64,000 nucleotides of DNA from Salinicola tamaricis (GTDB taxonomy: Bacteria > Pseudomonadota > Gammaproteobacteria > Pseudomonadales > Halomonadaceae), in assembly GCF_003006155.1 (NCBI RefSeq), contig NZ_CP023559.1, forward strand, positions 4,154,001-4,218,000. Reading direction: 5' to 3'. Positions 1-64,000 of this stretch are shown in pieces. Below the pieces are notes generated by a model that did no database searches, was not told where the DNA came from, and worked only from the letters and a program-made list of their open reading frames with translations. Position 1 is the first letter of the stretch. Every line of letters begins with the position of its first letter. Made by a program: the position numbers and the translations under genes.

Positions 1-124
1 GAACGGTTTGGGACATGGTACACTTCCCGCCTGGAAAGCACAGCCGACCGGGGTCCGTGCCAGAGGGTCGGGTCGCGGCGGCGTCCTCGCCATGCGAACT
101 ACCCACCCGAGCAGCCTGTAGCCT

Positions 125-2217
125 ATGCCCCGCGTCCAGCCCCCGAGCCCTCCCCCGTCAGCCACTTCCGCCGCGACGACGATCCCGCCTGGCACTGGCT
201 GGAATCGCGCGACGACCCTCAGGTGAAGACTTTCCTGCGCGCCGCCAATCGCCAGAGCGATCGCTTCTTCGCGCCGCTGAAGCCGCTCGAGGATGCGCTC
301 TACGACGGCCATCTGGCGCGTCGCGAACTTGCCGTCACCGGGCTGCCGACCACGCTCGACCACTACCGCTACTGGAGCGAGACGGCCGCCGACGCCGACT
401 ATCCGCGCTGGTGGCGTCAGGCGTGCCAGAGTGACCTGGCCCCCGAACTGATCCTCGATCTGCAGGCACGAGCCGCCGACCACGACTTCCTAGAGCTTGG
501 CGACATGGCGCTCTCTCCCGACGAGGGCTGGCTGGCCTGGACCGAAGACGTCAGCGGCAACGAGTTCTTCGACCTCTATCTCAAGCGCCTGCCGGATGGT
601 GAGCCGCGCCGGCTGCGCCGGCGTCTGGGTCCGGAGCTTTTGTGGGCGGAGGATAACCGCACCCTGCTCTTCACCCGCTACGACGCCACCCAACGCCCCG
701 CCAGCGTGTGGCGGCTGTGCATGGAGAGCGACCGCTGCGCCAAACTGTTCGAGGAACCGGACGTCGAGTTTTGGGTCGGCGTGGGCAAGACCCGCTCGCG
801 CCAGTGGCTGGTGATCGAGACCGCCTCCAAGGATACCGCCGAGTGCCATCTGATTCCTGCCGCCGAGCCCGAGCGCGCGCCGCGCTGCGTGCGCCCACGG
901 GAGAGCGGCATCGAGTACGGCATCGACCATCGCGGCGACACCTTCTATGTGCTGCACAATCGCGATGCCGCCCACTTCCGCCTCGACACCGCCCCGGTGT
1001 CCGCACCCGACCAGTGGCAGCCGCTGGTGGGGCATCGCGAGGATGTCACTCTCGAGGGCGTCGACGCCTTCGCCTGGGGCCTGATGCTCACCGAACGCGA
1101 CCACCACGAGGCGCAGGTCTATCTGCGCGCGATCGAGCTCGCGCCGGGGGCTGACGCCAGCGATGCCGCGGGCGTGCCCGGCTATCGCCTGCCGCTGCCG
1201 GAGGCGCCGTGCAGCCTGGCGCTGGGCGACACGCCGGACTTCCACGCTCGCCGCCTGCGCCTGCGCGAGGAGTCGTTCACACTGCCCGTGCGCTGGGTCG
1301 AGCACGATCTCGACAGCGGCGAGCAGCGCCTGCTCAAGAGCCAGACCCTGCACGGCGACCTCCAGCCGGCACAGTTGACCTGCCGCCGCCTGTGGGCGAC
1401 GGGCCACGACGGCGAGCGCATTCCGGTTTCGGTGGTCGCCCGCGCCGACCTCCTGGGGCAGGCCCCGATGCCGACCCTGCTCTACGGCTACGGCGCCTAT
1501 GGTGAGGTACTCGACCCCTGGTTCTCGGTAGCTCGGCTCGAGTTGCTCGCGCGCGGGGTCGCCTTCGCCGTGGCCCACGTGCGCGGTGGCGGCGACCGCG
1601 GCGAGCCGTGGTATCTGGCCGGCAAGCTGGAGCACAAGGAGAACAGTTTCCGCGACTTCCTCGCCGCACGCCACGCTCTGGTCGATGCGGGCCTCGCCGC
1701 CCCCGAGCGCATCGCCGCTTACGGCGCCAGCGCCGGCGGCCTGCTGGTCGGGGCCAGTCTCAACCTGGAGCCCACCGCGTTCTGCGCTGCGGTGCTCGAT
1801 GTGCCCTTCGTCGACGTGCTGCGCACCATGGAGAATCCCGACCTGCCGTTGACCACGGCGGAGTACACCGAGTGGGGCAACCCCGACGAGCCCGCCGTAC
1901 GCCGGCGCATTCGCGACTACTCGCCGCTGGACAACCTGACCCCGCAGCCCTACCCCAGCGTCCTGCTGCAGGGCAGTTGGCACGACTCACGGGTGCCCTA
2001 CTGGGAACCAGCCAAGCTCTATGCGCGCATGACCGAACTCGACAGCGCGCGCGGCCCGGTGCTGCTGCGAACCGACATGGCCGCCGGCCACGGCGGCGCC
2101 TCCGGACGTTTCAAGGCGTGGCGCGACAATGCACGCCAGGACGCCTTCCTGCTGTGGGCCCTGGGCGTCGCAGAGCCGCAGGTGTCACCGGGTGAGCCGC
2201 AGCAGGAAGCCGAGTGA
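125..2217 (+). CDS. ptrB: Oligopeptidase B (S9 prolyl oligopeptidase family), one frame break near the start
   Basis: Serine peptidase that cuts short peptides after Arg/Lys, probably cytoplasmic or periplasmic. A beta-propeller N-terminal half is followed by an alpha/beta hydrolase domain. Counting from GTG 223, the catalytic triad is Ser503 in GASAGG, Asp588 in WHDSR and His623 in AGHGGASGRF. The PtrB-type block RGGGDRGEPWY and the PFVDVL and EWGNP segments support oligopeptidase B over other S9 members. GTG 223 is unlikely to be the start, because the conserved DPAWHWLE stretch lies in frame upstream of it and no ATG, GTG or TTG precedes it in that frame. Adding one C to the C run at 140-144 joins ATG 125 to this frame (MPRVQPPEPSPVSHFRR). 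The start is therefore inferred; the function is firm. Confidence 0.9.
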
Positions 2218-2227
2218 AATGCGAATA

Positions 2228-2250
2228 CGGCCGGCCCCACGGGCCGGCCG
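2228..2250 (+). terminator. Strong hairpin after oligopeptidase gene
   Basis: A perfect 10-bp inverted repeat with a 3-base loop lies 10 bases after the stop codon. No T tract follows, so it may stabilise the mRNA end rather than act as a classic intrinsic terminator. Confidence 0.5.
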
Positions 2251-2306
2251 CAGCAGGAGGCGATGACCCTTGGGTTCGCAGGGTAGACAGAGATGCTGAG
2301 GGGGGG

Positions 2307-2756
2307 TCAGTCGCGTAGCGGTATGATATCGATGATGTGCGCTTCGTAGTCCGCCTCGTCGACCTCGCGCTCACTCACAGCGAAGTGGCGCACGCTCATG
2401 CCACGGGCGTGCATGCGCCGATCGTCGCCGCTGCGCAGCGGATGCCAACTGGCCAGCTTGCGCCCCTCGGACAGGCGGCGATAAGCGCAGCTGTGCGGCA
2501 GCCAGTGAAACTCGTCGAGATTGGCCAGACTCAGTTGGGTGCACTCCGGCACCCGCTCGAAGCGGTGGGCATAGTCGCCACAACGGCAGCTGTCGATATC
2601 GAGCAGACGGCAGGCGACGTTGAGCGTGGCCACGTCGCCGCTCTCCGGGTGCTCCATCTTGACCAGGCAGCACTTGCCGCAGCCGTCGCACAGCGCCTCC
2701 CACTCCTGCGGGGTCAGCTCCTCGAGCGTGAACCGCTCCCAGAATCGCTCACGCAT
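2307..2756 (-). CDS. YcgN/UPF0260 family cysteine-cluster protein
   Basis: 149-residue protein of the UPF0260 (YcgN) family, with no established reaction. The family cysteine cluster is visible near residues 23-30 as CDGCGKCC, with further cysteines in the CRCGDY segment, PECTQLS and HSCAYR. This is a possible metal or Fe-S binding set. The WHPL segment is typical of the family. Its start overlaps the end of ycgL by 8 bases, so it is the last gene of an rnd-ycgL-ycgN operon, the same order as in Pseudomonas. Length fits the family. The name is sure; the role is unknown. Confidence 0.88.
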   Translation of the reverse strand: MRERFWERFTLEELTPQEWEALCDGCGKCCLVKMEHPESGDVATLNVACRLLDIDSCRCGDYAHRFERVPECTQLSLANLDEFHWLPHSCAYRRLSEGRKLASWHPLRSGDDRRMHARGMSVRHFAVSEREVDEADYEAHIIDIIPLRD

Positions 2757-3060
2757 GGGGCGTATCGTCCGTGTCGCGCGGGGTGAACAGATCGAGCAGA
2801 TAGCCCTCCTTGGCCGGCGGCATCTGCAGATAGAAGCCCTGAACGCGGATCGCCGCCATCACCTGATGGACATCGACCCGGGCCAGCGGCCGCTCGGCAC
2901 GTAGCAGCAGCGTCATCACCGGAATCGGGCGGCCGAAGCGCTCGCGCAGCGCCTGCGGCACTGCCGCCATGCCCCGCGCCTTGTCGAGGTAGAGATACAT
3001 TTCATCGAGGCGCGGGCTCTTGACCACCTCGCACAGCAGGCGCTGCTCGCCGGCGCTCAT
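2749..3060 (-). CDS. YcgL domain-containing protein
   Basis: 103-residue YcgL-family protein. The start ATG at 3060 overlaps the rnd stop in an ATGA arrangement, which is why I prefer it to an upstream in-frame codon inside rnd. The N-terminal VVKSPRLDEMYLYLDK block and the central PIPVMTLLL segment match the small alpha/beta YcgL fold. No catalytic motif is visible. Translational coupling with rnd and ycgN suggests a shared link to RNA metabolism, but that is inference from order alone. Confidence 0.85.
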   Translation of the reverse strand: MSAGEQRLLCEVVKSPRLDEMYLYLDKARGMAAVPQALRERFGRPIPVMTLLLRAERPLARVDVHQVMAAIRVQGFYLQMPPAKEGYLLDLFTPRDTDDTPHA

Positions 3061-4184
3061 GTCGCCCCCTCGAGCGCGTCCAGCGCAGCGCGCCACGGCG
3101 CCGCCAGACAGTCGCCACGCCAGCCGCCGGGCAGCGGCAGCGGCAGCCCACCGAGGTGCGCCGCCGCGATCGTCTCCATCTCAGCGCGATTGGAGAGCCG
3201 CTCCGGCGCCAGCCCCAGCGCTGTGGCGCGCTCGCTGACCACGCCCTTGAGCGCTTTCATGCGCCGCTTGAAAGCCGGCGCAGTAGGCACCGGCGGCGGT
3301 GTCGGCAGCCTCGCCTCGTCGGCGTGCTGCGCCTGCTTGACCAGGTCCAGCAGCGCATCGCCTTCGCGCTTGACCAGCGCCGGCGTCACGCCGTCGACCG
3401 CGGCCAGCTCGAAACGGTTGGTGGGCATCGCCTCGGCGACAGCCAACAGCAGCCCATCCTTGGCCAGCCAGCCGCGCGGGGTATCGCGACGACGCACCTC
3501 GGCCTCGCGCCAGCGAGTCATCAGGCGGTAGGCCTCGACCTGACGCGGGGTCAGCCGCCATAGCTGACGCTGGCGCAGATACCAACGCTCGCCGGCGTTG
3601 ACGTCGCGCCCGGCACCGAGCGCGGCACACTCTTCGTCCAGCCACGCAAGCCGCCCCTGTGCTTCCAGTGCCTGGCGCTGCTGCGCCCAGATCTCGGGCA
3701 AGAAATAGACGTCGAGCGCCGCATAGTCGAGCTGCGCCGCACTCAGCGGGCGCTCGAGCCAGTTGGAGCGGGTCTCCTCCTTGGGCAGATCGACCCCACA
3801 GCGCGCCTGTACCAGCCCGCGATAGCCGATCGCCGCCGACTCGCCCAGCAGCGACTCGGCCACCTGGGTGTCGATCAGCGGCGCGATCTCGACCCCGGCC
3901 CACAGCGCGAGCACCTCGAGATCCTCGCTGCAGGCATGGATCAGCTTGGGCGCACCGCCGGCAAGCAGCGCACGCAGCGCCGTATCCGCCGTCACCGCCT
4001 GGGGGTCGATGAGATAGATACGCTCGCCGGCGCTGAGCTGGACCAGCGCCGGCACCGGATAGAAGCTGGTCTCGCGGAAGAACTCCGTATCCAGCGCCAG
4101 CACTTCGGCGTCGGCCAGAGCGGCACAGGCGGCAGCGAGGCCCGCCGGCGTATCGATCCATTCAATGGGCGTGTCGACAGTCAT
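3057..4184 (-). CDS. rnd: Ribonuclease D
   Basis: 3'-to-5' exoribonuclease that trims tRNA precursors in the cytoplasm. It is 375 residues, the usual length. The DEDD-type catalytic acids are visible: LALDTEFFRE (Exo I, about residues 29-38), HACSEDLEVL (Exo II) and YAALDVYFLP (Exo III, Tyr-x3-Asp). An HRDC domain follows in the middle (around LTPRQVEAYRLMTRWRE), with a C-terminal helical part after it. It is first in an overlapping operon with ycgL and ycgN. The 139-base gap to recR upstream holds its own start region. Confidence 0.95.
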   Translation of the reverse strand: MTVDTPIEWIDTPAGLAAACAALADAEVLALDTEFFRETSFYPVPALVQLSAGERIYLIDPQAVTADTALRALLAGGAPKLIHACSEDLEVLALWAGVEIAPLIDTQVAESLLGESAAIGYRGLVQARCGVDLPKEETRSNWLERPLSAAQLDYAALDVYFLPEIWAQQRQALEAQGRLAWLDEECAALGAGRDVNAGERWYLRQRQLWRLTPRQVEAYRLMTRWREAEVRRRDTPRGWLAKDGLLLAVAEAMPTNRFELAAVDGVTPALVKREGDALLDLVKQAQHADEARLPTPPPVPTAPAFKRRMKALKGVVSERATALGLAPERLSNRAEMETIAAAHLGGLPLPLPGGWRGDCLAAPWRAALDALEGAT

Positions 4185-4323
4185 TCGAACTCTTTCATGG
4201 TTGAGCGCGTCACGGCCGCAGCCGCGTCACGTGGGAAGACGCTGGATAGTGCAAGTTAAGGCGTGACGCGAAACCCCGCCACGCTCATGGTGGCAACGGC
4301 GGTTAGGCCGCGCAGGATGCGAC

Positions 4324-4929
4324 TCACTCGCGGGCGAAGGGCTGGCGCCCGAGGAAGGCGCGACTGAGCGTGCCGCCATCGACATACTCCAGCTCGCCCC
4401 CCATGGGCACCCCATAGGCCAGGCGCGAGAGCTTGGCCGCCTGCCCCACCAGATGTTCGGCGATGTAGTGCGCGGTTGCCTCGCCCTCGACCGTGGGGTT
4501 GGTGGCGAGAATCACCTCATCGACCGTCTCTGCCGCCAACCGCGCTTCCAACTGATCAAGACCGATATCGTCAGGGCCGATGCCGTCGAGCGGCGAGAGA
4601 TGGCCATGCAGCACGAAGTACTGACCGCGATAGCCGCCGGCCTGTTCGATCGCCAGCATGTCGGCCGGCGACTCGACCACGCACAGCAGGCGTGGGTCGC
4701 GTCGTGCGTCCTGACACACGCCGCACAGCGTCTCCTCAGTCAGGGTGCGGCAACGCTCGCAGTAACCGACCGACTCCACGGCTTCCACCAGGGCCTCGGC
4801 CAGACGACGGCCGCCCTCACGGTCACGTTCGAGCAGATGCAGCGCCATGCGTTGGGCAGTCTTGGGCCCGACGCCTGGCAGCACGCGCAGGCTCTCCAGC
4901 AGCTGTTCGACCAGCGGCGAAAAGCTCAT
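4324..4929 (-). CDS. recR: Recombination protein RecR
   Basis: Recombination mediator working with RecF and RecO to load RecA at gaps. 201 residues, typical. Order: N-terminal helix-hairpin-helix ([17 protein letters not shown], about residues 17-33), C4 zinc finger (CERCRTL...CGVC, about 57-72), Toprim domain starting [16 protein letters not shown], and a C-terminal Walker-like end. The start ATG shares one base with the ybaB stop. The dnaX-ybaB-recR order is conserved across gammaproteobacteria. Confidence 0.97.
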
Positions 4930-5255
4930 CAGAACGGCAGCTTCATGCCCGGTGGCAGATTGAGGCCGGAAGAGACCTCTTCCATGCGCGACTTGGATTG
5001 GCTCTCCACCTTGCGTGAGGCGTCATTGACCGCAGCGGCGAGCAGGTCCTCGAGCAGCTCCTTGTCTTCCTGCATCAGCGAGGGATCGATCTCGACCCGG
5101 CTGACGTCATGGCGACCATTCATGGTGACCTTGATCATGCCGGCGCCAGCTTCACCCGAGACTTCCATCTGGGCGATCTCTTCCTGCACCTGCTGCATCT
5201 TTTCCTGCATTTCCTGGGCCTGCTTCATCAGGTTACCCATGCCACCTTTGAACAT
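4929..5255 (-). CDS. ybaB: Nucleoid-associated protein YbaB/EbfC
   Basis: Small DNA-binding dimer of 108 residues. I start it at ATG 5255 ([14 protein letters not shown]), because that matches the family N-terminus and AAGGAG-like sequence lies just upstream; the longer in-frame reading to 5312 lacks similarity. The coiled helix [15 protein letters not shown] is followed by the beta strand region with [15 protein letters not shown]. It is translationally coupled to recR and sits 84 bases after dnaX, as in most relatives. Confidence 0.94.
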
Positions 5256-5339
5256 CTCGCACTCCTTGGAACGACGATTGAATCGATTGAAACGGGAAAT
5301 TTCAGACTGCACCGGCGTTCGCGAAAACCGATCATGCGT

Positions 5340-7664
5340 TCAGGCGCGATCGCTGGTCACGCTCTCTTCCAGCAGCCGGGCGCCGAAGCGCGACTCCAGC
5401 TCCTGAACGTGCGGGTCGCCGCGCAGCGCTTCAACCGCTTGCGCATGACGCTCGCGCGCTTCCCGGTCGCGTTTGTCGCGGGCGGTCTCCAGGCGACCGT
5501 CGAGCGGGCCCACCTCTATCGTCACGCGGCGCGCAAAGCCCTGCGCGGCGAGCGCCTTGGTGATGCGCTCGACGTGCATCTCGGAAAGAATCGCCGACTG
5601 CCCCGGATCGAGCGTCAGCGCCAGGGTCTGGCCATCATCATGGGCCACCACGCAGTGGGCGGCGAGATTACGCGTCAGACCGCCGATCTCCAGCGTATCG
5701 AACCGCTCGAGCCAGGCCGCGTGGGTCAGATGCTCACCCGCCGCCGCAGGCGCCATGGGTGCAGCGGCGCTGGATGCGACCGGCCGGGGCTCCTCGTCGA
5801 TCTCTTGCGTCGCCGGTGCGGCAGGTGCCGGCGCGGACTGCCAATCGGCATAAGCCGCTTCGGCGGCGGCCTGGTCCTGGGCCAGATCGACGTCATCGAA
5901 GACGGGATCGGCATCCCAGGCGCCCTCGGCTGGTGATTCGACCGCCGTGGCCACTGGCGCCTCGGGCTCGCGAGCGGCCGGCGACGTCGACTGCTGGCCA
6001 TCAGCGGCCTGTATCGGGGCCGCCGAATCGACGCCCGGCGTCGGGGTCGCTGAATCGACGGCCGGTGTCGGGGCCGCTGAATCGACGGCCGATGGCGCAG
6101 CGGCTGGCGCTGAGTCGACCGCCCAAGGCGGTGCATCCGCCGCCGGAGCCTGCTGAGGCGCCACGGCGGCGGGCTCGGCAGTCGACGATGCCGGCATTTC
6201 AGTTACAGCACCCGAGGGCGCCGCCGGGGGTGTCTCGGGCGCTGAATGCGCCGCCGGGGCCTGTCGAGGCGCTGCCGCGACGGGCTCGGCAGCTGCCGGC
6301 GTCTGCGATTGGGGCGCAGCAGTCGATGCTGATTCGCCTCCCCAGGGCGGCGCGTCCGCCGCCGCAGCCTGCGGGGGCGCCTCCGCGGCGGGCTCGGCAG
6401 GTGCCGGCGTCTGCCTATGGGGCGCTGGAGCCACTGACGCGGCGCTCTGAGCTGGACCCGCTGAATCGGTCGTCGGCGCCGAGGGCGCCGCAGCCGACGG
6501 CACATCAGCCGGCGCGCTCGATGCCCGTGCCGGCTGTTCCCCGCGCAGCGGCAGATCGGTCTGCGGCGGTGTCGGCACTCCCTGGGGGCGGAAGGCCAGC
6601 ATGCGCAGCAGGGTCATCTCCAGGGCGGTGCGAGTATCCGGTGCGCTATCGATATCGCCGCGCCCCTGCAGCGCAATCTGGTAATAAAGCTGGACGTCTT
6701 CGGCGGTGAAGCGCGAGGCCATGGCCAACAGTTGATCACGATCGCCGTGACCGTTGTCGAGGGCGCTGGGTACCATCTGGGCGATGGCGAGGCGATGCAT
6801 CAATCCGGCGATCTCGTCGAGAATCCCAGCGAAGTCGGGCCCCTGCTCCGCCAGCGCAGCGACCTCCGCCAGCAGACGCTCGGCGTCCACCGCGGCCAGC
6901 GCCTCGGCCAGCGCCAGCAGGTGCGCATGATCGAGGGTGCCCAGCATCGCCGCGACGTCATCGCGACGAATCTCGCCCTGGCCGAAGGCGATCGCCTGAT
7001 CGGTGAGACTCATGGCGTCACGCATCGACCCGTCGGCGGCCTTGCCCAGCAGCCACAGCGCCGGCGGCTCGAATGCCACCTGCTCCGCCTCGAGTACCCG
7101 GGTCAGATGTTCGACCACCCGTTCCGGTGGCATGTTCTTGAGCGTGAACTGTAGACAGCGCGACAGCACCGTGACCGGCAGTTTTTGCGGATCGGTGGTA
7201 GCGAGCAGGAACTTCACATGCGGCGGCGGCTCTTCCAGCGTCTTCAACAGGGCGTTGAAGCTGTGGGTGGAGAGCATGTGCACTTCGTCGATCAGATAGA
7301 CCTTGAAGCGGCCCTGAGTCGGCGCGTACTGCACGTTGTCGAGCAGTTCGCGGGTGTCTTCGACCTTGGTCCGCGAGGCGGCGTCGACCTCGATCAGATC
7401 GACGAAGCGGCCATCGTCGATATCGCGACAGGTCTGGCACACGCCGCAGGGCGTCGATCCTACGCCCTGCTCGCAGTTGAGGCACTTGGCGAGAATACGC
7501 GCCAGGGTCGTCTTGCCGACCCCACGCGTCCCAGTGAACAGATAGGCGTGGTGCAGCCGCCCCTGGTCGAGTGCGTTGACCAGCGCCCGACTGACATGCT
7601 CCTGCCCCACCAGCTCATGGAAGGTGCGAGGACGCCATTTGCGGGCCAGAACCTGATAACTCAT
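5340..7664 (-). CDS. dnaX: DNA polymerase III subunits gamma/tau
   Basis: Clamp-loader ATPase of the replisome. The start is ATG 7664 (MSYQVLARKWRP); a longer in-frame reading to 7820 has no family similarity. It is about 774 residues. Walker A GTRGVGKT is at residues 45-52, zinc cysteines at 64, 73, 76 and 79, Walker B is in VYLIDEVHML, and the SRC arginine finger is in VLSRCLQF. A very long Pro/Ala/Ser linker (about residues 375-630) separates the AAA+ core from the C-terminal tau domain (LTHAAWLERFDTL onward). I saw no A6G slippery heptamer, so a shorter gamma form by frameshifting is not evident. Confidence 0.95.
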   Translation of the reverse strand: MSYQVLARKWRPRTFHELVGQEHVSRALVNALDQGRLHHAYLFTGTRGVGKTTLARILAKCLNCEQGVGSTPCGVCQTCRDIDDGRFVDLIEVDAASRTKVEDTRELLDNVQYAPTQGRFKVYLIDEVHMLSTHSFNALLKTLEEPPPHVKFLLATTDPQKLPVTVLSRCLQFTLKNMPPERVVEHLTRVLEAEQVAFEPPALWLLGKAADGSMRDAMSLTDQAIAFGQGEIRRDDVAAMLGTLDHAHLLALAEALAAVDAERLLAEVAALAEQGPDFAGILDEIAGLMHRLAIAQMVPSALDNGHGDRDQLLAMASRFTAEDVQLYYQIALQGRGDIDSAPDTRTALEMTLLRMLAFRPQGVPTPPQTDLPLRGEQPARASSAPADVPSAAAPSAPTTDSAGPAQSAASVAPAPHRQTPAPAEPAAEAPPQAAAADAPPWGGESASTAAPQSQTPAAAEPVAAAPRQAPAAHSAPETPPAAPSGAVTEMPASSTAEPAAVAPQQAPAADAPPWAVDSAPAAAPSAVDSAAPTPAVDSATPTPGVDSAAPIQAADGQQSTSPAAREPEAPVATAVESPAEGAWDADPVFDDVDLAQDQAAAEAAYADWQSAPAPAAPATQEIDEEPRPVASSAAAPMAPAAAGEHLTHAAWLERFDTLEIGGLTRNLAAHCVVAHDDGQTLALTLDPGQSAILSEMHVERITKALAAQGFARRVTIEVGPLDGRLETARDKRDREARERHAQAVEALRGDPHVQELESRFGARLLEESVTSDRA
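6013..6093 (-). repeat. Three 27-bp tandem repeats in the dnaX linker
   Basis: Three in-frame 27-base units (6013-6039, 6040-6066, 6067-6093) encode the 9-residue pattern TPAVDSAAP with small changes. They lie inside the disordered linker of tau and add to larger imperfect repeats of an Ala-Asp-Ala-Pro-Pro-Trp module on either side. Confidence 0.85.
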
Positions 7665-8012
7665 GCGACGCGGGATTCCTTGGGGCTGGACGACACCCTC
7701 TCCCGGACGACCCAGCCACACGGACGGTGGCACGGCCTGACTCAGGGAGCGGCGATGATCGCGCCATTCTAGCAGGATCGAACGAAGGGTGACGAGGTAG
7801 CCGGCCTTCCCACCGAGCACCGACCAGACGCCGCACCGGCATGACAGACCCGATGGAGACCCTGGCGCGAGCGACAGGCGCGCAGAAGACGCCAGCGGTC
7901 AGAGAACGGCTTGGCAGAATCGAGGCAGGAGAGATCAGGCAGGCTGAATCAGCGGGAGCGGAAAGACGCAGGCCGGACAAGCAGTCCAGATAACACCAAG
8001 GCTGGAAATGGA
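7665..8012. other. Spacer between dnaX start and 4.5S RNA gene
   Basis: About 350 bases with no supported gene. It should contain the dnaX promoter and leader. I see no clear promoter boxes or hairpin. Confidence 0.4.
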
Positions 8013-8122
8013 GGCGGCCCCGACCAGCCACATCCGGCACACGCGGCCACCACTACCGTTGCTCCTTCCGGGCCTGGCGGGGTTTGCGGTTTAGCGTTGC
8101 GGGAGGACCGGTAAGGGCCACC
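8013..8122 (-). ncRNA. ffs: 4.5S RNA (bacterial SRP RNA)
   Basis: On the minus strand the sequence contains the SRP RNA core: CCTCCCGCAACGCTA near the 5' side, then CCAGGCCCGGAAGGAGCA with the GGAA tetraloop and asymmetric loop that bind Ffh, and GTGTGCCGG on the 3' arm. The 5' end GGTGGCCC pairs with the 3' end GGGGCCGCC to close the long hairpin, which sets both ends. It works with Ffh to target inner-membrane proteins. It lies just upstream of dnaX on the same strand. Confidence 0.95.
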
Positions 8123-8366
8123 ATAAACGCGATGCTCGGCGCTGTTTCGACATCGATCAGGTAGCGATCGAATTATCTCATCACCAATCATCGTTGCAGA
8201 CGTTTGCCAGGCGGCGCTTATTGCTTGCACTGCTTGGCTCTCGTCTTGCCTTCGGCCAACAACCTCAAGTACATCAAGATGTTGTCGAGCGGCCAAAACT
8301 ATACCAGTGTCTTGGGCCGGCAGCAACCGATGTGCGCGAATCCCTTCCGCACGCGCTGGAACGCCA

Positions 8367-8393
8367 ACGCCCCGGTGACCGGCACCGGGGCGT
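8367..8393 (-). terminator. Hairpin after tctA
   Basis: A perfect GC-rich inverted repeat (11-bp stem, 5-base loop) lies about 25 bases beyond the tctA stop. The following T content is weak. It probably ends the tctCBA transcript. Confidence 0.6.
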
Positions 8394-8415
8394 GAAAGGC
8401 GTACCACCAGCGGCG

Positions 8416-9934
8416 TTAGTCGCCGATCTGCGTCTTGGCCGCCTGCATGCGCTTGCGCAGGATCGGCCCGACGATCACCGGCAACAGCAGCCCGATGATC
8501 GCCACCAGCCACAGCCCGATCGACAGCCGCTACTCCACAGGATCGACCAGTCACCGTCGGATATCTGCATCGCATGACGCAGGTTCTTCTCCATCTCCGG
8601 CCCCAGCAGCAGCCCCAGGATCACCGGCACCAGCGGTATCTCCAGCTTGCGCAGGATATAGCCGGCAACGCCAAAGGCGATCATGAAGTAGAGATCGAAG
8701 GTCGAGTGGCTGATCGAGTAGATGCCCACGAACGCGACCATGGTCACGATCGGCAGCAGATACATCGGCGGCACCGACAGGATCTTCACGAACACCCCGA
8801 CCAGCGGAATGTTGAGCAGCAGCAGCATGAAGTTGCCCACCAGCAGCGCGGCGATGACGCCCCAAACCAGGTCAGCGTTCTGGGTGAACATCAGCGGACC
8901 GGGGGTGATATTGAGCGACACCAGCATCGCCAGCAGCACGGCAGTGGTCCCGCTGCCCGGCACACCCAGGGTCAGCATGGGCACCAGCGCACCGCTGGAG
9001 GCGCCGTTGTTGCCCGCCTCGGGCGCGGCGACACCGCGCGGATCGCCCTCGCCGAAGTAGCCCTTCTTGCCCAGGATCTTCTTTTCCAGGGTGTAGGTGA
9101 TGAAGCTGCCCAGCGACGCCCCGGCCCCCGGCAGCACCCCGGCGATGAAGCCCAGCACCCCGCCGCGCACAGTGGTCGGGAAGATCGAGGTGATATCGCG
9201 CCAGTTGAGTCTGAGCGGATTGATCTTGATCATCTCGCGCCCCTTGCCGGCCTTCTCCTCGATGAAGAAAAGCAGCTCGGAGACCGCGAACAGACCCACG
9301 ATGGCGATGATGAAGTCGACCCCTTCGTAGAGCTCGAGCACGTTGAAGGTATAACGCTGGGTGCCAGTGGAAAGATCGATCCCCACGGTGGCGATGATCA
9401 AGCCGATGGCCGCCGCCATCAGCGTCTTCATCGGATTCTTGCCGGTGATACCGCCCAGGGTGGCGAACGCCAGCACGAACAGCGCGAAGTACTCCGCCGG
9501 GCCGAAAGTGAGTGCGAAACGTGCCAGCATCGGCGCCAGCAGAATCAGGCCGACAGTGGCGATCAGACTGCCCATGAAGAGGCAATGGCGGAGATGGCCA
9601 GGGCCTCGGCGGCCTTGCCCTTGCGCGCCATCGGATAGCCGTCGAGACAGGTCATCATCGCCGGCTCGTCGCCGGGGATATTGAGCAGAATCGACGAAAT
9701 ACGCCCGCCATACATCGCCCCGGCATAGACCGCGGTGAGCATGATCAGCGCGGTCTCGGGCTTGAGCCCCAGCGTGAAGGCGAGCGGAATCAGAATCGCC
9801 ACGCCGTTGGCCGGACCGAGCCCGGGTAGCGCGCCGATCAAGGTGCCGATGAAGCACCCCATCAGCGCGAACATCAGATTCTCTGGCTGCAGCGCAACGC
9901 CGAAGCCGAGCGACAGGTAGTGCAGCGTATCCAT
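8416..9934 (-). CDS. tctA: Tripartite tricarboxylate transporter, large membrane subunit TctA (two frame breaks)
   Basis: Large membrane component of a TTT-family solute importer. The start is ATG 9934 (MDTLHYLSLGFGVAL); the stop is TAA at 8416-8418, after PILRKRMQAAKTQIGD. Family signatures are visible: GALPGLGPANGVAIL and the LNIPGDEPAMMT block early, then GAGASLGSFITYTLEKK and GVPGSGTTAVLLAML later, with around ten hydrophobic segments. The frame breaks near 9580 (IAS|FMGSL) and near 8531 (ILWSSG|LSIGLW). Each is cured by one added base, so I read this as one intact gene. It follows tctC and tctB in an operon. Confidence 0.88.
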
Positions 9935-9938
9935 CAGT

Positions 9939-10378
9939 TCAGCTCCGCAGGCCCAGCGGCAGCGGCAGTTCGAGGCCATAAGTGAACAGCACGAAGACCA
10001 CGGCGCCACTGATCAACCCGGTGAGATAGGCCTTGAGCGGTTTGGCGCCCATGCGCCAGCACAGGGTACCGACCGCCAGCATGGTGGCGAGGATGAAGCC
10101 GAGCGGCTCCAGCAGCAGCGCGTAGAAGACGAGTACCACCACCGCGATGCCCAGCTCGGCGAAGGTACGCAGCGCCGGCCAGTGGTTATCGGGATCGGGT
10201 TTGACGATCATGTAGAGACTGCAGATCGCCAGCACCACTCCCAGGATCTTGGGAAACGTCTCGGGCCCGACGGCTTCCGATCCCCGAAGGGGACCGGAAA
10301 CTGGGTAGCGCCGTAGAAATAGGCCACGGCGATGACCAGCATGACCAGGCCGAAGACGCGGTCATTGAGCTTGCTCAT
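9939..10378 (-). CDS. tctB: Tripartite tricarboxylate transporter, small membrane subunit TctB (one frame break)
   Basis: Small four-helix membrane subunit of the TTT transporter. The ATG at 10378 gives MSKLNDRVFGLVMLVIAVAY, a first membrane helix, then FYGATQFPVPFG. Near 10282 one base is missing, and the other frame continues with EAVGPETFPKILGVVLAICS. Three more hydrophobic stretches follow to LPLPLGLRS. The start overlaps the tctC stop (ATGA), and tctA begins 4 bases after the tctB stop, which is the standard tctCBA layout. Confidence 0.85.
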
Positions 10379-11361
10379 TGAATCAGCCCGATTTCCTTGG
10401 ACAGCGCCTGGATGTCCTGAATCTGCTGCTTGACGAAGGCCTGGAACTCATCCGCCTTGGGATGGAACGGCATCAGACCGTTGCTGGCCATGACCTTCTT
10501 CCACTGGTCGCTGGCGTAGAGCTTGTCCATGGCGTCGACCCAGTACTGCTTGGCATCGTCGTCGATACCCGCCGGCATGTAGAAACCGCGCCAGTTGGGG
10601 CCGACCGCGTCGATGCCCTGCTCCTTGGCAGTGGGGATGTTGGACAGATCACCCGGCAGGCGCTCGTCGGAAAGCACCGCCAGTACGCGCAGGTCGCCGG
10701 ACTTCAGGAAACCCTGGGTCTCGGTGACGTCACCGGTGAAGGCGTCGACGTGGCCGCCGATGACCTGAGTCATCGCTTCGCCACCGTTGTTGTAGGAGAG
10801 ATAGGGGATCCGCGGCAGGTTCTCGACCCCGGCCGCCTTGGCCGCGATCAGTACCTTGAGATGGTCCCAGCCGCCGTTGGCGCTACCGCCGGCGAACTTG
10901 ACCGCCCGCGGGTCCTTCTTCATCGCGTCCATCAGCTCGTTGAGGTTGTGATAAGGCGAATCCTTGGAGACCGCGATCACGCCGTAGTCGGCGCCCACGG
11001 CCCCGATCCAGTTGACCATGTCAGCGTTCATGCCCGGGAACTGCCCCTGGGCGAGACGCGTGGTGGTGGCCGTGGATGCGGCCACCAGCAGCTGGTCGTC
11101 ACCCTTGCGCTTGCTCACGGTGTGGGCAAACGCCACGCCGCCACCGGCACCCGCCATGTTGATGGTCTGAACGCTGGCCGGCACCAGCTTGAGCTCCTCG
11201 AGCACGTTACCCACGCTGCGGCAGGTAAAGTCCCAGCCGCCACCCGGATCGGACGGCGCGATACACTCGACCTTACCCGAGGGCTGAAACGCCATGGCGC
11301 TGGAAGCGACCAGCGTGAGGGCCGCGGCAGCGACCCATTTCAAGGATTTGGCGGAAATCAT
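10375..11361 (-). CDS. tctC: Tripartite tricarboxylate transporter, periplasmic binding protein TctC
   Basis: Bug/TctC-family extracytoplasmic receptor, probably for citrate or another di/tricarboxylate. The start is ATG 11361, with GGAG 6-9 bases upstream; the longer reading to 11463 runs through repeat DNA and is not credible. Residues 1-24 form a signal peptide (hydrophobic run AAAALTLVASSAMA, cut before FQPSG). The family motif PSDPGGGWDFTCR follows, then the MAGAGGGVAF loop and the IAGDVTETQG-type ligand region. About 328 residues, typical. It is the first gene of tctCBA, divergent from tctDE. Confidence 0.93.
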   Translation of the reverse strand: MISAKSLKWVAAAALTLVASSAMAFQPSGKVECIAPSDPGGGWDFTCRSVGNVLEELKLVPASVQTINMAGAGGGVAFAHTVSKRKGDDQLLVAASTATTTRLAQGQFPGMNADMVNWIGAVGADYGVIAVSKDSPYHNLNELMDAMKKDPRAVKFAGGSANGGWDHLKVLIAAKAAGVENLPRIPYLSYNNGGEAMTQVIGGHVDAFTGDVTETQGFLKSGDLRVLAVLSDERLPGDLSNIPTAKEQGIDAVGPNWRGFYMPAGIDDDAKQYWVDAMDKLYASDQWKKVMASNGLMPFHPKADEFQAFVKQQIQDIQALSKEIGLIQ

Positions 11362-11374
11362 GGCTTCTCCTTTC

Positions 11375-11425
11375 TTGTGATGAAGCAAGCGTTGTGATGA
11401 AGCAGGCGCTGTGATGAAGCAAGGG
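11375..11425. repeat. Three tandem 17-bp repeats in the tctC leader
   Basis: Units at 11375-11391, 11392-11408 and 11409-11425 share the core TGTGATGAAGCA with a period of exactly 17 bases. They end right where the tctC ribosome binding site begins. On the tctC mRNA each unit reads GCTTCATCACA. They lie in the control region between tctC and tctD. Confidence 0.85.
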
Positions 11426-11527
11426 TTGGAATGCCTCAAACGTCGTCGAGCGCAGGTCGTCATGCCAAAGGCTGCATGGCGGCCGAAGCAGAACCTCCAG
11501 CGCGACGCCCGACGCGGATCGAGCCAA

Positions 11528-11545
11528 CCTTACAATTCTGTAAGG
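11528..11545. promoter_or_regulatory. Palindrome in the tctC-tctD divergent control region
   Basis: CCTTACA-ATTC-TGTAAGG is a perfect 7-bp inverted repeat with a 4-base centre, midway between the divergent tctC and tctD genes. It is a likely operator, perhaps for TctD itself; the regulator is inferred from position only. The remaining intergenic DNA (11362-11707) holds the 17-bp repeats and a TACAAT box near 11652. Confidence 0.55.
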
Positions 11546-11707
11546 CAGAACTCTGTTCCCGTAGGCGGAATTTAGGCGCCCCGCTTTCGCGCGGTCAACG
11601 CTGCCGCGGCAAATGCCAACTAAAGTTGAATGCGCTCTTCCCGCGATCGTTTACAATCGCGCCACCGCCAGCAGACCCACCACCAAGGCCCTGCAGGAGC
11701 CGCTGCC

Positions 11708-12379
11708 ATGCCGCCGACACTGCTACTGGTCGAGGACGACCCGCTGCTCGCCGACACCCTCGCCGCGACCCTCGCCACGCCCGAACAGCAGGTCGAGCAC
11801 ATCGCCGATGGCGGCATCGCTGCGGCGTGCCTCTGCGAGCCCCACCCCTATGCGCTGGTGCTGCTCGATCTCAACCTGCCCACGCGCAGCGGCCTGGAAG
11901 TGCTGGCCACGCTGCGCGCCGTGGATCGGCATACCCCGGTGCTGATTCTCACCGCGCGGGCGGCAATCGAGGACCGGGTCAAGGGGCTAGACCTGGGTGC
12001 CGACGACTATCTGGCCAAGCCCTTCGCGCTCGATGAGCTGGAGGCGCGTGTCCGCGCGCTGCTGCGGCGCCGCAGCAGCGCCGTGGACGAAGCGCCGAGC
12101 CTGGGCGCGCTGCGTCTCGATCCGCAGCGTCAGCGCTTCAGCCTGGGCGAGAAGGCGTTGCCTCTGCCGCCACGCGAGCACCGCCTGCTCGCCTGCCTGC
12201 TGCGCTACGCCGGCGAGCCGGTGGACAAGGCGCGCCTGATCGACGAGGCGTTCGCCGGCGAGGCCGTGGGCGACAACGCCATCGAGGTCTATGTGCACCG
12301 TCTGCGTCGACGTCTGGCCGACTCGGGCATCGGCCTGCGCACGGTGCGCGGCATCGGCTATCTGCTGGAAACCCAGTGA
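11708..12379 (+). CDS. tctD: Response regulator TctD (OmpR family)
   Basis: DNA-binding response regulator of 223 residues. Start ATG 11708 (MPPTLLLVEDD) fits the receiver fold and has AGGAG upstream. The receiver domain has acidic residues at VEDD (8-11), phospho-acceptor Asp54 in LLDLNLP and Lys in LAKPF. A winged-helix C-terminal domain ends with VYVHRLRRRL and RTVRGIGYLL. It pairs with the histidine kinase that starts inside its stop codon, and most likely controls the divergent tctCBA operon in response to external carboxylate. Confidence 0.93.
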   Translation: MPPTLLLVEDDPLLADTLAATLATPEQQVEHIADGGIAAACLCEPHPYALVLLDLNLPTRSGLEVLATLRAVDRHTPVLILTARAAIEDRVKGLDLGADDYLAKPFALDELEARVRALLRRRSSAVDEAPSLGALRLDPQRQRFSLGEKALPLPPREHRLLACLLRYAGEPVDKARLIDEAFAGEAVGDNAIEVYVHRLRRRLADSGIGLRTVRGIGYLLETQ

Positions 12380-13768
12380 CGGCCCTCCCCCGCTTTCGCC
12401 TGGCGCATCTGAGTCTTTACCGCCGCCTGACGGTGCTGCTGCTCTGTCCGTTGGCGCTGGTGGCGGCGCTCATCCTGGGGCAGAGCTGGTTCGCCTCGCG
12501 CGCCGCCGCTGATCGTGCCTTCGATCGCCTGCTCGATGCTGCCTCGCTGTCGATCGCCGAGCAGGTACGCTGGCAGCAGAGCCGGCTGTGGATGGACCTG
12601 CCTCCGTCGGCGCTCGAGATGCTGGCAACGGATGCCGAAGAGCGGGTCTTCTACGCCCTCTATGATGCCCAGGGGCGCTTCGTCACCGGCAACCGCACCC
12701 TGCCCGAGCTCCCCCCTCGCCCAGCGGCCAGATGAGCTACGCCGATGTCGACGTCGGCGGCCTGTCACTGCGCCTGGGCGTGCGCCGCTCGCGCCTGGAG
12801 GGCTGGGATCGCAGCGACCGCTTCGAAGTACGCGTGGCGCACTCCCAGGAAGGGCGGACGGCGCTGGCCAACCGCCTGTTCCTGGCGAGCCTGCTCAACG
12901 TGGCGCTGATCGCCCTGCTGGCGATGGTGGTGGTCCTGCTCTCGGCGCGTTTTGCCCTGGAACCGCTGACGCGGCTGCGCCGGGCGATCCGTCAGCGCGA
13001 CCCGCGTACGCTGGCACCGCTGGCGCTGGAATTACCGCGTGAGCTCGACGAACTGCGTCAGACGCTGAACGAGCTGCTGGCCCGCATGCGCCGGGTGCGG
13101 GCCAACCAAGAGCGCTTCATCGGCGACGCCTCGCACCAGCTGCGCACGCCGCTGGCAGGTCTGTCGGCCCGCGCCGAACTGGCCCTGCGCCAGACCGACC
13201 CGGCACAGTGGCGCAGCGCCCTCGACAGCATGCACGCCACCGCCGCCCAGACCGCCCGACTGGCCGGCCAGCTACTCTCGCTGACCCGCCTCAACAATCC
13301 CGAGGCCGCCCCGGCACATACCCCGGTCGACCTGTGTGCGCTGGCCCAGCGCGCAGTACGCAGCGGCTTCGCCAGCTTCGACCGGCCGGGGTCGATCTCG
13401 GCGTGGAGAGTCCGGCGCAGGCGGTGATAGTCGCCGCCACCGCCTGGCAGCTCGAGGAGGCGCTCGCCAATCTGCTCGAGAACGCCGCCCTCTACGGCGC
13501 CCGGCGCATCACCGTCAGCGTGCTCGCCGACCCACCGCGACTGTGCGTCGAAGACGATGGCCCCGGAATCCCCGAGTCGCAGCGCCTGCTGGTGCTGCGC
13601 CCCTTCCATCGCGGCCGCGAGGGGGGCACCGGCACCGGCCTGGGACTCGCCATCGTCGACAGTATCGCCCGCGCCCATGGCTGCCGCCTCACCCTCGCGG
13701 ACAGCGACCCTGCTCACCCTGAACGGCCTGGCCTATGCATCACCCTGACCTTTCCCGACGCCGTTTGA
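12376..13768 (+). CDS. tctE: Sensor histidine kinase TctE (two frame breaks)
   Basis: Membrane sensor kinase partner of TctD. The start is GTG 12376, overlapping the tctD stop by 4 bases. A first membrane helix (LTVLLLCPLALVAALIL) and a periplasmic sensor part are followed by a second helix (LLNVALIALLAMVVVLL), HAMP-like linker, H-box FIGDASHQLRTPL, N-box NLLENAALYGA, DDGPGIP and GTGTGLGLAIV. Frames break near 12718, in a C run, and near 13392 (FDRPG|VDLGV). Each is repaired by one added base. The kinase core is complete once joined. Confidence 0.88.
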
Positions 13769-14897
13769 GCGGCGCCCTGCTGAGCCTGGCCGGCGCAGCG
13801 GCACTGGGCCCGCCGGCCTGGGCCGCTACCCTGGAGTTTGCCGCCAGCACCACGCCGGCCACGCCGCTGACGATCTATGGCGCTGCTCGACCCGCCCCAG
13901 GCACGTCCGCTGCTACAGGCGTTCAAGCAGCGCACCCGGAGATCGCGCTGGTCTATCGGCATATGGATACGCTGGCGCTGCACCGGCGGGTGCTTGACGA
14001 GCAGGATGCGCCCCAGGCCGACGTGATCATGTCGCCGGCCATGCCGTGGCAGTACCAGCTGGCCAACGCCGGGCTCTCCAGCCCCATCGACTCCCCTGTC
14101 ACGGCCGACTGGCCGCGCTGGGCGCGATGGCGTCACGAGCTGTTCGGCTTCACCTTCGAGCCGATCGTGATGGTCTATCGGCGCGATCTCGCCGCACACA
14201 TGTCGGCGCCCGAGAGCCACGCCGAACTGCTGGCACGCCTGGATACCCATACCCAGTTGCTCACGGGCCGAGTGGTCACCTACGACCCGCGGCTGAGCGG
14301 CGCCGGCTACACCTACGCCATCGAGGATGCGCGCATCTCGGCACGCTACTGGGACCTGGTGGCGGCTCTCGGCCGCAGCCATGCAGCGCTCGAAGCGACT
14401 ACCTCGGCCATGCTCGCAGGGCTCAGTGCGGGACGCTACTGGATCGGCTACAACCTGATCGGCTCCTACGCCCAGGCTTACGTGGCAAACCACCCGGAAC
14501 TCGAGATGGTGATCCCGCGCGACTACGCCCTGGTGCTGCAGCGCGCCTGGTCATGCGCCAGCGTGGCGCGCCGCATCCGGAAGCCGCCGAACGCTTCATC
14601 GACTTTTTGCTCGGGCGCCTGGCGCAGACGCTGCTGGCGACCCGCACCACCCTCGGTGCGGTGGACCCCGGGGTCAGCGGTCCCGGCACCGCCGGTGCCC
14701 TGCGCGAACGCCTGGGTGACGCCATTCGTCCGGTCCAGATCGGCCCCGGCCTGCTCGCTACCCTGGATACGCTCAAGCGCCAGACCCTGCTCGAACAGTG
14801 GCAGCAGGCGTTCGCCAACCGCACCACCTTTGCCGACGGGCCACTGGCGGACCCGGCACCGCTGCCCGCGACCACCAAGGAATCACCCTCACCATGA
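13735..14897 (+). CDS. Periplasmic solute-binding protein co-transcribed with tctDE (frame breaks)
   Basis: Extracellular solute-binding protein of the ABC/iron-type fold, about 387 residues. ATG 13735 gives an N-terminal signal peptide with arginines (SRRRLSG), then a hydrophobic run, cut near AWAATLEF. Later blocks include VYRHMDTLALHRRV, VYDP-like VTYDPRLSGAGYTYAI and RYWIGYNLIGSYAQ. The start lies 34 bases inside tctE and the stop overlaps tlyA (ATGA). About 13880-13940 reads better in another frame (DPPQARPLLQAFKQR), and another frame break at about 14555 restores ERFIDFLLGRLAQTLL. With no permease nearby, it may be a sensor accessory like PgtC rather than a transporter part; that is inference. 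Confidence 0.72.
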
Positions 14898-15643
14898 AAC
14901 GTCTCGACCAACTGGTGGCCGCCCAACTGCGGTCGCGTACCCGGGCCCAGCGGCTGATCCGCCAGGGCTATGTCAGCATCGACGATGGCCGCGGCTGGCG
15001 GGTCGCCGACAAGCCCGGCGAAAAGCTCCCCGAGGAGACAGCGCTGAGGATCGAGACCGCCCCGGAGGAGCGCTACGTCTCGCGCGCCGGGCTCAAGCTG
15101 GAAGCGCTGCTGAGCGCGCTCGAACGCCGCCTCGACGGCCTCTGCGTGCTCGACATCGGCCAGTCCACCGGCGGCTTCAGCGACTGTGCACTACGCTTCG
15201 GCGCCGCCCGGGTAATCGGTATCGAGGTGGGTCACGGCCAGCTCGACGCCACTCTGCGCGAGGATCCGCGGGTCACCTGCCTGGAGGGGGTCAACGCCCG
15301 CGCGCTGCCCCACGCCACGCTCGCCGAGCTGGCGCCGGGCGGCATCGATGCCGTGGTCATGGACGTCTCGTTCATCTCGCAGACGCTGATCCTGCCGCAG
15401 ATCGCTCAGGTATTGGCGCCGGGCGGCGAACTCTTCTCGCTGGTCAAGCCGCAGTTCGAGGTCGGCCCGGGGCGCGTCGACGACCGCGGCATCGTGCGCG
15501 ACTCGGCACTCTTCGCGCAGGTCGCCGAGACCCTGCAGACCCACTGCCGCAGCGTCGGGCTGGCGCTCACCCACTGGTGCGAGAGCCCGATCCAGGGTGG
15601 CGACGGCAATCGCGAGTTCCTGCTCCACGCACGCCGCGTCTGA
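14894..15643 (+). CDS. tlyA: TlyA family rRNA (cytidine-2'-O)-methyltransferase
   Basis: 249-residue protein of the TlyA/hemolysin A family: an N-terminal S4 RNA-binding domain (KRLDQLVAAQ...RLIRQGYVSID, residues 2-30) followed by an FtsJ/Rossmann methyltransferase. SAM-binding motif CVLDIGQSTGGFSDC is near residues 82-96, with MDVSFISQTL and LVKPQFEVGPGR downstream. Family members methylate rRNA cytidines; the exact site here is not known. Start ATG 14894 overlaps the preceding stop by 4 bases and has AAGGAA upstream. Confidence 0.92.
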   Translation: MKRLDQLVAAQLRSRTRAQRLIRQGYVSIDDGRGWRVADKPGEKLPEETALRIETAPEERYVSRAGLKLEALLSALERRLDGLCVLDIGQSTGGFSDCALRFGAARVIGIEVGHGQLDATLREDPRVTCLEGVNARALPHATLAELAPGGIDAVVMDVSFISQTLILPQIAQVLAPGGELFSLVKPQFEVGPGRVDDRGIVRDSALFAQVAETLQTHCRSVGLALTHWCESPIQGGDGNREFLLHARRV

Positions 15644-15661
15644 GCGCCTTGGGCGCCCTCC

Positions 15662-19129
<3,468 letters not shown>

Positions 19130-19366
19130 GCCAACTCCTTGTAAACACCGTCCCCCGGGGAAACGTCCCTGGAATCGTCGGGGCGATTTTCCAGGGTTTC
19201 AGCGCCGATCGCCAGCACCACTCGCCAGGCCCACCCGCTTGGCTCTATCATCAGCGCGGGCGGGGCGCGCCACGTGCGTGCGCGCAGCGTTCCACGGCCA
19301 CCAACGGCAAGCCGGATCCGCCGCGACCTGCCTTCGCGACCAGGACTCTATCGACAGGACAGTCTC

Positions 19367-20289
19367 ATGACGCCAATCCGCTCACTCTCCTCCTCAAGCC
19401 TCGTGGCCATGGGCTTGCTGATGGCACCGCTGGCGCTGGCCCAGACCGTGGAGGCCACGCCCGACCCGGTCCAGCAGGCGAGCGAGAAGGCTGAGGTTCG
19501 CCGGGATCTGGAAGCGGAGACGGCCGACAACCCGCTGGCGATTACCGCCTATCGGCGTAACTACGTCATGCCGTGGACCTATAACACCAACCCTGACGAG
19601 GCTGATTTCCGCGAGATCTCCACCGACGGCGGCGTCGATCACTCCGAGGTGAAGTTCCAGCTCAGTTTCAAGGTCAAGCTGCTCGACGACATCCTCGGCC
19701 GCAATGGCGATCTCTACTTCGCCTATACCCAGCGCAGCTGGTGGCAGGCCTACAACTCCGAGGCCTCCTCGCCGTTCCGCGAGACCAACTACGAGCCGGA
19801 AGCCTTCATGAGCTTCGACAACAGCTGGACCGTGCTCGGCTGGACCAACACCATCAACCGGATCGGTTTCGCCCACCAGTCCAACGGACGCTCCGATCCG
19901 CTGTCACGCAGCTGGAACCGCCTCTACGCGGAGACGATCTTCCAGCGTGGCGACTGGGCCTTCAGCGTGGCGCCCCACTGGCGCATTCCCGAGAACGATC
20001 GCGACGATGACAATCCGGATCTCGAGGACTACATCGGCTATGGCGATCTCACCCTGGTGGCGCAATCGGCGATCAGGAAGTATCGCTGATGCTGCGCGGC
20101 AACCCGGGCCAGGCCCATTACGGCGGCCAGCTCGACTACTCCTTCCCGCTGTTCGGCAAGGTCCGCGGCTATGTACAGTACTACCGCGGCTATGGCGAGA
20201 GTCTGATCGACTACGACAATGACGTTCAACGTTTCGGGCTGGGCTTCAGCATCAACACCTTCCTGGCCGGGATACCCGGCACGCGTTGA
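19367..20289 (+). CDS. pldA: Outer membrane phospholipase A PldA (one frame break)
   Basis: Outer-membrane beta-barrel that hydrolyses phospholipids at sn-1 and sn-2. Start ATG 19367 gives a signal peptide (LVAMGLLMAPLALA, cut before QTVEA). The N-terminal YRRNYVMPWTYN block and FKVKLLDD strand are typical. The active site is visible as RIGFAHQSNGRSDPL (catalytic His and Ser) and SWNRLY (Asn). Near 20067 one base is missing; the rest continues as GDQEVSLMLRGNPGQAHYGG and ends in RFGLGFSINTFLAG, the final strand. Length after repair, about 307 residues, is normal. Confidence 0.9.
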
Positions 20290-20364
20290 TGCCTGACGCT
20301 GGGCTGACTATGCTGACTGCTGTTCGTCAGCACTCTGCCAATCGACTGTCAAAGGAAGACACCC

Positions 20365-20705
20365 ATGACCATGCAACCCACCGGTGGCCAACACCCGGAA
20401 CGCGAGCGCGAAGCCTCTACCGCACAACTCAAGGAAGACCTGCGCCATCTATCGCAGACGGTGGAGGAACTGATCCACGCCACGCGGATGACTCGCGCAG
20501 CAACATCGCCGAACTGCGCGAGCGCGCCCAGCAGCGCCTGCAAGACACGCGCGAGCGTCTCGAGGCGCGCGGTGAAGCCCTCTACGACAGCGCTCGAGAG
20601 CAGATCGACGCCACCGATCGCTACGTGCACGACAACCCGTGGACCAGCATCGGGATCGGTGCGGCTGCCGGCGTGGTACTGGGGCTGCTGCTGGGGCGGC
20701 GCTGA
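20365..20705 (+). CDS. YqjD/ElaB family (DUF883) ribosome/membrane-associated protein (one frame break)
   Basis: Small C-tail-anchored protein. Start ATG 20365 has AAAGGAAG upstream. The N-terminal part (STAQLKEDLRHLSQTVEELI) and a helical stretch rich in Arg/Glu (NIAELRERAQQRLQDTRERL) are followed by the family hallmark VHDNPWTSIGIGAAAGVVLG and the terminal LLLGRR. Near 20482 one base is missing between HAT and ADDSRSN. E. coli YqjD binds 70S/100S ribosomes at the membrane in stationary phase. First gene of a yqjD-yqjE-yqjK-type operon. Confidence 0.85.
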
Positions 20706-21085
20706 TGGCAGGGCCCGCCGAGAATGTGATCGGCGCGGCGCGGCGGCTGATCGCCAACCTGATCGACACAGGTGAGACGCGCCTGCGTCTTGCCGTGGTC
20801 GAGTGGGAAGCCGAGCGTGAGCGACTGCTTACGCTACTGCTGCTGGCCGGCGCGGGATTGATCATGCTCTCCTTCGCCGTCGGCATGCTGCTGCTGCTGA
20901 TCGTGGTGGTGTACTGGGAGGAGAATCGCCTGCAGGTGATCGCGATCTGTGCCGGGGCCCTGTTCGTGATTGCCGCCGGCCTGATCCTCGCTGCGCGCCG
21001 CGTGGCTCGTCGGCGCAAGCTGATGGCGGCGACACTGCGCCACCTCGACCACGACCGCCAGGCACTGAGGCCGGATCATGAGTGA
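20705..21085 (+). CDS. YqjE-like (phage holin superfamily III) membrane protein
   Basis: 126-residue protein with two central membrane helices (LLTLLLLAGAGLIMLSFAVG and VIAICAGALFVIAAGLIL) flanked by charged ends. The ETRLRLAVVEWEAERERL segment before the first helix is typical of the YqjE family. ATG 20705 shares one base with the preceding stop; the reading frame is open further upstream but overlaps the yqjD-like gene. Role unknown; it probably works with its YqjD-like neighbour at the inner membrane. Confidence 0.82.
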   Translation: MAGPAENVIGAARRLIANLIDTGETRLRLAVVEWEAERERLLTLLLLAGAGLIMLSFAVGMLLLLIVVVYWEENRLQVIAICAGALFVIAAGLILAARRVARRRKLMAATLRHLDHDRQALRPDHE

Positions 21086-21377
21086 ACGCAGCCACCGTCA
21101 GCGGATCGAGGCGCTCGAACACGAGATTCTGCAGCAGCGCCTGGAGATGACTGCCGCCATGCGCGAGTGGCGCGATGCCACCGCCCCGATCGATAACGCC
21201 TGGGAGAAGCTGATGAGCTGGCGGGTGCCGCTGATGGCAGCCGGCAGCCTGTTCGCCCTGCGCGGCGCGCGCAAGCCCCGCGCGACTGGCCGCCTGCTCC
21301 GGCGCGCACTGACCGGGTTGATGATGTACAACCGCGGCAAGGCCCTCTACCGCGCCACCCGCGGGCGTCGGCGCTGA
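21078..21377 (+). CDS. YqjK-like protein
   Basis: 99-residue, strongly basic protein overlapping the yqjE-like gene by 8 bases. The start is ATG 21078 (MSERSHRQRIEALEHEILQQ). A short N-terminal coiled stretch, a WR-rich middle and a C-terminal arginine cluster (YRATRGRRR) are visible. Position as third gene of the operon supports the YqjK-like label more than sequence detail does. Confidence 0.65.
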   Translation: MSERSHRQRIEALEHEILQQRLEMTAAMREWRDATAPIDNAWEKLMSWRVPLMAAGSLFALRGARKPRATGRLLRRALTGLMMYNRGKALYRATRGRRR

Positions 21378-21411
21378 GCCGCGACCCGTTTCCAGGTTAC
21401 GCGACATGCGC

Positions 21412-21435
21412 ACGGCCGCCCTCACCGGCGGCCGT
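21412..21435. terminator. Hairpin between convergent yqjK-like and flavoprotein genes
   Basis: Perfect 9-bp inverted repeat ACGGCCGCC/GGCGGCCGT with a 6-base loop. A pyrimidine-rich stretch (CGTCTCTCTTATC) follows on the plus strand. Probably ends the yqjD-E-K transcript. Confidence 0.6.
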
Positions 21436-21472
21436 CGTCTCTCTTATCCCCCCTCTTATATTTCCCCAGAAT

Positions 21473-22657
21473 TTACACCGCCTGGCCGCAGGCCACCCCC
21501 GAAGCCCACGCCCACTGGAAGTTGAAGCCGCCCAGCTGGCCGGTGACATCCAGCACCTCACCGATGAAGCGCAGCTGCGGCAGCTCCTCGACGGCAAAGG
21601 TCTTGGATGAGATGGCGCGGGTGTCGACACCGCCCAGCGTGACCTCTGCCGTGCGCCAGCCCTCGGTACCGGCGGGCTTGAACTGCCACCGCGTCAGCGC
21701 CTCGGCGAGGGCCTCGATCTGGGTATTGGAGAGATCCGCCAGCGGCGCATCCGGCCACGCCTGCCACTCGCCCAGCGCCTGGGCCAGACGGCGCGGCAAG
21801 TGCTCGCCCAGCCAGCCAGCGAGACGCTTGCGCGGCGCTTCGCGACGGCCCTGGCGCAAGGTCTCCGTCACATCGAGATGCGGCAGCCAGTCGATCGTCA
21901 ACGCCATGCCCGGCTCCCAGTGACTGGAGGCCTGCAGCATGGCCGGTCCGGAGAGCCCACGATGGGTGAACAACAGTGGTTCGCGGTAGTGACCATCGCC
22001 GCAGCTCACCGCCACCGGGCAGGAGAGCCCGGATAGCGCCGCGAGTGCCGTCTTCCACTGCGAGGTCACGGTGAACGGCACCAGCGCCGCCCGGGTCGCG
22101 GTCACCTCCAGCCCGAACTGGCGCGCCAGCTCATACCCGAAACCGCTGGCGCCCAGGGTAGGAATCGACAGTCCGCCGCTGGCAACCACCACGGCGCCAG
22201 CATCGAGCGTGCCGTCAGAGCTCTTCAAACGCATGCCCTCGCCCAGACGCTCGACCCGCTCGATCGTGGTCGAGAGTGAGACCTCGACCCCGGCCCAGGC
22301 GCACTCGGTGAGCAGCATCTCGACGATCGCCTTGGCCGAGTCGGCGCAGAACAGCTGCCCCGGCGCCTTCTCGACATACTCGATACCGTGACGCTCGACC
22401 AGCTCGACGAAGTGCTGCGGGGTATAGCGCTTGAGCGCCGAGATCGCGAAGTGCGGGTTGCGCGAGAAGAAGTGGCGCGGCGCAGTGGCCAGATTGGTGA
22501 AATTGCAGCGCCCGCCGCCGGACATCAGGATCTTCTTGCCAGCCTTGTTGGCGTGGTCGATGACCCTGACCCGCTGCCCGCGATAGCCCGCAGTGAGTGC
22601 GCACATCAGCCCGGCGGCGCCGGCACCGATCACGATGACGTCATAGGATGAGGGCAT
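21473..22657 (-). CDS. HI0933/YhiN (BaiN-like) family NAD(P)/FAD-dependent oxidoreductase
   Basis: Flavoprotein of 394 residues. Start ATG 22657 (MPSSYDVIVIGAGAAGL); the longer reading to 22774 lacks similarity. The FAD-binding Rossmann motif is at residues 8-15, followed by ANKAGKKILMSGGGRCNFTN, the signature of the HI0933 family, and VVVASGGLSIPTLGASG. It ends with GEVLDVTGQLGGFNFQWAW, where the second FAD contact lies. The substrate is unknown for most members. Single gene, converging on the yqjK-like gene. Confidence 0.92.
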   Translation of the reverse strand: MPSSYDVIVIGAGAAGLMCALTAGYRGQRVRVIDHANKAGKKILMSGGGRCNFTNLATAPRHFFSRNPHFAISALKRYTPQHFVELVERHGIEYVEKAPGQLFCADSAKAIVEMLLTECAWAGVEVSLSTTIERVERLGEGMRLKSSDGTLDAGAVVVASGGLSIPTLGASGFGYELARQFGLEVTATRAALVPFTVTSQWKTALAALSGLSCPVAVSCGDGHYREPLLFTHRGLSGPAMLQASSHWEPGMALTIDWLPHLDVTETLRQGRREAPRKRLAGWLGEHLPRRLAQALGEWQAWPDAPLADLSNTQIEALAEALTRWQFKPAGTEGWRTAEVTLGGVDTRAISSKTFAVEELPQLRFIGEVLDVTGQLGGFNFQWAWASGVACGQAV

Positions 22658-22886
22658 GGTCTGGCGGCTCCCGCGGCAGTGAGTGGGCGCGCATTCTAAC
22701 AGGGAAACGCCGCTTCGCCCGGCGATGGGGGCGAAGCGACAGGCAAGGCCACACCGCGCCCCTTTTCGCCACACCGTTTTCGCCGCGCTCTGATTCGCTT
22801 CGCCCCTAGCGCGTCATGAAACTGCAACTACACTGAAAATGCGACGCTCTCGCCCGCGAGTCACCCACTTCGATTAAGGAAGATCC

Positions 22887-23123
22887 ATGAGCAGACACTA
22901 TCGAGACGACGCCCGTCACTACTACCGTGACGCCAAGCAGCGCGGACGTGCCGGCGTGCAGCGCGCGCGCCAGCGCGCCGACGACATGAGCCAGGACCTG
23001 ATGGAACACGCCGGAGAGGCGTGGCGGGACACCGACGACTACGTTCACCGCAACGCCTGGAGCGGTATCGGGGTCGCTGCGCTGGCCGGTTTCGCGATCG
23101 GCTTCTTCGTCGGCCGTCGCTGA
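22887..23123 (+). CDS. Second YqjD/ElaB-like (DUF883) protein
   Basis: 78-residue protein with AAGGAAG 7 bases before ATG 22887. The Arg/Tyr/Asp-rich N-terminus (HYRDDARHYYRDAKQRGR) is shorter than in the paralogue at 20365. The C-terminal anchor is the same type: VHRNAWSGIGVAALAGFAIG then FFVGRR. It stands alone. A hairpin at 23197-23217 follows without a T run. Confidence 0.83.
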   Translation: MSRHYRDDARHYYRDAKQRGRAGVQRARQRADDMSQDLMEHAGEAWRDTDDYVHRNAWSGIGVAALAGFAIGFFVGRR

Positions 23124-23249
23124 GCCCTGCGGCTCGACGACGAGAGTCGCCGGGCCGCTGTAGCCCTGTATGCCAGCAGGTATGCAAGAACCAACATCGG
23201 CCGCGAGCAGCGGCCGACAGCGCGTCAGAGCATGGCGCAGCTAAAGCGG

Positions 23250-23678
23250 TCACGGTGTCGTAGACGAAGTATCGTCACGCGCGTCGAGCTCCGCGATCAG
23301 ACACAGACGCAGGGCACGCAGCTCGGCGCCATTGCAAGCGTCCGGCCATAGCCACCAGTGCCGACCGTCGAGCGCCAGCCCACACACCCAAGGCGCGAGA
23401 CGCAGCGGGCGGCAGTGCACCCCACGCCATCTTCGCCCGTCATCCGATATTTCCCACTGTTGCCGTCCGTGTTCGTCGCGACAGCGTAGATAGCGCAAGC
23501 GCGGTTGACGCGCCCACTCCCAGGCCAACCCCGCCAAACCGGCGAGCCCGAGGCCCAGCGCGACCTCTGGAGCGAGGAAGCGCACGGCGAACAGCGCAAG
23601 CCCCAAGACCCACACGGCGCCGAGCGCCAGTGCCAGTCTAGAGCGCCTGACGCCGATCGCGGTCGGTGTTCTCGGCAT
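23250..23678 (-). CDS. YgfX/CptA-like membrane protein
   Basis: 142-residue protein with two adjacent membrane helices (LALALGAVWVLGLALFAV and VALGLGLAGLAGLAWEW) and a soluble C-terminal part. It overlaps the end of sdhE by 41 bases, the same arrangement as sdhE-ygfX in enterics. E. coli YgfX/CptA was described as a toxin acting on MreB and FtsZ with SdhE (CptB) as partner; whether that holds here cannot be told. The start at 23678 is the only ATG before the first helix. Confidence 0.72.
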   Translation of the reverse strand: MPRTPTAIGVRRSRLALALGAVWVLGLALFAVRFLAPEVALGLGLAGLAGLAWEWARQPRLRYLRCRDEHGRQQWEISDDGRRWRGVHCRPLRLAPWVCGLALDGRHWWLWPDACNGAELRALRLCLIAELDARDDTSSTTP

Positions 23679-23925
23679 GCTCGACGATCATCTGCACGAT
23701 GCGCCGCAGTTCCGGGTCGCTGGGCCACTCGCGACGCATCAGCCATACGAAAAGGTCCTGGTCCTCCTCGGCGATCAGCTCGCGATAGCGGGTCTGATCC
23801 TCGGCACTCAGCGCGTCGTAGCGCGCTTCGAGAAACGGCACCAGCAGAAGATCGAGTTCCCACATGCCGCGACGCGAGTGCCAGTACAGACGCTTGCGCG
23901 TAATGTCTTCATCGTTATCGGCCAC
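23638..23925 (-). CDS. sdhE: FAD assembly factor SdhE
   Basis: 95-residue SdhE protein, which helps attach FAD covalently to succinate dehydrogenase and fumarate reductase flavoprotein subunits. The diagnostic RGMWELDLLL (RGxxE motif, about residues 19-28) is intact, as is YDALSAEDQTRYREL and the C-terminal DPELRRIVQMI. It is followed by the overlapping ygfX-like gene. The ATG at 23925 has GAGGAGCG upstream. Confidence 0.93.
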   Translation of the reverse strand: MADNDEDITRKRLYWHSRRGMWELDLLLVPFLEARYDALSAEDQTRYRELIAEEDQDLFVWLMRREWPSDPELRRIVQMIVEHAENTDRDRRQAL

Positions 23926-24273
23926 GAACGCTCCTCACTGCTGAAATGGTCCACCACTCGGGGACGCCAGACCGCGATGCGCCATACTGCCCCAGGGTAG
24001 CGGGTTCGGTCGCCATTATAGCCGAGGCACCGCGCGCCCACTATGAGCGCCGCCGAGCCACCGCACCGGGTCTCGCGCGGGTAGCGGCCGAGCCCTGCTC
24101 GCAGCGTGCTCGGGGACATTTGCGCCAACGCACTCGGCGCACGCTTTTTGCGTCGCGTAATGCGTTGTTTTCTCGAAACTTGCGCAGTATGCTGAAGCGA
24201 CAATAATAGAGGTCGGATGCCCCTCGGGGGCAGCGTCCGTCACCGCCGGGCAGACGGCTCACGGAGAGTGTCG
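23926..24273. other. Control region between divergent sdhE and ihfB
   Basis: About 350 bases without a supported gene. It must carry both divergent promoters. The stretch 24130-24200 is richer in A and T than its surroundings and is the likely ihfB promoter region, but I cannot assign boxes with confidence. Confidence 0.4.
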
Positions 24274-24570
24274 ATGACCAAGTCTGAATTGATCGAGCAG
24301 ATTGCTTCTCGCCGACCTGAACTATCGGCCAAGGAAGTCGAGGCGGCGGTGCGCGTCATACTCGACGATATCACCCATGCGCTGGCCGAAGGTGGGCGTG
24401 TGGAGATCCGTGGCTTCGGCAGTTTCTCACTTCACTTCCGCGAACCACGTACCGGCCGCAACCCCAAGACCGGCGACCCCGTCGATCTCGACGGCAAGTA
24501 TGTTCCGCATTTCAAGCCGGGCAAGGAGTTGCGTGAGCAGGTCAATGCCAGCCGGGCGCTGGGCTATTGA
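24274..24570 (+). CDS. ihfB: Integration host factor beta subunit
   Basis: 98-residue DNA-bending protein that pairs with IhfA. Start ATG 24274 ([17 protein letters not shown]) with GGAG 10 bases upstream; the upstream in-frame extension to 24217 has no similarity. The prokaryotic DNABP signature [20 protein letters not shown] is near residues 48-67, and the intercalating proline is in RNPKTG. It is usually next to rpsA; here it is 7 kb away in reverse orientation. Confidence 0.96.
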
Positions 24571-24649
24571 TCGATCAGTCACCGCGTCGTGACGCCACTG
24601 TCCGCCCGGTCGGCGGCAGTGTCATCGCGGCTCGTCATTGGAAATCACT

Positions 24650-24955
24650 ATGCGCTGGTTCAAAGGCGTCTTTCTCGCCATCGTTCTGATCATCGTGCTG
24701 CTGCTCGGCATTCTCTTCGCCGTCAACAACCAGCAGCCGTTACCGCTGGACCTGATCTGGGTCGAGCTGCCCCCGGCGTCGCTCTCGTTATGGCTGTTGG
24801 TGGCCCTGGCCAGCGGCGTGATTCTCGGCATGCTGGCGATGACCGGCATGTACCTGCGCCTGCGCACGCTGCTGACCCGGGCCCAGCGGCATAACCAGCA
24901 ACAGCGCAAGGAACTCGATCGCCTGCGCACGCAGGAGTTCAAGGAAAGCACCTGA
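24650..24955 (+). CDS. lapA: Lipopolysaccharide assembly protein LapA
   Basis: 101-residue inner-membrane protein with two helices (FKGVFLAIVLIIVLLLGILF and LSLWLLVALASGVILGML) and a coiled C-terminal tail (LTRAQRHNQQQRKELDRL). ATG 24650 follows GGAAATCACT; an upstream TTG at 24638 is less likely. Works with LapB to regulate LpxC turnover by FtsH and so LPS amount. One base separates its stop codon from the lapB start. Confidence 0.92.
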   Translation: MRWFKGVFLAIVLIIVLLLGILFAVNNQQPLPLDLIWVELPPASLSLWLLVALASGVILGMLAMTGMYLRLRTLLTRAQRHNQQQRKELDRLRTQEFKEST

Positions 24956-24956
24956 C

Positions 24957-26144
24957 ATGGCGAACGTTCTGCTACTGGCATTGCTGGTGGCAGCCATCGC
25001 CATTGGCTGGTGGCTGGGGCGCTGGGAGAGCAGCCGTCAACGCACGCAGCGTGCCCCTCCCGCTCATCCCCTGCCCCGCGACTACTTCGTGGGGCTCAAC
25101 TATCTGCTCAACGAGCAGCCCGACCGCGCCATCGAGACCTTTACCCAGGCTCTCGAAGTCAACAGCGACACGGTCGAGACCCATATCGCCCTGGGCAACC
25201 TCTATCGCTCCCGTGGCGAAGCCGACCGTGCCGTACGTATCCACCAGAATCTGCTCGCCCGCCCGGCACTGACCGCCGCGCAGAGCGGCCAGGTCCAGCT
25301 GGAACTCTCCCGCGATTTTCTCAATCTGGGGCTGCTCGACCGCGCCGAGCGGCTGCTGCTCTCGCTCAACAAAGCCAACGTCGACGACGAGCAGAAACTC
25401 GCGGCCAAGCGCCTGCTGGTGGATCTGTTCCAGCGCGAGAAGGAGTGGAGCCAGGCGCTCGAGGTTGCCCAGCCACAGCTTGTGCGCCAGGATCCCGACA
25501 TGCGCCGCGCCGCCGCCCACTGGCTGTGCGAGCTGGCGCTCGAGCACCGCCGCAACGCCAGCCCGTCGCTGGCGCGCAAGGCGTTGCGCCAAGCGCTGCA
25601 CATCGACGAATCCTGTGTGCGCGCCAACTGGATTCTGGGCCAGCTGGAGTGGGATATCGGCCAGTACCGCAGCGCAATCCGCTACTGGCAGCGCGTGCCA
25701 GAGCAGGACCCGAGCTTCACCACCCTGGTGCTGGAGCCGCTGCGCGATGCCTATCGCCTGCTCGACGACGCTGACGGCTGGTGGCAGTTCCTCGAGCAGC
25801 AGCTGCAGCGCGCGCCACCGACCAGCGTAGTGATCATGGCTGCCGACGCGCTGCACCACCGCCAGGGGGCGGAGATCGCCTGCGCCTTCGTCAGCGACCA
25901 ACTGCGCGATCATCCCAGCTTGCGCGGCGTCGACTATCTGATGGATCTCTATCTGGCCGACAGCGACCCCGGCGAGCGCGACCGTCTGGAGCTGCTCAAG
26001 CAGCACACCCATCAGTTGCTCAGCGTTCGCCCGCGTTACCGCTGCCAGCGCTGTGGCTTTGCCGCCGAGCAGCTCAACTGGCAGTGCCCCCGCTGCCATA
26101 GCTGGGGCACCAGCAAACCGATCACCGGTCTCGAGGGCGAATGA
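24957..26144 (+). CDS. lapB: Lipopolysaccharide assembly protein LapB (YciM)
   Basis: 395-residue TPR protein anchored by an N-terminal helix (LLLALLVAAIAIGWWLG). TPR-like units follow (for example FVGLNYLLNEQPDRAIETFT and HIALGNLYRSRGEADRAV). The C-terminal rubredoxin-like zinc knuckle is intact: YRCQRCGF...WQCPRCHSWG with four cysteines. It acts as adaptor for FtsH-mediated LpxC degradation. Its stop at 26144 abuts the pyrF stop on the other strand. Confidence 0.95.
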   Translation: MANVLLLALLVAAIAIGWWLGRWESSRQRTQRAPPAHPLPRDYFVGLNYLLNEQPDRAIETFTQALEVNSDTVETHIALGNLYRSRGEADRAVRIHQNLLARPALTAAQSGQVQLELSRDFLNLGLLDRAERLLLSLNKANVDDEQKLAAKRLLVDLFQREKEWSQALEVAQPQLVRQDPDMRRAAAHWLCELALEHRRNASPSLARKALRQALHIDESCVRANWILGQLEWDIGQYRSAIRYWQRVPEQDPSFTTLVLEPLRDAYRLLDDADGWWQFLEQQLQRAPPTSVVIMAADALHHRQGAEIACAFVSDQLRDHPSLRGVDYLMDLYLADSDPGERDRLELLKQHTHQLLSVRPRYRCQRCGFAAEQLNWQCPRCHSWGTSKPITGLEGE

Positions 26145-26849
26145 TCAGCCCACGTCCAGCGCGCGCTCGATCTCGGCCAGCGCCGCCATCGGCTCGGCCG
26201 CCTGGGTCACCGCGCGGCCGATCACCAGATGCGTGCTGCCCGCCGCCATGGCCGCTTCAGGCGTCATGACCCGGCGCTGATCCCCCGTCGCCGCGGTGGC
26301 CGGGCGAATACCTGGGGTGACCTTGAGAAACCCTTCGCCACAGATCGCACGCAGCCGCTCGCTCTCGCGGGCCGAGCACACCACCCCATCGAGACCGCTC
26401 TGCTGGGTCAGCCGCGCCAGGCGCTCGACCTGGCTCATGGCGTCCCCCGCCACGCCGATCTCGTGGAGTTCGTCGTCCGCCATACTGGTCAGCACGGTCA
26501 CCGCGATCAGCCGCGTCGACAGCCCGCGCTGGCGCAGTCGTTCGACGCTCGCCTCCATCATTCGGCGCCCGCCGACGGCGTGGACGTTGACCATCCAGAC
26601 CCCCTGATCCGCCGCCGCCTCGACCGCACCGGCAACGGTGTTGGGGATGTCATGAAACTTGAGATCCAGAAACACCTCGAAGCCGCGCCGGTGCATGGCC
26701 TCGATGGCCTGCGGCCCGGCCCGGGTGAACAGCTCCTTGCCAATCTTGACCCGACAACGCGCCGGATCGAGGGCGTCGGCCAGCGCCGTGGCCGAAGCCA
26801 GATCCGAGTAGTCCAGGGCGATGATGAGCGGCGACTGCGTAGCGGCCAT
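26145..26849 (-). CDS. pyrF: Orotidine 5'-phosphate decarboxylase
   Basis: 234-residue enzyme making UMP from OMP. I choose ATG 26849 ([16 protein letters not shown]), with GGAG 9 bases upstream; ATG 26867 is possible. Substrate/catalytic segments: [26 protein letters not shown] (the Asp-Lys-x-x-Asp catalytic set), GVVCSARE and VTPGIRP. In E. coli pyrF follows lapB on the same strand; here it converges on lapB, end to end. Confidence 0.95.
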
Positions 26850-27118
26850 GGGCGGCATCTCCGGCATGATGAATTCGCGCCGGAGTATACCGGAGTTGCC
26901 ACCGCGCTGCCGCGGCGCGGCGGCCATTCGAGGGTGACGCAAGTCGTAGGCGATCACGTACGCCGATCGAGGGCGAATTCGACGTCAAGGCACGCGCCCT
27001 GGTGTCGATAGCCTCTAGGAGGGGTGGCCGCACCGCCAACCCGTCACGCCGGCACGCCAGCGGCGCTGCCCGGCAAGCCTCGTCTTACCGACGAGATCGA
27101 CACCAAGAGGAGATCGAC

Positions 27119-27376
27119 ATGAAAAAGCTGTTCGGTATCGCCCTGCTGTCGCTGTTCATGGCCGCCAGCCTACCCGCCGTCGCCGACCCGGTGAACATCA
27201 ACCAGGCCGATGCCCAGACTCTGGCAACGCTACCGGGGATCGGCGAGGTCAAGGCGCAGGCGATCGTCGAAGACCGCAAGGCCAACGGCCAGTACGAGTC
27301 GCTCGACGAGCTCACCCGCGTCAGCGGCATCGGCGAGGCCACCATCGCCAAGCTCAAGGACGACGCCACCCTCTGA
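27119..27376 (+). CDS. ComEA-like secreted helix-hairpin-helix protein
   Basis: 85-residue protein with a signal peptide (KKLFGIALLSLFMAASLPAVA, cut before DPVNI). A ComEA-type double HhH domain follows: NINQADAQTLATLPGIGEVK and LDELTRVSGIGEATIAKL. Such proteins bind DNA in the periplasm, in some species for uptake during transformation. AAGAGGAG lies just before ATG 27119. With pil genes elsewhere in the window, a role in DNA uptake is possible but unproven. Confidence 0.88.
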   Translation: MKKLFGIALLSLFMAASLPAVADPVNINQADAQTLATLPGIGEVKAQAIVEDRKANGQYESLDELTRVSGIGEATIAKLKDDATL

Positions 27377-27647
27377 ACGGGCCATTCATCAACGTCAGAC
27401 GCAGTGGGCTTATCCGGCGGCAGGGCGTCGCGAGGGCGCTGTGAACCCCTCCCTGGGTGCTACCTTTGCCATCCCTGGCAAAGGCCCCTCGCTTTGCCCT
27501 GCCCCCGGTGCCCATCGTCAGAGAGCTCTGGACATCCGCTCCCAGCCTTACCGGCTGGCCCAATCGATCACCGCCAGGGAGTGGCGGTGCTTGCATTTCT
27601 CTCCTGTCGTCTCCATCTGAGGAAAATCGGTTTTCCCGGGAGACACC

Positions 27648-28163
27648 ATGCCTCTGCTCTTTCTGCTCGCGCTGTTCCTGCTGGCGGACGTCATCGTCCT
27701 GTTCACCCTGGGAGCCAAGCTCGGGTTGCTGCTGACCTTACTCTGGATCGCGCTCAGTGCGGCTTTCGGCCTGCACCTGATCCGGCGTGAAAGCCTGCTC
27801 ACCCTGCAGCGTGCCCGCGAACGTCTGGCCCTGGGTGAACTGCCTTCGGACGAGCTGCTGGCCGGTGCCACCTTCGTGCTGGCCGGCGTACTGCTGATGG
27901 CGCCGGGTTTTCTCTCCGACCTACTGGGCCTGGTGTGTCTGCTACCGGGGAGCGGCCAGCTCGCACGACGCTGGTTTCCCCGCGCCGCGACCACCGGCCC
28001 GAGCGGCAATGGTCGTACGCAGGGCCAAGGGGGCAGCGAGTGGGGGGCAGCGGCAAGCACCGCCCACCGCGACTCGGCGCCAGGCGATGAGTCCGAGGCG
28101 CGTCCACTCGAGGGTGACTTTATCGGACGCGACAGCAGCGGCCGTGACGGCGATTCGCGCTGA
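27648..28163 (+). CDS. fxsA: FxsA family membrane protein
   Basis: 171-residue inner-membrane protein. Family traits are four hydrophobic segments (LLFLLALFLLADVIVLFTL, LGLLLTLLWIALSAAFGLHL, then ATFVLAGVLLMAPGFLSDLL) and the MAPGFLSDLLG signature. A polar tail rich in Gly/Ser/Asp follows. In E. coli FxsA overproduction eases F exclusion of phage T7. Upstream of groES, as often in gammaproteobacteria. The 270-base gap before it holds an 8-bp inverted repeat (27463-27484). Confidence 0.9.
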   Translation: MPLLFLLALFLLADVIVLFTLGAKLGLLLTLLWIALSAAFGLHLIRRESLLTLQRARERLALGELPSDELLAGATFVLAGVLLMAPGFLSDLLGLVCLLPGSGQLARRWFPRAATTGPSGNGRTQGQGGSEWGAAASTAHRDSAPGDESEARPLEGDFIGRDSSGRDGDSR

Positions 28164-28221
28164 GCGCGAGCCAGCAGGACCTTTCCACGCGCTGATTTGG
28201 ACAAAAAATTTGTGCTGTACC

Positions 28222-28247
28222 CTTGAAAGCGTCTTGCCCGACCCAAT
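28222..28247 (+). promoter_or_regulatory. Heat-shock (sigma-32) promoter of groESL
   Basis: CTTGAAA (28222-28228) and CCCAAT (28242-28247) separated by 13 bases match the sigma-32 consensus (CTTGAAA, then CCCCAT-T). It lies about 125 bases before groES, which fits the known heat-shock control of this operon. Confidence 0.8.
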
Positions 28248-28372
28248 CAAGGCAGCAGCGATAGCTTTAGGCCATCAGGCCCATTAACCGGAAGGCGCAA
28301 GCCTTCTCCCGCTGGGCAACGCTCACCGGGAACGTGCATTTGCAACATGCAACCATCAGGAGAACGTGAGCA

Positions 28373-28666
28373 ATGAAAATCCGTCCCTTGCACGATCGCG
28401 TCATCGTACGTCGCACAGAAGAAGAGCAGAAAACTGCCGGCGGCATCGTGCTTCCGGGCAACGCCCAGGAGAAGCCGACCCGCGGTGAGATTCTCGCCGT
28501 CGGCAACGGCCGCATCCTCGACAACGGCGAAGTTCGCGCCCTGGACGTCAAGGTCGGCGACACCGTCATCTTCAAGGAAGGCTTCGGCGTCGAGAAGCAG
28601 AAGGTCGACGGCGAAGAAGTTCTGATCATGAGCGAGAGCGACATTCTGGCCGTCGTCGAAGGCTGA
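28373..28666 (+). CDS. groES: Co-chaperonin GroES
   Basis: 97-residue heptameric lid of the GroEL chamber. Begins [20 protein letters not shown]; the mobile loop [16 protein letters not shown] (about residues 21-36) and the C-terminal [10 protein letters not shown] are intact. AGGAGAAC lies before ATG 28373. It is 61 bases ahead of groEL in one operon behind a sigma-32 promoter. Confidence 0.98.
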
Positions 28667-28715
28667 TCGATCGCTCGACTCGCTGATTCATCACGTTTCC
28701 ACGTATCGCATTTAG

Positions 28716-30371
<1,656 letters not shown>

Positions 30372-30410
30372 GCCTCCCCCGCCATCGCCTGAGACTTTCA
30401 GGTATCATGG

Positions 30411-30439
30411 AAAGCCCCGCCACTGGCGGGGCTTTTTTT
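30411..30439 (+). terminator. Intrinsic terminator of groESL
   Basis: AAAGCCCCGCC-ACT-GGCGGGGCTTTTTTT: an 11-bp stem with a 3-base loop and a 7-T tail, 40 bases after the groEL stop. Confidence 0.95.
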
Positions 30440-30514
30440 GGTTCAGGGTCTTGGGTTCAGCGCGCGTTCCGCGATGCTGCCGCTCCCGCCGTCTCGTTTC
30501 AGGAGCCTTCTCGC

Positions 30515-31234
30515 ATGCTCGAGCGTATTCGTATCGTCCTCGTCCAGACCTATCATCCCGGCAATATCGGCGCCAGCGCGCGGGCAATGAAGACCATGGG
30601 CCTGAGCGACCTGGTGCTGGTCGCACCACGGCAGTTCCCCGACCCAGAAGCGACCCGTCTGGCGGCTGGCGCCGTCGATCTGATCGAGGGCTGCCGGGTA
30701 GTGGACTCGCTGGACGAGGCAGTGGCCGACTGCGTGCAGGTGATCGGCGCCAGCGCGCGCCTGCGTAGCCTGCCGCTGCCCTGCTACCACGCCCCGGATG
30801 CCATGCTCGAGGCGGCCTGGCAACGCCTTCCCGACGGCCCGGTGGCTGTGGTCTTCGGGCGCGAACGCTCGGGGCTCACCAACGACGAGATCGGCCACTG
30901 CACGCATCAGCTCAACATCCCCGCCAACCCCGACTACGGTGTGCTCAACCTCTCCCAGGCGGTCCAGATCGTCGCCTACGAGGCGTTCCGTCAGGCCAGT
31001 CACACCGCCGTCGCCGAGGCGCCAGCATCGCGGGACACGGTCTACCCGACGCTCGACCAGCTCGAACACTTCCACGCGCACCTGCACCGCGCGCTCGACA
31101 GCGCCGGCTTCCTCAACCAGCCCCACGCCAAGACCGAAGCGCACCTGCGGGCCCTGTTCGCTCGCGCCGAGCCCAGCCGCAAGGAGCTCTCGATTCTGCG
31201 CGGCGTGCTCAATGCGCTCGAACGGCACGATTGA
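30515..31234 (+). CDS. trmJ: tRNA (cytidine/uridine-32-2'-O)-methyltransferase TrmJ
   Basis: 239-residue SPOUT-class enzyme. Start ATG 30515 (MLERIRIVLVQTYHPGNIG) follows AGGAGCC; the longer frame through the groEL terminator is discarded. Motif 1 is HPGNIGASARAMKTMGL with the RNA-contact Asn/Arg, motif 2 is VVFGRERSGLTNDEI and motif 3 is LNIPANPDYGVLNLSQAVQI, forming the knot. It methylates position 32 of several tRNAs. Confidence 0.93.
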   Translation: MLERIRIVLVQTYHPGNIGASARAMKTMGLSDLVLVAPRQFPDPEATRLAAGAVDLIEGCRVVDSLDEAVADCVQVIGASARLRSLPLPCYHAPDAMLEAAWQRLPDGPVAVVFGRERSGLTNDEIGHCTHQLNIPANPDYGVLNLSQAVQIVAYEAFRQASHTAVAEAPASRDTVYPTLDQLEHFHAHLHRALDSAGFLNQPHAKTEAHLRALFARAEPSRKELSILRGVLNALERHD

Positions 31235-31266
31235 CGACAGACTTTGACACGAACGCCCCAGCCATA

Positions 31267-31285
31267 GAGAATGGTAATCACTCTC
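31267..31285 (+). promoter_or_regulatory. Fur-box-like operator
   Basis: GAGAATGGTAATCACTCTC matches 15 of 19 positions of the Fur consensus and is nearly palindromic. It lies 22 bases before the start codon of the next gene, a good place for an iron-responsive repressor. Confidence 0.65.
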
Positions 31286-31307
31286 ATCAATAGAGTGATG
31301 GTGACCC

Positions 31308-31703
31308 ATGCATTCAGAGCGCTCCCGACTCCACTATACCTGCGTCTTTCTGCTGGTCTCCTTTCAGGCCGTGCGACAATCGCTACCCGCCGCCACCCCC
31401 TCGGCAGCGCCCTGCTGGCTCGACGCTGAGATGCTGAAGATGCTGCTGCGTGAACTCAAGCGCTGTCGCGAAGAGGCCTCTCCCTTCCCGCCGGTACACA
31501 CCTCGCTGGACGTCGCTACCTACCACTGCGGCCTGCTGATGGCGCAGTGCCCAGCGGCACTGGATCCCTCGCTCTGCAGCTACCATCTGGATGCCATCAT
31601 CCAGCCGCTCAAGCAAGCCATCGCTGAGCTCTCCGGCCACCACGCTGCGACCGCGGGCGCGACACAGAGCGGACGAGGCTGGCGCGGCTGGCTCAAACGT
31701 TAA
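31308..31703 (+). CDS. Unrecognised cysteine-rich protein behind a Fur-box-like site
   Basis: 131 residues, no family recognised. Codon third positions are GC-rich, like the neighbours, so I take it as real. Start ATG 31308. A short hydrophobic N-terminal run (YTCVFLLVSFQAV) could be a weak signal or membrane segment. Cysteines occur at about residues 12, 36, 53, 74, 81 and 91, including YHCGLLMAQC. The C-terminus is basic (GWRGWLKR). Iron regulation is suggested only by the operator. The start or frame could be affected by the single-base errors seen elsewhere, although this part of the window looks clean. Confidence 0.6.
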   Translation: MHSERSRLHYTCVFLLVSFQAVRQSLPAATPSAAPCWLDAEMLKMLLRELKRCREEASPFPPVHTSLDVATYHCGLLMAQCPAALDPSLCSYHLDAIIQPLKQAIAELSGHHAATAGATQSGRGWRGWLKR

Positions 31704-31809
31704 GCGCTCATACCCAATCCTGTGACGATAGGCGCGAGTGAAAGGCGTTCCTCACCGCACGCGGAGAGGCGCCATCACCGCTCCACCCAGCCAGACCAGC
31801 GCCAGACAT

Positions 31810-31838
31810 AAAAAAACAGCGCCCGAAGGCGCTGTTTT
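31810..31838 (-). terminator. Intrinsic terminator of rpsA
   Basis: AAAACAGCGCC-TTCG-GGCGCTGTTTT on the minus strand, an 11-bp stem with a T-rich tail, 25 bases past the rpsA stop. It may also end transcription coming from the plus-strand gene. Confidence 0.93.
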
Positions 31839-31862
31839 CATGGGGAGACCGAATCCGAAGAA

Positions 31863-33539
31863 TCAGTCCTGGCCCATCTGCTGCTTGATCAGATCACCGA
31901 TGGTGGTCGGACCGTTGGTCTCGACATCCTGGTCGCGCAGCTTGGTCATGTTGCGACGCGTGTCGACCTGATCCTTGGCCTTGATCGACAGGTTGATGGC
32001 GCGGCTCTTGCGATCGACGTTGACGATCTTGGCTTCGACGCTATCACCTTCGTTCAGCACGTTGCGCGCATCTTCGACGCGGTCGGCGCTGATCTCGGAG
32101 GCCTTAAGGATACCGATGACATCGGTGGCCAGTTCGACGTGCGCTTCCTTGGCATCGACTTCGATGATGCGGCCGGTGACCACGGAGCCCTTGTCGTTGA
32201 CAGCCAGGAACTCGGAAACCGGATCGGTCTCGAGCTGCTTGATGCCCAGCGAGATGCGCTCACGCTCCGGATCGATCGAAAGGATGACGGCTTCCGCTTC
32301 GTCGCCCTTCTTGAACTGACGGACCGCTTCTTCGCCAGCTTCGCTCCAGGAGATGTCGGAGAGGTGCACCAGACCGTCGATGCCGCCTTCCAGACCGATG
32401 AAGATACCGAAGTCGGTGATCGACTTGATGGTACCGGCAACGCGGTCGCCCTTGTTGTAGCGCGCGTTGAAGTCTTCCCACGGGTTGGTGGTGCACTGCT
32501 TGATACCCAGGGAGATACGACGACGCTCTTCGTCGATGTCGAGCACCATGACTTCGACGTCGTCACCGACCTGAACCACCTTGGACGGATGGATGTTCTT
32601 GTTGGTCCAGTCCATTTCAGAGACGTGAACCAGACCTTCGACACCCTCTTCCAGCTCGGCGAAGCAGCCGTAGTCGGTCAGGTTGGTAACGCGGGCGTTG
32701 ACCTTGGTGCCTTCCGGGTAGCGGTCGACGATGTTGACCCAGGGGTCTTCGCCCAGCTGCTTCAGGCCCAGCGAAACGCGGTTGCGCTCGCGGTCGAACT
32801 TGAGCACCTTGACGTTGATCTCGTCGCCGACGGCCACGATCTCGCTCGGGTGCTTGATGCGCTTCCACGCCATGTCGGTGATGTGAAGCAGGCCGTCGAC
32901 GCCACCGAGGTCGACGAAAGCGCCGTAGTCGGTGAGGTTCTTGACGATACCGTTGATCTGCTGGCCTTCCTGCAGGTGGGCGAGCAGCGCTTCACGCTCG
33001 GCGCTGTTCTCGGCTTCGAGCACGGCACGGCGAGAGACGACGACGTTGTTGCGCTTCGGATCGAGCTTGATGACCTTGAAGTCCAGCTCTTTGTGCTCCA
33101 GGTGCGCGGTGTCGCGAACCGGACGCACATCGACCAGCGAACCCGGCAGGAACGCACGAATCGAGGAGACGTCGACGGTAAAGCCGCCCTTGACCTTGCC
33201 GTTGATCACGCCCTTGACGATTTCGTCTTTCTCGAAGGCCGCTTCCAGTTCTTTCCACGCTTCGGCGCGCTTGGCCTTCTCACGCGACAGACGGGTTTCA
33301 CCGAAACCGTCTTCAACGGCTTCCAGTGCGACCTTGACTTCGTCACCGACCGCGATGGTCATCTCACCGTTGTCGTCGCGGAACTGAGCCGCGGGGATCT
33401 GACCCTCGGACTTCAGACCGGCGTTGACGGTGATCCAGTCGCCTTCGATGTCGACCACGGTTGCCATGACGATGGCACCGGGCTCCATGTTGATGTCCTG
33501 GAGAGATTGTTCGAACAGTTCAGCAAAGCTTTCGCTCAT
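31863..33539 (-). CDS. rpsA: 30S ribosomal protein S1
   Basis: 558-residue protein with six S1/OB-fold RNA-binding repeats (for example [20 protein letters not shown] and [20 protein letters not shown]). Binds mRNA leaders to start translation. Start ATG 33539 ([16 protein letters not shown]). Downstream of cmk with a 217-base spacer that probably carries its own promoter and autoregulatory leader. Strong codon bias. Confidence 0.98.
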
Positions 33540-33756
33540 GTGATTCCTACGTGATCAACGTTGATGGCGGGCGGGCCGCCTTCCTCCGTACCACCAGCGA
33601 GTACGGGCCTTATCGACATATCCCTGGGGATGTTGGCGCTGGTTCGACCTGCCGCGACTTGACTGTCGGTGTCGCTGCACGTCTTCACATCTTGCCAGGG
33701 GCCCCGGGAGCGGAAGTGTGTCGTCATTCCACAGGCCAGCACGACCCGAGACACTC

Positions 33757-34437
33757 TCAGGTCAGGCCGCGCTCGGCCAGCAGCGTTTCGATACGCTCCA
33801 CGACTTCCGGTATATCCAGCTGCGTGGTGTCCAGCTCGACGGCATCTTCGGCCGGCTTGAGCGGGGCTACCGCACGCTGCATATCACGCGCATCGCGCGC
33901 TTGGATTTCTTCCAAAAGGGTCGCGAGTCTAGCATCTTCACCGGCCTCGCGCAATTGGCGCAGGCGACGCTGGGCACGCTCCTCGGCCGAAGCGGTGAGA
34001 TAGATCTTCAGCGGCGCATCGGTGAACACCACGGTGCCCATGTCACGGCCGTCGGCGACCAGCCCGGGCGCCTGGCGGAAGTCGCGCTGCCGCTGCAGCA
34101 GCGCTTCGCGCACCGGCGGCAGCGCCGCCACCTGCGAGGCGGCATTGCCCACCTCTTCGCGGCGGATCGCCCGGGTCACGTCGTCGCCCTCGAGCAGGAT
34201 ACGCATGGCACCGTCCTCCACCGCGAAGACCACGTCCAGCCGCTGGGCCTGGCGGGTCAGCCGCTCGACGTCGTCCAGCGCGACCTCCTTGCGCAGCGCC
34301 GCCAGCGCGGTGAGCCGGTAGAGCGCACCGGAATCGAGCAGGTGCCAGCCCAGGCGTTCGGCGATCATGCGACTGATGGTGCCCTTGCCGGCGCCACCGG
34401 GGCCGTCGATGGTGAGGACGGGGGCGGTCTGACTCAT
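33757..34437 (-). CDS. cmk: Cytidylate kinase
   Basis: 226-residue kinase making CDP/dCDP. Start ATG 34437 ([19 protein letters not shown]) overlaps the end of tyrA-aroA by 4 bases. Walker [13 protein letters not shown] is at residues 12-23; [11 protein letters not shown] carries the CMP-contact Arg-Asp, and [13 protein letters not shown] the lid. The tyrA-aroA, cmk, rpsA order is standard for pseudomonads and halomonads. Confidence 0.96.
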
Positions 34438-36659
34438 GCCTCGACCTCCTCGAGGGTAAGCCCCACGCGCTCGGCCAGCGCGACGAAGCCGGGGAAAGAG
34501 GTCGCGACGTTGGCGCAATCGTCGATCTCGATCGGCGCGCTGGCGCGCAGCGCGGCCACGGTGAAGGCCATGGCGATGCGGTGATCGCCAAGGCTGTCGA
34601 CCCGGCCGCCACCATAGTTGGCACTCTCGCCGCCCTTGCCGACGATGTCGATGCCATCGTCGAATACCGTGGCTTCCACGCCCAGGATCGCCAGGCCATC
34701 GGCCATTGCCTGAATGCGGTCGGACTCCTTGACCCGCAGCTCTTCGGCACCGCGAAGCCGGGTGGTGCCCTCGGCATTGGCCGCGGCGACGAACAGTGCC
34801 GGGAATTCGTCGATCGCCAGCGGCACCTGGTCGACCGGGATATCGATTCCCTTGAGCGGCGCATAGCGGATGTGCAGATCGGCCACAGGCTCGCCGCCGA
34901 CTTCGCGCGGATTCTCCAGACGCAGGTCGGCGCCCATCAGCTTGAGAATGTTGATCACGCCGATGCGCGTCGGGTTGACGCCGACGTGCTCGAGCACCAG
35001 ATCGGCCCCCGGCGTGATCGCCGCCGCGACCAGGAAGAAGGTTGCCGAGGAGATGTCCGACGGCACGTCGATCGGTGCGCTGGTGAGCTTGCCGCCGCCA
35101 CTCAGGCGCGCCACGTCGCCTTCGCGGGTCACCGCATAGCCGAAGCCGTTGAGCATGCGCTCGGTATGGTCGCGGGTCGGCGCCGGCTCACGCACGCGGG
35201 TCTCGCCCTCGGCGTACAGCCCCGCCAGCAGCAGGCAGGATTTGACCTGGGCACTGGCCATCGGCATGTCGTAATCGATGCCCTTGAGCGGCTGACCGCC
35301 ATGGATCTTCAGCGGCGGACGACCGCCCTCGGCGGTGTCGATACGCGCCCCCATCAGACGCAGCGGGTCGGCGACCCGCGCCATGGGACGCTTGGTCAGG
35401 GAGGCGTCACCGGTGAGCTCGGTATCGAAGGCCTGCCCGGCGAGCAGCCCGGCGAACAGCCGCATGGCGGTGCCGGAGTTGCCCACATAGAGCGGGCCGG
35501 CGGGCTTTTTCAGCCCGTGCAGACCGACCCCATGGATGGTCACACGGCCCTGGTGCGGCCCTTCGATCGCTACACCCATGTCGCGGAACGCCTGCAGCGT
35601 GGCCAGGCTGTCCTCGCCTTCGAGAAAGCCCTTGACCTCGGTCACCCCGTCGGCCAAAGCGCCGAGCATGATCGAGCGGTGGGAGATGGACTTGTCGCCG
35701 GGCACGCGGATACGGCCGCTGACCGACCCGCCGGGCGAGACCCGATACTGCACCTGTCGTGATTCCATGGCTTGATAACTCGTCTGATTCAACAGCGTTT
35801 CGAAATAGTGTCGGGCGTGGCTGGCACGGTCGAAGGTGCCCAGCATGGCATCGCTGTCACCCTGCTCGACCGCGCGGCGCAGTCGCGCCAGCCCGCTCTC
35901 GAAGTCGTCCAGCGCGCCGAGCAGCGCGTCACGGTTGCCGGTGAAGATGTCGCGCCACATCACCGGATCGCTGCCGGCGATGCGGGTGAAGTCGCGAAAA
36001 CCGCCGGCGGCGTAGCGAAAGATCTCCAGCCGCTCGTCCTGGCGCGCCAGGGTATCGACCAGCGAAAAGGCGAGCAGGTGCGGCAGATGACTGGTACGCG
36101 CCAGCACCTGATCGTGGCGCGCCACCGGCATCTCCAGCACCTGGGCGCCGCACAGCTCCCACAGCCCGCGCACCGCCTGTACCGCCGCCGGGTCGGTCTC
36201 CGCCTCCGGGGTCAGGATCACCTTGTGATGACGATAGAGCGTCGGATTGGCGGCGGCGACGCCGCTCTTCTCCGAGCCGGCGATGGGGTGACCGGGGACG
36301 AAGCGCGCGGGCAGCGTGCCGAAGACCCGCCGCGCGGCGTCGCACACCGCGCGCTTGGTGCTACCGACATCGGTGACGATACGCGATCCCAGCGCCGGGG
36401 CCAGCGCCTCGAACACCGCCGGCATCACCAGTACCGGCACCGCCAGCACCACGATGTCGGCACGCTCAACCAGCGGTGTCAGCGCGCTGCCGCCGTCGTC
36501 GATCACCCCCATGGCCAGCCCGGTAGCGATCTCGTCGTCATTGCGGTCGCAGCCCAGCAGCGTGCCACGATAGCCCGCTGCCTTGAGCGCGGCGGCCAGC
36601 GAGCCACCGATCATGCCCAGCCCGACGATGAGTAGCGTGGGCGCGGTCTCTCCCGACAT
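34434..36659 (-). CDS. aroA: Fused prephenate dehydrogenase / EPSP synthase
   Basis: Two enzymes in one chain of 741 residues. Residues 1-300 are prephenate dehydrogenase (TyrA): NAD motif [13 protein letters not shown] and [10 protein letters not shown]. Residues from about 300 are EPSP synthase (AroA): [42 protein letters not shown] and RDHTERML. I start at ATG 36659, one base after the pheA stop; a GTG at 36671 inside pheA is possible. The first half makes 4-hydroxyphenylpyruvate for tyrosine; the second makes EPSP, the precursor of chorismate. The four short AroA motifs (RDHTE, GDKS, SAQVK, NPTR) are those used to define class II enzymes. Confidence 0.95.
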
Positions 36660-36660
36660 C

Positions 36661-37761
36661 CTAGAGCACACCGACCGGGTAGGAACCGAGCACCTTCATG
36701 TCGGAAGCATGCTGCTTCACCGCCTCCAGTACGCCAGCGACAGCCGGGTCGTCGACATGCCCCTTGAAGTCGATGAAGAAGACGTAGGTCCAGACGCCAT
36801 TACGCGACGGCCGCGTCTCCAACCGGGTGAGATCGATGGCGTGGCGGTGAAAGGGTTCGAGCAGACCGTGCAGCACCCCCGGCTGGTTGCGCATGGCGAC
36901 CACGATGGAGGTCTTGTCATGGCCGGAGGGCGGCACCGACTCGTTGCCGATGATCAGAAAGCGCGTGGAGTTGTCCGGGCGATCTTCGATCTTCTCGGCG
37001 ACATGGTCGAGACCGTAGAGCTGGGCGGCCATGTCGCCGGCGATCGCCGCGCTGTGCCACTCGGTCTTGACCAGCCTGGCGGCCTCGGCATTGGACGACA
37101 CCGCCACCCGCTCGGCGTGGGGATAGTGTGCATCGAGCCACTTGCGGCACTGGGCGAACGACTGCGGATGCGAATAGATCCGCGAAATCTTGTCCTGACG
37201 GGTGATATTGGAGACCAGCAGATGGTGGTGAATTCGCAGCACCACCTCGCCGCTGATGTGAAGCCCAGAGTCCATGAACGAGTCGAGGGTGTTGTTGACC
37301 ACCCCCTCGGTGGAGTTCTCCACCGGCACCACCCCGTAGTTGACCGCGCCCGCCTCGACCTCACGGAACACTTCGTCGATCGCCGCCATCGGCAGGCTGA
37401 TCGCACTGTGGCCGAAGTGCTTGAGCGCCGCCTGCTGGGTGAAGGTGCCCTCCGGGCCCAGATAGGCGACCTTGATCGGCTTCTCCAGCGCCAGGCAGGC
37501 GGACATGATCTCGCGGAACAGCCGCGCCATCTCCTCGCCGTTGAGCGGCCCGGGGTTGCGCTCCATCACCCGGCGCAGCACCTGGGCCTCGCGCTCGGGG
37601 CGATAGAACACGGCATCGGGATCGTCGGCGGTCTTGACCTGGGCGACCTGGGCGGCGCACTCGGCACGCTCGCTGATCAGGCGCAAAAGCTCACTGTCGA
37701 TGCTGTCGATACGCTGGCGCAGGGAGGCGAGATCCAGCGGCTTGTCGGTGTTGTCAGTCAT
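36661..37761 (-). CDS. pheA: Chorismate mutase / prephenate dehydratase (P-protein)
   Basis: Bifunctional enzyme for phenylalanine. AroQ-type mutase is at residues 1-90 (LASLRQRIDSIDSELLRLIS), dehydratase next (YLGPEGTFTQQAAL, VVPVENSTEGVVNNTLDSF), and a C-terminal ACT domain with the feedback site (NQPGVLHGLLEPF and LTRLETRPSR). The start is ATG 37761, with AGGA 7 bases upstream; ATG 37767 is the alternative. Between serC and tyrA-aroA in one leftward operon. Confidence 0.95.
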   Translation of the reverse strand: MTDNTDKPLDLASLRQRIDSIDSELLRLISERAECAAQVAQVKTADDPDAVFYRPEREAQVLRRVMERNPGPLNGEEMARLFREIMSACLALEKPIKVAYLGPEGTFTQQAALKHFGHSAISLPMAAIDEVFREVEAGAVNYGVVPVENSTEGVVNNTLDSFMDSGLHISGEVVLRIHHHLLVSNITRQDKISRIYSHPQSFAQCRKWLDAHYPHAERVAVSSNAEAARLVKTEWHSAAIAGDMAAQLYGLDHVAEKIEDRPDNSTRFLIIGNESVPPSGHDKTSIVVAMRNQPGVLHGLLEPFHRHAIDLTRLETRPSRNGVWTYVFFIDFKGHVDDPAVAGVLEAVKQHASDMKVLGSYPVGVL

Positions 37762-37791
37762 GGGCATGTCCTGGCTGCATGCGGCCGCCAC

Positions 37792-38880
37792 TCAACCGCG
37801 GCGACGTTCGAAATCGGCCATGAAGGTGATCAGCGCCTGCACGTCGGCCTCGCTGACGGCATTGTAGAGGCTCGCGCGCATGCCGCCGACGCTGCGATGC
37901 CCCTTGAGGTTGAGTAAACCTTCGGCCTCGGCATTCGCGAGGAAATCGCCGTTGAGTGAAGCATCCGCCAGCGTAAACGGCACGTTCATCAGCGAACGGT
38001 TGGCCGGCGCGATCGGGTTGGCGTAGAAGTCGCTGGCGTCAATCGCCGCGTAGAGCGCCTCGCTCTTGCGCCGGTTGATCGCCTCCATCTCGGCGACGCC
38101 GCCGATGTCGTTCTTGAGCCACTCGAATACCAGCCCGGCGAGATACCAGGCGTAGGTCGGCGGCGTATTGATCATCGAGTCGTTGTCGGCGTAGACCTTC
38201 CAGCCGAGCAGCGAGGGCGCCGAGGGCTGCGCCCGTTCGAGCAGATCCTCGCGCACGATCACCACGGTGATGCCGGCAGGGCCGATGTTCTTCTGCGCCC
38301 CGGCATAGATCACCCCATACCGGCTCACGTCCAGCGGTGTGGAGAGGATCGACGACGACATGTCGCACACCAGCGGCACCTCGGCATCGAGTTCGGGGAT
38401 ATAGTCGAAGGTCAGCCCGCCGATGGTCTCATTGTGGCAATAGTGCAGGTAGGCCGCATCCGCGGAGAGCGCGATGTCGCCCTGGCGCGGCACCTGCACG
38501 TAGCCGGATTCGCGACTCGAGGCGGCGATATGCGAGGCGGCCAGGTGGTCCGCCTCCTTGATCGCCTTGCTCGACCAGATGCCGGTATCGAGATAGTTGG
38601 GTGTCCCGCCCTGCCCCAGCAGATTGAGCGGCACGCAGGCGAACTGCAGGGTGGCACCACCCTGCATGAACAGTACTCGGTAGTTGTCGGGAATCGCGAG
38701 CAGATCACGCAGATCGCGCTCGGCCTTGGCCGCGATCGCCTCGAAGGTCGGGCTGCGGTGACTCATCTCCATCACCGACAAACCCTGGCCCTGATAGTCG
38801 AGCATCTCGGCGCGGGCGCGCTCCAGCACTGCCGTCGGCATGGCCGCCGGACCGGCACAGAAATTGTGCAGACGTGTCAT
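37792..38880 (-). CDS. serC: Phosphoserine aminotransferase
   Basis: 362-residue PLP enzyme of serine and pyridoxine synthesis. Begins MTRLHNFCAGPAAMP. PLP lysine lies in VIYAGAQKNIGPAG, and the substrate loop HRSPTFEAI and C-terminal GHRSVGGMRASLYNAV are intact. It starts the serC-pheA-tyrA/aroA-cmk-rpsA run. The 231-base gap to gyrA holds its promoter region. Confidence 0.97.
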   Translation of the reverse strand: MTRLHNFCAGPAAMPTAVLERARAEMLDYQGQGLSVMEMSHRSPTFEAIAAKAERDLRDLLAIPDNYRVLFMQGGATLQFACVPLNLLGQGGTPNYLDTGIWSSKAIKEADHLAASHIAASSRESGYVQVPRQGDIALSADAAYLHYCHNETIGGLTFDYIPELDAEVPLVCDMSSSILSTPLDVSRYGVIYAGAQKNIGPAGITVVIVREDLLERAQPSAPSLLGWKVYADNDSMINTPPTYAWYLAGLVFEWLKNDIGGVAEMEAINRRKSEALYAAIDASDFYANPIAPANRSLMNVPFTLADASLNGDFLANAEAEGLLNLKGHRSVGGMRASLYNAVSEADVQALITFMADFERRRG

Positions 38881-39073
38881 TCTCGGAATTCCCCGTGGGC
38901 TCTTTCACACGACCCGGGCGCTTGCGTTCGACCGGGCTTGTTCATCAAAACGTATCTTCAGAGCGGCAAAAGCTGCCGCCACCCTGCATCCAACCCTTCA
39001 TCCCGCCCCATACCATTGCCCGTGCGCGTACCACGCACCGGCTCAGGGGCCAAAACCTGGCGCCGGTCGGCAA

Positions 39074-39105
39074 TGCGCCCCCGACCCAGAGCGGGCGGGG
39101 GCGCA
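39074..39105 (-). terminator. Hairpin after gyrA
   Basis: A perfect 10-bp inverted repeat (TGCGCCCCCG/CGGGGGCGCA) directly follows the gyrA stop. The T tail is poor, so the assignment is moderate. Confidence 0.5.
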
Positions 39106-39111
39106 GCGGCC

Positions 39112-41823
39112 TCAGGCGTCGTCGTCCACCGGCGGCGCATCGCCGGTCTGCGGCGGCACTTCAGCATCGGCCACCTCGGCCTCGTCCGGCGTCTCGAGCC
39201 CGTCGAGCGCTTCATCCTGGGGCTCGTCGACCCGCACCGTCTTGACCAGGTGCTCACCTTCGCTGGTGCGAATCAGGGTCACCCCCTGGGTGTTGCGCGA
39301 GGTGATCGACACCTCGCCGACGCGGGTGCGCACCAGGGTACCGCGGTCGGTGATCAGCATCATCTCGTCGCTGTCACGAACCTGCATCGCCGCCACCAGG
39401 GCACCGTTGCGCTCGGTGGTCTGCATCGCGATCACGCCCTGGCCGCCGCGACCGCGGATCGGGAACTCCTCGAGCCGGGTGCGCTTGCCATAGCCGTGCT
39501 CGGAGGCGGTCAGAATGTAGATCTGCTCCTCGCTGCCATCCGCGCTGGTGGCGGTGTCACCGTCGAGCTCGTTGTCGGCGTCGGCATCGATGGTCTGGCT
39601 CTGCGGGATGATCAGGCTGATCACCTCGGCGCCTTCGGCCAGCCGCATGCCGCGCACGCCGCGGGCAGTCCGCCCCATCGGGCGTACGTGGCCCTCTTCG
39701 AAGCGGATCGCCTTGCCGTTGGACGACAGCAGCATGACGTGGTCACTGCCGGTGGTGATGGCGGCGCCGATCAGGCGGTCGCCCTCCTCCAGGTCCAGCG
39801 CGATCAGGCCGACACTGCGCGGCCGCGAGAACTGGTCGAGCGAGGTGCGCTTGACCGTGCCGCTGGCAGTGGCGAAGAAGATGTAGCTCTCCGGGTTGTA
39901 GTCACGCACCGGCAGAATGGCGTTGATCGCCTCGCCGTCGTCCAGTGGCAGCAGGTTGACCAGCGGCTTGCCGCGCGACCCGCGGCTGGCGTTGGGCATC
40001 TCGTAGGTCTTGAGCCAATAGACCTTGCCGCGGTTGGAGAACAGCAGCATGGTGTCGTGGGTCGAGGCCACCACCAGATGCTCGATGACGTCTTCATCTT
40101 TCATGCTGGTGGCCGACTTGCCACGCCCGCCACGCTTCTGCGCCTGATAGTCGGAGATCGGCTGGGTCTTGGCATAGCCACCACGCGACAGCGTGACCAC
40201 CATGTCCTCCTCGGCGATCAGATCCTCCATGGTGAGATCGAGACGACTGGTCTGGATCTCGGTCAGGCGGGCGTTGCCGTACTGATCGCGAATGCCCTCG
40301 AGCTCTTCGCGAATCACCTCCAGCAGCCGATCCGGCGAGGCCAGGATATGATTGAGTTCGGCGATGCGCTCGAGAATGCCGAGGTACTCGTCGAGCAGCT
40401 TCTCGGTCTCGAGCCCGGTCAGACGGTGCAGGCGCAGTTCCAGAATCGCCTGGGCCTGGGCCGGCGAGAGCCGATAGAGCGCGCGGTCGTCGGTGAGCCC
40501 GTAGCCCTCGTCGAGATCCTCGGGCTTGCACGAAGTGGCGCCGGCCCGCTCGAGCATGCCGGTCACCTGCCCCGGCTGCCAGTCGCGGGCGATCAGCTTT
40601 TCCTTCGCCTCGGCCGCGTTGGGCGAGGCCTTGATCAGCTCGATCACCTCGTCGATGTTGGAGATGGCGACCGCCAGCCCCTCGAGGATATGACCGCGCT
40701 CGCGCGCCTTCTTGAGTTCGAACAGGGTGCGTCGAGTGACCACCTCGCGGCGGTGGCGAATGAACGCCTCCAGCAGCTCCTTGAGGTTGAGCGTCTTGGG
40801 CTGGCCGTCGTGAAGGGCGACGATATTGATCCCGAACACGGTCTCGAGCTGGGTGTGGGCGAACAGGTTGTTGACCACCACGTCGCCTGACTCGCCGCGT
40901 TTGATCTCGATCACCACGCGCAGGCCATCCTTGTCGGACTCGTCGCGCAGTTCGGCGATCCCCTCGACCCGTTTCTCCTTGACCAGCTCGGCGATCTTCT
41001 CGATCAGCCGCGCCTTGTTGACCTGGTAAGGCAGCTCGGTAATGACGATCTGGTCACGTCCGCTCTTCTTGTCGAACTCGACCGTGTGGCGGGCGCGCAC
41101 GTAGATGCGCCCGCGCCCGGTGCGATACGCCTCGAGAATACCGGCGCGGCCGTTGATGATACCGGCGGTGGGGAAGTCGGGCCCGGGGATGTACTCCATC
41201 AGGTCGTCGACCGTCAGGGTGTAGTCCTGGATCAGCGCCAGACAGCCATTGATCACTTCGACCATGTTGTGGGGCGGAATATTGGTCGCCATCCCCACCG
41301 CGATGCCCGAGGCGCCGTTGATCAACAGGTTGGGCACCTTGGTCGGCAGCACCTCGGGAATCCGCTCGGTGCCGTCGTAGTTGTCGACCCAGTCGACCGT
41401 GTCCTTCTCGAGATCCGCCAGCAGCTCATGGGAGAGCCGTGCCATGCGCACCTCGGTGTAACGCATGGCGGCCGCGTTGTCGCCATCGATGGAGCCGAAG
41501 TTGCCCTGGCCATCGATCAGCACGTGGCGCATGGAGAAGTGCTGCGCCATGCGCACGATGGTGTCATAGACCGCGCTGTCGCCGTGGGGGTGATATTTAC
41601 CGATCACATCGCCGACCACGCGCGCCGATTTCTTGTACGGCTTGTTCCAGTCGTTGCCGAGCTCGTGCATGGCGTAGAGCACGCGCCGGTGCACCGGCTT
41701 CAAGCCATCGCGGACGTCGGGCAGAGCCCGCCCGATGATGACGCTCATCGCATAGTCCAGGTAGGACTGCTTGAGTTCATCCTCGATGTTGACTGGCAGA
41801 ATTTCTCTGGCGATATCACCCAT
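39112..41823 (-). CDS. gyrA: DNA gyrase subunit A
   Basis: 903-residue topoisomerase II subunit. Catalytic Tyr122 is in [10 protein letters not shown]. The quinolone-determining region reads [17 protein letters not shown] with Ser83 and Asp87, the susceptible-type residues. The C-terminal beta-pinwheel has the GyrA-box KRGGRGKSA near residue 560. The acidic tail after residue 860 is rich in Asp and Glu. The stop is followed by a hairpin. Confidence 0.98.
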
Positions 41824-41992
41824 GGGTCGTCAAATCCTTTGCGCCGCTGCCACGGCCGAAGACGACCGTGGCAGCGTTAATGAAGCCCCGACAAGGCGAC
41901 CGAGACCCTCGGCCGCACAATCTGTCGATCATACCATTTCAGGGCTTCCAAAGGCAGGCATTGACGTCTTTTCCCCGAGTGGTGTAGCCGGC

Positions 41993-42424
41993 TCAGCGCA
42001 CTTGTGCCTCCGCGACCAGCAGCGGTTCGAGGCGCTCGCGCCATACCCCTTCGAGCGGCACCACCTCACCGCTGCGCTGGTCGAGCAGCACGAAGGTCAG
42101 CAGCGCACTCACCACCAGTTCACCACTGTCGCGATGCACGATACGGTGAGCCACCCGGGCGCTGCGCCCGCCGATGTGCGAGAGACAGGTTTCGATATCG
42201 AGGTCATCGTTGATCACCGCGGCGCGGCGGTAATCGATATTGAGGTTGACCGCGACCAGCGCCACGCCCTCGGACATGCCGGCGGCGAACGCGGTGTGCT
42301 CGTCGGCGAAGGCCCAGCGCCCCTCCTCCAGGAATTCGAGATAGCGGGCATGATTGACGTGACCATAGCCATCCAGATGAAAGCCGCGGACGCGAACCTG
42401 GGTACGAGTGATGCGTGAATCCAT
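41993..42424 (-). CDS. Acyl-CoA thioesterase (hotdog fold, YbgC/4HBT type)
   Basis: 143-residue hotdog thioesterase. Start ATG 42424 (MDSRITRTQVRVRGFHLDGY); the longer frame to 42481 is not supported. The active-site helix region GYGHVNHARYLEFLEEGR matches the 4HBT family, with HVNHARYL the most typical part and Glu as likely catalytic residue. Single gene between gyrA and the divergent rdgC. Substrate unknown. Confidence 0.85.
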   Translation of the reverse strand: MDSRITRTQVRVRGFHLDGYGHVNHARYLEFLEEGRWAFADEHTAFAAGMSEGVALVAVNLNIDYRRAAVINDDLDIETCLSHIGGRSARVAHRIVHRDSGELVVSALLTFVLLDQRSGEVVPLEGVWRERLEPLLVAEAQVR

Positions 42425-42585
42425 GCGAATCTCCGGGTCGTTGGCGACGCCGATCGCGCGCCGCTCCTGACTTCGAAACATACGCTCGTTTGAAACAAGG
42501 CTGCAAATGCCAATGGTCTACCTCGGTGGCAACAGCTGGGTCCTTTCGACATAATGTGCCTCCTTTCAAACGGAAACACGGGCGT

Positions 42586-43512
42586 ATGTGGTTCAAGCAC
42601 TGTCATCTTTACCGCTGCCATGACGTCGAGATTCTCGCCCTGGAGGATCTGGAGAGCGCCTTGGCAGAATTTGCGTTTCGCCCCGTCTCGCCGCGCGAGG
42701 CACGCCGGGTCGGCTGGAGTGCCCCGGCCGGCCGCGGCAGCGAGCAGCGCGTGCACGAGATCCAGGGCCACCGGCTGCTGTCGATGCTGCGCCAAGAGCG
42801 CCTGCTGCCCGCGTCGGTGGTCAACGAAGAGGTCGCCGAGCGCGCCGAGGCCCGCGAGCAGGCCGAGGGCCAGCCGCTGCCGCGGCGCGAGCGCCAGCTG
42901 CTCAAGGAGCAGGTGATGGAGGAGCTGCTGCCGCAGGCCTTCACCCGCACCCAGCGCGTCGAACTGTGGTGGGATACCCGCCGCCGGCTGATCGGCATCA
43001 ACTCGTCCAGCCGCAAGCGCGCGGAAGAGGTGCTGGATCTGCTGCGCCAGACCCTGGGCTCGCTCAAGGTCACGCCGCTGGCGACCCGCACCCCGCCGTC
43101 GCGCGGAATGACCCAGTGGCTGAGCGACGCCGCCAGCCGCCCGGCCAGCCTGCTGCTCGGCGATCAGGTCGAGCTGCGCGCCGCCGAGGACGACGGCGTG
43201 CTGCGCGCACGTCAGGTCGATCTCGACAGCGAGGAGATCCAGTCGCTGCTCGAGGGCGGCCGCCAGGCCAGCAAACTGAGCATCGGCAGCGAGGGCCAGC
43301 TGCGCACCGTGCTGCACGACGACCTGGCACTGAAGTCGCTGCAGTTCGACGACGCCCTGCTCGACGAAGCCAGCCAGACCGAAGACGGCGACGATCCCGC
43401 GGTGGCACTGGAGACCGACTTCGCGCTCATGTCGCAGGCACTTGCGACCTTCATCGAACAACTGATCGACTGGCTCGGCGGTGAAGCCGAGATGTCGGCC
43501 CCGACGCCATGA
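42586..43512 (+). CDS. rdgC: Recombination-associated protein RdgC
   Basis: 308-residue ring-forming DNA-binding protein that limits RecA. Start ATG 42586 (MWFKHCHLYRCHD); the earlier frame overlaps the thioesterase promoter. Family blocks: EFAFRPVSPREARRVGW, LLPASVVNEEVAERA, FTRTQRVELWWDTRR and GDQVELRA. C-terminal ETDFALMSQALATFIEQL. The stop overlaps the next gene by 4 bases. Confidence 0.93.
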   Translation: MWFKHCHLYRCHDVEILALEDLESALAEFAFRPVSPREARRVGWSAPAGRGSEQRVHEIQGHRLLSMLRQERLLPASVVNEEVAERAEAREQAEGQPLPRRERQLLKEQVMEELLPQAFTRTQRVELWWDTRRRLIGINSSSRKRAEEVLDLLRQTLGSLKVTPLATRTPPSRGMTQWLSDAASRPASLLLGDQVELRAAEDDGVLRARQVDLDSEEIQSLLEGGRQASKLSIGSEGQLRTVLHDDLALKSLQFDDALLDEASQTEDGDDPAVALETDFALMSQALATFIEQLIDWLGGEAEMSAPTP

Positions 43513-44711
43513 CGCACAGCTCCGCCACGCCGCCCAACAGCGCCGAGGCTGCGATCGATCTCGATCGTTTCGCCGATATCCGCCCCTATCACGACGACGA
43601 GGTGGCCGGCGTGCTGGCGCGCCTGGCCCAGGACAGCGAGCTGCTCGACGCCATCACTCGCTATCGCCTGCCGCGGCTGGCGCGCTTCGCGCCGCCGTTG
43701 GCCCGCTTACTCGCCAGCTTCCGCCTGCGCCGCGAAGTGCGCGGAGTCGCCACCATCCGCGACTTCCAGCTACGCATCGCCGACTACATGGCCCACATGA
43801 TCGCGCGTACCACGCGGGGTTTCAGCGTCGAAGGGCTCGACCAGCTGTCGCCGGACAAGGCGTACCTGTTCATCGGCAACCATCGCGATATCGCCCTCGA
43901 TCCCGCCTTCGTCAACTATGCGCTCTATGTCGGCGGCCACGACACCGTACGCATCGCGATCGGCGACAACCTTTTGCAGAAGCCTTTCGTCACCGATCTG
44001 ATGCGGCTCAACAAGAGCTTCATCGTACCGCGCTCGGTCAAGGGCAAGCGCGCCATGCTGGCGGCCTATCAGTCACTCTCTGGCTATATCCGCCACTCGA
44101 TCAGCGACGATAACCATTCGGTCTGGCTGGCCCAGCGCGAGGGCCGCGCCAAGGACGGCATCGATCGCACCGACAGCGCCATCGTCAAGATGCTGTGCAT
44201 GGCGCGACGCCTGGAAGAGAACGACCCCGACATCGGCCACGCAGTTCGCGAGCTGCAGATCGTGCCGGTGTCGATCAGCTACGAGTACGACCCCTGCGAT
44301 CTGCTCAAGGCGCGCGAGCTGCACGCCAAGGAGACCGACGGCCGTTACCAGAAGGTCGAGTTCGAGGACATACGCTCGATCGTCTCCGGCATCATCGGCG
44401 ACAAGGGCCGGGTCAAGCTGGCCTTCGGCACGCCACTGTCGGCGAACTTCGACTCTGCCGATGCGGTGGCCGCCGAGATCGACCGTCAGGTACTGTCGAA
44501 CTATCCGCTGTTCCCGAGCCATCAGCTGGCCCTGGCCGAGACTGGCCTCGCCCCCGATCTGGTCGACCTTTCCGCGGTCACCGCGGAAGATCGCGAACGC
44601 TTTCAGACGCGTCTGGCAGAGGTACCGGCCGAGCTGCGCCCGTGGTGGCTGAAGCAGTACGCCAACCCGATCCTCAATCGCGCCGGGCGCCTGAATAGCG
44701 ATACGCCCTGA
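43509..44711 (+). CDS. Glycerol-3-phosphate/acyl-glycerol acyltransferase family protein
   Basis: 400-residue protein of the PlsC/PlsB-like acyltransferase superfamily. The HX4D catalytic motif is in IGNHRDIALDPAF (about residues 127-139), with the substrate motif FIVPRSVKGKR and the Glu-Gly-Arg motif QREGRAKDG following. The N-terminal 100 residues are helical and without clear membrane segments. ATGA overlap with rdgC implies co-translation. The acceptor lipid is unknown. Confidence 0.82.
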   Translation: MTHSSATPPNSAEAAIDLDRFADIRPYHDDEVAGVLARLAQDSELLDAITRYRLPRLARFAPPLARLLASFRLRREVRGVATIRDFQLRIADYMAHMIARTTRGFSVEGLDQLSPDKAYLFIGNHRDIALDPAFVNYALYVGGHDTVRIAIGDNLLQKPFVTDLMRLNKSFIVPRSVKGKRAMLAAYQSLSGYIRHSISDDNHSVWLAQREGRAKDGIDRTDSAIVKMLCMARRLEENDPDIGHAVRELQIVPVSISYEYDPCDLLKARELHAKETDGRYQKVEFEDIRSIVSGIIGDKGRVKLAFGTPLSANFDSADAVAAEIDRQVLSNYPLFPSHQLALAETGLAPDLVDLSAVTAEDRERFQTRLAEVPAELRPWWLKQYANPILNRAGRLNSDTP

Positions 44712-44714
44712 GGC

Positions 44715-44744
44715 TATCTCGACAAGCGATAGACCGTCGAGATA
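44715..44744 (+). terminator. Hairpin after the acyltransferase gene
   Basis: A perfect 9-bp inverted repeat TATCTCGAC/GTCGAGATA with a 12-base loop starts 3 bases after the stop codon. No T tail. Confidence 0.45.
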
Positions 44745-44886
44745 ACCCCTTCGAGAGACACGGCTTCGATCAGCGGCCGCGCGGGGCTTCGCCGCACAAG
44801 GCGTGCCCCCGCTCTCCCCCCCACATCTCCCGTACACCGCGCCATCGAGCGGCCAGACGTCGCCACGGGCGACGCCATACGCGAAC

Positions 44887-46367
44887 CTACTTGCGCCAGA
44901 AGAACGGCATCAACAGCACCAGCACGGTGAGAATCTCCAGGCGCCCCATCAGCATGCCGATGCAGAGAATCCACTTGGCTGCATCCGGCAGGCTGGCGAA
45001 GTTGCCCGCCGGGCCGATGATCGGCCCCAGGCCGGGGCCGACGTTGGCCAGCGCGGTGGCCGCGCCGGTGGTCGCGGTGACCATGTCCAGGCCCAGGGCG
45101 GCCAGCGCCAGCGAGAGCACCGCGAAGATCAGAAAGAAGAAGAACGAGAAGGCGATGACCGCCCGCACCACTTCATCGTTGAGCGGGCGGCCGTTGTAGC
45201 GCTGGGCGAATACCCCGCTGGGATGGACCAGATAGCGCAGCTGGTTGAGCAGCATCAGCCCGCCGACCTGAAAGCGGAAGATCTTCATCCCGCCGCTGGT
45301 CGAGCCACTGCAACCGCCGACGAAGGTGATGAAGAAGAAAGTGGTCACCGCCAGCGGCCCCCACAGGCTGTAATCCTGACTGGCATAGCCGGTGGTGGTC
45401 ACCACCGAGATCACGTTGAAGGCGACCGCGGTCAGCGCGCTGAACGGCGCATCATGGAAGGCCAGCACCCGGTAGAGGGTCAGGGTGACGATCACCACTC
45501 CAGCAGCGTGAGCAGACCGCGCACCTGCTGGTCCTGCCACAGCGCACCGCGCGAGTCGCGGATCAGGCGGATATAGAGCACGAACGGCAGCGCCCCGGCG
45601 AGCATGAAGGCGCAGCCCAGCCACAGGATCAACGGGCGGCTCTCGTAGATGCCGAAGGAGGCGTCGTAGTTGGCAAAGCCGCCGGTGGAGACCGAACTCA
45701 TCGCGTGCACGATCGCATCCAGGGTCTGCATGCCGGCCAGCCGATAGCTGAGTATCGCCACCAGCGTCAGCCCCAGGTAGATCACGGCGGAAGCCTTGGC
45801 GATCCCCCCGGCCCGTGGCAGCACCTTGTCCGACCAATCCGAGGACTCGGTCTGGAACAGCCGCATACCGCCGACCTTGAGAAACGGTAGAATCGCGATC
45901 GCCATCACGATGATACCGATCCCCCCCAACCACTGCATCAGACCGCGCCACAGCTTGAGGCCATCGGAGAGATGCTCAATACCCGAGAGCACGGTCGACC
46001 CGGTGGTGGTAATTGCCGAGATCGACTCGAACACCGCATCGGTGAACGACAACTGCGGCGCGCCCAGCACCAGCGGCAGGCTGGCGAAGGCGCTGATCAC
46101 CACCCAGCTCGAGGTGGTCAGAATGAACATGTGCTGGGTCTTGAGCTCGACCGGCGTGTGCCAGGTCCACGCCAATAAGCCCGCCGAGGTGGCCGCGACC
46201 AGCGCCATCGACTTGAGGAAGGCCCACAGATCGGGATCGCTCTCCAGCTTCAGAAGCACGATCGGCGGGAGCATGAACACGGCCAGCACGATCAACAACA
46301 GCGCCAGAACTTTGAGAATCGGCTTGGCGTCTTGCAACGTCTCTCTCCCCTTCGATGCGCCCTTCAC
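44887..46367 (-). CDS. trkH: Trk potassium uptake protein TrkH (one frame break)
   Basis: Potassium channel-like subunit that works with TrkA. Start is probably GTG 46367 (the only candidate before the first helix, LKVLALLLIVLAVFMLPP). The four pore loops are visible: SAITTTGSTVL, SSVSTGGFANYDASF, SVVTTTGYASQDYSLW and ATALANVGPGLG. The frame breaks at about 45497 (LLTLLEW|VIVTLTLYRV), cured by one added base. After joining the length (about 493 residues) is normal. Confidence 0.92.
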
Positions 46368-46590
46368 TCACCGCCGCGCCCCATGAGCGGCTGCCGACGC
46401 GCCAGACGACTGGCGATGATAGGCCAATCGGCCACGCTGCGACACCGCCACCTGCCGCCTAGCGTGCGCACCGGCGCCGCGGGCGCGCCAGACAGGCAGG
46501 CAGGCACGCTAACCGGCTAGGGCGAGTACGGCGGCGCCAGCGGCTGTGCTATCGTGGCGCCATCTTCCCGACTCGAGCAAGGAGAGTGTC

Positions 46591-46875
46591 ATGAGTTCCG
46601 CTTCGGAAATGCAGAAGATTCGCGTCATTCACGAACTGCGCGCCTTCATCAAAAAACTGCTGCAGGAGCCGGGCATCCTGGAAAATTCGCTGGCGATCGC
46701 CAAGCGCCACTCGGATGGCAGCAACGACCCGCAGGCGTGGGCGCGTATTGCCAACGAGATCTCCGACACCACCAGCGTGCATATTCCGGAAGACCCCAAG
46801 GAGCACTCCGATGCCGACCGGCTGTTTCTGGAAGTGCTGCGTGAGGTCGTGGGCGAGGAGAAGGCGCTCTATTGA
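46591..46875 (+). CDS. Small unrecognised protein
   Basis: 94 residues with no family I can name. ATG 46591 follows AAGGAG. The sequence is helical and acidic towards the C-terminus (PEDPKEHSDADRLFLEVL...GEEKALY), with a basic N-terminal half (IHELRAFIKKLLQEPG). No signal or membrane segment. Stand-alone gene ending in a hairpin, divergent from trkH. Codon use agrees with the neighbours. Confidence 0.7.
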   Translation: MSSASEMQKIRVIHELRAFIKKLLQEPGILENSLAIAKRHSDGSNDPQAWARIANEISDTTSVHIPEDPKEHSDADRLFLEVLREVVGEEKALY

Positions 46876-46898
46876 GCGCAGAGCGTTAAATTACGCGA

Positions 46899-46926
46899 AT
46901 GACCCGCGCCTGATGGCACGGGTCAT
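46899..46926 (+). terminator. Hairpin after the small unknown gene
   Basis: ATGACCCG and CGGGTCAT form a perfect 8-bp stem with a 12-base loop, followed by a moderately T-rich stretch (CGTATATCTTTCTTC). Confidence 0.6.
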
Positions 46927-47020
46927 CGTATATCTTTCTTCTATTCAGTATCCGCTGATATTCGCGCCATAGATACGAGATTTCAGCAGAGCGGATACCG
47001 ACGAGCGTCGGCTTCGCTCA

Positions 47021-47521
47021 TCATCGGCAAGGGTTGAAGCTGGCATCCCAACTTGGCGCATTACCAGCGTTAGCGGTGCATGCCCAAGAACCGTTCGCGT
47101 TTCTGGTCCATACGACGTTGGCACCAGTAATAGCGGCTGCTGTGTCATTACCCAATACGGCAGTGATAGTGGCCGTGTTAGCGGCAGGTGTGATCACCAC
47201 CTGAGGCACACCTGTGCCGGGTGGCACATTATTATTATTTGCCTGAGTCCCCTGAAATGCCCCGACCAAAATCGAAGAAGGGCTGAAGCCCAGGTTGCAA
47301 GCAGCCAAATTTTGGCCATTCATCATACAGGTCTCGACGGCAGTTCTTCCAGTGGACGCTTCTGCCATCGCTCGGCTCATCTGCGATCTCGCCACATAGT
47401 TCTGATACTGCGGAATGGCGATGGCGGCGAGAATACCGATGATCGCGACCACGATCATCAGCTCGATCAGGGTGAAACCGCCCTGGCGGTATGGCGCTCG
47501 ACGCTTGTATTGCCCTTGCAT
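47021..47521 (-). CDS. pilA: Type IV major pilin PilA
   Basis: 166-residue prepilin. ATG 47521 gives a 15-residue leader ending RQGG, then the cleavage site before [18 protein letters not shown], the type III N-terminal methylation motif with Glu5. The leader is longer than the usual 6-7 residues. The globular part has a C-terminal disulphide loop (WACTANAG...FNPCR) and a second cysteine pair ([12 protein letters not shown]). An Asn run ([10 protein letters not shown]) and lower GC than its neighbours suggest a fast-evolving or acquired segment. Divergent from pilBCD; the 250 bases between are AT-richer and hold both promoters. Confidence 0.93.
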
Positions 47522-47771
47522 GGGAATTCCCTCGTTTGTCGATGATATGCCGGTCGGCATCGCCGCCGTGCCGTGCGAACCGAATCACGCCGCAACGTCA
47601 CATTCACATGCGCCGTGGCATAACGATACGCTACGTTACACTTGGTGACACTCGCAACGCTTATCGGCCGCCTCTCAGAATTCTTAAAGAAAAAGTTGCC
47701 GATGCCGATATCGCAGGCATGTCCCCTGCCCGCACGGCGGCCACATCTTTATTCGCAAGAGGCGCCTCTAC

Positions 47772-49501
47772 GTGCCGACCACCTCCTCCCCTGGCAGCCA
47801 CAGCGGTATCGCCCGCCGTCTGATCGACCGCGGTCTGATCGAGCCAGCTGCCTGCGAGCGCGCACTGCACGCGGCGAGAGACGCCGAGCAGACGCTGCTC
47901 GAGTTCCTGGTACGCCAAGGTCGGGTCGACCCGCGTCAGGCCGGTGAGGCGGCAGCGCACGAGTACGGGCTGCCGTTTCTCGATCTGCAGCACGTGGTGT
48001 GGGACCGCCTGCCGATCATCGAACCGATCGCCGAGAAATTGATCAGCCGTTTCCAGGTGCTGCCGCTGGCGCGTGACGACCGCCGACTGACAGTGGCGAT
48101 CGCCTTCCCCGCCACCCTGGCCAGGCTCGATGAGTTGCAATTCACCACTGGCCTTGCGATCGACGGCGTGCTGGTGCCGTTCGACCAGCTCGAGCGCGCC
48201 CTGGCCCGCCGCCTGCAGCACCAGGACACTTCCGGCATGCTCGAAGCGCTGGATGAAGCCAGCGATGCGGTGACGCTGGATACCAGCGAGATCGACCTGG
48301 AAGAGGAGGCCGCGGCCCTGGATGCCGGTGGCGACAATGACGCGCCGATCGTTCGTTTCGTCAACCGGGTGCTGCGTGATGCGATCCAGCGCGGTGCCTC
48401 GGACGTGCACTTCGAACCCTACGAGTCGAGCTTTCGGGTGCGTTTTCGGATCGACGGCATGCTGCTGGAGGTGACCCGCCCGCCGCTCAACCTGCGCACC
48501 CGCATCGCCGCCCGCCTCAAGGTGATGGCACGCCTGGACATCTCCGAGCGCCGCCTGCCCCAGGACGGCGCGATGAAACTGCGTCTGGAGGATCAGCGCG
48601 CCATCGACTTCCGCGTCAACAGCCTGCCCACGGTATTCGGCGAGAAGATCGTGCTGCGCCTGCTCGATGCCCGCGCCACCGGATGGGGCATCGATGCGCT
48701 GGGCTTTTCAGCGCCCCAGCGCGAGCTGTTCGAAAGCGCCCTGGCGCGCCCCCAGGGGATGATTCTGGTGACCGGCCCCACCGGCAGCGGCAAGACGGTG
48801 ACTCTCTACACCGGGCTCAATCGGCTCAACACCGAAGAGCGCAACATCTCCACCGCCGAAGATCCGGTGGAACTCAAGATACCGGGGATCAACCAGGTCA
48901 ACGTGCAGACACGCATCGGGCTCGATTTCGCCAGTGCCCTGCGCGCCTTTCTGCGCCAGGACCCGGACGTGGTGATGGTCGGCGAGATTCGCGATCTGGA
49001 GACCGCCGAGATCGCGGTCAAGGCGGCCCAGACCGGCCACCTGGTGCTCTCCACCCCCTGCACACCAACTCTGCCGCCGAGACGCTGACGCGGCTGCGCA
49101 ACATGGGGCTGGCAAGCTTCAATATCGCCAGTTCGGTGTCGCTGATCATCGCGCAGCGTCTGGCGCGCCGGCTCTGCCCCCACTGCCGGGTGCCGACTCA
49201 GGTGCCCGACGAGGTGCTGCTCGGCGAGGGCGTCAGCCAAGCGCGTCTGGCCACCGCCACGCTCTATCGCCCAGGCGGCTGCGACCGCTGTACGCTGGGC
49301 TACAAGGGTCGCCAGGGAATCTATGAAGTGGTGCCTATCGATGACGCCATGAGCCAGTTGATCATGCGTGATGGCCACGCCCTGGACCTGGCGCAGTTGG
49401 CGCGCGAGCGCGGCTATCCCGGCCTGCGCCAAAGCGCCATCGAGCTGGCGCTCAGCGGCGTGACCAGCCTGGAGGAAGTCAACCGCGTGACCCTCGACTG
49501 A
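47772..49501 (+). CDS. pilB: Type IV pilus assembly ATPase PilB (one frame break)
   Basis: Extension motor ATPase. Start GTG 47772. The N-terminal MshEN domain (LIEPAACERALHAARDAEQT) is followed by the ATPase: FEPYESSFRVRFRIDG, Walker A GPTGSGKTVTLY, Asp box, Walker B RQDPDVVMVGEIRDLETA, and the tetracysteine zinc site CPHCRV...CDRCTLGYKGR. Near 49055, within a C run, one base is missing; the true reading is LSTLHTNSAAETLTR, the His box. Stop at 49501. First of pilBCD. Confidence 0.92.
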
Positions 49502-49590
49502 GCCACGGCGACCCACGAACGTCACCGCAGACCAGCGACAGCGTCAACGAACCGAGATGCTCTCGACCTACCGCTTTCAGGAGTCCTGAC

Positions 49591-50812
49591 ATGGCAACAA
49601 CGGCGAAGCCTCCCAAGCGACTGGTGATCCACCGCTGGCAATGGCGCGGCAAGAATCTGCGCGGCGAGACGGTGAGCGGCGAGCTGATCGCCAGTGAGGT
49701 CAGCGAGGTCCGTCAGGAGCTGGCGCGAGAAGATCATCGTCAAGCGGATCACGCGCAAGACCAGCCCGTTCGGCATCGCCGGGTGCGCCAGCGCGATATC
49801 ACCCTGTTCGCGCGCCAGCTGGCGACCATGCTCCGCGCCGGCGGCCGCTGCTGCAGGCGTGCAAGGTCGCGCGAGACACCTGCGCAATCCGGCGATGCGC
49901 AACCTGGTCGAAAATCTGGGCAACGACATCAGCGCCGGAGCCAGCTTCTCACAGGCGCTATCACGTCACCCGCAGCGCTTCGATCGCATGTTCGTCAACA
50001 TGGTCGCCGCCGGCGAGCAGTCGGGCGCGCTGGATCGCATGCTCGAACGCCTGGCCAGCTATCGCGAAAAGATCGACACCCTGAAGGGGCGCATCAAGAA
50101 GGCGCTCTACTACCCCATCGCCGTGGTCGCGGTGGGAATCGGCGTCACCGCCCTGCTGCTGATCAAGGTAGTGCCGCAGTTCGAGAGCCTGTTTGCCGGC
50201 TTCGGCGCCGAGCTACCCGCCTTTACGCGCTTCACCATCGAGCTCTCCGAGCTGGCCCAGGCGCACTGGTGGCAGGCACTGCTGGCGCTGGTGCTCGCGG
50301 GCTTCGCGCTGCGCCGGGCGGTCAAGCGCTCGCCGCGTTTCGCCTATCGGGTCGACCAGCTCCTGCTGCGCCTGCCGGTGCTCGGCAGCATTCTCGACAA
50401 GGGCTCGATCGCGCGCTTCTCGCGCACCCTGGCGACGACCTTCAATGCCGGCGTTCCTCTGGTGGAGGCGCTCGAGACCGCCGCCGGTGCGACCGGCAAC
50501 CGCGTGCACCAGCGGGCGATCATCGGCCTGCGCGACGATGTCGGCGACGGCCAGCAGCTCGCCTTCGCCATGCGCCGGGCACGCATCTTTCCGATCATGG
50601 CGGTACAGATGGTGAGCATCGGTGAGGAGGCGGGCGACCTCGACACCATGCTCGACAAGGTCGCCGACTTCTACGAAGAGGAGGTCGACAACCAGGTCGA
50701 CGCACTCACCTCGCTGCTGGAGCCGCTGATCATCGTGGTACTGGGGGTGCTGGTGGGTGGTCTGGTGGCGTCGATGTATCTGCCGATTTTTCAAATGGGC
50801 TCTGCGATTTGA
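49591..50812 (+). CDS. pilC: Type IV pilus inner-membrane platform protein PilC (several frame breaks)
   Basis: Polytopic platform protein for pilus extension and retraction. ATG 49591 follows AGGAGTCCTGAC. Residues 1-45 read WQWRGKNLRGETVSGEL. Between about 49730 and 49880 the frame changes at least three times (KIIVKRITRKTS, then DITLFARQLATMLRAG, then NPAMRNLVENLGND), which fits several missing or extra bases. From 49880 the reading is clean: the two T2SSF domains, with FDRMFVNMVAAGEQSGALD and VQMVSIGEEAGDLDTMLDK, and a final helix PLIIVVLGVLVGGLVASMYL. Confidence 0.88.
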
Positions 50813-50897
50813 GCGAAGCCGCGCGCCGGGGCGGCCCTGAAGGCGGCGATGCGTTACCCTGTCCGCCTTTGTCGATTGGATCAAGCGGGAGCCTGCC

Positions 50898-51758
50898 TTG
50901 TCACAACTTTCCCCCTGGCTGCTGTGGCCCCTGGCGTTCGTGTTTGGCGCCTGCCTGGGCAGCTTCATCAACGTGGTGATCGTGCGCCTGCCGGTGATGC
51001 TGATGCGGCGCTGGCGCGCCGAGGCGCGAACCGCGCTCGAGCTGGAAGCCGAGCCCATGCCTCGCTACGACCTGCTGCTGCCGCGCTCGCACTGCCCCGC
51101 CTGCGGCCAGTTCATCGTCTGGCACGACAACCTGCCGCTGATCGGCTGGCTCAAGCGCCGCGGCCGCTGCGCCGCCTGCAGCGCACCGATCAGCCCGCAG
51201 TACCCGCTGATCGAGCTGCTCGCCGGCGGCGTGACCCTGGCCGCACTGGCGATCCACGGACCTAGCGTCGAAACCCTGTGGCTGGTCGGCGCCTGCCTGG
51301 TGCTGCTGGCGCTGGCGGTGATCGACTGGCGCACCCAACTGCTGCCGGATGCGCTCACCCTACCGCTGCTGTGGGCCGGTCTGCTCTACCAGTGGGCCTA
51401 CCACCCGCTGTGGCTCGGCAGCGCCGTGCTCGGCGCGGCCGCCGGCTACCTGGTGCTGTGGGCGGTGTACTGGCTGTTCAAGCTGACCACCGGCAAGGAG
51501 GGCATGGGTCATGGCGACTTCAAGCTGATGGCGGCGCTGGGCGCCTGGCTGGGCTGGCAGAATCTGCCCTTGCTGCTGCTGCTCTCCGCTGGCGCCGGTA
51601 CCCTGATCGGTATTGCGCTGATCATCGGCCGCCGCCACGTGCGCGGCCAGCCGCTACCGTTCGGCCCGTTCATTGCCCTGGCCGGCTGGGTCGCCCTGCT
51701 GGTAGGGGCGCCGCTGCAGGCCGGCTATCAGGCGCTGCTGCTGGGAGGTGCAGGATGA
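50898..51758 (+). CDS. pilD: Prepilin peptidase / N-methyltransferase PilD
   Basis: 286-residue aspartyl protease of the inner membrane that cuts and methylates prepilins. Begins at TTG 50898 with GGGAGCC upstream. Zinc site CPACGQF...CAACSAP sits in the cytoplasmic loop. The catalytic aspartates are in VIDWRTQLLPD and GMGHGDFKLMAAL (GxGD motif). Eight or so membrane helices. The stop overlaps coaE by 4 bases. Confidence 0.94.
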   Translation: MSQLSPWLLWPLAFVFGACLGSFINVVIVRLPVMLMRRWRAEARTALELEAEPMPRYDLLLPRSHCPACGQFIVWHDNLPLIGWLKRRGRCAACSAPISPQYPLIELLAGGVTLAALAIHGPSVETLWLVGACLVLLALAVIDWRTQLLPDALTLPLLWAGLLYQWAYHPLWLGSAVLGAAAGYLVLWAVYWLFKLTTGKEGMGHGDFKLMAALGAWLGWQNLPLLLLLSAGAGTLIGIALIIGRRHVRGQPLPFGPFIALAGWVALLVGAPLQAGYQALLLGGAG

Positions 51759-52420
51759 GCGACACTATCCAGCAACCGCCCACTCCCCAGTCACCGCCGG
51801 TGATCGGTGTCACCGGGGGTATCGGCTCGGGCAAGAGCGCAGTCGCCGAGGCCTTTGCTGCCCGAGGAATCCCGGGCATCGATGCCGATGCCGTGGCCCG
51901 CGAGGTGGTGATGCCGGGCGAGCCGGCGCTGGCCGCGATCGTCGAGCGCTTCGGCCCCGGCGTGCTCGCGGCGGACGGCAGCCTCGACCGCCGCGCCCTG
52001 CGTACACGGGTCTTCGCCGACCCTGCCGAGCGGCGCTGGCTCGAACACCAGACCCATCCGCGAATTCGCCAGCGGCTGCAAGCCCATCTGACCCGCCTGC
52101 GCGACGGTGACGCCCCCTACTGCCTGCTGATCTCGCCACTGCTGATCGAGAGCGGCCAGCGCGAGATGGTCTCGCGGGTGCTGGTGATCGATGTCCCCGA
52201 GTCGCTGCAGATCGAACGCACCCTGGCCCGCGATAGCGTGCCTCGGGAACAGGTGGAAGCGATCCTCGCCGCCCAGAGCTCGCGTCAGGCGCGCCTTGCA
52301 GCCGCCGATGACGTCATCGACAATAGCGGCGACAGAGAGATGCTTCTCGATCAGGTCGCCCGTCTGGACGAACGCTATCGCCAGTGGGCGGCATCACCGC
52401 AACGACATGGCCACTCATGA
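51755..52420 (+). CDS. coaE: Dephospho-CoA kinase
   Basis: 221-residue last enzyme of CoA synthesis. Start ATG 51755 after GGGAGGTGCAGG. P-loop [17 protein letters not shown] at about residues 18-34; [12 protein letters not shown] and [12 protein letters not shown] follow, with [17 protein letters not shown] near the end. Coupled to pilD (ATGA) and to yacG (ATGA), the standard pilBCD-coaE-yacG order. Confidence 0.95.
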
Positions 52421-52659
52421 CCTCCGGTAACGACTCCCGCCACGCAGGCGACGGCGGCGCACTCAAGGTGCGCTGCCCGCAGTGCCAGACACCGATCGCC
52501 TGGACCACCGACAATCCCTATCGCCCTTTCTGCTCACAGCGCTGCAAGCTGCTCGACCTGGGCGCCTGGGCCGACGGCAGCCACCGCATTCCAGGCGAGC
52601 CGCACATGGACGAGACCCAGCTCGACGAGCTGATCGATCGCCTGGAGCGCGGCGAGTAG
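52417..52659 (+). CDS. yacG: DNA gyrase inhibitor YacG
   Basis: 80-residue zinc protein that binds GyrB and blocks DNA binding by gyrase. Start ATG 52417, overlapping coaE. Zinc cysteines are in [10 protein letters not shown] and [15 protein letters not shown], followed by an acidic tail ([18 protein letters not shown]). Short N-terminal extension before the first cysteine. Confidence 0.93.
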
Positions 52660-52686
52660 CCGAAACACGCCCAAGCCGTCATGAAC

Positions 52687-52718
52687 GCAAACGCCGCTCC
52701 CTGAGGAGCGGCGTTTGC
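52687..52718. terminator. Bidirectional terminator after yacG
   Basis: A perfect 14-bp inverted repeat with a 4-base loop sits between the convergent yacG and Nudix-ThiE genes. It could serve both. Confidence 0.8.
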
Positions 52719-52749
52719 ATTGGCCGGCGGGATCCTGCGGCCCGAGACG

Positions 52750-53703
52750 TCAGCGGTCGTCGCGCCAGAAATCCCGGATCGAGGCGATACCCTGGGCACC
52801 GACGCCACGCGCCTGGTTGGCGTGGTGCCGGGTCATCCCACCGAGGGCGAAGACCGGCATCGCCGCCGTCTCGACCATCTGCTGAAAGTCGTGCCAGCCG
52901 ATGGTGATCGCATCAGGATGCGAGGGCGTCGGCGCCAGCGGCGAGAGGGTGACGAAGTCGCAGTCGATGAAACCGGCCTGGGTCAACTGCTCATCGCCAT
53001 GGGTCGATGCACCCAGCCACTTGTTGGCGGGAATCGGGCGCTGCTTGAGCGTCATCAGGCGCGCGCTGGTCAGATGGATACCATCGGCATCCACCCGCTC
53101 CAGCCAGGCCGGGTCGGCGTTGAGCAGAAGCTTGGCACCGTAGCGTCGGCACAGCGCCAGGGTGCTCTCGGCCCGCGCCTGATAGGCAGCGTCGTCGAGA
53201 GACTTGGCCCGCAGCTGGACCATACGAATACTGTCTTCGCGCAGCGCCCGCTCCAGACGCTCCTGGAACACCGCTTCGTCGGGCTCCTCGGCGGTGATCA
53301 GGTACTCCTGGGGCAGCGCCACCGCACGCAGGATCGGCAGATTGGCTGCGGGGAACGGATAGTTGGGCAGGTCATCGACGCCTACCCAGCGCACCGGCTG
53401 GCCCTCGCGGCCGTACGGCTCACCCTCATACTCGCGAACCTGCCAGACGTCGAGCAGGATGTGCTTGTCGGGATACTCGTGATGTACCCGGATCAGCGGC
53501 TGAGCACGCCGGATCTGGATACCCAGCTCTTCGCTCAGCTCGCGCTTGAGCGCCTCGAAGCCGGTTTCGTAGGGCGCCAGCTTGCCGCCGGGAAACTCCC
53601 ACAGGCCGCCCTGATCCGCGGTCGCTGGGCGCCGCGCGATCAGCACACGCCCGTCTTCGCGGATGACGGCTGCCGCCGCTACGTGAACCCGTCTCTTCAT
53701 CAT
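52750..53703 (-). CDS. Nudix hydrolase fused to a ThiE-like domain
   Basis: 317-residue two-domain protein. Residues 1-130 are a MutT-type Nudix domain with a complete Nudix box (GKLAPYE, then RELSEELGI) and WEFPGGK. Residues 140-317 are a thiamine-phosphate-synthase-like TIM barrel (VQLRAKSLDD, LLLNADP, DGIHLTSARL, ALGGMT), with the ASTHGDEQL region in place of the usual substrate loop. The Nudix part is expected to clean oxidised nucleotides such as 8-oxo-dGTP. The role of the second part is open. Start 53703, or the next Met at 53700. Confidence 0.9.
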   Translation of the reverse strand: MMKRRVHVAAAAVIREDGRVLIARRPATADQGGLWEFPGGKLAPYETGFEALKRELSEELGIQIRRAQPLIRVHHEYPDKHILLDVWQVREYEGEPYGREGQPVRWVGVDDLPNYPFPAANLPILRAVALPQEYLITAEEPDEAVFQERLERALREDSIRMVQLRAKSLDDAAYQARAESTLALCRRYGAKLLLNADPAWLERVDADGIHLTSARLMTLKQRPIPANKWLGASTHGDEQLTQAGFIDCDFVTLSPLAPTPSHPDAITIGWHDFQQMVETAAMPVFALGGMTRHHANQARGVGAQGIASIRDFWRDDR

Positions 53704-53784
53704 CTTGCTAAATCTCTCGCACCTTGGGGTGTTGCTTCGCTGAGTGTCACGTCTCGTGACGGCATGCCGCGCTGAGGCCTGCCT

Positions 53785-54993
53785 TCAACTGCGGTAGTCC
53801 GCGTTGATCGAGACGTAGTCGTGGGACAGATCCGAGGTCCAGACGGTGGCCCGGGCTTCGCCCCGGCCGAGCCGGATGCGGATGGTGATCTCCGCTTGTG
53901 CCATCACCCGGCTACCCGCCGCTTCGGTATAGCTCTCGGCGCGTCCACCGTGCTCGACCAGACGTACGTCGCCCAGATCGATGACGATACGCTCGACATC
54001 GAGGGCTTCCACTGGGGCGCGCCCGACCGCCGCCAGGATACGCCCCCAGTTGGCGTCGGAGGCGTAAAGTGCGGTCTTGACCAGCGGCGAGTGGGCCACG
54101 GTGAAGGCGACTTCACGTGCCTCCTCGACGCTGGCGGCCTCCTCGACCTCCAGAGTCACGAACTTGGTCGCGCCCTCGGCGTCACGGATGATCGCCTGGG
54201 CCAGCTCGGTGAGCACCTGGGTCAGGGCCGCGCGGAAACGCCGTTCGTCCTCCGCCGAGACCACCTGCGGCCCGCGCCCGGTGGCGATCAGGGTACAGGC
54301 GTCGTTGGTCGAAGTGTCGGAATCGACAGTGATGGCATTGAACGAGACCGCCACCGCCTCGCGCAGCCACTGGCTCAGCGTGGCGGCGGGAATCTCGGCG
54401 TCGCAGGCGACGAAGCCCAGCATGGTGGCCATGTTGGGCTTGATCATGCCCGACCCCTTGCTGATACCGTTGAGCGTCACCGTACCGCCACTGAGTTCGA
54501 CCTGCGCCGTGGCGCCCTTGACCCGGGTATCCGTGGTCAGGATGCCCTCGGCGGCTTCGGCCCACTGCGCCCCGTCCAACTGGGTCAGTGCCTGCGGCAG
54601 GCCGGCGGCGATCTTCTCCACCGGCAGCGGCTCGCCGATAACGCCGGTGGAGAACGGCAGCACCTGCTGCGCGTCGACCCCGGCGAGTTCGGCCAATGCA
54701 CGGCAGCAGTGCTCGGCGTCGGCGATCCCGCGGCTGCCGGTACCGGCGTTGGCATTGCCGGTATTGATCAGCAGATAGCGCGGCGGCGTCTGCGCCAGAT
54801 GCGCCTTGGCGACGTGCACCGGCGCGGCGCAGAACGCATTGCGGGTGAAGGTGGCCGCGACGCTGGCCCCTTCGGGAATCTCGATCACCACCAGATCGCG
54901 GCGGTTGGGCTTCTTGATTCCCGCCATTGCGGCACTCAGCCGAACGCCGTCGATCGCCGGCATGTGCGGGAAGCTCGCCTCACCTACTGCCAT
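53785..54993 (-). CDS. argJ: Bifunctional glutamate N-acetyltransferase / amino-acid acetyltransferase ArgJ
   Basis: 402-residue enzyme recycling the acetyl group in arginine synthesis. Start ATG 54993 (MAVGEASFPHMPAIDGVRLS) after GAGGAGAG. The self-cleavage site is intact in KGSGMIKPNMATMLGF, where the chain splits before Thr into alpha and beta. Other blocks: NTGNANAGTG and VDSDTSTNDACTL. Downstream of secA, upstream of the Nudix-ThiE gene, all on the minus strand. Confidence 0.95.
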   Translation of the reverse strand: MAVGEASFPHMPAIDGVRLSAAMAGIKKPNRRDLVVIEIPEGASVAATFTRNAFCAAPVHVAKAHLAQTPPRYLLINTGNANAGTGSRGIADAEHCCRALAELAGVDAQQVLPFSTGVIGEPLPVEKIAAGLPQALTQLDGAQWAEAAEGILTTDTRVKGATAQVELSGGTVTLNGISKGSGMIKPNMATMLGFVACDAEIPAATLSQWLREAVAVSFNAITVDSDTSTNDACTLIATGRGPQVVSAEDERRFRAALTQVLTELAQAIIRDAEGATKFVTLEVEEAASVEEAREVAFTVAHSPLVKTALYASDANWGRILAAVGRAPVEALDVERIVIDLGDVRLVEHGGRAESYTEAAGSRVMAQAEITIRIRLGRGEARATVWTSDLSHDYVSINADYRS

Positions 54994-55039
54994 CTCGTCT
55001 CTCCTCGTGGGCGCCACGCGACGCGGCGCCGAGTCATGC

Positions 55040-57776
<2,737 letters not shown>

Positions 57777-57855
57777 GATGGAGTTCCTGCGTCATTCATG
57801 GGCGCCTCCGCGGCCTTCGGGCCGGCGGTAGCGGCGCTGCGACAAGCGATGAAAG

Positions 57856-58197
57856 TCAGGCAGGAAGTGGCGGACCGCGGCGGGAGAAGGCGTCGTGCGC
57901 CAGGCGCCGCACCGCAACCAGAGCCGGCAGCACACCGACCAGGGTCGGCAATGCCAGCCGCGGCGGCTGCGGATGCGTGGTCGGTGCACGGGCGACACGG
58001 CGGGACTCGGCGCGGATCTCCTCCGGCGCCATCAGGTAGACCTGGGCCAGACGCTCAGCCAGGCGCAGCGCCTCGGCCTGCACCAGTCCGGCTGGTAGCA
58101 GGCAACCCACCAGCACGCTGGCCAGCCACCAGTGCGCCCGCTGGCGCGGTCGCCAGCGAGCGCCCGTGTGGCCGGAATGCGAATGGGCCGATGTCAT
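57856..58197 (-). CDS. Small secreted protein in the SecM position upstream of secA
   Basis: 113 residues. It has GC-rich third codon positions like its neighbours and a convincing signal peptide (HWWLASVLVGCLLPAGLVQA, cut before EALRL), so it is probably a real exported protein. It lies immediately upstream of secA on the same strand, in the place of secM in enterics, with dciA divergent. The mature part is short, Pro/Arg-rich and ends AFSRRGPPLPA. SecM has an arrest motif ending RAGP; the C-terminus here is reminiscent but not the same. A 5-bp hairpin (57811-57824) lies between its stop and secA. A frame error near the end cannot be excluded. SecM-like function is inference. Confidence 0.55.
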   Translation of the reverse strand: MTSAHSHSGHTGARWRPRQRAHWWLASVLVGCLLPAGLVQAEALRLAERLAQVYLMAPEEIRAESRRVARAPTTHPQPPRLALPTLVGVLPALVAVRRLAHDAFSRRGPPLPA

Positions 58198-58259
58198 GCT
58201 GTCGACGAACTCCGCGTCGTGATAGGTTTGGGGGAACTTTCCCCACTGCGTGCAAGCCG

Positions 58260-58748
58260 ATGAGTATAAAGGCTAAGCGTTTTCGAGCCCAGTCCGTTTC
58301 CCATCTGCTCGGCCAGCCCAGCGGCCTCGGCGACGTGGTGCGCATGGCCACGCTGATCGACCGCGCCCAGCGCCATCTGCGCCGCCAGTTGCCAGCGGAC
58401 GTGGCTGAGCACGTGTTCGTCGGCGGCTACCGCGACGGCGTCCTCACCTTGATCACCGATCGCGCCGCCTGGCTCACCTGGCTGCGCTACGAGCAGCCGC
58501 GCCTGCTCAAGCTGCTGCATCAGCTACCGGGCTTCGAGGCGGTGATGAAGCTGTCGCTCAAGGTACGCCCGGTGCGCCCGGTCAAGGTCGCCCCGCGCCA
58601 GGTCCGCCATCTGACCCCGGCCGGCGCCAACGCACTGACGCAATGCGCGGCGGGTATGGAAGAGTCGCCGCTGCGGCGCGCGCTCACCCGCCTCGCCTCC
58701 CACGCCGCGCCCGCGGATTCCGAAGACGGCAACGACAGCTCGCGTTAG
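58260..58748 (+). CDS. dciA: DUF721 family protein DciA
   Basis: 162-residue DciA/DUF721 protein, the ancestral loader of replicative helicase DnaB. Start ATG 58260 (MSIKAKRFRAQSVSHLLG); the frame is open further upstream but that part overlaps the opposite-strand gene and has no similarity. The conserved helical-strand block is HVFVGGYRDGVLTLITDRA then WLTWLRYEQPRLLKLLHQLP. A basic tail (VKVAPRQVRHLTPAG) follows. In relatives it often sits between lpxC and secA, as here. Confidence 0.86.
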   Translation: MSIKAKRFRAQSVSHLLGQPSGLGDVVRMATLIDRAQRHLRRQLPADVAEHVFVGGYRDGVLTLITDRAAWLTWLRYEQPRLLKLLHQLPGFEAVMKLSLKVRPVRPVKVAPRQVRHLTPAGANALTQCAAGMEESPLRRALTRLASHAAPADSEDGNDSSR

Positions 58749-58810
58749 ACCAGCAGAGATCGCCCTCTCGAGCAACGAGTGAGCTCGACCACCCAGCACC
58801 ATTCCCGAAA

Positions 58811-58845
58811 ACGAAGACGCCGACCCATTGGGTCGGCGTCTTCGT
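58811..58845. terminator. Bidirectional terminator between dciA and lpxC
   Basis: A perfect 16-bp inverted repeat with a 3-base loop (ACGAAGACGCCGACCC/GGGTCGGCGTCTTCGT) between convergent genes. Confidence 0.88.
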
Positions 58846-58895
58846 GGATCGTGGCCGCGCTGTTGTCTGCGGCGACGATCGAAACAGTGTTGTCG

Positions 58896-59806
58896 TCAGG
58901 CCATCGCCGGGGCCGCGTAGGAGATCGGCGCCGGCTGGGCGGCCTCCTCGAAGGTCACGATCTCGAAGGCTTCCGGATGCGCCAGCAGCTCGCGACACAG
59001 CTGATTGTTGAGGCCGTGGCCAGACTTGTAGCCGCGGAACTCACCGATCAGGCTGTAGCCCAGCTGGTAGAGATCGCCGATGGCGTCGAGCATCTTGTGC
59101 TTGACGAACTCGTCCTCGTAGCGCAGGCCGTCCTGGTTCACGATGCGATAGTCGTCGACCACGATAGCGTTGTCGAGACTGCCGCCAAGGGCCAGATTCT
59201 GCGAGCGCAGGAATTCGAGATCACGCATGAAGCCGAAGGTACGCGCCCGCGACACTTCCTTGACGAAGGAGGTCGTGGAGAAATCGACGCTGGCGGTCTG
59301 CTTCTGCTGGTCGAACACCGGGTGGTCGAAATCGATCGCGAAGCTCACCTTGAAGCCGTTGTGCGGCAGGAAGGTGGCCTGCTTACCGTCGTCGCTGACC
59401 GTCACCTCACGCTTGATGCGGATGAACTTCTTGGGCGCAGCTTGCTCGGCGATACCGGCAGACTGGATCAGGAATACGAACGGGCCGGCGCTGCCATCCA
59501 TGATCGGCACTTCGGCGGCGCTCAGCTCGACATAGGCGTTATCGATACCGAGACCGGCAAACGCCGACATCAGATGCTCGACCGTGGCCACCTTGACGCC
59601 ATCCCGCGACAGCGCGTACACAGTTTGGTGTCGGTGACACTCTGGGCGTCGGCGGGAATCTGCACGACAGGGTCGAGATCGGTGCGCACGAACACGATGC
59701 CCGTATTGGGCGCCGCGGGACGCAGCGTCAGATACACTTTCTCTCCGGAGTGGAGGCCCACGCCCGTGGCGCGGATCGTGTTCTGCAACGTTCGTTGTTT
59801 GATCAT
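58896..59806 (-). CDS. lpxC: UDP-3-O-acyl-N-acetylglucosamine deacetylase LpxC (one frame break)
   Basis: Zinc enzyme of the committed lipid A step. ATG 59806 ([23 protein letters not shown]). The frame breaks near 59620, and the rest continues in another frame: [18 protein letters not shown] (first zinc His), [30 protein letters not shown] (zinc His and Asp) and [12 protein letters not shown] (catalytic His). One added base joins them into a protein of about 303 residues. It is a target of FtsH/LapB control; lapA and lapB are also in this window. Confidence 0.94.
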
Positions 59807-59920
59807 CGGCATCGACCTGACAGTCAAATAGTTTGAAAACGGTGTTCACTATCACCGAACGACCGTTTCACCAAACATATCGACGTGACAGAATGATGAG
59901 CGTCGTGTGACGCTCTGTGT

Positions 59921-61100
59921 TCAGTCCGCCTGGCGCCGCGGAAGGCCGGAATGTCGAGATAGTCATCCATCTCGGCAGACTTGCGCTTCTCCTGGCTCTG
60001 CTGCTTCTTGGCTGCGGCTGCTTCCTGCTCGGCGCGGGCGGCCTGCTGGCGCATCACGGCGGGCTGCTGCAGCTTGCGGTAATCGGTCGGTTCGGGGCGC
60101 GAGGCGACACTCTCACGCGGCAGCGCTTTCTCTTTCTGCGCATCCAGGCCAGCGGCCACCACGGTCACGCGCAGCTCGTCGGACATCTCCATGTCGATCG
60201 AGGTACCCACGACGATGGTCGCGTCCTGGGAGGCGAACTCCTGCACCGTCGCACCGACATCGTTGAACTCACCGATGGAGAGATCCGGCCCGGCCCGGCG
60301 GTGATGTTGACCAGGATGCCGCGGGCGCCGTGCAGATCGATGTCTTCGAGCAGCGGGCTGCGGATCGCCTTCTCGGCGGCCTCGCGGGCGCGGTTCTCAC
60401 CGGTCGCGGCGCCGGTGCCCATCATCGCCATGCCCATCTCGGACATCACGGTGCGCACATCGGCGAAGTCGACGTTGATGATACCCGGGCTGGTGATCAG
60501 CTCGGCAATCCCCTGCACTGCGCCCAGCAGCACGTCATTGGCGGCGCTGAACGCAGTCAGCAGGCTGGCATTCTTGCCCAGCACCGAAAGCAGCTTCTCG
60601 TTGGGGATGGTGATCAGCGAGTCGACGTATTCGGAGAGCGCCTTCATGCCCTCTTCCGCCGCACGCATGCGCTTGGGCCCCTCGAACGGGAACGGGCGCG
60701 TGACCACCGCCACGGTCAGGATACCCAGCTCCTTGGCCACCTGGGCAACGACCGGGGCGCCGCCGGTACCCGTGCCACCGCCCATGCCAGCGGTGATGAA
60801 GACCATGTCGGCACCCTGCAGCATTTCGGCGATGCGCTCGCGATCTTCCATCGCCGCCTGACGCCCGACTTCCGGATTGGCACCGGCGCCGAGGCCCTTG
60901 GTGATCTCGCCACCCAGCTGAAGTACGGTCTTGGCCGCCACGCGCTTGAGCGCCTGGGCATCGGTGTTGGCGCAGATGAACTCGACGCCCTCGATGTTGC
61001 TCTCGACCATGTGGTTGACGGCATTGCCGCCACCGCCGCCGACACCGATGACTTTGATGACTGCACTACTGGAAGGTGCGTTATCTACTAGTTCGAACAT
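59921..61100 (-). CDS. ftsZ: Cell division protein FtsZ (two frame breaks)
   Basis: Tubulin-like ring GTPase. ATG 61100 ([20 protein letters not shown]). Tubulin signature [14 protein letters not shown] at about residues 109-122; [19 protein letters not shown] carries the T7-type loop residues. Near 60293 the frame changes (ITAGPG then [10 protein letters not shown]) and again near 59940, where one added base gives the expected C-terminus DIPAFLRRQAD and stop at 59921. The disordered linker is rich in Gln, Ala and Lys. The C-terminal peptide that binds FtsA and ZipA is thus present. Confidence 0.95.
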
Positions 61101-61131
61101 TGCCCCGTCTCCAAGACCGCATCGCGGCCTG

Positions 61132-62405
61132 TCAGAAATTTCCTTTAAACCAGCCTTTGAGTCGCGCCAACGCCGAAACCTCGTCCCTGGTTCCGCGTCG
61201 GGGAAGAAGCTCTTCCCGTTGAGGCTGGGCTGATACTGCGCGAGCGTGCTTGGCGTCTTGCATGCCGTAGAGTAGCAAACCTACCCCGGTCGAATAAATC
61301 GGGTTGCGCACCACGTCGGCCAGACCGCGCACATTGTGCGGAGAGGCGATACGCACCGGCATGTGGAAGATCTCCTCGGCCAGCTCGACCACCCCCTCCA
61401 TGCGCGAGGTGCCACCCCGGTGAGTACCACGCCAGCGGCGACCAGATCCTCGTAGCCGCTGCGCCGAAGCTCCTCGCGCACCAGCGTGAAGAGTTCCTCG
61501 TAGCGCGGCTCGACCACCTCGGCCAGGGCCTGGCGCGACAGATCGCGCGATGGGCGATCGCCGACGCTCGGCACTTTGATCATCTCATCGCTGCTGGCCA
61601 GTTGGGTCAGCGCGCAGGCGTACTTGACCTTGATGTCTTCGGCGTACTGGGTCGGCGTGCGCAGGGCCATGGCGATGTCGTTGGTGACCTGGTCGCCGGC
61701 GATCGGGATCACTGCCGTGTGACGAATCGCCCCTTCGGTGAACACCGCGATATCGGTGGTACCGCCACCGATATCGACCATGCAGACGCCCAGTTCGCGC
61801 TCGTCTTCGGTGAGCACGGCGTGGCTGGAAGCGATCTGCTCCAGAATGATGTCATCGACCTCGAGACCACAGCGGCGCACGCATTTCTCGATGTTCTGTA
61901 CCGCATTGAGCGCGGCGGTCACCAGGTGCACGCGCGCTTCCAGACGCACCCCGGACATCCCCAGCGGCTCGCGAATCCCTTCCTGGGTGTCGATCGCGAA
62001 CTCCTGCGGGATGACGTGCAGCACGCGCTGGCCCTCGGAGATGGCGCGCGCCCGGGCAGAATCGATCACCCGCTCGATGTCGCTGGGTCCGACCTCGCGC
62101 TCCTTGATGGCGACCACGCCATCGGAATTCATCGAGCTGATGTGGCTGCCGGCGATGCCGACATAGACGGAATGGATGTCGCAGCCGGCCATCAGCTCGG
62201 CTTCCTCGACGGCACGCTGAATCGACTGCACGGTCGACTCGATATTGATCACCACCCCCTTCTTCATGCCACGCGAAGGGTGCGAACCAATCCCGGCGAT
62301 TTCCAAACCGCCATCGTCCGTGGGTTGGCCCACGATGGCGACCACCTTGGATGTTCCGATATCCAGCCCGACCACCATATTGGAAGCGTTGGATTGTCCT
62401 GCCAT
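61132..62405 (-). CDS. ftsA: Cell division protein FtsA (one frame break)
   Basis: Actin-like membrane tether for FtsZ. Start ATG 62405 ([20 protein letters not shown]). Phosphate loops: [13 protein letters not shown] and [13 protein letters not shown]; the 1C domain lies between ([20 protein letters not shown]). Near 61418 one base is missing ([17 protein letters not shown]). The C-terminal amphipathic membrane helix is [12 protein letters not shown], which fits family practice. It is 31 bases from ftsZ and has its own promoter upstream. Confidence 0.95.
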
Positions 62406-62705
62406 AGGTCGGGATCGCTCCTCAAACACCGATAAAACCCGTCAAAAATGGGCCAATAAAGATCCGGGCTTATTATAGAAACAAGCGCACCTTTTTCACC
62501 AGCCCATCGCTGAAACAAAAGCCACAGTAAGCCCTTTTTCTAAAAAAGGGAAATGGACACGCCAAGGGCCGCTTTTTTTGTCGCAAGTGTAGCGAGATGG
62601 CAACGCCGACGAGTGTCTACGCATGTCATGACGCGGGACACCCGACCTAGAGCCGCGAGTGCGATCCGACTCGCAAACGCCCGCGTTCGCTATCACATCG
62701 CCGAG
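62406..62705. other. Spacer between ftsQ and ftsA
   Basis: A 300-base AT-richer gap, unusual because ftsQ and ftsA normally abut or overlap. It contains a likely promoter (62472-62499), an inverted repeat CCCTTTTT/AAAAAGGG (62532-62550) and a 7-8 T run near 62574. No coding potential seen. Confidence 0.6.
62472..62499 (-). promoter_or_regulatory. Promoter for ftsA-ftsZ
   Basis: On the minus strand a perfect -10 box TATAAT (62472-62477) and a -35-like GTGAAA (62494-62499), 4 of 6 matches, are spaced by 16 bases, about 65 bases before ftsA. Confidence 0.55.
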
Positions 62706-63425
62706 CTAGTTGACCTCGGCGCTGGTGTCGGTCTCTCCGTGCCAGGCCACCGCGACGCCGTTGGGATAACGCAGATCGATGTAGCGAATCTGCGACGCCT
62801 GGGCGCCCAACTGGCGCTGCCAGGCTGCGATGAAACGCGCCAGTCGGGCATCCAGATCGCTGCGCCCGAGGATCACCCAGACATTGTCGTTGACCTGAAA
62901 ACGCCATGCCCCACGCGCTTCGAGGCGCAATTGAGTGACATCGAGTCCGAGATCGGAGAGCGTGCGCCGCAGCGAGTCATAGTAGGCCAGTACTTCACGC
63001 CCGCTACCCTCGGGGCCGCCGAGGTCGGGCAGGCGCCGGCCGAAGTCGTCGATCGGCCCGGGGAGGAAAGGCTGGCCGCGGCTGTTGAGCAGCGCGTCGT
63101 CGTTCCAGCGTGCCACCGGGTCCTGCTCGTAGAGCTCGAAGCGCAGCGCATTGGGCCACTCGCGGGTGACCTTGACCTCGCGCAGCCACTGGATCTGGCG
63201 TGCCTGGTCGCGCAGCGCCGGCAGATCGATGGAGAGCCAGGTGTGGCCGCGGATCAGCGGTGCCAGCTGCTGCAGGTAACTGGCGCTGACATACTCGAGG
63301 TCACCGCTTATCGAGACCCGGGCTATCGGCTTGTCCAGCCACAGCCACAGCGCACGCCCGCCGGCGCCCAGCAGCACGAAGATCATCAGCACGCCGATCA
63401 GCGCACCCCGCGCATTGGCGTTCAT
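62706..63425 (-). CDS. ftsQ: Cell division protein FtsQ
   Basis: 239-residue bitopic protein linking the early ring to FtsB/FtsL. ATG 63425 (MNANARGALIGVLMIFVLLG); the earlier frame runs into murC. One membrane helix (ALIGVLMIFVLLGAGGRALW), then the POTRA domain (VSISGDLEYVSASYLQQL) and beta domain to IRYIDLRYPNGVAVAW. It follows murC by 46 bases. No ddl gene sits between them. Confidence 0.94.
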   Translation of the reverse strand: MNANARGALIGVLMIFVLLGAGGRALWLWLDKPIARVSISGDLEYVSASYLQQLAPLIRGHTWLSIDLPALRDQARQIQWLREVKVTREWPNALRFELYEQDPVARWNDDALLNSRGQPFLPGPIDDFGRRLPDLGGPEGSGREVLAYYDSLRRTLSDLGLDVTQLRLEARGAWRFQVNDNVWVILGRSDLDARLARFIAAWQRQLGAQASQIRYIDLRYPNGVAVAWHGETDTSAEVN

Positions 63426-63471
63426 CGTTGACGCCTCCGCACGATGCTCGGCAAGCGAGTCGAGCTCGGGC

Positions 63472-64000
63472 TCAAAGCACCACCTCGTCGAGATCGAGGC
63501 CGCTACCGGCCAGCTTGAGCGCAATACCACCGACATCGCCGGCGCCCTGGGTGATCAGGATGTCGTCGGGTCGCAACACATGGGAGAGCATATCGGGCAG
63601 CGCGGCCTTGTCTTCGACGAACATCGGATCGACCAGACCGCGCTGGCGGATCGAGCCGGCCAGCATCTTGCCTTCGGCACCGGGGATGGGCGCCTCGCCG
63701 GCGCTGTAGACATCCAGCAGCAGCAGCGTGTCGACTCCCGAGAGCACGCGCACGAAGTCTTCGTAGAGATCCCGGGTACGGCTATAGCGGTGCGGCTGGT
63801 AGACCATCACCAGACGACGCTCCGGCCAGCCGGCACGCACCGCGCGAATCACCATCTCGACCTCACGTGGGTGGTGGCCATAGTCATCCACCAGCATCAC
63901 CTCGCCACCAGCTTGAGCGGATAGTGACCGTGCACCTGGAAGCGCCGGCCGACGCCGCCGAAGGAGGCCATGCCGGCGACGATATCGGCGTCGGCGACAC
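63472..64000 (-). CDS. murC: UDP-N-acetylmuramate-L-alanine ligase MurC, C-terminal part (cut by window edge, one frame break)
   Basis: Cytoplasmic wall-precursor ligase. Only the last third is in the window. Upstream of about 63910 the frame reads [19 protein letters not shown]; after one added base it continues [19 protein letters not shown], the MurC C-terminal substrate region, then [21 protein letters not shown] and [17 protein letters not shown]. Stop at 63472. First gene seen of the murC-ftsQ-ftsA-ftsZ-lpxC division cluster. Confidence 0.92.

Follow-up and report, generated by a model that had tools for sequence, protein, structure and literature searches.

Arrest peptides that report on protein export have been described in several bacterial groups. 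The RQH family, published in 2024, comprises uORFs of secA and secDF with RAPP-like ends (PMC10987492, here and below as far as the accessible part of that paper goes). In all members of this family, the third residue of the motif occupies the P-site. The tested member of the uA_RQH_Pseudomonadales group, which carries R109GPP, arrests the ribosomes of both E. coli and B. subtilis (fAP>0.9), and an arrest-dependent stem-loop at the Shine-Dalgarno (SD) sequence has been shown for uDF_RQH_Enterobacterales, at secDF2 (PMC10987492). Experiments have established RGPP as a core that causes arrest (PMC12992588; PMC10987492). According to the accessible text of PMC12992588, RGPP as a rule gives the strongest arrest in the sequence contexts that were tried, shares with RAPP the rank of most versatile core, and is under-represented more strongly than any other tetrapeptide in 10 major groups of bacteria. 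ApdP and ApdA are arrest peptides with the core RAPP, and peptides of this kind are reported to have no overall sequence similarity (PMC10987492). Here, we analysed by computation a 64,000-nucleotide stretch of the Salinicola tamaricis genome, hereafter the window, in which a small conserved gene with an invariant C-terminal core lies before secA and has codons that pair with the secA SD above expectation. The evidence supports a secretion monitor that is SecM-like in function, has no detectable homology to SecM and falls in the RAPP-like class. The features of the locus, in coordinates of the window, are listed below.

58260..58748, (+) strand: dciA (PF05258), divergent and upstream of the leader; Pfam match, found in 80/80 loci.
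57856..58197, (-) strand: leader gene, a putative secretion monitor of 113 aa; ORF, orthologue matches and alignment.
58084..58131, (-) strand: hydrophobic core of the predicted N-terminal export signal or anchor, WWLASVLVGCLLPAGL, residues 23-38; sequence and alignments.
57997..58029, (-) strand: second conserved block, APEEIRAESRR, residues 57-67; alignments, 73/80 loci fitting AP..[IM]R.
57868..57879, (-) strand: putative arrest core R107-G108-P109-P110; alignments.
57871-57873, (-) strand: predicted P-site codon, P109; by analogy with toeprints in the accessible part of PMC10987492.
57860..57866, (-) strand: anti-SD TTCCTGC, within the Leu-Pro-Ala codons of the tail; predicted to lie under the stalled ribosome.
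57777..57855, (-) strand: leader-secA spacer, 79 nt, with an internal G+C-rich hairpin; alignment and predicted fold.
57784..57790, (-) strand: secA SD region GCAGGAA, 7 nt complementary to the anti-SD; sequence and fold.
57462..57776, (-) strand: first open piece of secA, a gene that runs on in pieces to about 55040; ORFs and alignment.

The leader ORF has an ATG start and a TGA stop. Its product begins with MTSAHSHSG and has the C-terminus HDAFSRRGPPLPA, and the ATG of secA follows on the same strand, 79 nt 3' of the end of the ORF. An earlier note on this DNA had described a short gene directly upstream of secA on the shared strand, ending in AFSRRGPPLPA and separated from secA by a hairpin; the position and the C-terminus are borne out by the sequence and the hairpin is present in the predicted fold. 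The N-terminal signal of that note is likewise readable, as an Arg-rich start followed by the 16-residue hydrophobic run. The signal of the window's protein is predicted, being judged by eye from the sequence, and hydropathy was computed for the orthologues only; on these grounds the leader has an N-terminal secretion signal or transmembrane segment, as do the uA_RQH peptides. The hydrophobic run contains C-[LF]-[LWF]-P in 80/80 loci. The segment Leu-Val-Gly-Cys32, encoded at 58102-58113 (-), includes a Cys that is invariant in 80/80 loci and conforms to the strict lipobox pattern in 78/80, so that lipoprotein processing of the leader is possible. SecM of E. coli is not known to be processed in this way. 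Searched against Pfam and NCBIfam, the leader ORF matched no family at E<=1.

The reading frame of the leader is sound although secA is broken in the assembly, because two other genomes (G004 and G005) encode a 100% identical protein; the alignment to G005 has 0 indels inside the leader ORF. Against G005, secA has seven indels of 1-2 bases, all between 56878 and 57726, and lpxC has one, at 59616. The ORFs of secA, lpxC and ftsZ are split in the window, and we take most of these breaks to be assembly errors of the window's genome, which is a single contig of 4,276,240 bases and 93.25% complete. Beyond dciA lie genes that we take, from their ORF translations, to be lpxC, ftsZ, ftsA and ftsQ. dciA and lpxC converge, and a perfect 17-nt inverted repeat between their ends, at 58811-58845, is a likely two-way terminator. 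An antisense protein at 57798-58748 (+) was rejected, since this frame is dciA with an upstream extension and dciA proper starts at 58260. The sequence TTTATACTCA[TC] at 58260-58270 (-) overlaps the start codon of dciA and is conserved in 80/81 loci. Within it lies an ATA codon for an Ile of dciA, a codon that should be uncommon at so high a G+C content; the sequence is possibly the -10 element of a leader-secA promoter. A scan of 57700-58900 gave 0 matches to sigma-70 promoters, no Rfam family matched 57400-58500 at E<=1, and the search for plasmid copies gave no match.

To describe conservation, the best 80 of 177 relatives from a scan of genome contigs were kept, and all counts over 80 loci refer to these. 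They belong to Salinicola, Chromohalobacter, Billgrantia, Litchfieldella, Onishia, Modicisalibacter, Aidingimonas, Vreelandella and Halomonas, with one locus labelled only Gammaproteobacteria bacterium MFB021. In every one of these Halomonadaceae-type loci, secA lies 3' of the leader and dciA lies divergently upstream of it; the leader-secA gap ranges from 38 to 107 nt. The core R[GA]PP is present in 80/80 loci, as RGPP in 79 and RAPP in 1. The column entropy is zero for the Arg and both Pro residues and 0.1 bit for the Gly. The eight columns before the core are also constrained (0.29-1.47 bits), with an Asp five positions before the core in 77/80 loci and an Arg preceding this Asp in 76/80. 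Columns -37 to -9 and +4 to +8, at 2.66-3.68 bits, are hypervariable. The check put forward in the earlier note, whether the C-terminus is the best conserved part of the protein, thus speaks for its reading. The tail after the core measures 2-15 aa in the 79 RGPP loci.

The single RAPP among the 80 occurs in locus L088, whose clade in the tree (six rows, 97*) otherwise consists of five RGPP members. A frameshift was rejected as its origin; the RAPP is taken as real because the neighbouring frame, read by eye, shows no RGPP. RAPP is also found in G022/L200, which stands elsewhere in the drawn tree, and two exchanges between RGPP and RAPP would follow from that tree, whose placement of L200, on a long branch, is unsure. 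The second conserved block reads APEAIRAESRR across the orthologue set. It precedes the predicted P-site residue by 46-53 residues in the 73 fitting loci, through a linker that is hypervariable in sequence and steady in length, and sits about where the nascent chain would leave the ribosome. With the signal end taken as Cys+8, the distance from the signal to the P-site residue is 69-76 aa in the 80 loci, with a median of 71. This spacing resembles that of the short SecM class, for which the median is also 71 (PMC10987492).

Several features of the RQH uORFs of secA are found in the leader: a small unannotated ORF directly before secA on the same strand (80/80 loci), a conserved C-terminal RAPP-like sequence among homologues (R[GA]PP in 80/80) and more than 30 residues between the signal and the conserved end (69-76). 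Among RQH peptides the leader is most like uA_RQH_Pseudomonadales, also a secA uORF with an N-terminal localisation signal and a C-terminal RGPP (PMC10987492). Arg at position 109, the number given for the tested member, is possible in 8/80 of our loci. In our survey of the regions upstream of secA, RGPP or RAPP uORFs were found in 10/12 loci of the same family and in 0/64 loci of other families of the order. Halomonadaceae belong to the Pseudomonadales of GTDB. Because of this, and because Halomonadaceae is the only surveyed family with such a uORF, the leader very probably belongs to the published group. The string 'Halomona' is absent from the main text of PMC10987492, PMC12992588 and PMC7897499, as far as the accessible parts go. 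A literature search found no publication joining arrest peptide, secA, SecM and Halomonas, and a search on SecM, translation arrest and Halomonadaceae gave no Halomonadaceae paper among the matches listed. ApdP and ApdA have the same type of four-residue core as the leader, and their RAPP is present in two Halomonadaceae leaders, L088 and L200. Unlike the Halomonadaceae leader, ApdP is from Alphaproteobacteria, where it accompanies secDF, and ApdA is from Actinobacteriota (accessible part of the literature cited). The earlier note had suggested a class different from SecM, should the gene be an arrest sensor; this class is not new, being the RAPP-like (RQH) class published in 2024.

By analogy with the published peptides, translation of the leader very probably stalls close to its C-terminal end; ribosome stalling at RGPP, and the placing of the third motif residue in the P-site, would carry over from work on other peptides. 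Alternatively, the leader could be no more than a small lipoprotein or other secreted protein, with a conserved C-terminus that acts outside the ribosome. The invariant Cys in its lipobox-like setting and the conservation of the second block are what such a protein might have. However, the fixed C-terminal residues are a known arrest core in which RAPP can replace RGPP, and the leader codons are tied to the secA SD as described below, so that we hold this alternative to be highly improbable.

The leader and E. coli SecM are alike in that both are exported, lie before secA and have their arrest site, in the leader a predicted one, near the C-terminus. In both, moreover, the predicted partner of the secA SD is RNA that the stalled ribosome would cover. 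The core of SecM is RAGP with a long upstream motif, while that of the leader is RGPP. Furthermore, E. coli has lpxC, secM and secA side by side on the same strand, whereas in the window the leader and secA are split from lpxC by the divergent dciA and the terminator-like repeat. The earlier note had found no match to the E. coli SecM motif, and our searches agree: in addition to the empty Pfam and NCBIfam searches, hhalign of the leader against E. coli SecM, used as a single sequence and not a profile, gave a probability of 0.1%, and FxxxxWIxxxxGIRAGP is absent from the C-terminus. The leader thus has no homology to SecM (PF06558) by these measures. A PF06558 search of 274 genomes of the class gave 0 matches, and its control matched 1/14 named genomes (E. 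coli). The E. coli SecM protein likewise had 0 matches in the 274 genomes, an empty answer that is uninformative with that search.

Orthologues of the leader at E<=1e-5 are found in 35/37 genomes of the family (own included) and in 0/21 genomes of other families of the order, among which the best match has E 0.013. The earlier note had named absence of the gene from close relatives as an argument against its reading; the gene is present in 18/18 genomes of the genus (own included), with E<=1.1e-34. Of the 19 matches from a profile search across 390 genomes of the order, 18 are in Halomonadaceae. The remaining one was rejected as chance (E 6.5e-4, covering positions 25-60 only, inside a 406-codon frame). 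The upstream survey considered ORFs of at least 35 codons ending within 500 nt of secA, with the motif sought in the last 30 residues. The 12 loci of the same family gave 9 RGPP ends, 1 RAPP end and 2 M23 peptidases (G019 and G020). None of the 64 loci of other families had an RGPP, RAPP, RAGP or RAPG end, a count that includes three loci with no ORF to judge (L151, L166, with only 195 bases, and L181). A 35-codon frame ending in RSPP, at L156, was taken as chance. In 42/64 of the other-family loci, read by eye from the printed ends, the leader's slot holds an M23 peptidase end. At L203 and L204, in the 2/37 genomes of the same family that lack the leader, an M23 peptidase likewise stands in its place; in the SecA tree, G019 and G020 fall with the outgroup, on long branches. 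Derivation of the leader from the M23 peptidase of the slot was rejected, as 10 such proteins gave an hhalign probability of 0.4% and a best hmmsearch E of 0.15.

These data bear on whether the leader is a SecM orthologue that has diverged past sequence recognition. The same slot before secA, the similar anatomy and a comparable pairing of the SD in E. coli would fit such descent. Against it, the leader matches no SecM model, its similarity to the single SecM sequence is at the 0.1% level and the long SecM motif is missing. The lack of arrest uORFs in the 64 other-family loci, together with the 42 M23 ends, points to a separate gain. We consider divergence from SecM very unlikely, and we infer that the leader was gained within Halomonadaceae.

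The leader-secA RNA was folded thermodynamically, and the stems discussed here are long-range. The leading edge of the ribosome was taken as 16 nt on from the P-site, giving a footprint bin of -20 to +16; in Salinicola, with the first core Pro in the P-site, this edge lies about at the stop codon. In the window, the secA SD is predicted to pair with the footprint with a probability of 0.92, and its unpaired probability is 0.01 in the free RNA and 0.58 when the RNA behind the ribosome edge is removed. Over the 33/81 loci with an SD defined as AGGA or AGGT, the mean unpaired probability is 0.17 in free RNA and 0.43 with the RNA removed. The later tests took as SD the last GG core before the start codon, a definition that covers 81/81 loci. 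With this definition, pairing of the SD core with the footprint averages 0.510 for the real sequences against 0.152 (sd 0.027) for synonymous shuffles, 0/60 of which reach the real value, and 41/81 loci exceed 0.5 where 11.4 are expected. Shared ancestry was handled only by thinning the set by hand to 31 of the 81 loci; in these the pairing is 0.566 against 0.127, and the three neighbouring 36-nt bins are at 0.05 or below, so that the excess is confined to the footprint bin. Overall, the SD of the 81 loci is only somewhat less unpaired than in the shuffles (0.274 against 0.377). As a positive control, E. coli secM-secA gave 0.73 in the footprint bin (SD core GAG). As a negative control, leaderless M23-secA loci gave 0.110 against 0.100 for the 22 scored of 41, the other 19/41 being left unscored as they have no GG core; those with a gap of at most 130 nt (n=7) gave 0.130 against 0.104.

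The partner of the SD differs between loci. By position, it lies in the Val-Leu codons in 17, the RGPP codons in 21 and the tail codons in 10 of the 81 loci. In 12/81 the SD pairs mainly upstream of the footprint, and in 21/81 no partner region reaches at least 0.5. Within Salinicola (n=17), the partner is in the tail in 9, upstream of the footprint in 7 and absent in 1, and the prediction is therefore mixed even within this genus. In S. endophyticus (L031), the leader is identical to that of the window, the footprint probability is 0.31 and the SD pairs mainly upstream. The SD core of secA is AGGAA in 15/17 Salinicola, AGGAT in 8/8 Chromohalobacter and GGAC in 45/56 others. Sequestration of the secA SD by RNA under the stalled ribosome, as in SecM, is thus predicted in the window and, on average, across the set, and not at every locus; the reading of the earlier note, a possible SecM-like export sensor, is supported to this extent. 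SD unmasking is not reported for uA_RQH_Pseudomonadales in the accessible part of PMC10987492, whereas it is predicted for leader-secA here.

It could be argued that the peptide arrests while secA is controlled in another way, by translational coupling or mRNA protection, the SD pairing being incidental. The 33/81 loci in which the SD has no partner within the footprint at a probability of at least 0.5 would agree with this, as would the variable position of the partner between genera. On the other hand, the real codons pair with the SD far above synonymous recodings, and the excess is limited to the footprint bin and missing from the scored leaderless secA loci. We regard incidental pairing as unlikely. 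We are confident instead of the reading in which the Sec-targeted leader stalls at RGPP, export releases the stall and the stall unmasks the secA SD.

In this mechanism, the substrate that is monitored would be the leader itself, whose short nascent chain, targeted to Sec, would halt the ribosome making it at the point where the P-site holds the first Pro of R107-G-P-P and the A-site the second. Under active export, the pull of the translocon on the chain would release the stall, and the ribosome would run off. The 3' RNA of the leader (TTCCTGC) could then fold onto the secA SD (GCAGGAA), keeping translation of secA low. When export is slow, the ribosome would stay and cover the anti-SD RNA, the SD would be freed and secA would be translated. 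The jam on the leader thus probably switches secA on when protein export falters; for Salinicola, we infer the stalling, its release by export and the induction of secA. The position of the anti-SD shifts between genera, among the Val-Leu, RGPP and tail codons, while the peptide core stays fixed, and the SD core of secA changes along with it. For the further proposal that the arrest-region codons serve two purposes, encoding the stalling peptide and providing the secA anti-SD, so that the ribosome stops on the very RNA that it has to mask, we see the chances as evenly balanced.

The kind of sensor is itself already known, having been described in 2024, and the leader would be a further member of it, with a matching predicted RNA switch. 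Relative to the accessible part of PMC10987492, what is new is the predicted SD pairing with the codons of the arrest site for secA of the uA_RQH_Pseudomonadales group. Export-sensing arrest peptides gain a well-defined orthologue set in one family of halophiles, in which a natural exchange between RGPP and RAPP is visible, and the analysis offers a codon-level RNA test for the coupling of stalling and SD unmasking. For Halomonadaceae, the findings suggest that a secretion monitor was gained at a slot that holds an M23 peptidase end in 42/64 of the surveyed loci of other families.
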